Below are positions 1-33,947 of a stretch of DNA of 33,947 nucleotides, in pieces. The stretch comes from Candidatus Saccharimonadota bacterium (GTDB taxonomy: Bacteria > Patescibacteriota > Saccharimonadia > Saccharimonadales > Saccharimonadaceae). The number at the start of each line of letters is the position of its first letter. The stretch's first letter is position 1. Under the pieces are notes generated by a model, which saw nothing but the letters and a program-made list of their open reading frames with translations, did no database searches and was not told where the DNA came from. A program made the translations under genes and the position numbers. The stretch lies in contig JAFWDS010000034.1 of assembly GCA_017516075.1 (NCBI GenBank), forward strand, positions 1 to 33,947, written 5' to 3'.

Positions 1-1480
1 AATCGAGCTTCCGGTGAAGTCGTCATATAAAAAAGGTCTCAATACTCTAGAATCATTTATCGCAACTCGTGGTGCTCGTCAAGGTCAGGTGTCTACGGCG
101 CTTCGTACTGCGGACTCTGGTTATCTAACTCGTCGTCTTGTCGATGTATCGCAAGATGTATTCACAACTGACGAGGAAGCGGAGGATCCTGGCTATACAG
201 TTTATAAGAGCGAGTCTGAAGAATCTGGTATTAGCTTTGTGGCAAGAATCGCTGGCCGTTATACGGCGGAAGTAGTCCCGGGCTATCTAGAAGCAGACGA
301 GCTTATTACTAAAGAGATGGCTGAGCAACTTGATGCTGATGAAAAAATCACATCTGTTAAGATTCAATCGGTACTTACAACTACGGCTACCGAGGGTGTG
401 CCACGTAAGGCTTACGGTGTAGATATGTCTACTCGTGCGCTCGTGGCGGCCAATGAGCCGGTAGGCGTAATTGCAGCGCAGTCTCTTGGTGAACCTGGTA
501 CTCAGCTGACGCTTGATACTAAGCACGGTTCTGGTGTGGCGGGCTCTGGTGCTATCGCAAGAGGTCTTCCTCGTGTGGAAGAGCTTCTTGAGGCTCGTAC
601 GCCAAAGGGTCAAGCCTATATTTCACCAATTGATGGCGTGGTAGAAGTTTGGGAGGATGGTAATCATTACGTGGTACAAGTTTCCTCGCAGGCTGGCAAT
701 TCAGAGAAATTTGAACTTGAAGGTCGCAAACCTACTGTCAAAGATGGTGCGAATGTCAAGGCTGGCGAAGTTTTGGCTAAGAAGGCTGGCGGCAAGTCTA
801 TCATTAAGGCTCCGCACGATGGCGTGGTTCAACTTGTCAAAGATGCTATCATATTGGTCGAATCTGCTGGTGCAGTATCTAGAATTGAGATACCTGGCGA
901 TGCGGAACTTGTGGTGAAGTCTAATGATTCAGTAAAGGCTGGCGATAGACTCACAACTGGTTCTTTGAATCTACAAGATTTGATGAAATATAAGGGCATT
1001 GAGGAAACTGAGCGCTATATCATGAATGAGGTCTTGGCTGTGTATTCGGCACAGGGTCATGAGATTTCGCCAAAACACCTTGAGATTTTGGTACGTCAAA
1101 TGTTCTCTCGTGTTCGTATTGAAGAGCCTGGTGATTCGGAATTTGTGTCTGGCGACATCGTTTCTAAAGCATCGGTAACAAGCATCAATCGCGAACTTGA
1201 GGCAGAAGGTAAGGCTCCGGCGACTTACACTCAGTTGCTACTTGGTATTACCAAGGTGTCTATCTACTCGGATTCGTTCCTCTCAGCGGCGTCTTTCCAA
1301 GATACTACTCGTGTACTTATCAATGCTGCTATCAATGGTCGCGTAGATCATCTTAAAGGTCTTAAGGAGAGCGTCATCATTGGTCGTAAGATTCCTGTGG
1401 GGACTGGGGTTGCGCCAATTGAAACGCTGGAAGTTCCAGATAGCCATATGCCAACTGAGCAAGATTTGGAAAATCTATAA
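1..1480 (+). CDS. rpoC: RNA polymerase beta' subunit, C-terminal part (5' truncated by window)
   Basis: This is the catalytic beta' subunit of RNA polymerase. The reading frame is open from base 2, so the gene enters from upstream; a GTG at 14 is not a real start. The text matches the C-terminal third of RpoC: the bridge-helix region (GARQG, TADSGYLTRRLVDV), then VIAAQSLGEPGTQLTL with the trigger loop, then the jaw and the conserved C-terminus. Two oddities are visible. The second zinc site has no Cys: where most bacteria have GVCxxCYG this protein reads GVPRKAYG, and the upstream Cys is also absent. The trigger-loop core reads TLDTKH, where E. coli has TMRTFH, so Arg933 and Phe935 equivalents are replaced while the His is kept. 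The gene ends at TAA 1478-1480 and is followed by terminator-like hairpins, so secY is a separate transcript. Confidence 0.97.
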   Translation, partial: IELPVKSSYKKGLNTLESFIATRGARQGQVSTALRTADSGYLTRRLVDVSQDVFTTDEEAEDPGYTVYKSESEESGISFVARIAGRYTAEVVPGYLEADELITKEMAEQLDADEKITSVKIQSVLTTTATEGVPRKAYGVDMSTRALVAANEPVGVIAAQSLGEPGTQLTLDTKHGSGVAGSGAIARGLPRVEELLEARTPKGQAYISPIDGVVEVWEDGNHYVVQVSSQAGNSEKFELEGRKPTVKDGANVKAGEVLAKKAGGKSIIKAPHDGVVQLVKDAIILVESAGAVSRIEIPGDAELVVKSNDSVKAGDRLTTGSLNLQDLMKYKGIEETERYIMNEVLAVYSAQGHEISPKHLEILVRQMFSRVRIEEPGDSEFVSGDIVSKASVTSINRELEAEGKAPATYTQLLLGITKVSIYSDSFLSAASFQDTTRVLINAAINGRVDHLKGLKESVIIGRKIPVGTGVAPIETLEVPDSHMPTEQDLENL

Positions 1481-1485
1481 GAGCT

Positions 1486-1571
1486 TGGCCTTTTCTCCGG
1501 GGGTAGAAAAGGCCAGCAAAAGAGGCTAGTAAGAAAATCGAACCAGAAGTGAATTCCGGTTCGATTTTTGT
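1486..1571 (+). terminator. Two hairpins after rpoC, the second a rho-independent terminator
   Basis: The first stem pairs GGCCTTTTCT (1486-1495) with AGAAAAGGCC (1505-1514). The second pairs AAAATCGAACC (1534-1544) with GGTTCGATTTT (1558-1568), followed by TTTG-TTT. The second has the stem plus T-run of an intrinsic terminator and would end the rpoC transcript. Confidence 0.8.
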
Positions 1572-1577
1572 TTATAG

Positions 1578-1604
1578 CTAAATAATTGCGTTGCAATTAT
1601 TTAG
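1578..1604. promoter_or_regulatory. Perfect 12-bp inverted repeat overlapping the secY -35 box
   Basis: CTAAATAATTGC, a 3-nt spacer, and its exact complement. The right arm contains the TTGCAA -35 hexamer of the secY promoter. It could be a dimeric-repressor operator or simply the last hairpin of the rpoC terminator region; it lacks a T-run, which slightly favours an operator. Confidence 0.5.
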
Positions 1605-1619
1605 AAGGTGTGGTATTAT
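1591..1619 (+). promoter_or_regulatory. secY promoter
   Basis: TTGCAA at 1591-1596, 17-nt spacer, TATTAT at 1614-1619 with an extended -10 TG. The predicted transcript starts near 1626 and has a short leader with an AAGAGG ribosome binding site before the ATG at 1646. Confidence 0.7.
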
Positions 1620-1645
1620 AGAAGGAAGAAGATTAAGAGGTTTTT

Positions 1646-3070
1646 ATGCATTTCAAGACGATATTCAAATCCCTAAAGAACAAAGACATGCTGAAAAGAG
1701 TGCTGATTATCTTGGGTATTCTTGTGGCTTACAGATTGCTGGCGCAAATTCCGGTACCGATGGGTGATGCTTCTACGTTTAAGGAAGCGGTGTCGAATTT
1801 GATGGCAAAGTCGGACTTTTCGAATTTCTTGAACTTGATTTCAGGCGGTGGGTTGGCATCGTTTAGTATTATTCTGGTGGGTTTGTCGCCGTATATTACA
1901 GGATCGATTGTGATTCAGCTTCTTACTAAAGCGATTCCGCGTCTTGAGGAATTATCAAACGATGGTGAGACGGGTCGTCGTAAAATCAACCAGTGGACGC
2001 GTATGCTTACCGTACCTTTGGCGGTGATTCAATCTATTGCTTATATATTCATTTTGTATCAGACTACCACTTCGGTGGGGGTGACGGATTTTGTGCCGAC
2101 AACGGGCGACTGGATTTTGTCAGTGGTATCAATGACGGCGGGCTCGGTGATTTTGATGTGGCTTGGCGAGCTTATAACTGAGCAGGGGATTGGCAATGGC
2201 ATTTCGATGATTATCTTTGCGTCAATTATTTCACAGATGCCTACGACTTTTGCTTCGCTTGGAGCGATGCTCGCGGATACCGAGACGTTTGGTGAGCTAA
2301 ACTTATTTGGTGTGAACTTCCCGGTGAATGCGGTGGCGTTCTGGATTGTGCTCGGATTTATTATTGCAATGCTGGTGGTGATATATCTATTAGTGAAGTT
2401 AAACGAGGCGCAGAGAATTATCACAATTAACTATGCCAAGCGTGTGCACGGCAATTCATCTTATGGTGGGATTCGCTCAATTTTACCAATTAAGCTCATC
2501 GCGGCAGGTGTGATTCCGGTGATTTTTGCGACAGCATTTTTGTCTTTGCCGGCGCTAGTGGGGCAGGTGATTACTTCGGTAGACCCCGGTAATGAAATTG
2601 GTACGAACTTGACGCAGATTTTCTCGGCACCGAGCGCAAGTAATTTTGCTACGCAATATCCAGATGGGCTTACGGCGCAGTGGTTTATATATCCGGCGAT
2701 GTATTTTGTGCTAGTATTTGCATTTACGTATTTTTACACGTCAATTATCTTTAATACGAAGGAAATTGCGGATAACTTACAGAAGCAAGGTGCATTTATT
2801 GAGGGGGTACGGCCCGGTGGTAAGACGGCGGAGTATTTGAGCAAGGTAGTAAATCGACTAGATTTGTTTGGCGCATTGGCGCTCGGATTGATTGCGATGT
2901 TGCCATTTATAACCGATTTTGTGTTTATTATGGCGACGGGTGCGCCGATTGGTTTGTCGATTTCTGGTACCGGGCTTCTCATTGTGGTGACGGTGGCACT
3001 AGAGAATCTAAGGTCGTTAGATTCTAGAGCGTTGATGATAACTTACGATGATTTTAAAAACGAGTCATAA
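1646..3070 (+). CDS. secY: Protein translocase subunit SecY
   Basis: SecY is the channel subunit of the Sec translocon in the cytoplasmic membrane. It exports the signal-peptide proteins found later in the window and inserts membrane proteins. At 474 residues it is slightly longer than usual, because of extended periplasm-side loops. Visible signatures are the N-terminal FKSLKNKDMLKRVLIILGILVAYRL segment ahead of TM1, the SGGGLASFSI plug region, the GLSPYITGSIVIQLL motif of TM2, the cytoplasmic AQRIITINYAKR loop and the C-terminal GGKTAEYL region; about ten hydrophobic segments are seen. The gene has its own promoter and an AAGAGG site before the ATG. In many bacteria secY is followed by adk and map; here a sortase gene follows directly. 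Confidence 0.97.
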   Translation: MHFKTIFKSLKNKDMLKRVLIILGILVAYRLLAQIPVPMGDASTFKEAVSNLMAKSDFSNFLNLISGGGLASFSIILVGLSPYITGSIVIQLLTKAIPRLEELSNDGETGRRKINQWTRMLTVPLAVIQSIAYIFILYQTTTSVGVTDFVPTTGDWILSVVSMTAGSVILMWLGELITEQGIGNGISMIIFASIISQMPTTFASLGAMLADTETFGELNLFGVNFPVNAVAFWIVLGFIIAMLVVIYLLVKLNEAQRIITINYAKRVHGNSSYGGIRSILPIKLIAAGVIPVIFATAFLSLPALVGQVITSVDPGNEIGTNLTQIFSAPSASNFATQYPDGLTAQWFIYPAMYFVLVFAFTYFYTSIIFNTKEIADNLQKQGAFIEGVRPGGKTAEYLSKVVNRLDLFGALALGLIAMLPFITDFVFIMATGAPIGLSISGTGLLIVVTVALENLRSLDSRALMITYDDFKNES

Positions 3071-3071
3071 A

Positions 3072-3761
3072 ATGAGTCTAGAATTGGGTGTGAGCTGGAA
3101 AAGAATTGTTAAATGGGTGGTAGTAGTACTCTTGGTGGCGCTGGTGGCCGGGTTTTTCTTGAGGGTATTGATCTGGGAGGACGGCTATTATCGCGAAATG
3201 GAGGGGAGCGAGCGTGACATAGTAGAAACTGCGAAGGTTGAGGAGCCGGAGGAACTAGTAGAGGTAGCACCAACGGAGGAAGAAGTATATGAATATATTG
3301 TAGCGCCAGATATGCCAAGGTATCTCAGAATTGATAAATTAGGGATTACGGGCGCACGAATTATTCCGATGGGGATTAATGATGATGGGGCTCTCGCTAC
3401 GCCAAATAATATTTTTGACGTGGGATGGTATGAATCGTCTGGTAAGCCTGGGCAGGGTGGAACTCTGGTGATCGATGGGCATAATGGTGGCCCAAATGTA
3501 TATGGAGTGTTTAAGAATTTGCCAAACCTTGAGGTGGGAGATATTATTGTAGTAGAGCGGGGTGATGGCGAGGTTTTTGAATATTCTGTAGTGGAAAATG
3601 TAGAAGTATCGTTAGATGAGGCCGATACGTATATGGCAACGGCGATGCGCTCGCCGGAGAGTGGTAAAGAATCAGTAACATTGATTTCTTGTACCGGCGA
3701 ATGGTCTAACGCGAGATATACTTATCTTTCGCGACAATTCACCAGAGCGGTGCTGATATAA
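3072..3761 (+). CDS. Membrane-anchored sortase (class E/F-like)
   Basis: Sortases are extracytoplasmic cysteine transpeptidases that cut a C-terminal sorting signal and join surface proteins to the envelope. The product has a basic N-terminus, one TM helix (about residues 11-30), an acidic spacer rich in Glu and Val, then a sortase domain from about residue 85. The catalytic set is visible: His137 in VIDGHNGG, Cys207 in TLISCTGEW, and a C-terminal Arg (Arg221 or Arg225) in the last strand. TPNNIFDVGWY-SGKPGQGGT resembles class F. I chose ATG 3072, just after the secY stop; an in-frame ATG at 3048 would overlap secY, and neither has a good Shine-Dalgarno. The gene probably shares the secY transcript. 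A plausible substrate is the giant surface protein at 24639, which ends in a sorting-like tail. Confidence 0.88.
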   Translation: MSLELGVSWKRIVKWVVVVLLVALVAGFFLRVLIWEDGYYREMEGSERDIVETAKVEEPEELVEVAPTEEEVYEYIVAPDMPRYLRIDKLGITGARIIPMGINDDGALATPNNIFDVGWYESSGKPGQGGTLVIDGHNGGPNVYGVFKNLPNLEVGDIIVVERGDGEVFEYSVVENVEVSLDEADTYMATAMRSPESGKESVTLISCTGEWSNARYTYLSRQFTRAVLI

Positions 3762-3822
3762 ATAGCTTGTGGAAAAGTCGCGGGCGAAATGAAAAAATGG
3801 TGAAAATTCGCGAAAATGGGGG

Positions 3823-3851
3823 TTGCGAGGTGGGAAATTGTGTGGTATAAT
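3823..3851 (+). promoter_or_regulatory. Promoter of the infA-rpsI operon
   Basis: TTGCGA at 3823-3828, 17-nt spacer, perfect TATAAT at 3846-3851 with an extended TG. Transcription should begin near 3858, only about 7 nt before the ATG at 3865. The AGGAG at 3852-3856 would then lie upstream of the transcript start and could not serve as a ribosome binding site. Confidence 0.8.
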
Positions 3852-3864
3852 AGGAGAGTAATTT

Positions 3865-3876
3865 ATGGCTAGTTAA
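3865..3876 (+). other. Three-codon mini-ORF (Met-Ala-Ser-stop) in frame with infA
   Basis: ATG GCT AGT TAA, then AAG GAA GTG in the same frame as infA. Reading through the TAA would give a normal-looking IF-1 N-terminus (MAS-x-KEVIKLTG). Changing the single T at 3874 to A would restore MASKKEVIKL. It is therefore either a nonsense change in the true start region, a sequencing error, or a minimal upstream ORF with re-initiation at GTG 3883. Confidence 0.6.
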
Positions 3877-3882
3877 AAGGAA

Positions 3883-4089
3883 GTGATTAAGCTCACAGGC
3901 ACTGTTGTTGAAGCATTGCCGAATACCCAGTTTCGGGTTGAACTCGAGAATGGTCATATTATTGTTGCCCATATGAGCGGGAAAATGCGAAAAAATTACA
4001 TTCGTCTCGTGCCGGGTGACAGGGTTGAAGTGGAGTTAACACCCTACGATTTAACGAAGGGTCGTATTTCATTTAGACTCAAAGATTAA
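3883..4089 (+). CDS. infA: Translation initiation factor IF-1
   Basis: IF-1 is a small OB-fold protein that binds the 30S A site during initiation. The body is canonical: [51 protein letters not shown]. Length from the first usable start is 68 residues, close to the family norm of about 72. The only open start is GTG 3883, with AAGGA directly before it (spacing too short to be good). The usual ATG lies 18 nt upstream in frame but is cut off by a TAA at 3874-3876. First gene of the operon; rpmJ follows after a 108-nt spacer with a hairpin. Confidence 0.9.
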
Positions 4090-4125
4090 TATTAACCGTC
4101 GTAATTTGCGAAATTAAACTGCGAA

Positions 4126-4141
4126 CCGAAATTCTTTTCGG
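4126..4141 (+). promoter_or_regulatory. Hairpin in the infA-rpmJ spacer
   Basis: CCGAAA, tetraloop TTCT, TTTCGG, inside a longer possible pairing between 4097-4107 and 4160-4170. It sits in the only long spacer inside the operon, just before rpmJ-rpsM. In E. coli, S4 autoregulates the alpha operon through a structured leader before rpsM; whether this spacer plays that role cannot be decided from sequence. Confidence 0.35.
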
Positions 4142-4197
4142 GGAACGGAATAAAAGATGTAAAATTACGGCATAACAGGAAAGGATATTTTAACACT

Positions 4198-4314
4198 ATG
4201 AAAGTACGTGCGAGTGTTAAGAAAATCTCACCTGATGATATCATAGTTCGCCGGAAGGGTGTGCTACGTGTCATCAACAAGAAAAAACCTAAGAATAAGC
4301 AAAGGCAGGGTTAA
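4198..4314 (+). CDS. rpmJ: 50S ribosomal protein L36 (bL36), zinc-free form
   Basis: A 38-residue protein translated from 4198, too short for most ORF filters. It starts [14 protein letters not shown] and ends [10 protein letters not shown], the invariant ends of bL36. The family's Zn ligands (three Cys and one His in the C+ form) are missing: the Cys positions are occupied by residues such as Ser, Asp and Asn. This is therefore a C-minus L36. It has an AGGAAAGG ribosome binding site and is followed 5 nt later by rpsM, the usual order. Confidence 0.95.
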
Positions 4315-4319
4315 AACAT

Positions 4320-4706
4320 ATGGCTAGAATAGCTAGTGTAGTAATTCCGTCGGATAAGCAAGTGTGGATTGCACTGACTTATGTGTATGGAATTGGTCGT
4401 ACGACCAGCAAAAAAATCCTTGCGGAGGCTAAAATCGAGCCTACCACTCGGGTGAAAGATCTCACCGAGGCTGACGAACAAAAAATCAACGACATTATTT
4501 CTGCGAAATATCATGTTGAAGGTGATTTACGGCGCCTCGTGAGCAACAATATTAAACGTTTAAAGGACATCAATTCTTACAAGGGTGTTCGCCACAAGGC
4601 TAAATTACCGGTCAACGGCCAGCGTACTCGTACGAATGCACGTACACGTAAGGGTAAGGCGATCGCGGTCGGTGGTACACAACCAAAGGCAGCAAGTAAG
4701 ACTTAA
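4320..4706 (+). CDS. rpsM: 30S ribosomal protein S13 (uS13)
   Basis: S13 lies in the head of the small subunit and contacts the P-site tRNA and the A-site finger bridge. The 128-residue product begins [26 protein letters not shown] and carries the conserved [24 protein letters not shown] segment near its C-terminus; the length is normal. It follows rpmJ by 5 nt and precedes rpsK by 8 nt in the standard alpha-operon order. Confidence 0.97.
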
Positions 4707-4714
4707 GGAGTAAT

Positions 4715-5146
4715 ATGGCAGAAGAAGTTAAAAACGAAGTTGTTTCGACTGAGCCTAAGGCTTCAAAGTCTAAACAAGCAAAAAAAGGTAAGAGAATTGT
4801 CAACGCAGGAGCGGTGCACATTCAAGCTACCTTTAACAATACAATTGTCAGCGTAACCGATAAAACTGGCGGGGTGCTTGCGGCATCTTCGGCTGGTGCG
4901 AATGGTTTTCGTGGTTCTAAGAAAGGTACAGCTTTTGCGGCTGGTGTTGCAGCCGAGAAGGCGCTCGAAACAGCCAAGAAAAATCATGCTCTAAATTCGG
5001 TTGATGTGTACGTATCGGGGATTGGTTTGGGACGCGATGCCGCGATTCGAGCGATTTCGACGGTAGGTATTAAAATTGACAGTATTACGGATGTAACCCC
5101 GACCCAGCACGGTGGTGTGCGGCCGAAGGGAGAAAGGAAACCATAA
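4715..5146 (+). CDS. rpsK: 30S ribosomal protein S11 (uS11)
   Basis: S11 sits on the 30S platform near the mRNA exit. The core is canonical: AHIQATFNNTIVSVTD-type text (here VHIQATFNNTIVSVTDKTG), GFRGSKKGTAFAAG, and the C-terminal DVTPTQHGGVRPKGERKP. It is 143 residues because of a Lys/Glu-rich N-terminal extension of about 25 residues. AAGGAG stands 5 nt before the ATG. The stop overlaps the rpsD start (TAATG), implying translational coupling. Confidence 0.97.
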   Translation: MAEEVKNEVVSTEPKASKSKQAKKGKRIVNAGAVHIQATFNNTIVSVTDKTGGVLAASSAGANGFRGSKKGTAFAAGVAAEKALETAKKNHALNSVDVYVSGIGLGRDAAIRAISTVGIKIDSITDVTPTQHGGVRPKGERKP

Positions 5147-5763
5147 TGGCTAGGGATGTTTCTCCAATTGTAAAACAGAGCCGTCGCGAAGGTTTTGCGC
5201 TCGCGCCAAAGGCTCACAAAATTATGGCAAAGAAGTCTGGTATTCCGGGCGAGCACGGTGATATGCGTGCAAGAGGTGGCAGTTTGTATCTCACGCAGCT
5301 GCGTGAAAAGCAAAAAGTGCGTCGTATGTATGGATTACTGGAAAAACAATTTGCTAAACTAATGGGCGAGGCTGTGAGAGCTGAAGGTTTGACTGGTGAA
5401 AAATTGCTAGAATTCTTGGAAAGAAGAGTTGATAATGCAGTATTTCGTGCAGGTTTTGCCCTCACTCGTAGACAAGCTAGACAATTAGTTTCTCATGGAC
5501 ATTTTCTATTGAACGGTCGCCGAATCGACATTCCATCGATTAGGCTCAACCCGGGTGATGTTCTCGAAGTACGTCCAAGATCAACAAAGACAGAGTATTT
5601 CAAGAATCTTCCGAATATCATCGGAGCTGCTAACGCTACTCCACTTTCATGGATGAAGGTCGACGGAAAGAAAATGAAAATTGAAATCACTGGGCTTCCA
5701 AAGCGCGAAGAAGCGGAAGCTGGTATAAATGAACAATTAATCGTTGAGTATTACTCACGCTAA
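5146..5763 (+). CDS. rpsD: 30S ribosomal protein S4 (uS4), zinc-free form
   Basis: S4 is a primary 16S rRNA-binding protein that nucleates 30S assembly; in many bacteria it also represses the alpha operon. The 205-residue product has the S4 RNA-binding domain around residues 92-150 (LERRVDNAVFRAGFALTRRQARQLVSHGHFLLNGR). The N-terminal domain has no Cys, so it is the zinc-free type, as are L36 and RpoC here. The start overlaps the rpsK stop by one base, and rpoA follows after 8 nt. Confidence 0.97.
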   Translation: MARDVSPIVKQSRREGFALAPKAHKIMAKKSGIPGEHGDMRARGGSLYLTQLREKQKVRRMYGLLEKQFAKLMGEAVRAEGLTGEKLLEFLERRVDNAVFRAGFALTRRQARQLVSHGHFLLNGRRIDIPSIRLNPGDVLEVRPRSTKTEYFKNLPNIIGAANATPLSWMKVDGKKMKIEITGLPKREEAEAGINEQLIVEYYSR

Positions 5764-5771
5764 GGAGAATT

Positions 5772-6722
5772 ATGACTACAAAAAACATTCATGAAGCAAA
5801 ATTGGCTGAAGTCAAAGAACTCAGCAAGACTAGCGCTGAATTTGTAATTAAGCCGCTCTATCTAGGGTATGGTAATACGCTTGGGAATTCTCTGCGTAGA
5901 GTATTATTGTCTAGCGTTAAGGGTGCTGCTATTACTGCTTTTTCGATTGAAGGCACTACGCATGAGTATGCTACGATTCCTGGAGTACGCGAAGATGTAG
6001 TTGATATTATGCTAAATCTCAAGAATATTCGTTTCAAGATGCATACTGATGCGCCTGTGGAATTAACGCTTGAGATGAAGGGCGAAAAGCAGTCCGAGAA
6101 GGATGGTGATAAGCGTGTAGTGGCTGGTGACATTAAATTGCCAGCAGAAGTTGAGGTGGCTAATCCAAATCAAACCATTTGCCACATTGATGATCCCAAG
6201 AAAACCATCAAAATGCATTTTGTGGTTGAGACTGGACGCGGTTATTTAACTATCGAGCATGCTAGCGCTGAGCGTATTCATTCGGATATGATTGCAGTTG
6301 ATGCGGTATTTACTCCGGTACTCAGGGTTCGCTACAAAGTAGAGAATACCCGTGTTGGTCAGGATACCAATTTACAGCAATTGACTCTTACCGTTGATAC
6401 CGATGGTACGATTACACCAAAAGAAGCTTTTGAAGAAGCAGCTGCGATATTGGTTAATCAATATACGGCTCTGGCTGGTTCGACCAAAGTTGATTCGGCG
6501 CCAGTGCCAGGTTCTAATGCGGACGAGGATGATTCTGGATTAATGTTGCCAATCGAGGAGCTTGATTTGTCTGCACGTACCGCTAATGCACTTCTCAATA
6601 ATGATATTAGGACGATTCGCGATCTCGTGACTTTGTCGGAGACCGATCTTAAGGATCTTAAAGGATTTGGGCAGAAGGCGTTAGACGAAGTAAAAGAAAA
6701 GTTAACGGAGTTAAATATTTAA
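5772..6722 (+). CDS. rpoA: RNA polymerase alpha subunit
   Basis: The alpha subunit dimerises to start RNA polymerase assembly, and its C-terminal domain binds UP elements and activators. The 316-residue product has the N-terminal assembly domain (LGYGNTLGNSLRRVLLSSVKGAAITAF, EYATIPGVREDVVDIMLNLK) up to about residue 230. A flexible acidic linker follows (about 235-252, NADEDDSG). The C-terminal domain (LDLSARTANALLNNDIRTIRDL...LKGFGQKALDEVKEKL) includes the helix-hairpin-helix-like DNA-binding residues. AAGGAG precedes the ATG. Confidence 0.98.
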   Translation: MTTKNIHEAKLAEVKELSKTSAEFVIKPLYLGYGNTLGNSLRRVLLSSVKGAAITAFSIEGTTHEYATIPGVREDVVDIMLNLKNIRFKMHTDAPVELTLEMKGEKQSEKDGDKRVVAGDIKLPAEVEVANPNQTICHIDDPKKTIKMHFVVETGRGYLTIEHASAERIHSDMIAVDAVFTPVLRVRYKVENTRVGQDTNLQQLTLTVDTDGTITPKEAFEEAAAILVNQYTALAGSTKVDSAPVPGSNADEDDSGLMLPIEELDLSARTANALLNNDIRTIRDLVTLSETDLKDLKGFGQKALDEVKEKLTELNI

Positions 6723-6723
6723 T

Positions 6724-7149
6724 ATGCATCGCCACAGTTATAAAGGCCGAAAATTTGGCCGAAAGACCGATCAGAGATTGGCACTTACGCGTGGGTTGAT
6801 GTGCTCTCTGATTAAATATCAAACTATTACTACGACTTTGGCTCGTGCCAAGGAAATTCGTCGCGATATGGAAAAGCTAATTTCGAAAGCTCGTAAAGGT
6901 GGCCTACACAACCGTCGGATTATTATTGCGCGCCTTAATGATATCGAATGTGCTGATCTACTTGTCGACGTGATTGCGCCTCAGGTTAAGCGTGATTCTG
7001 GATATCTTCGAATCGAACATGCTGGTTTCCGTAGGGGGGATAATTCTGAGATGGGTACGATTAGTTTCGTAGATGATATCAATTTCGAAGAAGCTCCAGC
7101 TCCTGAAAAGAAGTCGGTGAAAAAGTCGGAAAAGAAGGAGGCTAAATAA
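6724..7149 (+). CDS. rplQ: 50S ribosomal protein L17 (bL17)
   Basis: L17 borders the peptide exit tunnel of the large subunit. The N-terminus MHRHSYKGRKFGRKTDQRLALTRGL and the middle RAKEIRRDMEKLISKARKGGLHNRR are diagnostic. It is 141 residues, with a Lys/Glu/Pro-rich tail after residue 120. It begins 1 nt after the rpoA stop and overlaps rplM by one base (TAATG). Confidence 0.97.
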   Translation: MHRHSYKGRKFGRKTDQRLALTRGLMCSLIKYQTITTTLARAKEIRRDMEKLISKARKGGLHNRRIIIARLNDIECADLLVDVIAPQVKRDSGYLRIEHAGFRRGDNSEMGTISFVDDINFEEAPAPEKKSVKKSEKKEAK

Positions 7150-7574
7150 TGAAAACTTATAGTCAAAAAGGTTCAGAAGTTAGCCGTGAATGGTATTTGA
7201 TTGATGCGTCGAGCATGCCGCTTGGCAAACTCGCTGTCGTCATTGCCGATAAATTAATGGGTAAAAGTAAAGTTACTTACACTCCTCATATTGATAATGG
7301 TGACTATGTTATCGTAATTAATGCAAAGGATGTAGTGGTGACTGGTGACAAGATGGTACAGAAAAAGTACTATCGCCACAGCGGATATCCTGGTGGGATC
7401 AAAGAGCTTAGCCTAAAGGAAGTGATCGAAAAAGATCCGTCTCGCGCAATAGTCGAGGCAGTTAAGGGGATGCTTCCAAAGAATAAGTTGGCTAGTGAGC
7501 GTTTGAAGAGGCTTCGCGTATTTGCTGGAGCTGAACATACTCACGCGGCCCAGAATCCAAAGGAGATTAAATAA
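7149..7574 (+). CDS. rplM: 50S ribosomal protein L13 (uL13)
   Basis: L13 is an early-assembling 23S rRNA-binding protein. Conserved segments are the N-terminal REWYLIDASSMPLGKLA, TPHIDNGDYVIVINAKDVVVTG, YRHSGYPGGIK and GMLPKNKLASERLKRLRVF. The length of 141 residues is typical. It is coupled on both sides by TAATG overlaps with rplQ and rpsI; rplM-rpsI is a conserved bacterial pair. Confidence 0.97.
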   Translation: MKTYSQKGSEVSREWYLIDASSMPLGKLAVVIADKLMGKSKVTYTPHIDNGDYVIVINAKDVVVTGDKMVQKKYYRHSGYPGGIKELSLKEVIEKDPSRAIVEAVKGMLPKNKLASERLKRLRVFAGAEHTHAAQNPKEIK

Positions 7575-7975
7575 TGGTAGCTACGAAGAAATACACCTAT
7601 GGCTTGGGACGCCGCAAGTCTGCTACGGCAACTGCACGTCTCTACAAGGGTAAGGGTGAGATTACAATTAATGACAAACCAGCATTAGAATACTTGTCTC
7701 ACAACAAGACTTATCTAGCTGAGATTACTGATCCTTTGGCGCTTGCGGGGAAGCAAAAGGATTATGACATCACTATCTTGGTAAAAGGTGGTGGTCTCGC
7801 TGGGCAAGTCGACGCGATTAAGCTTGCGATTTCGAAAGCTCTCGTACTTGAAGCACCGGACCTACGTCCAATGCTCAAGAAAGCTGGATTTACTTCGCGC
7901 GATCCGAGGGAGAAGGAACGCAAGAAGTACGGTCTCAAATCGGCTCGCCGACGCGAACAGTTCTCGAAACGTTAA
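7574..7975 (+). CDS. rpsI: 30S ribosomal protein S9 (uS9)
   Basis: S9 reaches the P-site tRNA with its C-terminal tail. GLGRRKSATATARLYKGKGEITIND, KGGGLAGQVDAIKLAISKAL and the terminal RDPREKERKKYGLKSARRREQFSKR are canonical, ending in the expected Lys-Arg. It is the last gene of the operon; a very large palindrome begins 12 nt after the stop and may end the transcript. Confidence 0.97.
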   Translation: MVATKKYTYGLGRRKSATATARLYKGKGEITINDKPALEYLSHNKTYLAEITDPLALAGKQKDYDITILVKGGGLAGQVDAIKLAISKALVLEAPDLRPMLKKAGFTSRDPREKERKKYGLKSARRREQFSKR

Positions 7976-7986
7976 TCGCAGTAGTA

Positions 7987-8142
7987 ACTTAAAACATTTT
8001 TTGCAACGTTGGTCTTACGCCATGGTAAGAATTACAACAGATTAGGCGGATTCGCCCTGATATTTCAGTATCAGATTCTCATCCGTAACTGTTGTAATTC
8101 TTACCTGGGTAATCCCAAATGTTGCAAAAAATTGTTTTAAGT
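7987..8142. repeat. Giant palindrome after rpsI (156 nt)
   Basis: The outer arms 7987-8007 and 8121-8142 pair with one extra base. The inner arms 8024-8040 and 8089-8105 pair perfectly over 17 bp. The apical loop holds two mini-hairpins (GGCG-GATT-CGCC and GATA-TTTCAG-TATC). Sequence-wise it differs from the palindromes near 12356, 13014 and 20231 but shares their architecture. It may act as operon terminator, a structured RNA, or a palindromic mobile unit. Confidence 0.75.
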
Positions 8143-8164
8143 CACCTTCTGGCTATTAGCGTGT

Positions 8165-8170
8165 TATAAT
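8165..8170 (+). promoter_or_regulatory. -10 box of tRNA-Ala(CGC)
   Basis: TATAAT ending 8 nt before the first tRNA base; the -35 region is weak. Confidence 0.55.
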
Positions 8171-8178
8171 AATTGTAT

Positions 8179-8254
8179 GGGGCGTTAGCTCAGCTGATAG
8201 AGCGCAGCATTCGCATTGCTGAGGTCGCGGGTTTGATTCCCGCACGCTCCACCA
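8179..8254 (+). tRNA. tRNA-Ala (anticodon CGC)
   Basis: A complete cloverleaf of 76 nt with encoded CCA: acceptor GGGGCGT/ACGCTCC, D-arm GCTC/GAGC, anticodon stem CAGCA/TGCTG with loop TTCGCAT (anticodon CGC at 8212-8214), T-arm GCGGG/CCCGC, and ACCA at 8251-8254. It reads GCG. Its 3' end is copied 86 nt downstream. Confidence 0.95.
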
Positions 8255-8265
8255 GAAGTAAAAAG

Positions 8266-8289
8266 ATGAGAGCTTGCTCTCATATTTTT
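8266..8289 (+). terminator. Terminator of tRNA-Ala(CGC)
   Basis: ATGAGAGC, TT, GCTCTCAT followed by ATTTTTA: an 8-bp perfect stem with a T-rich tail, 12 nt after the tRNA. Confidence 0.7.
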
Positions 8290-8297
8290 ATTTCTTA

Positions 8298-8340
8298 GGA
8301 GCGGCCACGGGAATACTATGTATTCCCGCACGCTCCACCA
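8298..8340 (+). repeat. tRNA-Ala-derived minihelix ending in ACCA
   Basis: The last 19 nt of the tRNA-Ala gene (8236-8254) recur exactly at 8322-8340. The copy is not a bare fragment. A new 5' strand pairs with it: GGAGCG (8298-8303) with CGCTCC (8331-8336), and CGGGAATA (8308-8315) with TATTCCCG (8321-8328), loop CTATG. The product would be an acceptor-stem plus T-arm-like hairpin carrying the ACCA tail. No separate promoter is obvious; transcription would need read-through from the tRNA. Confidence 0.75.
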
Positions 8341-8348
8341 CATAAAAA

Positions 8349-8393
8349 GAAAGCCCCGGACTTACGCAATCCAGCGTTGCCTGACGGACTTTC
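8349..8393 (-). terminator. Possible terminator of the reverse-strand nuclease
   Basis: GAAAG and CTTTC close an imperfect stem with inner ACGC/GCGT; on the reverse strand it is followed by TTTTT. It stands just after the nuclease stop codon. Confidence 0.45.
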
Positions 8394-8414
8394 GATATTT
8401 TTATTATAACGTAT

Positions 8415-8804
8415 TTATTTAGAAAATTCAATGAGTTTCTTTTGTTTTGTTATCAGAAGTAACCGTTTGATATTTTTTGAGTGGTTAAACTGATACTTGA
8501 GTTCATTATTAATCCTACTAATATGAATTTTTGAAAATCTGGCGTCTATAATGATGTTTTCTGATTGTTTTGCTGCATTCCTTAGAGCGTGTTGTAAATT
8601 ATATTTTCCATTTCCTGTGGGTGTTTTTAGCTCCCAGTACAGTCCATTGATTTGAAAATCTGGAGTTTTATTATTGCCTCTTGTTATAAATTTTATATCC
8701 GATTTGAAGTATCCATTCAAGATATAAGCCGCTGTCATTTCTCGACTAGTTGGCTTTGGATATACTTCTCTAGGCACAATGACTGAATACTCTTTTTTTG
8801 GCAT
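8415..8804 (-). CDS. Orphan PD-(D/E)XK nuclease-like protein of the CdiA-CT tRNase type (copy 1)
   Basis: A 129-residue soluble protein. The centre reads TPDFQINGLYWELKTPTG, giving an Asp...Glu-x-Lys nuclease core, followed by AAKQSENIIIDARFSKI. This text resembles the C-terminal toxin domain of some CdiA proteins, whose studied members cut tRNA. Family assignment is from recalled motif similarity, not a search. The protein at 20832 is clearly homologous (TPDF, WE-x-K-x-P-x-G, AAKQS-x-NIIID, ITK). No signal peptide, delivery domain or immunity gene is nearby. TATAAT (8811-8816) lies 6 nt before the ATG, predicting a leaderless mRNA. Codons are more AT-rich than the ribosomal operon next door, suggesting transfer. 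A function as toxin, tRNA processing enzyme or mobile-element nuclease is undecided. Confidence 0.72.
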   Translation of the reverse strand: MPKKEYSVIVPREVYPKPTSREMTAAYILNGYFKSDIKFITRGNNKTPDFQINGLYWELKTPTGNGKYNLQHALRNAAKQSENIIIDARFSKIHISRINNELKYQFNHSKNIKRLLLITKQKKLIEFSK

Positions 8805-8810
8805 ATAACT

Positions 8811-8816
8811 ATTATA
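8811..8816 (-). promoter_or_regulatory. -10 box, leaderless promoter of nuclease copy 1
   Basis: TATAAT on the reverse strand, exactly 6 nt before the ATG at 8804. Confidence 0.65.
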
Positions 8817-8874
8817 ATCCTTTTATTCTATAGAAGAAAATGATTAAGTTTTTGTTGCTTTTTTGTTATTGTGT

Positions 8875-8880
8875 TATAAT
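8875..8880 (+). promoter_or_regulatory. -10 box of the InlB/FISUMP surface protein gene
   Basis: TATAAT ending 10 nt before ATG 8891, so the leader would be only a few nucleotides. Confidence 0.6.
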
Positions 8881-8890
8881 GGTTATGTAA

Positions 8891-10747
8891 ATGAGAGGTA
8901 ATGTGCGACATCATCAAATATCTGGAATGATTGTAGCTAGTTTAGTTGTGGCTACATTTTGTTGTGGGTTTGTCTTGGCTAGTTCTTTGGTTTCTGCCGA
9001 TGATTCTTATAATGCCGACGTGACTCTTTCTGTTCCAGTCGCTTGTACCATGACCGGAACCATTAATACACCACATACAGCTAATGTAGAATCAGGAACT
9101 TATGTAGCTGATATTGGTACTACTACACTCAAAGCTGTATGTAATGATGCTAATGGCTTTTCTATCTATGCGATTGGTTATTCTAATCAAGAATATGGTA
9201 ATAATAAAATGCTAGCTACAGTAGGAGGAACACTAGCACCAACATATGATATAGCTACCGGAACAGCACAGAATGGAAACACATCAAACTGGGCAATGAA
9301 GCTAAATAGTGTAACTGGAACATATGCCCCTACCATACTATCAGACTTTGATTCTTATCATGCAGTTCCTGATACTTATACTAAAGTAGCTACTAGAACA
9401 GCTGGAACTGATGTTACAGTTGGAGCCAATCTACAATCTACTTATGCTGTATATGTCACTAGTACTCAACCAGCTGGAAGTTATAATGGTAAAGTTAAAT
9501 ACACTATGGTATACCCAAATGATGCAGATGCTCCACTATATCCTGAGACTACTCAAGCAGGGCAAATCTGCTATTATCCGAATGGAAGTAATGTAGAAGG
9601 TACGATGGGTTGCCAAACAATACCTGAGTCTGGAACTGTTGACGATGTTTCTCCTACATCTGCAGTTCTTCTTGCTTCCAACTTCTCGCGCGAAGGTTAT
9701 GGTTTTGCTGGTTGGAGTAAGACTTTTGATTATTCTGATGGTACCGGCTTTCTGGGCCCACAAGAATACATAGAATTCACTGAAGGTGCTTATTCTGGCA
9801 ATAATAATGGTTTATCGCTCTACGCTCGTTGGATTAAATCTACTGGTAGTCTCCAAGGATGGACTGGTTGTTCTAGTTTAGCTAGCGGTGCAGTGACAGC
9901 CCTTACTGACCAACGTGACAACGAAACCTACGCCATCGCCAAACTTGCTGATGGTAACTGTTGGATGATAGAAAACATGCGCCTAGAAAACACTAATAGT
10001 GACAACTCTACTGGTGCTCTAGCCCAAGGTTACGGCACTTCTGCCACCTACGGTAACTTCTCTGGTCTAGCTGATGCGGAAAATACAAATTTCTCAGACT
10101 CTACTACTGCTAATAGTCTATATAGTACAGATGGCAGTAATGATACTATAAATATCAGTACAAGTAATTACCCAGGTTACCGTATGCCACGCTATAATAA
10201 TACTAATACTTCTGCTCGTGCCAGTAGCCCAACAACCAATAGTAATTCTATGTATTCCTACGGCAACTACTACACCTGGCATGCTGCTATAGCAGACCTA
10301 ACTCATAGTAATACTAAAAATAGCTCAGTAACTAATACTTCATTATGCCCTAAAGGTTGGAGGTTACCAAAAGGTGGTGATAAAACAAGGATTACTTCCA
10401 ATAATGATAATGAATTCTGGAACTTAGTAGTAGTTGGTCTAAATGGTGGTATATCACCAGCTAACTTTGATAGCCAAACTGGACCATATTATACAGGCGC
10501 AGCAGAAGCTGGCCCTGTATCTAATTCACTAAGAGCTTACCCTAATAATTTCCTCTACTCCGGCCTTTTCAATACGTCATCGGCGAATGATAGGGGCGGC
10601 ATCGGCTACTATTGGTCGTCTACCACAAGCAGTAACATCAGTTCGTACAGGCTGTACCTGAATAGCACGTATGTCAGCCCGGGTGCCAATACCAACCGTA
10701 AGTACGAAGGCGTCAGCATTAGGTGTATAGTATCTTTGGGCGCTTAG
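8891..10747 (+). CDS. Secreted surface protein with InlB-type repeat and FISUMP domain
   Basis: A 618-residue exported protein. A signal peptide covers about residues 1-37 (hydrophobic core MIVASLVVATFCCGFVLASS, then SADD). Residues 40-215 form a Thr/Ser/Tyr-rich beta domain ending in AGSYNGKVKYTMVYPN. Residues about 225-315 resemble an InlB/Listeria-Bacteroides repeat (GYGFAGWS ... LSLYARW). Residues about 320-615 resemble the Fibrobacter paralogous (FISUMP) domain: ADGNCWMIENMRL, CPKGWRLPKGGD, GYYWSST and the closing GVSIRCIVS. There is no C-terminal TM or sorting signal, so attachment is unclear. The region 9044-9992 is nearly identical to 32993-33947. From about 10552 to the stop, base and codon use change sharply (more GGC, AGC, CTG, AGG). 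ATG 8891 was chosen because it follows the -10 box; GTG 8903 with GAGGT upstream is an alternative. Confidence 0.88.
   Translation: MRGNVRHHQISGMIVASLVVATFCCGFVLASSLVSADDSYNADVTLSVPVACTMTGTINTPHTANVESGTYVADIGTTTLKAVCNDANGFSIYAIGYSNQEYGNNKMLATVGGTLAPTYDIATGTAQNGNTSNWAMKLNSVTGTYAPTILSDFDSYHAVPDTYTKVATRTAGTDVTVGANLQSTYAVYVTSTQPAGSYNGKVKYTMVYPNDADAPLYPETTQAGQICYYPNGSNVEGTMGCQTIPESGTVDDVSPTSAVLLASNFSREGYGFAGWSKTFDYSDGTGFLGPQEYIEFTEGAYSGNNNGLSLYARWIKSTGSLQGWTGCSSLASGAVTALTDQRDNETYAIAKLADGNCWMIENMRLENTNSDNSTGALAQGYGTSATYGNFSGLADAENTNFSDSTTANSLYSTDGSNDTINISTSNYPGYRMPRYNNTNTSARASSPTTNSNSMYSYGNYYTWHAAIADLTHSNTKNSSVTNTSLCPKGWRLPKGGDKTRITSNNDNEFWNLVVVGLNGGISPANFDSQTGPYYTGAAEAGPVSNSLRAYPNNFLYSGLFNTSSANDRGGIGYYWSSTTSSNISSYRLYLNSTYVSPGANTNRKYEGVSIRCIVSLGA
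9044..9992 (+). repeat. Long direct repeat, copy 1 (partner 32993-33947)
   Basis: Aligned by eye, the two stretches are mostly identical, with scattered single-base, largely synonymous differences and one 6-nt length difference near 9537. The promoters, signal peptides and first mature residues on the left are unrelated at DNA level. The right limit is the window end, not a true boundary. Confidence 0.9.
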
Positions 10748-10805
10748 ATTCACTTTAGTTATTGGCGTTTCTTACTCCTTGCTTATTCCTGAAAGACACA
10801 GGGTT

Positions 10806-10922
10806 GAATTGATTTGAGATCCTACAAACCGCCTAGCAACTCAAAATACTAGTATCCAGGAACTACATATATTATATGGTGGGGTGGAGACGCTAGATAT
10901 GGTGTTTGGAATTGATTTGAGA
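10806..10922. repeat. Short direct repeat in the spacer after the surface protein gene
   Basis: GAATTGATTTGAGA occurs at 10806-10819 and again at 10909-10922. The spacer 10748-10964 holds no gene or clear terminator. The repeat could mark a recombination border of the upstream cassette; this is weak evidence. Confidence 0.5.
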
Positions 10923-10964
10923 CACTAAATATAGCGTTTTTGGTATTTTGCGACGTTAGAAAAC

Positions 10965-12338
10965 TTAGGCAGTTGGTAGAGGGAAGGTGATGGCGACTGC
11001 AGTGACTTCTTGATGGAGCTCGTCGAGCTCTTTTTCGTAATCTTTTAATTTAGCTTCTGTTTTGGCTTTTTGGCAGATTTTGGCGACTTGCTCCATCCAG
11101 CTGGCGAGTTTTGCCATTTCTTTCTCACCTAAGCCGCGTGTGGTGATGGCGGGAGTGCCAAGACGGACGCCGTTGGGTTTGAAAGCACCACCTGTATCGC
11201 CCGGGAGAGCGTTGGCGTTTAATGTTAGACCAATCATATCGAGAGCCTTTTCGTACATTTTACCATTGATGCCGAAACTTTCCATGATATTAATCAGGAT
11301 GAGATGGTTTTCGGTGCCACCACCTTGCAGGACGAAGTCGCGTTTTTTGAGCTCCTCGGAGAGTTTTTTGGCGTTTTTGACGATGTTTTTGGCGTAGGTT
11401 TTGAAGTCTGGTTTTAAGGCTTCGCCAAAGGCGACGGCTTTGGCAGCGATGACGTGCTCGAGTGGACCGCCCTGAGTGCCAGGGAAGACGGCTTTATCTA
11501 TTAGGGTAGGGATGCTTTCGAGAGATTTTGATTTAACTGCTTTTAGCGGGGAGCTGACTTTGCCCTTGGTAAGTATTAAGCCTCCACGTGGGCCGCGGAG
11601 AGTTTTGTGGGTAGTGGTAGTCATGACGTTAAAACCATAATCTAGGGGATTTGGGTGAACACCGGCAGCAATTAGGCCAGCGACGTGGGCCATGTCTGCC
11701 ATGAGTAAGATTTCGTGGCCCCATTTTTTCTCGGCTTTTTCGCGGATTTTGGCTACACGCTCAAAATCGGGGATTTTCATAAAGGCGGAATAGCCGACGA
11801 GGAGAAGTTTGATGTCTTCTGCTAGGGCAAGTTTTTCCATTTCATCGTAGTCGATATCGCCGGTTTTGTCGGTGCCGTAAGGGATGAATTCATAGATATG
11901 AGCGCTGCGAGTTACGGGAGAACCGTGGGTAAGATGGCCGCCGTGGCCGAGATTCATGGCGAGGACCTTATCGCCGGGCTCTAGCCAAGAGAAATAGACC
12001 GCTTCGTTAGCGTTGGCGCCAGAATGCGGTTGGACGTTGGCATGGTCGGCATGGAAGAGTTTGCAGGCGCGATCGATAGCTAAGCGTTCGATTCTATCGA
12101 CATTGGTTTGACCTCCGTAATAACGGTAGTTTGGGAGGACTTTTTCGGAGATTTCATCCTCGGTCCATCCTGGGACACCTTCGAAACTGGGATAGCCCTC
12201 CGAATACTTATTCGTCAAGACCGAACCCATAGCCTCTAATACCTCTTTAGAAACGTAATTTTCGCTAGGAATTAGCTCTAGCCCTTCGGTTTGACGCTTA
12301 ATCTCATTATCGATTAATTTGAATACTAAATCTTTCAT
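10965..12338 (-). CDS. glyA: Serine hydroxymethyltransferase
   Basis: A PLP enzyme that converts serine and tetrahydrofolate to glycine and 5,10-methylene-THF, the one-carbon donor used by the neighbouring thymidylate synthase. The 457-residue length is slightly above the bacterial norm of about 415-430. Seen: LIPSENYVSKEVLEAMGSVLTNKYSEGYP near the N-terminus, the active-site loop VMTTTTHKTLRGPRGG with the Schiff-base Lys245, and FPGTQGGPLEHVIAAKAVA. AAGGAG precedes the ATG. It is the last gene of a reverse-strand thyA-folA-glyA run; a giant palindrome fills the folA-glyA junction. Confidence 0.97.
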   Translation of the reverse strand: MKDLVFKLIDNEIKRQTEGLELIPSENYVSKEVLEAMGSVLTNKYSEGYPSFEGVPGWTEDEISEKVLPNYRYYGGQTNVDRIERLAIDRACKLFHADHANVQPHSGANANEAVYFSWLEPGDKVLAMNLGHGGHLTHGSPVTRSAHIYEFIPYGTDKTGDIDYDEMEKLALAEDIKLLLVGYSAFMKIPDFERVAKIREKAEKKWGHEILLMADMAHVAGLIAAGVHPNPLDYGFNVMTTTTHKTLRGPRGGLILTKGKVSSPLKAVKSKSLESIPTLIDKAVFPGTQGGPLEHVIAAKAVAFGEALKPDFKTYAKNIVKNAKKLSEELKKRDFVLQGGGTENHLILINIMESFGINGKMYEKALDMIGLTLNANALPGDTGGAFKPNGVRLGTPAITTRGLGEKEMAKLASWMEQVAKICQKAKTEAKLKDYEKELDELHQEVTAVAITFPLPTA

Positions 12339-12355
12339 ATTTACTCCTTTTTAAT

Positions 12356-12530
12356 CTAAAACTATTAGAATTGTTCGCGCTTTACTTCGCGCCAGGAAAG
12401 TTTTTATAAAATTTTTAACGGAAAATTTGCTCGTCTCGCGGCTCTCTTCAGGGCTCGCGAGTCAAATTTTCCTAAATTTCATAAAAACTTTCTTGGGCTT
12501 GCTCAATGCTTACAATTCTAATAGTTTTAG
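12356..12530. repeat. Giant palindrome between folA and glyA (175 nt)
   Basis: Three nested arm pairs are seen: 12356-12374 with 12512-12530 (19 bp, perfect), about 12392-12407 with 12481-12496 (about 16 bp with one G-U), and 12420-12429 with 12463-12472 (10 bp, perfect). The right outer arm includes the folA stop codon. A transcript through the operon would fold into a hairpin of about 80 bp. It could attenuate or process the mRNA between folA and glyA. Confidence 0.8.
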
Positions 12531-13000
12531 TTTTTAATGTACTTAATGATGGAATAATCTAAGCCATTCTCGGAACCTTTCTTGATTATTTTTTTAGTAT
12601 ACTTGTTCTTATCAAACGCAGGGAAGAAAGTGTCGGCATTGGGGCAGGGAGCGGAGATTTCGGTGAGGTATAGTGTCTTGGCGTAGGGTAGGAATTTTTC
12701 GTATACAGAAGCGCCACCGATGATGAAGATTTCCTCGGTGGTGTCTTTGTGCTGCGCGATAAAATCGTCGACATTTTGAATGATTTCGTCTGGGCCTTCG
12801 AGATTTTGATGGGTGACGACGAGGTTTTTGCGGTTTTTTAGTTTTCCAGGCAAACTTTCCCAAGTGCGACGGCCCATTACGACTGTATGGCCACTCGTAG
12901 TATCTTTGAAAAAGTCCATATCATCCTTGATATGAAAAATCAGATCGCCGTTATGACCAATCCCGCGGTTTTCGCCAATTGCAGCTATTAGAATAAACAT
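12527..13000 (-). CDS. folA: Dihydrofolate reductase
   Basis: DHFR regenerates tetrahydrofolate with NADPH after the ThyA reaction. The 157-residue length is typical. MFILIAAIGENRGIGHNGDLIFHIKDDMDFFK holds the N-terminal strand, the Met20-type loop and the active-site Asp. VVMGRRTWESLPGKL is the NADPH-binding segment and EIFIIGGASVYEKFLPYAKTLYLTEI is the second dinucleotide motif. AGGAGG stands before the ATG. It follows thyA after a spacer occupied by a giant palindrome. Confidence 0.97.
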   Translation of the reverse strand: MFILIAAIGENRGIGHNGDLIFHIKDDMDFFKDTTSGHTVVMGRRTWESLPGKLKNRKNLVVTHQNLEGPDEIIQNVDDFIAQHKDTTEEIFIIGGASVYEKFLPYAKTLYLTEISAPCPNADTFFPAFDKNKYTKKIIKKGSENGLDYSIIKYIKN

Positions 13001-13013
13001 AAAATTACCTCCT

Positions 13014-13089
13014 GGACGGGTCCTGCCGACTTTTCTTTCCCCCGAATCCAGCTGGTTCGGGGGTCCCCCTGAAAAGTCGTCACCCGTCC
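13014..13089. repeat. Giant palindrome between thyA and folA (76 nt)
   Basis: Nested stems: GGACGGGT 13014-13021 with ACCCGTCC 13082-13089; CGACTTTTC 13027-13035 with GAAAAGTCG 13071-13079; CCCCCGAA 13039-13046 with TTCGGGGG 13056-13063. All three are perfect. No T-run follows on the coding strand, so it does not look like a plain terminator; it directly precedes the folA ribosome binding site. Confidence 0.8.
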
Positions 13090-13105
13090 ATGTTGGACTT
13101 TTTGT

Positions 13106-14071
13106 TTATTCTGTAACTGGCATTTTGATGACACCGAGATGTTCATAGCCCTCCAATCTTATATCTTTTAGCGCGCGGGAGTTGTCAAATTTGTAAAAAT
13201 CCTTGATTCTGGGATTGAGCCAGAGGGTTGGGGGCTTGGGTAGAGTGCCATCTTTAACGGCGGATTCATAGCGGGAGATTTGCTCGCGGATGCCATCGAT
13301 TTGGTTTTCGTAGATATGGGCGTCGTTGGTGATGAAAGTGAGCTGACCGGGTTTCGCGCCGACGGAGTGTGCGATGAGGTGACAGAGGGTGGCATATTGT
13401 ACAACGTTGAAAGGTAGGCCCAGAGGCACATCGGAGGAGCGGGAAGTGACGAGGAGGTTGAGCTTGCCGTCGATGAGGTTCCATTGGGTGTTCCAGACAC
13501 AAGAAGGTAAGACGGCGGTCTCTAGCCATTCGTTTTGCCAAAGAGAGAGCACCATGCGGCGGTTTCCGGGCGATTTTTTGAGGGTTTCGATGAGGTTTTC
13601 GATGAGATGATAGTGACTAACAATCCAGCCATATGCGGTGCCGATAGTATGGGCAAAATCTTCGGCGGGTAAATCTGGATGGCGTTCGTGGAAGATTTGG
13701 TTGAGGTTTCTGCCTTGGTATTCGCCGGACTTTGAAGCTTCCCATTCGTTCCAAATTTTGACATTACGCGCTTGGAGCCAGCGGACGTCGTTTGATGCAA
13801 CCTGGTAGATCCAGAGGATTTCAAGGATGGCGGATTTGAAGCCGACCTTTTTGGAAGTAAGGATGGGGAATTCGGCGGACAGGTCGAATTGCATGATTTG
13901 GTGCGGTAATCTGATAGTGGAGGCGGAGGAGGAAGCCTGAGCGGTGTGGTCTGGAATGGCAGTGGTGGCAGAACTCTTGCGAGCGTCTTTTTTGGCATAA
14001 TTGGTGATGTGTTCGCCATGGGCTAAGATGCGCTTGCACAGATCTATGTATTGTTTGTCGAACTGATTCAT
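13106..14071 (-). CDS. thyA: Thymidylate synthase
   Basis: ThyA methylates dUMP to dTMP with methylene-THF, yielding dihydrofolate for the next gene's product. The 321-residue protein shows the catalytic Cys191 in LPSCVWNTQW (most ThyA have PCH; the His is Val here). It also shows the phosphate-binding SRSSDVPLGLPFNVVQYA and the C-terminal ILWIYQ/NDAHIYENQI motifs. A Ser/Thr/Ala-rich insert at about residues 42-57 lengthens the N-terminal region. The promoter is TATAAT (14091-14096, reverse) and the GGAGG site is 4 nt before the ATG. First gene of the reverse-strand operon. Confidence 0.96.
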   Translation of the reverse strand: MNQFDKQYIDLCKRILAHGEHITNYAKKDARKSSATTAIPDHTAQASSSASTIRLPHQIMQFDLSAEFPILTSKKVGFKSAILEILWIYQVASNDVRWLQARNVKIWNEWEASKSGEYQGRNLNQIFHERHPDLPAEDFAHTIGTAYGWIVSHYHLIENLIETLKKSPGNRRMVLSLWQNEWLETAVLPSCVWNTQWNLIDGKLNLLVTSRSSDVPLGLPFNVVQYATLCHLIAHSVGAKPGQLTFITNDAHIYENQIDGIREQISRYESAVKDGTLPKPPTLWLNPRIKDFYKFDNSRALKDIRLEGYEHLGVIKMPVTE

Positions 14072-14109
14072 TTGACCTCCGTTTTCATTATTATATCACA
14101 CATTAAAAG

Positions 14110-14131
14110 GCCCCGGCATAAAAGCCGGGGC
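14110..14131 (-). terminator. Terminator of the HD nucleotidase gene
   Basis: GCCCCGGC/GCCGGGGC stem with an ATAAAA loop and, on the reverse strand, a TTTT tail. It separates the HD gene from thyA, so these are distinct transcripts. Confidence 0.85.
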
Positions 14132-14141
14132 TGAAAGGGGG

Positions 14142-14993
14142 TTAGATATGGGGGATGTTTTTGTAATTTCTGTTGCGCCACTCGTACCATCTGCCATTGG
14201 CAATGAGCGTAGCCATGACGAGAACACCGGTGACAAAACCATAATCGTCGTATTTGGTAGTTTCTCGGATATTGAAATAACCAATGCTCCACATTTCGCT
14301 GGCTTTGCACATTCCGTCCTCTTGATTGTCGCAAAGCTTCATGGCGATGCGATCGATTTCGGATATGTCTTTGTCGTCGAAAGTCTTGACTGGCGGGTAG
14401 CCATCCAGATCATATCGCAAAGTCGCTATAATCGCTGAGGCTTTGTCTGCAACGTGAAGCAAACGACCGATAGTAGTGGCACGTTTGTTCATGAAGCTGA
14501 GAATCGAATTAACGTGCGTTTCGAATAGTAAATCGCGCGGTGGAGACATGAAGCTGTATTTGTACCAGTATTCTTGCTCATCTATAGCTTTGGCTGTATC
14601 ATCTCGACGACCATCGTCTGGGATGTCGCCGATTTCGTTTTCGGGTAGATCGTGGCGGCGTACTGCCTCCATGATTTCGCGATAACTAAAACTATAGTTT
14701 TCTTCGATAGGAATACAGTTGTCGCACTCGTAGCTAATGGCGTAGTCGACCAAAGCCGACATGAGATTAGTGTGCGCGGCAACTGATTCGTATGCGATAT
14801 TCGCGCTCGATAAGTGATAATTCTGGTTGAAGGAGCGGGAAAGCAGTGACAATTTGGCAATCTCTAAAAGTCTTGTAGCGGTATTGAAAATCTCATCTGC
14901 TTGATAGATAGGACGACACCAGATTGCTTGAACGGCCTTCTTTTCCTTCATCATGATAGACGTGTATAATGATTTGATTTCTTCTCGTTCCAA
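14142..14993 (-). CDS. HD-domain hydrolase (YfbR/HDDC2-like nucleotidase)
   Basis: A 283-residue cytosolic protein with HD-superfamily metal ligands: His74 in ESVAAHTNLM, His114-Asp115 in RRHDLPENEIGDIP, and a distal Asp184 in HVADKASAI. HDLPE-x-x-x-GDIP is characteristic of the HD_3 group that includes 5'-deoxynucleotidase YfbR. Being next to thyA-folA-glyA suggests a role in deoxynucleotide turnover; the substrate is inferred, not shown. The start is TTG 14993. Its leader (GGAGGTGAATTCT) is identical over 13 nt to that of the RelA-like gene at 17687, where an ATG occupies the matching place, and this supports the TTG choice. Confidence 0.75.
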   Translation of the reverse strand: MEREEIKSLYTSIMMKEKKAVQAIWCRPIYQADEIFNTATRLLEIAKLSLLSRSFNQNYHLSSANIAYESVAAHTNLMSALVDYAISYECDNCIPIEENYSFSYREIMEAVRRHDLPENEIGDIPDDGRRDDTAKAIDEQEYWYKYSFMSPPRDLLFETHVNSILSFMNKRATTIGRLLHVADKASAIIATLRYDLDGYPPVKTFDDKDISEIDRIAMKLCDNQEDGMCKASEMWSIGYFNIRETTKYDDYGFVTGVLVMATLIANGRWYEWRNRNYKNIPHI

Positions 14994-15051
14994 AAGAATT
15001 CACCTCCCTATTAATGTACGATCCCCATATCTGTTATTATTGTACCACATC

Positions 15052-15080
15052 TTGACAAATATGCCAAAGTGTGCTATAAT
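15052..15080 (+). promoter_or_regulatory. Consensus sigma-70-type promoter of the sortase-like gene
   Basis: TTGACA (15052-15057), 17-nt spacer, TATAAT (15075-15080): a perfect consensus, the strongest promoter in the window by eye. GGGAG follows, 5-6 nt before ATG 15113. Confidence 0.88.
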
Positions 15081-15112
15081 TAGGTCATAAATTGGTCAGA
15101 ATGGGAGTTATT

Positions 15113-15748
15113 ATGGCGAAGAGCCTTTTTTTGTTTACTATTTCTGCTTTGATGACGCTTCTTTGGACGCCTGAGGTTTTGATGGCGGACGACTTTGATT
15201 TGAAGAAGCTACCTGATTTTGACGACGTGGAAACTGTGATAGAAGTTAAACCGGTGGAGGTGATTGAGCCTGTGCAGCCGGTGGTGACTCAAGCGGTATC
15301 TACGCCGCGCGTAGAGACGATGACTCGTCCGGTAGCTCAGCCTGCCGTGCAGACTGCGCCGGTTTACTCGAACAGCTTTTCGATTAATGGTAGAAATTTG
15401 GAACTTGTCGACGTTGCTAGTCCGGCCGTAAATGCAGGGAATCATGTCAATCGGTATAACAAGATGTTTTATGGGCATAATTCGGCTGGGGTGTTTGCAG
15501 GGATTGGATCGGCTGGTGAATTTAGCGTGACCGAGAATGGTGTGACGACTAGATATCGGGTGATGGAACAACATACTTTCGAAAAGTATTCTGCTACGCA
15601 TTTGTCTCTCGATGGTCAAGTTTATTCGATGGCAAGCCTCGCTAATCGTGCGTGGGGGTATGATGCGATTGTGGTAACTTGTGCTGGTACGTCTCTAGGT
15701 AATGGTGACGCCACACATCGTTTGATGTTATTTGCAAATAAAATATAG
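15113..15748 (+). CDS. Secreted sortase-family protein
   Basis: A 211-residue protein with an N-terminal signal sequence (about 1-25), a Pro/Val/Thr-rich spacer (about 35-85) and a compact C-terminal domain. That domain carries the spaced sortase triad: His122 in FYGHNSAGVF, Cys190 in IVVTCAGT and Arg203 in THRLMLFA. It differs clearly from the sortase at 3072 and is driven by a consensus promoter. It may anchor a special substrate, or form isopeptide links as pilin-type sortases do. ATG 15113 was preferred over ATG 15101 because of the GGGAG site. It is monocistronic; tRNA-Ala follows. Confidence 0.72.
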   Translation: MAKSLFLFTISALMTLLWTPEVLMADDFDLKKLPDFDDVETVIEVKPVEVIEPVQPVVTQAVSTPRVETMTRPVAQPAVQTAPVYSNSFSINGRNLELVDVASPAVNAGNHVNRYNKMFYGHNSAGVFAGIGSAGEFSVTENGVTTRYRVMEQHTFEKYSATHLSLDGQVYSMASLANRAWGYDAIVVTCAGTSLGNGDATHRLMLFANKI

Positions 15749-15783
15749 TTTTTTGCCCGATTTTATGATAAAATATGGGTAGT

Positions 15784-15859
15784 GGGGCGTTAGCTCATCT
15801 GGTAGAGCGCAGCTATGGCATAGCTGAGGTGGCGAGTTCGAGTCTCGCACGCTCCACCA
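15784..15859 (+). tRNA. tRNA-Ala (anticodon GGC)
   Basis: 76 nt with encoded ACCA. Acceptor GGGGCGT/ACGCTCC as in the CGC isoacceptor, anticodon stem CAGCT/AGCTG with loop ATGGCAT (GGC), T-arm GCGAG/CTCGC. Unlike tRNA-Ala(CGC), tRNA-Tyr and tRNA-Thr(GGT), it has no 3'-end copy nearby. Confidence 0.95.
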
Positions 15860-15882
15860 TTTTTGTTAAAATGGGATTTGTA

Positions 15883-15891
15883 TGGTAAAAT
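15883..15891 (+). promoter_or_regulatory. Extended -10, leaderless promoter of trpS
   Basis: TG-G-TAAAAT ending 6 nt before ATG 15898; the predicted start of transcription is the A of the ATG. Confidence 0.65.
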
Positions 15892-15897
15892 TTAGAT

Positions 15898-16908
15898 ATG
15901 AAGACGATACTTACGGGAATTCGGGCGAATTCCGAACTTACACTTGGCAATTATTTGGGGGCGTTGTTGCCGATGGTGCGCCTGGCGAATAAACATTCAA
16001 ACGAAATGAATGTGAATATTTTTGTGCCAGATTTGCATTCGATTATTGCGGAGATTGATGGGGATTTGCAAAAAAACATTCTTCGGACTATCAAGTATTA
16101 TTTGGCGGCGGGGCTAGAATTAAATGAAAATGTACATATTTATCGCCAGTCATATGTGCCGGCACATTCAGAGCTTTGTTGGATTTTGAATTGTGTGGCA
16201 TTGATGGGCGAGGCTAGTCGGATGACGCAGTTTAAGGAGAAAAGCGAGGGTAGAGATTCTTGCAATGTAGGAATTTTTGATTATCCAGTGTTGATGGCGG
16301 CGGATATTTTGCTCTATTCAGCGGAGTACGTACCAATTGGTGAAGATCAGTTCCAGCATATTGAGTTGACGCGCAATTTAGCTACGCGCTTTAATAATAA
16401 ATATGGTGAGGTTTTTGTGGTGCCTGTAAAGACCGCAGAGCAGGTGAAATTTATGGGGATATCGGACGGCGTAAGGATTCGTGATTTGTTAAATCCGGAG
16501 AAGAAGATGAGTAAGTCTACTCTTGCAGAAAACTCTAAGATTATGTTAGATGATGACCCAGCAAAAGCTGGCAAGAAAATAATGAGTGCGACGACCGATT
16601 CGCTAGCTAAAGTCAAATTTGACATGTTCAATCAGCCGGGGATATCGAATTTGTTACAGATTGAGGCGCTCGTAACTGATACGCCTTTGCAAGATGTGAT
16701 TATGACTTGGGCGGGAGAGACTAGATACGGAGAACTCAAGAAAAAGGTCGCAGAGGATGTGACTAGGATGCTGACGGACTTCCAAGCGAGACTTAGTAGG
16801 ATCCGAGACGAGAGTATTTATGAATTGTTTGAAGATGGCGAAGAATATGCTAACCATGTAGCAAGCGCAAAGCTCCTCGAGGTACAAAAAGCTGTGGGGT
16901 TAAGATAA
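15898..16908 (+). CDS. trpS: Tryptophan--tRNA ligase
   Basis: TrpRS charges tRNA-Trp; it is a class I synthetase. The 336-residue length is normal. TLGNYLGALLP near residue 16 is the HIGH-type motif, PVLMAADILLYSAEYVPIGEDQFQHIELTR is the family's Trp- and dimer-related segment, and KMSKS is at residues 203-207. No Shine-Dalgarno precedes the ATG; a TG-x-TAAAAT box 6 nt upstream predicts a leaderless message. It ends in a bidirectional terminator shared with the reverse-strand hydrolase gene. Confidence 0.97.
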   Translation: MKTILTGIRANSELTLGNYLGALLPMVRLANKHSNEMNVNIFVPDLHSIIAEIDGDLQKNILRTIKYYLAAGLELNENVHIYRQSYVPAHSELCWILNCVALMGEASRMTQFKEKSEGRDSCNVGIFDYPVLMAADILLYSAEYVPIGEDQFQHIELTRNLATRFNNKYGEVFVVPVKTAEQVKFMGISDGVRIRDLLNPEKKMSKSTLAENSKIMLDDDPAKAGKKIMSATTDSLAKVKFDMFNQPGISNLLQIEALVTDTPLQDVIMTWAGETRYGELKKKVAEDVTRMLTDFQARLSRIRDESIYELFEDGEEYANHVASAKLLEVQKAVGLR

Positions 16909-16933
16909 AACCCCAGCCTTTAAACTGGGGTTT
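16908..16933. terminator. Bidirectional terminator between trpS and the RelA-like gene
   Basis: AAACCCCAG (16908-16916) with CTGGGGTTT (16925-16933): 9-bp perfect stem with A-rich and T-rich flanks, overlapping both convergent stop codons. Confidence 0.85.
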
Positions 16934-17687
16934 CGTTGGTGGAGGTGGATATTTTTTGGGTGTAATTGTCGACTAATTCATCTAATTTTTCGTTGCTGAT
17001 TTTGCCCCTGTAAATGTTCAAACCGAAGACGATAGCGAGATTGCCATAAAGATTTCTGAGGATATTTCGAAGAACATATAGTTCGTTTGACAATTCTGGG
17101 TATACTTCTTTGGCTTCTTTTAGGACTGGCATTAAGAGCTCGTCAGTTTCGCGGATATTGCGTTTGATTCGTTCGATATCAAATACTCCTACCATGGTGC
17201 TAAGGTTCGAATATCGGTCAATGGCTTTGCATAGTAAAGCGTTTTTATCTTCGAGCAAAGACCAGAAGTATCGTCTTTTGGTTTCGGTTTTTTCTTCGCC
17301 CGGCAATTCTTTGATGGTCATGTATTTGACGCCGTGTCTGACAGTTTCGTTAACAGGTAAATCTTTGACATTGGTATCGGTGTCTTCGCAAATATCATGC
17401 AAGAGGATGACCGCTATTAATTCATCATCAGTCAGACCTAGCCCAATAGCGAAACAGGCCATAGATAAAGGATGAATAATGTAAGCGTCTCCGTTTTTGC
17501 GAGTTTGGTTGAGGTGCTTTCTCCGGGCATAGCCCAGAGCACGCATGGTTTCGGGTTTGGGATTATACTTGTCGCTACAGAATCCTCGAATAAATGTAAA
17601 CATCTTTTCGGTGTCATTAGGTTTTGACCAATCGTAATGATTGCGAATAGTTTGCATTTCAACTATATCATTTTCTGAAAAATTCAT
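16920..17687 (-). CDS. RelA/SpoT-type HD hydrolase (putative small alarmone hydrolase)
   Basis: A single-domain protein of 255 residues from ATG 17687. It carries the HD motifs of the ppGpp hydrolase domain: IHPL (His72), LLHDICED (His97, Asp98, Glu101, Asp102) and the distal KAIDRYSNL (Asp157). No synthetase, TGS or ACT domain is present, so it resembles stand-alone alarmone hydrolases (MESH1-like) rather than long RelA/SpoT. It may instead hydrolyse another nucleotide. Start: AGGAGG stands 8 nt before the ATG; a GTG at 17696 is less likely. The leader shares GGAGGTGAATTCT with the HD nucleotidase gene. The promoter has TTGACA (about 17749-17754, reverse), overlapping that of the divergent pseudouridine synthase. 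Confidence 0.82.
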   Translation of the reverse strand: MNFSENDIVEMQTIRNHYDWSKPNDTEKMFTFIRGFCSDKYNPKPETMRALGYARRKHLNQTRKNGDAYIIHPLSMACFAIGLGLTDDELIAVILLHDICEDTDTNVKDLPVNETVRHGVKYMTIKELPGEEKTETKRRYFWSLLEDKNALLCKAIDRYSNLSTMVGVFDIERIKRNIRETDELLMPVLKEAKEVYPELSNELYVLRNILRNLYGNLAIVFGLNIYRGKISNEKLDELVDNYTQKISTSTNETPV

Positions 17688-17758
17688 AGAATTCACCTCC
17701 TTTTAAAGTGCTCCACCATTAATAATATTTTAACATAACTGTCTTGTTTGTCAAGATA

Positions 17759-17767
17759 TGATATAAT
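17759..17767 (+). promoter_or_regulatory. Extended -10, leaderless promoter of the pseudouridine synthase gene
   Basis: TG-A-TATAAT ending 6 nt before ATG 17774. Confidence 0.65.
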
Positions 17768-17773
17768 TTTGGT

Positions 17774-18652
17774 ATGATTAGGACAGGGAAAAAGTTTAGT
17801 AAACCGGAGATGTCGCGGGTAATTAATGGCGACGTTGAGATTCAGAGCGCGCCAGAAAAGCCCGAAAAAATGCGATTAGACCATCTGATGAAGGAGATTT
17901 ATAAGAGCTATAATCGTTCGACTTTGCAGAGATTTATTGAGTCAGGATTCGTCACGGTGGATGGCGTGCCGGCTCTGAAAGCTAACCAAAAGATTGAAAG
18001 AGGTGTAAAGATTGGCTTGAATGTGCCAGAGGAGCTTAAAAATGCCGACGTGAAGCCAGAAGTGATTTATGAAGATGAAAATGTAATCGTAATGAATAAA
18101 CCATCTGGACTTCTCAGCGAAGCTAAGGGTGAGTATTGTCCGGAGCGGACTTTAGCAGATTTTGGGTTGATTGCGCATAGATTGGACCGTGACACTAGCG
18201 GTGTAGTGATTTTAGCAAAAAACGAAGAGGTGCAAAAGTTTCTCAAAAAGCAGTTTCAGAATAGAACAGTGCATAAGACTTATTATGCAATAGTGGAGGG
18301 CGTGCCAAAACTCCAGGAAGCGAAGATAGATTTGCCGATTAGTCGGGATTTGAAGAGACCGACGACGTTTCGGGTGGATGCTAGTGGCAAGGAAGCGGTG
18401 ACATACTACAAGGTGTTAAAATCTGACGATAAACATGCTTTGGTGGAGCTCAGACCTGTATCAGGACGGACTCATCAGTTGCGCGTGCATATGAAGTATT
18501 TGGGGCATCCGATTGTCGGGGACGTGGTATATGGCAATGAAAAGGCTGGTAGATTGTTCTTGCATGCGAAGGCTCTAGAAATAACTCTTCCTGGTGGCAA
18601 AAGGGTGACTTTTGAGACGGATTTGCCGAAGGAATTTGGCGATGTTTTTTGA
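17774..18652 (+). CDS. RluA-family RNA pseudouridine synthase
   Basis: Converts uridine to pseudouridine in rRNA or tRNA. The 292-residue product has an N-terminal S4-like RNA-binding domain (about 36-90, RLDHLMKEIYKSYNRSTLQRFIESGFVTVDG). The catalytic domain follows (VIYEDENVIVMNKPSGLL, catalytic Asp138 in HRLDRDTSGVVILAK, SGRTHQLRVHMKYLGHPIVGD). The domain order fits RluD-like enzymes, which modify 23S rRNA; the exact target is not decidable. It ends in tandem TGA TGA, which shows that UGA is a stop in this organism. It overlaps the next gene by 11 nt. Confidence 0.93.
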   Translation: MIRTGKKFSKPEMSRVINGDVEIQSAPEKPEKMRLDHLMKEIYKSYNRSTLQRFIESGFVTVDGVPALKANQKIERGVKIGLNVPEELKNADVKPEVIYEDENVIVMNKPSGLLSEAKGEYCPERTLADFGLIAHRLDRDTSGVVILAKNEEVQKFLKKQFQNRTVHKTYYAIVEGVPKLQEAKIDLPISRDLKRPTTFRVDASGKEAVTYYKVLKSDDKHALVELRPVSGRTHQLRVHMKYLGHPIVGDVVYGNEKAGRLFLHAKALEITLPGGKRVTFETDLPKEFGDVF

Positions 18653-19304
18653 TGATACTTGCGAGGTAGTTAGTATTGCAAAAAAAACTGGGACGGCGAT
18701 TTTTGTGGTGCCAGATAGTTGTGAGATTAAAATTCCTAATGCGATTATTCTGGAGCCGGAGGGGAAGGCGACGATTACGATTGAGCAAGTCAGGAATCTA
18801 CTTTTGAAGCTAAATTTGAAACAAACTGATGATTTGTTTGTGTTGATTCGGCCAGCGGAGCTGATGAATCCTGAAGCAACAAACGCTTTACTCAAGACTT
18901 TGGAAGAACCCAGGGAAAAAGTACATTTTATGCTAGTGACTAGTCGGCCGTCAATGCTAATTCCGACAGTGGTGAGTAGATCGGCGGTGTATATTTTGAA
19001 GCGGGATTGGCGAGTGGATGCGTCGATTGAGGCAGACGCGAAGGTAAAAGGCTTAGCAAAGGAGTTATTGGTGGCGCGAAATGTGGATTTGGTGGGTTTA
19101 GCGGAAAAAATTACTAAAAAACGCGACAACGTGAGGCAATATGTGCTGGATATTTTAAGTGTGGCCGTAGAGATGGCTTATAAATCATACTTTTTGACTC
19201 ATAAAACTGTATTTTTGGACAAAACCACGAAGTTGATAGAAGCTTATGAGAATATTGCCAAAAATGGTCATATTAAACTACACTTGGTGGCGGATTTGTG
19301 CTAA
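18642..19304 (+). CDS. DNA polymerase III delta-prime-like protein, no P-loop
   Basis: The segment LLLKLNLKQTDDLFVLIRPAELMNPEATNALLKTLEEPREKVHFMLVTSRPSMLIPTVVSRS matches the delta-prime/gamma clamp-loader core (Asn-Ala-Leu-Leu-Lys-Thr-Leu-Glu-Glu-Pro and the terminal Ser-Arg). The product is only 220 residues; usual delta-prime is about 330. The N-terminus starts directly with a short strand, without the Walker A and zinc modules. ATG 18642 is chosen for the AAGGAA upstream and the 11-nt overlap with the preceding gene; a start at 18612 would overlap further. It likely serves as the non-ATPase wrench subunit of a reduced clamp loader. Confidence 0.78.
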   Translation: MFFDDTCEVVSIAKKTGTAIFVVPDSCEIKIPNAIILEPEGKATITIEQVRNLLLKLNLKQTDDLFVLIRPAELMNPEATNALLKTLEEPREKVHFMLVTSRPSMLIPTVVSRSAVYILKRDWRVDASIEADAKVKGLAKELLVARNVDLVGLAEKITKKRDNVRQYVLDILSVAVEMAYKSYFLTHKTVFLDKTTKLIEAYENIAKNGHIKLHLVADLC

Positions 19305-19307
19305 AAT
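19299..19307 (+). promoter_or_regulatory. Extended -10, leaderless promoter of the TPR gene
   Basis: TG-C-TAAAAT ending 6 nt before ATG 19314; it overlaps the end of the preceding gene. Confidence 0.6.
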
Positions 19308-19313
19308 AGGGTT

Positions 19314-20105
19314 ATGTTAGGTATTTTTGTGATTTTGGTGTTTGTAATCTACCTTACATTTTTCTTTCCTCTTGAGATTCGCAAGAAAAAAGAGGAGGTG
19401 AAATCGCCAAAATACACTGCTCAGATGAAAAAACTCTGGCAAATTGCTCAGACTTCGATGAAAGAGCGCAAGCCTTTTCGTGCCGAGAAGGCATTGCTGA
19501 CGATTTTGAAATTCGATGAGAAGAATGCTGCGGCATATAACAGATTGGGGATCTTATATGCTAAGGGTCAGAAGTATGACGAGGCGGTGGAGTGTTTTGA
19601 GATTGCGCAGTCGCTTGACAATAATCCAGCTTCTATTCACAATGCTGGGTTGATTTATTTGGAGACTGGGGCTTATGAGAAAGCGGCAATGGCGTTTAAC
19701 CAGGCGATTGCGATGGAGGGCGATGTGCCGGCGCGCTATATTGCTCTAGCTAAGGCAGAAGAGAAGCTGGGTCGAACGAAGAAAGCGATAGAGTCTTTGG
19801 AAAATGCTTATGAGTTGGATCCGAAGGTGACGACGCTGCGACAGATTTTGGCGATTTATGAGGAGTCCGGTGATACTGAGGCCGCTACAGCAACAACGGC
19901 GCGGATTGAAGAGCAGATTATTAGGGATAATGAGGCTAAAAAACGTAAAGCTGTCAGGACCCATAAGATATCAAAGACGTCTAAAATTACCAAAGCCGCT
20001 AATACCTCTAATACTCCAAAAACCGCGGCTAAAAAACCCGTTGCGCGCGTTCGTAAAACTCCAGCGAAGATTATTAAACCTCATGTGGGACGAAAACGTA
20101 TATAA
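19314..20105 (+). CDS. Membrane-anchored TPR protein
   Basis: A 263-residue protein. One N-terminal TM helix (about 2-20) is followed by Arg/Lys, which keeps the rest in the cytoplasm. About four tetratricopeptide repeats span residues 40-200; AAYNRLGILYAKGQKYDEAVECFEIAQSLDNNPASIHNAGLIYLETGAYEKAAMAFNQAI is a clear pair. The C-terminal 60 residues are Lys/Thr/Ala/Pro-rich and strongly basic, suited to binding nucleic acid or anionic lipid. TPR arrays are protein-interaction scaffolds; no partner can be named. A TAAAAT box lies 6 nt before the ATG inside the end of the delta-prime-like gene. tRNA-Tyr follows. Confidence 0.85.
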   Translation: MLGIFVILVFVIYLTFFFPLEIRKKKEEVKSPKYTAQMKKLWQIAQTSMKERKPFRAEKALLTILKFDEKNAAAYNRLGILYAKGQKYDEAVECFEIAQSLDNNPASIHNAGLIYLETGAYEKAAMAFNQAIAMEGDVPARYIALAKAEEKLGRTKKAIESLENAYELDPKVTTLRQILAIYEESGDTEAATATTARIEEQIIRDNEAKKRKAVRTHKISKTSKITKAANTSNTPKTAAKKPVARVRKTPAKIIKPHVGRKRI

Positions 20106-20146
20106 TCGTTGATTTTTTGGATTCATTTATGATATAATACTAGTAC

Positions 20147-20231
20147 GCTGGAGTCGTCTAGTGGCAATGACAAGAGACTGTAAATCTCTCGCCTTCGGGC
20201 TTCGTAGGTTCGAGTCCTACCTCCAGCACCA
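20147..20231 (+). tRNA. tRNA-Tyr (anticodon GTA)
   Basis: A class II tRNA of 85 nt with encoded ACCA: acceptor GCTGGAG/CTCCAGC, anticodon stem AGAGA/TCTCT with loop CTGTAAA, long variable arm GCC-TTCG-GGC, T-arm GTAGG/CCTAC. A TATAAT at 20133-20138 lies 8 nt upstream. Confidence 0.95.
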
Positions 20232-20340
20232 AAATTCGAATTGAAAGGCGCCATCTCGGCGTTTTTTCGTGTTCGCTCGATCAATAATCGCGCTTCACAC
20301 GAAGAAAACACCAATCTGGCGCCTTTCAACTTCGAATTTT
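20231..20340. repeat. Giant palindrome directly after tRNA-Tyr (110 nt)
   Basis: The arm 20231-20253 pairs with 20317-20340 with one extra base. Inner pairs are GTTTTTTCGTGT with ACACGAAGAAAAC and CGAT with ATCG. The left arm starts in the tRNA's terminal A. The T-run after the right arm makes it a possible tRNA terminator, though far longer than needed. Confidence 0.8.
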
Positions 20341-20349
20341 TTTGGTTTT

Positions 20350-20486
20350 GGGGGTAGGGCGAGAACCGTAGGTTCGGACGCCGTAGGAGGCGAGTGAAAA
20401 TCTAAAATGTATTTTAGATTTTCCGAGACGACGCCCGGCGTATTGTTTTGCGCTTTAGCGCAAAACAAGTGTCCTACCTCCAGCAC
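20350..20486 (+). repeat. Hairpin-dense element closed by a copied tRNA-Tyr 3' end
   Basis: The tRNA-Tyr segment 20214-20229 recurs exactly at 20471-20486. Its CCTACCTCC pairs with a new 5' strand GGGGGTAGG (20350-20358), so the copied 3' end again closes a stem, as in the tRNA-Ala minihelix. Inside are three further hairpins: GAACC-GTA-GGTTC (20363-20375), a 12-13-bp palindrome at 20396-20423, and an 11-bp perfect stem 20443-20453 with 20458-20468 (GCGC-TTTA-GCGC at its top). Confidence 0.65.
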
Positions 20487-20520
20487 TATAAAAAATAGGC
20501 CCTCAAGCCCATTTTTTATA
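20487..20520. terminator. Bidirectional terminator-like hairpin
   Basis: TATAAAAAAT with ATTTTTTATA (10 bp perfect) around a GGCC/GCCC apex. It ends the tRNA-Tyr-derived element. Confidence 0.6.
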
Positions 20521-20816
20521 TTATTAAACAATTACGAGACGCATTGGGTGGGGCCATCTCCACCATCTACTAATATTTCCGGAATTATTAGCTTGCCAGG
20601 GAGGCATTTCTGCTCTACAATGTGCCGTAATTATTCTCCTGTGCTAACCCATAATCTAGAATTAGTGGCATTCTGGAGGGTTCATTCGCCCAGAATCTTG
20701 TACAGCACAACGATTATTCTTAATTTAACACAAAAATTATATATTGTCAAAAAAGGAGAGCGTTGTTAGCTCCATAAGGCGCCTTGTTTCACTCTATTAC
20801 ATTGTTCTAGAGAATA
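20521..20816. other. Non-coding spacer with further small hairpins
   Basis: No convincing gene is seen. Hairpins: GGTGG-...-CCACC near 20548-20565, a near-palindrome around TTCCGGAA near 20570-20589, and ATTCTGG-...-CCAGAAT near 20672-20695. It separates the tRNA-Tyr element from the nuclease gene. Confidence 0.5.
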
Positions 20817-20825
20817 TGATAGAAT
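20817..20825 (+). promoter_or_regulatory. Extended -10, leaderless promoter of nuclease copy 2
   Basis: TG-A-TAGAAT ending 6 nt before ATG 20832. Confidence 0.6.
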
Positions 20826-20831
20826 GGAATC

Positions 20832-21212
20832 ATGAAAATTGGGAAAATTATTCCGAATGGCGTTAGTCTAGAAAAACACGAAAATGATACAATTGTATTT
20901 TTTACTAATCTTGGTTTTAATGTTGAGTTAATTCCACCATCAAATACGCCAAAAGCCAAAACTCCAGATTTTATGATGGACGGAAAAGCCTGGGAGATGA
21001 AAAGTCCGCAAGGTAAAAGTCGCGTTACCGTAGAGCATGCTTTTAAACGCGCAGCTAAACAATCAGATAATATCATCATAGACTTAAGACGCACTAAAAT
21101 TCCTACTAATGAGTCAAAAGCATCTTTAGAAAAATTATTCAAAACCTCACGCAGGGTTAAAAGTCTTAAAATTATCACTAAAGAACAAGAGCTACTTGAT
21201 TTTAATAAGTAA
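20832..21212 (+). CDS. Orphan PD-(D/E)XK nuclease-like protein of the CdiA-CT tRNase type (copy 2)
   Basis: A 126-residue homologue of the protein at 8415-8804. KTPDFMMDGKAWEMKSPQGKS gives the Asp...Glu-x-Lys core, and AAKQSDNIIIDLRRTKI follows. The two share the central and C-terminal halves and differ at the N-terminus (here ENDTIVFFTNLGFNVELIPPS before the core). It has no signal peptide, no long carrier and no adjacent immunity gene. It stands between tRNA-Tyr (with copied 3' end) on the left and tRNA-Thr (with remodelled copy) on the right. The homologue likewise stands next to tRNA-Ala and its 3' copy. The assignment to the CdiA C-terminal tRNase group rests on motif memory; other PD-(D/E)XK functions remain possible. 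Confidence 0.72.
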   Translation: MKIGKIIPNGVSLEKHENDTIVFFTNLGFNVELIPPSNTPKAKTPDFMMDGKAWEMKSPQGKSRVTVEHAFKRAAKQSDNIIIDLRRTKIPTNESKASLEKLFKTSRRVKSLKIITKEQELLDFNK

Positions 21213-21289
21213 GCGTGATATATTTGAAATAATGAGGGCGACCTTTTGTCGAAGAGCAAAAGGCCAAGCCCTCAATTTTTGATGTCTAA

Positions 21290-21444
21290 AGTATATCTGT
21301 TATAAACGAACCAGACCTTTTCACCAGAGGTCAAATCCTTTTCTATCAAGGTTCTAACTTCGTTTACAATTCTGCACCAAGTCCTTCGGACTTGCATTAA
21401 AAAGCAGGACTCGGTTCTCGCTTCGCTCGAAGCGAGTCCTACCA
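21290..21444. repeat. Hairpin chain upstream of tRNA-Thr, ending in an ACCA-tailed stem
   Basis: Successive hairpins occupy the 21213-21488 spacer: GACCT/AGGTC near 21306-21325, CAAGTCC-TTC-GGACTTG (21378-21394), and AGGACTCG (21406-21413) with CGAGTCCT (21433-21440) followed directly by ACCA (21441-21444). The last has the look of a tRNA acceptor-type stem with CCA, but its parent tRNA is not in the window. An alternative fold of the same bases pairs CTCGCTTC with GAAGCGAG. Confidence 0.5.
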
Positions 21445-21488
21445 TTTTATTTCCATTTATTTTTTATATATGCTATAATATATTCTAT

Positions 21489-21564
21489 GCCGCGATAGCT
21501 CAGTTGGTAGAGCGCATCCATGGTAAGGATGAGGTCACCGGTTCAAACCCGGTTCGCGGCTCCA
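21489..21564 (+). tRNA. tRNA-Thr (anticodon GGT)
   Basis: 76 nt with encoded CCA: acceptor GCCGCGA/TCGCGGC, anticodon stem CATCC/GGATG with loop ATGGTAA, T-arm ACCGG/CCGGT. A TG-C-TATAAT box at 21471-21479 lies 9 nt upstream and a T-run follows. Confidence 0.95.
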
Positions 21565-21573
21565 TTTTTTTAT

Positions 21574-21686
21574 GCCGCGATAGCTCAGTTGCTTGTACGA
21601 GCGCGTAAGCGCAAGTAAAGTTTTAGTCAGCGCATCCATGCGCGTAGCGCATGAGGTCACCGGTTCAAACCCGGTTCGCGGCTCCA
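21574..21686 (+). pseudogene. Remodelled tRNA-Thr copy (tRNA-like, no usable anticodon arm)
   Basis: A 113-nt tandem copy of the preceding tRNA-Thr. The 5' 18 nt and the 3' 36 nt are identical, so the acceptor stem, T-arm and TCCA are intact; the D-stem GCTC/GAGC is kept. The D-loop is changed and about 35 nt are inserted after the D-arm, including GCGC-GTAA-GCGC. The anticodon arm is replaced by a perfect hairpin CATGCGC-GTA-GCGCATG (21637-21653). It cannot decode but could still fold the acceptor/T-arm half. It may be a decaying pseudogene or a maintained tRNA mimic. Confidence 0.75.
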
Positions 21687-21705
21687 TTTTTTTGCCAAGA
21701 AAAAA

Positions 21706-21721
21706 GGCCCCCAAAGGAGCC
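21706..21721 (-). terminator. Terminator of the reverse-strand gene 21722-22273
   Basis: GGCTCC-TTT-GGGGGCC followed by TTTTTT on the reverse strand, immediately after the stop codon. Confidence 0.75.
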
Positions 21722-22273
21722 TTAGACGTACCTCCATTCGTTAAAATCGTAGCGTAGTCCAGTTCTTTTGTGTACGGGTAGTTGTAGATCCATTTCCCGC
21801 ATCATCCTTTGTACGTTTTCGTACTGCTGAATAACTATGACTTTCTTATTTTTGACGAAATAGAAGGTTTGGTTACTCCGTCCATCTCCGTCTCCCCAGG
21901 TTACTCTGAAGACGTTGTTTTCATTTGCTCTGATGATATAGAACTTTTCAGCTCCATATTTGCGAATGTACGGGCGACAGACGAAATCGATGTTTTGTGT
22001 CCCGAGATATCCTAGTACACCTGCGCCGATTGAATTCGGGTCGTGCACCGTCGACAGAAGCAGAAACAGACTGTTATTTCTTTCTGGCAGAATGGCAGGA
22101 ATATCATCAAATATTCTGACGCTCAGGTCGCTTTTGAAGCCACCAAACTCGACTTTCAAATCCGTGCTGACTGGTAAAAAGATTCCATCTGTTTCGTTGT
22201 AGCAATTCCGGAAATAAACTCCATATTTGCCGTCTTTGAGTTTCGGATGCAATCTGATATTGCTGTAAAACAT
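21722..22273 (-). CDS. Protein of unknown function (183 aa)
   Basis: Not recognised. A soluble, aromatic- and Arg/Asn-rich protein without signal peptide or membrane segment. Visible landmarks are IRLHPKLKDGKYGVYFRNCYN at the start, FGGFKSDLSVRIFDDIPAILPE in the middle and FRVTWGDGDGRSNQTFYFVKNKKVIVIQQYENV near the end, a mixed beta-rich pattern. It has a good GGGGGTG ribosome binding site, an extended -10 (TG-C-TATAAT, reverse, about 22310-22318) and its own terminator, so it is an independent, expressed-looking gene. Its leader style matches the two HD-hydrolase genes. Confidence 0.7.
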   Translation of the reverse strand: MFYSNIRLHPKLKDGKYGVYFRNCYNETDGIFLPVSTDLKVEFGGFKSDLSVRIFDDIPAILPERNNSLFLLLSTVHDPNSIGAGVLGYLGTQNIDFVCRPYIRKYGAEKFYIIRANENNVFRVTWGDGDGRSNQTFYFVKNKKVIVIQQYENVQRMMREMDLQLPVHKRTGLRYDFNEWRYV

Positions 22274-22323
22274 CTTTCAACACCCCCTTTTTAATGTGCT
22301 TTGTTATATTATAGCATATTTTA

Positions 22324-22992
22324 TTAATTTTTGCAAGATTTGTGGTCTAGATTATGCTCTCGATTTTTTTCGAGGTGATGGTGATGATGACGAGAGATGT
22401 GTGGAAAAATGAATTCGAGTCCTATTTTGATGATTACTATGGCGATAATGATGCTGATATAGGCTTCTATATCGATGTGGAAAATTAGATAAATGACGGC
22501 CGACAGCAATACCGCAATAGATATCCAGGTATCATTCATAGTTTCTGCGCTGGACGCGATGAGAACTTTGGAATTGACTTTTGTGCCGGTGCTTTTGAGA
22601 TATGCCGCGAGGAGATATTTGGTCGCAATCGAAGCTACTAAAACGATGATGGTTGGAATAGAGTACTCTACTTCTTCTGGAACGAAGATTTTTTCGATAG
22701 ATTCAATAATTATATGTAAACCTACTGCGATGATGACGATGGCAATGATAATGGTGGATATTCGTTCGATCTTTGCTCTATGGTTTGAAAGTTTATGGTG
22801 GCTAGCTAACTTTTCGCAGACGATGATGATTAATCCTGAAACGGAATCAGTTAAGCTGTGGATAGCATCGGAAATTATAGCAATGGAGTTGGACAATAGC
22901 CCCACGATAATGTTGAATACTGCTAGTAAAAAATTTATCGCAATAAAAATATAGCCGGATTGCACTATAGTTTTACTGCGCGATTTTTCCAT
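22324..22992 (-). CDS. Cation diffusion facilitator (CDF) transporter, short form
   Basis: A 222-residue membrane protein with six predicted TM segments. SIAIISDAIHSLTDSVSGL is the CDF TM2 signature with the His-xxx-Asp metal pair. The TM5 counterpart reads SSAETMNDTW, so the usual His or Asp is a Glu (Glu-xxx-Asp). The cytoplasmic C-terminal dimer domain is absent; the chain ends in a short His-rich tail (RHHHHHLEKNREHNLDHKSCKN). Export of Zn, Mn or Fe by proton antiport is the family role; the metal here is uncertain. A TG-C-TAAAAT box lies 6 nt before the ATG, so the mRNA is probably leaderless and divergent from the SDR gene. Confidence 0.88.
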   Translation of the reverse strand: MEKSRSKTIVQSGYIFIAINFLLAVFNIIVGLLSNSIAIISDAIHSLTDSVSGLIIIVCEKLASHHKLSNHRAKIERISTIIIAIVIIAVGLHIIIESIEKIFVPEEVEYSIPTIIVLVASIATKYLLAAYLKSTGTKVNSKVLIASSAETMNDTWISIAVLLSAVIYLIFHIDIEAYISIIIAIVIIKIGLEFIFPHISRHHHHHLEKNREHNLDHKSCKN

Positions 22993-22998
22993 GGTTTT

Positions 22999-23007
22999 AT
23001 TTTAGCA
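22999..23007 (-). promoter_or_regulatory. Extended -10, leaderless promoter of the CDF gene
   Basis: TG-C-TAAAAT on the reverse strand, 6 nt before ATG 22992; only 10 bp separate it from the divergent -10 box at 23018-23023. Confidence 0.65.
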
Positions 23008-23017
23008 TATTTATTGT

Positions 23018-23023
23018 TATAAT
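23018..23023 (+). promoter_or_regulatory. -10 box of the SDR gene
   Basis: TATAAT, with an AAAGGAG ribosome binding site between it and ATG 23046. This gene has a conventional leader, unlike its divergent neighbour. Confidence 0.6.
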
Positions 23024-23045
23024 AGTAAGAAAGAAAGGAGTAAAT

Positions 23046-23807
23046 ATGTTTGATTTGAAAGGTCAAGTTGCTGTTGTGTCTGGAGCATCGTCGGGACTTG
23101 GTCAACAAATGGCTTTGGCATTAGCAAAGCAGGGAGCTAGTCTCGTGATTTTGGCACGACGAAAAGAAAGATTGGAGGAGTTTAAACCAAAGCTCGAAAA
23201 AGCTGGTGCAAAAAAAGTCGTGGCGTACAAATGCGACGTGACAGATTCCAATAACATCAACGATGTTGCTGAGAAAGTTGAGAAAGAATTTGGTAGGGTT
23301 GATATCTTGCTGAATTGCGCCGGTTCTTCCAAAGATAAGGGCGTTTTAGAGATGACTGATGAGGAATGGGATTTTACTATTGCGACGGACGAGACAAGTG
23401 TGTTTAAGATGACTAGAGCTTTTGCGAATGTGATGAAAAAACACAAGTATGGGCGTATTATTAATATCGCTTCGATGTATGGATTGGTGGGTAATACCGA
23501 AATACATACTGTAGCTTATCACGCGTCGAAGGGCGCGGTGGTGAATTTTACTCGGGCCGTAGCCGCCGAGCTGGCACTTGATGGGATTACTTGTAATGCG
23601 ATTTGTCCAGGTTATTTTGAAACTGAGTTAACAAAAGCGGTTTTGGATACTGAGCGGTTCCAGCAATTCGCTAAAACTCATGTGCCAATGGAAAGATATG
23701 GTAAACCTGGCGAACTGGATGCGGCTGTGGTTTTCTTAGCTTCAAAGGAAGCGTCGTATGTGACCGGACTAATCATGCCTGTTGATGGTGGTTATACGTG
23801 TATATAA
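23046..23807 (+). CDS. Short-chain dehydrogenase/reductase (SDR)
   Basis: A classical SDR of 253 residues. The cofactor motif is SGASSGLGQQ (Rossmann TGxxxGxG type); LLNCAG is the NNAG-like motif, a Ser lies in INIASMYG, and the catalytic pair is Tyr158-Lys162 in YHASK. The C-terminal MPVDGGYTCI is typical. ARRKERLEE after the second strand favours NADP(H). Overall similarity is to FabG and gluconate 5-dehydrogenase-like enzymes; the substrate is not decidable. It is followed 15 nt later by rubrerythrin with its own AAAGGAG site, so the two are probably co-transcribed. Confidence 0.9.
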   Translation: MFDLKGQVAVVSGASSGLGQQMALALAKQGASLVILARRKERLEEFKPKLEKAGAKKVVAYKCDVTDSNNINDVAEKVEKEFGRVDILLNCAGSSKDKGVLEMTDEEWDFTIATDETSVFKMTRAFANVMKKHKYGRIINIASMYGLVGNTEIHTVAYHASKGAVVNFTRAVAAELALDGITCNAICPGYFETELTKAVLDTERFQQFAKTHVPMERYGKPGELDAAVVFLASKEASYVTGLIMPVDGGYTCI

Positions 23808-23822
23808 AAGAAAGGAGTAGAA

Positions 23823-24368
23823 ATGAAAACTAAATATAGCGGAACCAAGACCGAGAAAAACTTGGAAACGGCTTTTGCCGGAGAAAGTCAAGCTCGCAAC
23901 AAGTATACCTACTTTGCCTCTAAAGCAAAAAAAGATGGATTTGAACAGATTGCAGCGATTTTTTTAGAGACTGCGGATAACGAAAAAGAGCACGCAAAGA
24001 TTTGGTACAAGGAGCTTCATGGTGGCGCCGTAGAAGACACAGAGACTAATCTAGAGGCGGCGGCCGAGGGTGAAAATTATGAATGGACTGACATGTATGC
24101 TGAATTTGCCAAAACTGCGCGCGAAGAAGGATTTGATGAGTTGGCGGAAAAATTTGAGGAGGTGGCAAAAATCGAAAAGTCACACGAAGAGAGATATCGC
24201 AAGTTGCTTTCAAACGTGAAAGAAAAGAAAGTATTTTCGCGTGATGGTGACGCGATTTGGGTGTGTCGAAACTGCGGGCATATTGTAGTAGGGAAAACTG
24301 CCCCAGAAATTTGTCCGGTGTGTGCGCATCCGCAAGCTTATTTTGAAATAAAAGCGGAGAACTATTAA
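23823..24368 (+). CDS. Rubrerythrin
   Basis: A non-haem di-iron protein that detoxifies hydrogen peroxide. The 181-residue product has the four-helix ferritin-like domain (residues 1-135) with Glu-rich metal segments: [24 protein letters not shown], and [15 protein letters not shown] in the second half. A C-terminal rubredoxin-like domain (about 145-181) has WVCRNCGHI and [12 protein letters not shown] giving the four Cys iron ligands. Position after the SDR gene suggests a shared redox or oxygen-stress transcript. A bidirectional terminator follows. Confidence 0.95.
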
Positions 24369-24380
24369 AAAATCGCAACA

Positions 24381-24407
24381 AAAATTAGCCCTACGGGGCT
24401 ATTTTTT
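24381..24407. terminator. Bidirectional terminator between rubrerythrin and tRNA-Thr(TGT)
   Basis: AAAATTAGCCC, TACG, GGGCTATTTTTT: GC-rich stem top with A- and T-runs on either side. Confidence 0.8.
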
Positions 24408-24409
24408 GA

Positions 24410-24485
24410 TGGAGCCGTGAGCCAGGCTTGAACTGGCGACCTGCCGCTTACAAGGCGGCTGCTCTACCAACTGAGCTATCACGGC
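24410..24485 (-). tRNA. tRNA-Thr (anticodon TGT)
   Basis: 76 nt on the reverse strand with encoded CCA: acceptor GCCGTGA/TCACGGC, anticodon stem GCCGC/GCGGC with loop CTTGTAA, T-arm GCCAG/CTGGC. An extended -10 TG-G-TATAAT precedes it. No 3'-end copy is seen here. Confidence 0.95.
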
Positions 24486-24546
24486 ATGTAAATATTATAC
24501 CATACTTTATTTGTATAAAAAAACAAAACTATTCGTAAATTAGCAC

Positions 24547-24575
24547 TTGCATAATGAAATCATGTGAACTATAAT
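24547..24575 (+). promoter_or_regulatory. Promoter of the giant surface protein gene
   Basis: TTGCAT (24547-24552), 17-nt spacer, TATAAT (24570-24575). Transcription should start near 24582; a five-codon ORF (ATG 24588 to TAG) lies at the very start of the leader, upstream of the real gene. Confidence 0.7.
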
Positions 24576-24638
24576 GGTTATATATAAATGTGGAGTGAAA
24601 AATAGTGTATTTAGAGAGTAATGTTCTGCGAGGATGCT

Positions 24639-27600
24639 ATGCGAGAGAATAGGAGATTTCGTTCTACTATTTGCTTGTTTTGTTTGAGCATTCTTTGTGC
24701 TTTAGGTTTTTGCTCCAATTCCGTGTTTGCAACTGCAACAGAGAGCACTATTTCCTTAAGCATTTCTTCTGGAAGTCTGTCCGTTTCGTTGCTTGGTGCG
24801 CCTGGTGGAACTTTTGCAAATTCTGGAAATGCTGTTGTTTCAGTTACGACGGATAATTTTACTGGGTATGTTTTGTCAGTAAATACCGGTAGTGGTACTA
24901 GCTTAGTTAGTGAAAACGATGATGAAATCGAATCTATTTCTTCTGCTATTTCCGGTCAAACTTTTTCAACAAATTCTGCCTACACAAATAAATGGGGGTT
25001 TAAGCCTTCTCAATACATTTCGAGCAGCGGAGGTGTAGATACCTTAGTAAGCAATACAGATTATTTACCTGCGCCTTCCGGACAGGGCTTAATTCTCGAT
25101 AAGACTTCTGCCGCAAATAGCGTAGCTAATACTTACACGCTTTCTTTTGGTGTAAAAGTTGATGATACCATGCCAGCTGGCACTTATCAGGGGACATATG
25201 TTTTGACGGCGATAGCTAACTCGATTGTTTATAATATTACTTACGACGACAATGCTTCAAATACGGCAGGCAGTATGCCTTCGCCTAACCCCCAGGCATT
25301 AGAAATTGATGGTGGCACACCAGTAGCGGACAGCTATGGTACGCTTAGTAGTGCTATTCCGACTCTAGCCGATAAGACTTTTGGCGGATGGTGTGATGTG
25401 AGGCCGACCCGTGATCAAACAACTCAAAATGATGAATGTACGGGTACAACTTATGCTGCAGGGGCCGATTATCCAATTGACCAGACGGCTGATGGTGCCA
25501 ATATTACACTTTATGCTATCTGGATTACTGATCCATTTCCGACCGTCTGGAGCCAGATGGGGAAATGTGTATTTACTTCGACTCAAACTGGTTCGAATCC
25601 GGCCACATACGATGGTGATGTTTCGGGCTCCGAGTGTACTGAATATGCTGGTGATGATTATATAGATACGGGTATAGCGCTTTATAGTAATGATAATTAT
25701 CAAAAAGATTATGAGGTGCATTTTACACTTGATTCTTTTAACCCTGGTGGTCAACTAGAGTCTCAGGCGACTATATTTAATGATAAATTATCATCAGCTG
25801 TGACTGCTAGCCCTTATGGTGGGAAGTCTCCTGGTCTGGTTGTGCGTATCACTACTAGTAAAACTTTTGAAATAAAGTCAACTTATGGTGCACCGACTGA
25901 TCACGCAGAAGATAAGATTGTCACCAAAACTCCATATGCTACCGCTTACAATGGTACGGATGTGCGGATTTTTAGAATTGATGGCATTATTTACACTAGT
26001 ATTGATAATGGGCCATTGGTTCAGCTTCAGGATTACACTCCCTTTAATCAGCAGTTTGGTCTTACGGCTTGGTTTGGGGCTTATCCAGATAACGTGAACT
26101 GCACTGAGAACTGTACAGCTGCAAAGCGTTTCATTACGGGTGAACTTAGCAATATGTATATTAAGCTAGGAGATATACCGACTAATAGGCTTCATACGAT
26201 TACATTTGATGGAAATGGCGGAACCCCGGCTACTACTACTCATTTGATTTTGGATGGCGATGCATTGGGTGAGTTGCCCGAGGTAACCAATAGCGGGTGG
26301 TTCTTTGATGGTTGGTGGACTGCGTCGAGCGGTGGACAACAAGTTTCGGCGTCTACTGTGCCAGATGCGACTACGGCCTACTATGCGCATTGGTATAAGT
26401 CAGTGGCTGATGCTCAAATTACTAATACTAGTGTGGGTTTGGCTATAAATGGGACTGAGACTATTACGATTACCAATGCTTCCGATATTGAGCCTTATAC
26501 TTTGTCGTCGAGTGATTCGAATGTGGCTACTGTGAGCCCTGCTGGTGTGATTACGGGTGTAACTAATGGTACGGCTACTATTACGATGACTGGTACGAAG
26601 ACTGGTGATACGCGTACGATAAATGTGACTGTAGGAAGTGTTATTGCGGTTGACTTCGATTCGGACGGTGGTTTGCCAGCGACTTTTCAAGAAAATGTAG
26701 CCGATGGCGGATCGTTTAGCTCTTTGCCGGAGCCAACGAAATCAGGCTATACACTTGAGGGGTGGTATACTGGTACGAATGGTACTGGTACACAGCTAAC
26801 TACTTCTACGGTGTTTACTTCCTCAACTCCTACTCAATACTATGCTTATTGGACGCAGACCGTCTATGTATGTAAGATTGCTACTTCACGTCATAGCGAG
26901 CAGTGCGCACAATCTGGTTCAAATGGTTGTAAGGGTGCCAGCTGGGGGACGAGCACGATTGAATATGGTTATTTAATAAGTGATTCTTCGCCTGTGTCTG
27001 CTGGTGCCGCATATGATTGCGACGTAGACTTTGATGGTACATATGATCCTGATACGGAAAGATTCTACTATTTCGGTTCCGAAAATGGCAACGCTAAGCT
27101 TATCTACTACAAGAATATGGCAAATAACGCAAGTGTTGGTTATAACGATGCTATAGCATTGCTTCCGAATTATGAATTGGATGCTAATAATCCTACTGTT
27201 CCAGTATGGGATAACCCGAATTTGGTAACTTATACTTCTGGTGATTATGCTGGCAAAGCCGCTCGATTCATGACTTATCCTGAAATTTCGAATGGTCTTT
27301 ATACCGGTGGCAATAATCATATAACTCCTTCTGATAGTGAGAGCACGTATTTGTTTGAACAATCGAATTTTGCGACTGCTAATGCGACGGATGGGATTTG
27401 GCTTGAAAAACAACCTAACTTTAATAACAGGATTCAAACTAGATCTCGTCAGCTAACCCATGGTTCAACTTCTGCAAATGCGGCGCGTCCAACCATCGAT
27501 GTGCCGACTCAGTATATAGAGCCATACACTCCTTCGGCTTATAACATTACCTTTAATCCACATAATGAAACTGCTTCTTCGACTGGGACGATTGACGTCG

Positions 27601-30600
27601 GAGACGATCTCACCGATGTCTATCCTGCGAGTGATCCCACTTATACTAATCATCTATTCCAAGGCTGGTTCACGGCGGCTTCTGGTGGTACACAAATATC
27701 CAGTAGCACAGTACCGAGTGGCGATACGGAGTATCATGCGCAGTGGAAGAAGACCGTGGTGCTCGCAACGCTCGCGAGTGATAGTTTCTCGATTCAAGAA
27801 GGGAATACTGCTACGATTAGTGTGACTAATTCTGCTGACCTAGAGCCATATACATTTACCTCTCTTGACACTTCCGTAGCAACTGTTGATTCGTCGACTG
27901 GAGTAATTACTGCGGTTTCGACTGGTACTACTACAATTAATATGGTCGGTACGACATCTGGTGCTACAAAGACAATTAGTGTAACTGTGACGGCTTCTGT
28001 GCCTGCGACTTATACCATTACCTTCAATCCGCACAATGAAACTTCTTCTTGGGATGAGACAATCGATGCTGGTGATGATTTGACTGATGTATATCCAGTA
28101 AGTGATCCTACTTATACCAATCATCTTTTCCAGGGTTGGTTTACAGCTGAGACTGGTGGTACACAAATATCTAGCAGTACTGTACCGAGTAGCACCACGA
28201 CTTATCATGCGCAATGGAAGAAGACTGTAGCGTTGGCTACACTTGGTAATAATAGCCTGTCGATAGAAGAGGGTGATACTGAAACGATTGTAGTGACCAA
28301 CTCGGCAGAACTTGAAGGGTATAGCTTCTCTTCACTTGATACTTCAATAGCTACGGTTGATTCATCCACTGGCATCGTGACCGGTGTGGCGGAGGGAACA
28401 ACTACGGTTCGGATGACTGGTGCTACTTCGGGCGCGACTAAAGATGTCGCCATTACAATAACTCCTGCACAAACAATCGCGACGGTATGTAGATTGGCAG
28501 TGGCTGGGTCACTCCATACTAGTCCAAGTGGTTATTATGGGCAAATTGCCTCGAACACTACTCCACAACCAGGTGATGCTTATGATTGCGACGTAAACGA
28601 CGATGATAATTACAATGCCACAAATGAGCGGTTCTATTATCTAGGTCAGGATGGTAGCAATAATGCTGTACTCGTCGCTTGGAATAGTTATTATAGTGGA
28701 GATTGGGCTCCTGGCACTAGTAGTGACAATAATTATAATTATACAAATGCTCTGGCGCAACTTCCAAGTAATGCCGCTGGTGAGTGGGACCACCCTGGCC
28801 TAATTGAACAAGCAACCGGTAAAGCGGCGAGATTTATGGATTATGATGATGTTGTTTCGGCTTGTGGGGGCATTACTGTCACTGGTAGTGGTGAACCTCT
28901 GAACGCTTGTGATTTCTTGATGGAACACTCTGCTTATGACAGTGGTGGTCGTTCGGCGCTGTGGATTAATCCGGTTGGTAATACCTACTACCGAATTCAT
29001 GCTGGTAGTGGTAACCGTCATGTTGTTACTGTGTCTAACCCAAGTGGTAGTAATAATATGGTTCGTCCAGCCATTGTAGTGCCATATGATTTGATTGAGA
29101 AGTACGTAGCGCCTCGGTATACTGTGACCTTTAATTCAATGGGTGGCTCTAGTGTAAGCGATGCTCATGTTGATCAGAATACGGCGCTAGGCTCTGACTA
29201 TCCATCAACGAATCCTACTAAGGCCGACAATAAATTCTTTGGTTGGTATACGGATACTACTTATGATACTGAGGTGACACCAGAAACTGTAGTGAATGGT
29301 AATGTCACTTACTATGCTAGATGGATTGAAGACACGTCTAGCTTCCCGATTGTGTGGTCGGAAATTAATGAGTGCACCTTTAACAATACATCAAATATTT
29401 CGGGTACTTATTGTACACAACCAAAGAATATTAGATATGTCGACACGAATGTTCAGCTATTCACTTCGACAGATAATAACTATGCTAAGGATTTTGAAAT
29501 TGGCTTTACTATTACTGAGTATAATGTTGCTGATCAAGCACAGTCTCAGGCTACACTAGTTAATTCGAAACTTGAAGCTACAGGTTATCCTGGGTTTGTA
29601 GTTAGAAGAGAAAGTGGCAAAAATAATTTTGAGCTAACGGCAAAATTTGCAGGTACGACCAATAGTCCGATTGGCGGTGATAGCATCACTATCGCTCCTG
29701 AGTCGCTACATCATGTCCGAATTGTCAGGCAAAATAATAAACTATATTATGCTTTGAATGGCGGAGCATTGACTGAATGGTGGGATCTTAGCGGCTTTAG
29801 CACTCGATTTGACACTGAGGTTTGGTTCGGCGCGTCTGCGAATAGTGGTAATGCTCCATGGAGAGGACTAGTAGGCAAGTTGACGGATATGTATGTACGT
29901 CTTGGTACTTATCAGGCACCTAGTACCTATACAATTCAATTTAATCCGAATGGCGGGGAGATTACTTCTGGTAGTGCGTCTGTCGATATTACTCCTGGCG
30001 ATACGATTGGCTCGTTCCCGACGGTATCGCGCACTAACTATACCTTGGTTGGTTGGTATGATAGTAGTGACAATGCGGTCACGACCTCCACGCAGCCAAA
30101 TGGAAGCCAAACCTATCATGCTGTATGGTCGTATAATTCAAGCAAAACTCCTGTAACATTTGATGTGTCGAATGCGGCTGTAACTGGATATGACACAATC
30201 GTAAAGGGCTATGCGCCTTCGATTACGACCTTTAACGAAGCGGATCCAATTAACAATTCAACTTGGGGCGTGGCGAAGAGTACGTATTTAGGTGCTTTGC
30301 AAACCAATTTTGAAACAAATAACTGTATGGCAGTACCGCAGGAAGATTCGCAAATTGACTGGGGCGGTAACCATACTGTAAACTGTTCGAAACCTTCGTC
30401 TTATGACACTGGTATTTCAACTGGTGTGGACGTTTATGAATATGATGTAGCGAATGATACCGTTATTGGCACTGCACTTACCTATACCAAATCCTCTAGT
30501 GGCGTAATTTACAACTTAATTCCTGGACATGATTACTATTGGGAAGACTCAAGTGATAGTACGGTATATGGTGTGATTTCAGCTGTATCATCCGCAAGCG

Positions 30601-31625
30601 ATAGGCGTCTACTAGATGTAGGTAATGTCTGGAACGTGAGAGACTTAGGTGGTCTTCCAGTGGATTCGGATGGAGATGGTACGGTTGATGGTACGATTGA
30701 ATATGGCAAGCTGGTTCGTGGTGGTCGTCTCAACACTACGTCTTCGAATATCACTGAGCTTCAGAACCTTGGTATTGATAAAGAGTATGATTTGGCTGGC
30801 TCTGGAGAACTCAGTCCTGATGTGCAATTTAGCGGAAGTAATTATGTTAATGACGAAGTGATTCACTATAACTTTGATTATGGTACGATAGTTGATAATG
30901 AAGATACCTATGCAATGGCACGTCAAGCTGTGACGGACATTATGAACGATGTAATTGGCGATACTCAGAATAATATTCCTTCTAAGAATGTTTACTTCCA
31001 TTGCCGTGTAGGTGCCGATCGTACTGGTACAGTAGCTTATATTCTCGAAGGTCTCCTTGGTGTACCAGATGAGGAACGTTATCGCGATTATGAGCTTACT
31101 TCGGTGTCTGGTCTAAATGATAGAACTCGTTACTATGCGCAGAAATCTAGTACCAATAATAAGAAGTTCCTCTTCATGATGGGTTATCTCCAGACCACTG
31201 CGGAAATCGTGGCTTGGTATCTCAAAGATACTACTGATACTGGGGCACAGGCGAGAATTGCAGCCTTCAAACAGGCAATGATTGTATCGAGTGGAAATGG
31301 TGGGGGTAATGGTGGTAATGGGCAACAGAATTCTCCAAGTAATTCACCAAGTAACCAACAAAATTCGCCAAATCTCAACATGATGAGTATTCAGTCAAAT
31401 AGTTCAAACAATTCTTCGTCTGAAGAATCCGACGAAAACGACGTAACTCCTACGACGACGAATTACAATGCTGATGCTTCGGCTGGGTATAGTCAACCTC
31501 TTGGTGTAAGTCAAACGGGTGATGCGCCATCTAACATCGGTTTAATTATTGCAAGTCTCGGAGCGGTTGCGTCAGGAGTTGGTGCTTCCTATATGCTCGC
31601 AAAACAAGATGACGAAAAAGCTTAG
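24639..31625 (+). CDS. Giant secreted surface protein with InlB, BIG2 and LamG-like modules, a tyrosine-phosphatase domain and a sorting-like tail
   Basis: About 2,330 residues; positions here count from an in-frame ATG at 24621, but ATG 24639 with AGGA upstream is preferred. Signal peptide to about 38. A beta domain (40-205) is followed by InlB-type repeats (...YAIW, YAHW, YAYW, HAQW, YARW, HAVW) and BIG2-like modules (VATVSPAGVITGV, VATVDSSTGVITAV, IATVDSSTGIVTGV). Two LamG-like domains lie at about 310-515 and 1575-1760, and two Cys-containing domains share YDCDV-x-x-D and ERFYY. A phosphatase domain covers about 2000-2190: VWNVRDLGG, then HCRVGADRTGT with Cys2128 in the C-x5-R loop. After a Ser/Asn-rich linker the chain ends SQTGDAPSN, a TM helix and KQDDEKA, a degenerate sorting signal. 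The phosphatase resembles the Y_phosphatase3 group. Likely role: sortase-anchored adhesin acting on a partner cell; this is inference. Confidence 0.9.
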   Translation: MRENRRFRSTICLFCLSILCALGFCSNSVFATATESTISLSISSGSLSVSLLGAPGGTFANSGNAVVSVTTDNFTGYVLSVNTGSGTSLVSENDDEIESISSAISGQTFSTNSAYTNKWGFKPSQYISSSGGVDTLVSNTDYLPAPSGQGLILDKTSAANSVANTYTLSFGVKVDDTMPAGTYQGTYVLTAIANSIVYNITYDDNASNTAGSMPSPNPQALEIDGGTPVADSYGTLSSAIPTLADKTFGGWCDVRPTRDQTTQNDECTGTTYAAGADYPIDQTADGANITLYAIWITDPFPTVWSQMGKCVFTSTQTGSNPATYDGDVSGSECTEYAGDDYIDTGIALYSNDNYQKDYEVHFTLDSFNPGGQLESQATIFNDKLSSAVTASPYGGKSPGLVVRITTSKTFEIKSTYGAPTDHAEDKIVTKTPYATAYNGTDVRIFRIDGIIYTSIDNGPLVQLQDYTPFNQQFGLTAWFGAYPDNVNCTENCTAAKRFITGELSNMYIKLGDIPTNRLHTITFDGNGGTPATTTHLILDGDALGELPEVTNSGWFFDGWWTASSGGQQVSASTVPDATTAYYAHWYKSVADAQITNTSVGLAINGTETITITNASDIEPYTLSSSDSNVATVSPAGVITGVTNGTATITMTGTKTGDTRTINVTVGSVIAVDFDSDGGLPATFQENVADGGSFSSLPEPTKSGYTLEGWYTGTNGTGTQLTTSTVFTSSTPTQYYAYWTQTVYVCKIATSRHSEQCAQSGSNGCKGASWGTSTIEYGYLISDSSPVSAGAAYDCDVDFDGTYDPDTERFYYFGSENGNAKLIYYKNMANNASVGYNDAIALLPNYELDANNPTVPVWDNPNLVTYTSGDYAGKAARFMTYPEISNGLYTGGNNHITPSDSESTYLFEQSNFATANATDGIWLEKQPNFNNRIQTRSRQLTHGSTSANAARPTIDVPTQYIEPYTPSAYNITFNPHNETASSTGTIDVGDDLTDVYPASDPTYTNHLFQGWFTAASGGTQISSSTVPSGDTEYHAQWKKTVVLATLASDSFSIQEGNTATISVTNSADLEPYTFTSLDTSVATVDSSTGVITAVSTGTTTINMVGTTSGATKTISVTVTASVPATYTITFNPHNETSSWDETIDAGDDLTDVYPVSDPTYTNHLFQGWFTAETGGTQISSSTVPSSTTTYHAQWKKTVALATLGNNSLSIEEGDTETIVVTNSAELEGYSFSSLDTSIATVDSSTGIVTGVAEGTTTVRMTGATSGATKDVAITITPAQTIATVCRLAVAGSLHTSPSGYYGQIASNTTPQPGDAYDCDVNDDDNYNATNERFYYLGQDGSNNAVLVAWNSYYSGDWAPGTSSDNNYNYTNALAQLPSNAAGEWDHPGLIEQATGKAARFMDYDDVVSACGGITVTGSGEPLNACDFLMEHSAYDSGGRSALWINPVGNTYYRIHAGSGNRHVVTVSNPSGSNNMVRPAIVVPYDLIEKYVAPRYTVTFNSMGGSSVSDAHVDQNTALGSDYPSTNPTKADNKFFGWYTDTTYDTEVTPETVVNGNVTYYARWIEDTSSFPIVWSEINECTFNNTSNISGTYCTQPKNIRYVDTNVQLFTSTDNNYAKDFEIGFTITEYNVADQAQSQATLVNSKLEATGYPGFVVRRESGKNNFELTAKFAGTTNSPIGGDSITIAPESLHHVRIVRQNNKLYYALNGGALTEWWDLSGFSTRFDTEVWFGASANSGNAPWRGLVGKLTDMYVRLGTYQAPSTYTIQFNPNGGEITSGSASVDITPGDTIGSFPTVSRTNYTLVGWYDSSDNAVTTSTQPNGSQTYHAVWSYNSSKTPVTFDVSNAAVTGYDTIVKGYAPSITTFNEADPINNSTWGVAKSTYLGALQTNFETNNCMAVPQEDSQIDWGGNHTVNCSKPSSYDTGISTGVDVYEYDVANDTVIGTALTYTKSSSGVIYNLIPGHDYYWEDSSDSTVYGVISAVSSASDRRLLDVGNVWNVRDLGGLPVDSDGDGTVDGTIEYGKLVRGGRLNTTSSNITELQNLGIDKEYDLAGSGELSPDVQFSGSNYVNDEVIHYNFDYGTIVDNEDTYAMARQAVTDIMNDVIGDTQNNIPSKNVYFHCRVGADRTGTVAYILEGLLGVPDEERYRDYELTSVSGLNDRTRYYAQKSSTNNKKFLFMMGYLQTTAEIVAWYLKDTTDTGAQARIAAFKQAMIVSSGNGGGNGGNGQQNSPSNSPSNQQNSPNLNMMSIQSNSSNNSSSEESDENDVTPTTTNYNADASAGYSQPLGVSQTGDAPSNIGLIIASLGAVASGVGASYMLAKQDDEKA
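27541..28490 (+). repeat. Tandem InlB-BIG2 double module inside the giant gene
   Basis: Two successive units, each about 158 codons, encode nearly the same protein text (TFNPHNET, GDDLTDVYP, DPTYTNHLFQGWFTA, GGTQISSSTVPS, HAQWKKTV, LDTSxATVDSSTG). Yet their DNA differs at many synonymous positions. The duplication is therefore old or its DNA identity is selected against. Confidence 0.8.
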
Positions 31626-31627
31626 TG

Positions 31628-31636
31628 TGATATAAT
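31628..31636 (+). promoter_or_regulatory. Extended -10, leaderless promoter of rmuC
   Basis: TG-A-TATAAT ending 6 nt before ATG 31643, in the 17-nt gap after the giant gene. Confidence 0.65.
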
Positions 31637-31642
31637 ACTAAT

Positions 31643-32809
31643 ATGGAAATAGCGTTTATGATTATGGGGGGAATAATAATAGTTTTGTTAATTGTAACGA
31701 TTGTTTTGTTGCTACGAAAGAACTCTGATAATAGTAATCGAGCCGATTTTAAGGCTATGGAAGAACGGTTAATTCGGGTAGAGGGAGAAGTTGGAAAAAT
31801 TAACCCTGCTATCGATCGAAATTTTCGCGAAAACCGAAAGGAAATCTCGGAGAACCTGGAGCGAATGCAAAATAGCAATGCAAAAAGTATCGAGCAACTA
31901 CGCACCGGCAACGAAAAAAAGCTTGAAGAGATGCGTGAGACGGTAGACGAGAAGCTGAAGGCGTCTGTGGAAAAGAGATTTAATGAAAGCTTTAAGTCGA
32001 TTTCTACTCAGCTGACGCAGGTGTATCAGGGTTTAGGCGAAATGAAGAATTTGGCGACCGGCGTGGGAGATTTAAAGAAAGTAATGGAAGGCGTGAAAAC
32101 GCGTGGAATCTATGGCGAGGTGCAGCTCGGTGCGATTATCGAGGATATTCTGAATAAGTCGCAATATGAAGAGAACGTGATTACCAAAAAGGGAAGTTCT
32201 GACAGGGTAGAGTTTGCGATTAAAATGCCAGGGAAAGATGCGGAGAGTTTGGTATATCTTCCGATTGATTCGAAATTCCCGGTGGAGAATTATTCGAGAT
32301 TAATCGCGGCTTATGACAATGGCGACAGAAACGAAATTGAGAAATATTCTAAGGCTCTGGCGGTAGACGTCAAAGAGCAGGCCAAAAAGATTTCGTCTAA
32401 GTATTTGGATCCGCCGATGACTACGGATTTTGGGATGATGTTTGTGCCGACGGAGTCGCTTTATGCGGAAATCTTGAGGATCCCGGGGCTTTCGGATGAA
32501 ATTCGGCAGAAGTATCATGTTTCTATTACGAGTCCGTCGACTCTCCCTGTGGCGTTAAATGGGCTTTTGATGGGCTTTAAGACTGTGGCGATCGAGAAGC
32601 GTTCGGCAGAGGTCTGGCAGACTCTCGGTGCGGTGAAGACGCAGTTTGGTAAGTTCTCGGATCTTTTGGAGGGTGTGCAAAAGAAGCTGCAGGAATCTGC
32701 GAATAAGATTGACTCAGCTAAGACTACTTCGCGCCAAATTGAGAAGAAGTTGAAAGACGTAGAAGAATTGCCGGAGTCGGAATCAGTGAAGTTGATTGGT
32801 GAAATATAG
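31643..32809 (+). CDS. rmuC: RmuC-family DNA recombination protein
   Basis: RmuC limits recombination between inverted or short repeats and carries a predicted endonuclease-like core. The 388-residue product has an N-terminal TM helix (about 3-24), a long coiled coil (about 30-120, Glu/Lys/Arg-rich) and the RmuC domain (about 125-350). That domain shows GIYGEVQLGAIIEDIL, LPIDSKFPVENY, TTDFGMMFVPTESLYAEIL and SPSTLPVALNGLLMGFKTVAIEKRS. Given the many palindromes and long repeats in this window, the activity is interesting in context. No Shine-Dalgarno; leaderless promoter. Confidence 0.95.
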   Translation: MEIAFMIMGGIIIVLLIVTIVLLLRKNSDNSNRADFKAMEERLIRVEGEVGKINPAIDRNFRENRKEISENLERMQNSNAKSIEQLRTGNEKKLEEMRETVDEKLKASVEKRFNESFKSISTQLTQVYQGLGEMKNLATGVGDLKKVMEGVKTRGIYGEVQLGAIIEDILNKSQYEENVITKKGSSDRVEFAIKMPGKDAESLVYLPIDSKFPVENYSRLIAAYDNGDRNEIEKYSKALAVDVKEQAKKISSKYLDPPMTTDFGMMFVPTESLYAEILRIPGLSDEIRQKYHVSITSPSTLPVALNGLLMGFKTVAIEKRSAEVWQTLGAVKTQFGKFSDLLEGVQKKLQESANKIDSAKTTSRQIEKKLKDVEELPESESVKLIGEI

Positions 32810-32839
32810 TACTTTTTTTGTTCTTGCGGGCGAAAAATG

Positions 32840-32848
32840 TGGTACAAT
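32840..32848 (+). promoter_or_regulatory. Extended -10, leaderless promoter of the second InlB/FISUMP gene
   Basis: TG-G-TACAAT ending 6 nt before ATG 32855. Confidence 0.6.
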
Positions 32849-32854
32849 GGGAGT

Positions 32855-33947
32855 ATGAAAAAGCTTGAGTTTAGGTTATTAATGGTTTGGGGGTTAATGG
32901 TAATTACTATAAGTTGTGGTTTCGTGCTGGTTGGGTCTTATGTTTCTGCTGACGATATAATTGACGATGTAGCTATCAATATCCCGGTCGCCTGTACCAT
33001 GACCGGAACTGTTAATACACCGCATACAGCTAATGTAGAATCAGGAACCTACGTAGCCGATATTGGTACTACTACACTCAAAGCCGTATGTAATGATGCT
33101 AATGGCTTTTCTATCTATGCGATTGGTTATTCTAATCAAGAATATGGTAATAATAAATTGCTAGCTACAGTAGGAGGAACATTAGCACCAACATACGATA
33201 TAACTACTGGAACAGCACAGAATGGAAACACATCAAACTGGGCGATGAAACTAAATAGTGTAACTGGAACATATGCTCCTACAATACTATCAGATTTTGA
33301 TTCCTATCATGCAGTACCTGATACTTATACTAAAGTAGCTACTAGAACAGCTGGTACTGATGCTACAGTTGGAGCTAATATACAATCTACTTATGCTGTA
33401 TATGTAACTAGTACTCAACCAGCTGGGAGCTATAATGGTAAAGTTAAATACACTATGGTTTATCCTAATGATGCAGATACGCCACTTGATTCAGAGCCTC
33501 AGACTACTCAAGCAGGACAGATCTGTTATTATCCAAATGGAAGTAATGTAGAAGGTACTATGGGGTGTCAGACTATTCCTGCTTCCGGAACCACCGATGA
33601 TGTTTCTCCTACATCTGCAGTTCTTCTGGCTTCCAACTTTTCACGTGAGGGCTATGGCTTTGCTGGCTGGAGTAAGACTTTTGATTATTCTGATGATACT
33701 GGTTTCCTAGGTCCACAAGAATATATAGAATTCACTGAAGGTGCTTATTCTGGTGATAATAATGGTTTGTCGCTCTACGCTCGTTGGATTAAATCTGCTG
33801 GAAGTTTCCAGGGATGGATGGGCTGTTCTAGCCTACAAAGTGGTGCCGTGACGGCTCTTACCGACCAACGTGACAACGAAACCTACGCCGTAGCCAAACT
33901 TGCGGATGGCAATTGTTGGATGATAGAAAATATGCGCCTAGAAAACA
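32855..33947 (+). CDS. Second InlB/FISUMP surface protein, 3' end beyond the window
   Basis: The first 364 codons are present. The signal peptide (about 1-32, MKKLEFRLLMVWGLMVITISCG, then SADD) and the next dozen residues differ from the 8891 protein. From PVACTMTGT onward the two are almost identical: the beta domain, the InlB-type repeat (GYGFAGWS ... LSLYARW) and the start of the FISUMP domain (ADGNCWMIENMRLEN). The C-terminal half, where the first copy changes composition, lies outside. Same protein family with swapped leader; likely products of recent duplication or gene conversion. Leaderless promoter. Confidence 0.88.
   Translation, partial: MKKLEFRLLMVWGLMVITISCGFVLVGSYVSADDIIDDVAINIPVACTMTGTVNTPHTANVESGTYVADIGTTTLKAVCNDANGFSIYAIGYSNQEYGNNKLLATVGGTLAPTYDITTGTAQNGNTSNWAMKLNSVTGTYAPTILSDFDSYHAVPDTYTKVATRTAGTDATVGANIQSTYAVYVTSTQPAGSYNGKVKYTMVYPNDADTPLDSEPQTTQAGQICYYPNGSNVEGTMGCQTIPASGTTDDVSPTSAVLLASNFSREGYGFAGWSKTFDYSDDTGFLGPQEYIEFTEGAYSGDNNGLSLYARWIKSAGSFQGWMGCSSLQSGAVTALTDQRDNETYAVAKLADGNCWMIENMRLEN
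32993..33947 (+). repeat. Long direct repeat, copy 2 (partner 9044-9992)
   Basis: Same orientation as its partner, about 24 kb apart, continuing to the window edge. Recombination between the copies could delete or circularise the intervening 24 kb, which includes essential genes (trpS, thyA), so gene conversion is the tolerable outcome. Confidence 0.9.

Follow-up and report, generated by a model that had tools for sequence, protein, structure and literature searches.

What kind of structure arises where a tRNA gene is followed by a hairpin containing a copy of the gene's own 3' end and, further downstream, by a gene for a small nuclease? The question is raised by a stretch of 33,947 nt (the window) that forms contig C31 in a Candidatus Saccharimonadota genome of 0.92 Mb in 37 contigs and in which ARAGORN detects five tRNA genes. 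In a preliminary description, based on the sequence of the window alone, the trio found at tRNA-Ala(CGC) (locus 1) and at tRNA-Tyr (locus 2) was regarded as a recurring module. The analysis presented here points to a different organization: the tRNA gene and its hairpin probably constitute a tRNA-linked repeat (TLR) that is renewed at the DNA level, the nuclease being a separate enzyme of the CdiA-CT type. The features of both loci are collected in Table 1.

Table 1. Positions of the tRNA genes, tRNA-end copies, hairpins and nuclease genes at the two loci of the window
Feature	Position	Strand	Basis
Locus 1			
tRNA-Ala(CGC) with encoded CCA, source of the copy	8179..8254	+	ARAGORN; Rfam tRNA 64.6 bits
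T1, terminator-like palindrome separating tRNA-Ala from the copy	8255..8297	+	fold; hairpin + T-run
Mini tRNA-linked hairpin, acceptor/T-stem-like minihelix with 3' end ACCA	8298..8340	+	fold z -6.3
19-nt exact copy of the tRNA-Ala 3' end (8236-8254)	8322..8340	+	repeat comparison
Standalone CdiA_C (PF18451) nuclease, 129 aa; neighbour judged outside the repeat	8415..8804	-	Pfam, predicted fold
Locus 2			
tRNA-Tyr(GTA)	20147..20231	+	ARAGORN
Module A, long imperfect palindrome directly 3' of tRNA-Tyr	20228..20345	+	fold z -9.8
Module B, tRNA-linked repeat	20344..20488	+	covariance models R1/R2, 139 bits; fold z -7.4
16-nt duplicate of 20214-20229 in the tRNA-Tyr 3' end, serving as 3' arm of the B outer stem	20471..20486	+	
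T2, terminator-like palindrome 3' of the Tyr copy	20487..20520	+	fold; hairpin + T-run
Standalone CdiA_C (PF18451) nuclease, 126 aa; neighbour judged outside the repeat	20832..21212	+	Pfam
Remnant of another Tyr-linked unit (C type), ending CGAGTCCTACC at 21433-21443	21374..21443	+	11-nt match
Second tRNA-Thr(GGT) copy, near-complete, D and anticodon arms enlarged by extra sequence	21574..21683	+	Rfam tRNA 36 bits

The copied tRNA ends noticed in the preliminary description are real. At locus 1 the direct repeat is identical over 19/19 nt, and the copy closes a 43-nt hairpin (-24.6 kcal/mol, z -6.3 with respect to shuffled sequences). This minihelix carries an A3-U70 pair, whereas the sequence of tRNA-Ala itself has G3-U70. 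The same arrangement is present behind tRNA-Ala(CGC) in three other species among the 30 compared. The covariance models of the B type do not recognize this mini type, whose tie to B is one of architecture alone. There is also an imperfect palindrome of about 150 nt (7984-8145) upstream of tRNA-Ala, between the tRNA gene and an rpsI-like ORF; the stretch 7976-8125 folds with a z of -8.0 and is one more of the long palindromes of the genus.

At locus 2 the identity covers 16/16 nt (19/21 including the flank). The copy stops two bases short of the last base of tRNA-Tyr and closes a branched structure of 148 nt (20343-20490; -70.5 kcal/mol, z -7.4 with respect to shuffles). Relatives of module A are located behind the Val-CAC, Leu-GAG and Asn tRNAs of the same genome. 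Two further tRNA-copy features near this locus had been missed. One is the remnant of the C-type Tyr unit, intact equivalents of which lie directly between tRNA-Tyr and tRNA-Thr in three relatives, and the other is the second tRNA-Thr copy, directly 3' of the intact gene, which shares identities of 18 nt and 36 nt with tRNA-Thr. The nuclease gene of locus 2 is flanked by two copies of the Tyr end. Concerning orientation, the nuclease gene is convergent with the tRNA at locus 1, as had been described for both loci, but co-directional with tRNA-Tyr at locus 2.

The combination of a tRNA gene and a hairpin carrying its 3' end recurs, as had been proposed, and it does so far beyond these two loci. 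Exact copies of the gene's own 3' end (at least 13 nt, at most 400 nt downstream) accompany 12 of the 46 tRNA genes of the genome, while shuffled flanks yield 0.005 per genome; among the matches, the single upstream one and two downstream ones are merely neighbouring tRNAs. No reverse-complement copies of tRNA 3' ends were found in the flanks of the 46 tRNA genes. The copies start in the T-loop or in the T-stem and nearly always reach the CCA. The hairpins fall into four recurrent types: mini, found at Ala; A, a palindrome of 105 nt; B, of about 140 nt; and C, which is in tandem in Ser-GCT and Tyr. The B covariance model recognizes 16 places in the genome of the window and has matches in 45 of 60 congeners. 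B lies behind a tRNA gene of the same strand in 94 of the 114 matches checked (55 of the 60 best), and 33 different anticodons are represented. The distance from tRNA to B is mostly fixed, either 36-47 nt, with one terminator-like hairpin in between, or 101-123 nt, with module A in between. A terminator usually separates the tRNA from B, and terminator-like palindromes flank several copies.

Each B copy corresponds to the end of its own adjacent tRNA. For instance, a 2-nt difference between two species in the acceptor stem of tRNA-Val(TAC) is mirrored in the copy, while outside the copy the element is nearly identical in both. The 5' arm of B is the reverse complement of the T-stem part of the copy and of adjoining bases beyond the T-stem, and not the tRNA's own T-stem 5' strand. 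The CCA end is decayed in many B copies, the presence or absence of hairpins at a given tRNA differs between species, and tandem copies occur. As many as 13 B-type copies occur in one genome, each fitting its own tRNA, and this natural variation is enough to test the nature of TLRs. Beyond the genus the distribution is patchy: of 284 further genomes from the phylum, 10 have a match to B, and the strongest set of matches comes from another genus in the same family.

B cores that are not linked to tRNA genes lie inside other inverted repeats, such as CIRCE arms, a 23S leader, longer palindromes and the T-loop of an extra tRNA-Gln. At three loci, a B-type hairpin separates the two arms of a CIRCE-like TTAGCACTC/GAGTGCTAA repeat, with TTGAC on either side; an effect on a heat-shock-type promoter is possible. 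In three species, a B-type hairpin is directly upstream of the 5' end of the 23S rRNA. At two loci, an extra copy of tRNA-Gln is split by B in the T-loop and followed by the intact tRNA-Gln. Contig C14 of genome G000 harbours B cores nested in long palindromes away from tRNAs (4880-5017, 14444-14572, 27307-27423, and 50412-50563), and some nested cores of this sort apparently fall within coding sequence. No long direct repeats surround the non-tRNA B copies apart from tRNA ends, and target-site duplication was discarded on this basis.

The participation of the nuclease in a three-part module, as originally proposed, does not withstand comparison. At the tRNA-Ala(CGC) site the hairpin is present in 4/30 species and the nuclease only in that of the window; at the tRNA-Tyr site the 3'-end copy is present in 13/30 species and the nuclease in 3/30. 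In the genome of the window, too, most copy-bearing tRNA genes lack a neighbouring nuclease. The preliminary description had suggested locating nuclease homologues of related genomes with respect to tRNA genes, and the outcome goes against its own proposal. Elsewhere, 4 of 29 nuclease loci have a tRNA within 1.5 kb (3.6 expected), and in a second collection of Saccharibacteria loci 4 of 42 have one within 1 kb (3.8 expected), both expectations being derived from the tRNA map of the window's genome. Since proximity between nuclease and tRNA is at the level of chance and the hairpins are mostly devoid of a nuclease, the trio is not one system; the nuclease mostly lives elsewhere, scattered, and sometimes at hairpin sites. 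What remains is a slight excess of nucleases in the vicinity of B. Of 101 nucleases, 4 are at most 500 nt away from a B hairpin, 0.5 being expected (P ~0.002) by a calculation that ignores a shared preference for intergenic sites. In the second collection, 3 of 42 loci are within 250 nt of B. The nearby partner is absent for 97/101 nucleases (96%) and for 111/115 B hairpins (97%). Across species, the presence or absence of nuclease and B is unassociated (Fisher P 0.31), and their numbers are weakly correlated (rho 0.27, P 0.036).

The identification of the two ORFs as homologous standalone nucleases of the CdiA-CT/PD-(D/E)XK type was correct. Both match the Pfam family CdiA_C (PF18451), with E-values of 4e-18 at locus 1 and 3e-16 at locus 2 and scores of 65.7 and 60 bits (curated cut-off 26.6). 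An alignment of 27 sequences shows invariant E22, D49, E58, and Q80 and near-invariant K60. The AlphaFold2 model of the locus-1 protein (pLDDT 91) adopts the fold of a CdiA-CT PD-(D/E)XK nuclease, the best structural match being 4G6V, the CdiA-CT of B. pseudomallei 1026b (Foldseek 1.4e-5, Z 12.9), followed by 5J4A, the CdiA-CT of E479 (Z 8.4). The former is reported to cleave the acceptor stem of tRNA-Ala and the latter the T-loop of tRNA-Arg (PMC9086364). The conserved residues and the fold match to CdiA-CT tRNases therefore uphold the family assignment: as judged from sequence and model, both proteins are true relatives of these tRNA-cutting toxins, likely with an intact active site. They share with 4G6V and 5J4A the Pfam match, the fold, and the conserved E, D, E-x-K, and Q, but they belong to a multicopy family of standalone ORFs of 126-150 aa that lack the CdiA N-terminus and a nearby immunity gene. 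The absence of a protein immunity gene had been noted, and no recurrent neighbour resembling one was found beside the nuclease in 37 + 80 loci. On these grounds a protein immunity partner was rejected. A CDI system, made up of the CdiA N-terminal secretion part, CdiB and an adjacent CdiI, is not indicated as far as the first and the last of these components are concerned, the window ORFs consisting only of a domain of 126-129 aa with no recurrent neighbour.

The nuclease family is present in 44 of 60 congeners, with about 100 matches. Among named carriers, the closest are MAGs of Candidatus Saccharibacteria recovered from the guts of ruminants, and close relatives are also found in MAGs labelled Lachnospiraceae, Elusimicrobia, and other gut bacteria. 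Genes may have moved between the parasites and their hosts, or contigs may have been binned wrongly. In the window (8891-10747) and at five other loci, the nuclease has as its neighbour a member of a family of long secreted proteins. Such members adjoin 7 of the 37 nuclease loci, those of a similar family 6 of 80 others, and the proteins may merely be abundant; one of them shows a weak match to Fib_succ_major.

The exceptions to Watson-Crick pairing in B bear on whether its helices are constrained as RNA or as DNA. Helices that are kept for their RNA fold should contain far more G-U than A-C pairs. The stems of 154 distinct tRNAs of the same genomes contain 120 G-U and 5 A-C, whereas B contains 71 G-U and 57 A-C, a ratio that is indistinguishable from 1:1 (P 0.25) and differs from that of the tRNAs (Fisher 4e-15); the alignment of B being based on a covariance model, bias, if any, would be toward G-U. 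Folding is slightly more stable for the sense than for the antisense strand of B (70/93), which could be explained by the recruitment of the matches with a sense-strand model. Pairing in B thus ignores the RNA wobble rule and is not filtered at the RNA level, and we conclude that it is presumably created and renewed in DNA, by palindrome turnover or insertion, rather than selected as RNA.

The TLR is a non-coding palindromic repeat just 3' of a tRNA gene, and its last 16-20 bases duplicate the 3' end of that tRNA. The duplicated part comprises the 3' strand of the T-stem, the 3' strand of the acceptor stem and the CCA, and the first bases of the repeat are the reverse complement of part of the copy. 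Palindromic DNA may insert itself, or be extended, at the tip of an inverted repeat that is already present, for example the T-arm of a tRNA gene, and the survivors would be those events leaving a complete tRNA 3' end. Behind a tRNA gene such hairpins would be tolerated, as the 3' end of the gene itself stays intact. The search for Y1 transposases and tyrosine recombinases revealed no enzyme dedicated to mobilising the repeats, which speaks against this view. Read-through past the first terminator could produce a transcript with a tRNA-like 3' end, and the tRNA 3'-processing enzymes could trim it to a small RNA, by analogy with the E. coli rrn TLRs. The nuclease is a separate, scattered and probably intact enzyme of the CdiA-CT type that is sometimes present at TLR sites.

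The hairpin could instead be a structured regulatory sRNA selected for its fold, in the manner of E. coli rrB, with the tRNA copy acting as a 3'-processing signal. Three E. coli rrn TLRs are read through T1, processed, and bound by Hfq and CsrA, and an E. coli repeat has been proposed as an RNase E signal (PMC8144298); the terminator-like palindromes around several of our copies would fit such a role. However, the ratio of G-U to A-C gives no purifying selection at the RNA level on B helices, the CCA end has been lost by decay in many copies, and B cores occur in promoters and leaders too, so this explanation appears unlikely.

Footprints of an element whose nuclease targets tRNA genes had also been considered in the preliminary description. 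In a related form of this idea, the hairpins would be attR-like ends of integrative elements that use tRNA 3' ends as attachment sites and carry the nuclease as cargo. A copy running from the T-loop to the CCA resembles a classic att duplication, and the position of the locus-2 nuclease between two Tyr-end copies is what such elements would leave. However, the units measure 66-260 bp, too short for an integrase, and possess a conserved inner structure, their arms fit 33 tRNAs, a range beyond any single site-specific element, and a terminator usually intervenes between the tRNA and B. The only tyrosine recombinase of the genome is Xer-like and encoded on contig C26, and an integron or integrase origin was likewise rejected. 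We regard this footprint explanation as very improbable.

It is tempting to regard the hairpins as decoys or antitoxins made of RNA that act in cis or in trans by mimicking the acceptor/T-arm cut by CdiA-CT tRNases. The closest structural relative of the nuclease is reported to cut the acceptor stem of tRNA-Ala, the Ala hairpin forms an acceptor/T-stem minihelix with ACCA at its end, no immunity gene recurs, and adjacency to B and copy numbers show the weak trends described above. The main argument against it is the lack of an RNA-type constraint on B pairing. Furthermore, most nucleases and most B hairpins lack a nearby partner, species distributions are unassociated, proximity of the nuclease to tRNA genes is that of chance, and the Ala minihelix has A3-U70 in place of G3-U70. 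An RNA antitoxin in cis, in particular, is contradicted by co-occurrence, the nuclease being near B in 4/101 cases and at Ala-CGC hairpin loci in 1/4. The pairing of B corrects the toxin-decoy story, which is hardly credible. A combined scenario, in which a DNA process writes the complement of any neighbouring tRNA 3' end, the resulting sites preferentially capture the orphan tRNase gene and the minihelices serve as substrates or decoys in trans, seems extremely unlikely.

The interpretation of these units as TLRs is favoured by their likeness to repeats of E. coli, and the layout is not a novel one, as had been believed. In E. coli, 22 TLRs are known at ten loci; they are located in tRNA or rRNA operons, their 3' 18-19 bp repeat exactly the 3' terminus of the gene that precedes them, and since they were first noticed in 1978 no accepted function has emerged (PMC8144298). 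The repeats of the window are also immediately downstream of the tRNA gene, at the Ala and Tyr loci as well as in the 94 B matches mentioned above, and they end in its copy, of 19 nt at Ala and 16-22 nt elsewhere. Placement, copied end, possible tandems and nearby terminators are common to the window type and to the E. coli TLRs, including rrA, rrB, rrF, and the tyrT repeats (RtT RNA, RF00391); the E. coli tyrT locus contains five copies of the tRNA-Tyr end, that of the gene itself included. RtT and B resemble each other in the outer stem, which contains the tRNA end, and share a GAGAACC...GGUUCG hairpin. The Rfam model of RtT covers B in full length at its exact coordinates at two loci (24.4 and 21 bits), below the gathering score of 45, and the B model R1 finds the repeat of the E. 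coli tyrT-tyrV spacer (19.1 bits, E 2e-4 in a small search). RtT is the only known Rfam RNA approached, below threshold, the matches to microRNA families being generic hairpins. Since the RtT scores are under 45 bits, a shared ancestry of B and the repeats of E. coli is not established, and the similarity could be due either to convergence or to a distant relationship. Unlike the E. coli TLRs, the repeats described here belong to another phylum, span 33 anticodons across a genus, and comprise a conserved inner palindrome (B) together with the A, C and mini types.

REP/BIME and the Rickettsia palindromic elements are likewise short, dispersed, gene-free palindromes of intergenic or structured sites. 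In contrast to REP/BIME, the window repeats are tied to tRNA 3' ends and contain copies of them, and no Y1 transposase (RAYT, PF01797) was found in 22 genomes of the genus, which led us to reject RAYT mobilisation. A literature search on Saccharibacteria with tRNA and palindromes retrieved nothing relevant. To the extent that sequence and position define the class, the tRNA and hairpin units are a large, genus-wide and previously unreported set of TLRs in Saccharibacteria, a phylum other than that of E. coli. Although the TLR layout was already known, its presence in another phylum and the evidence that B pairing behaves as that of a DNA palindrome are new.
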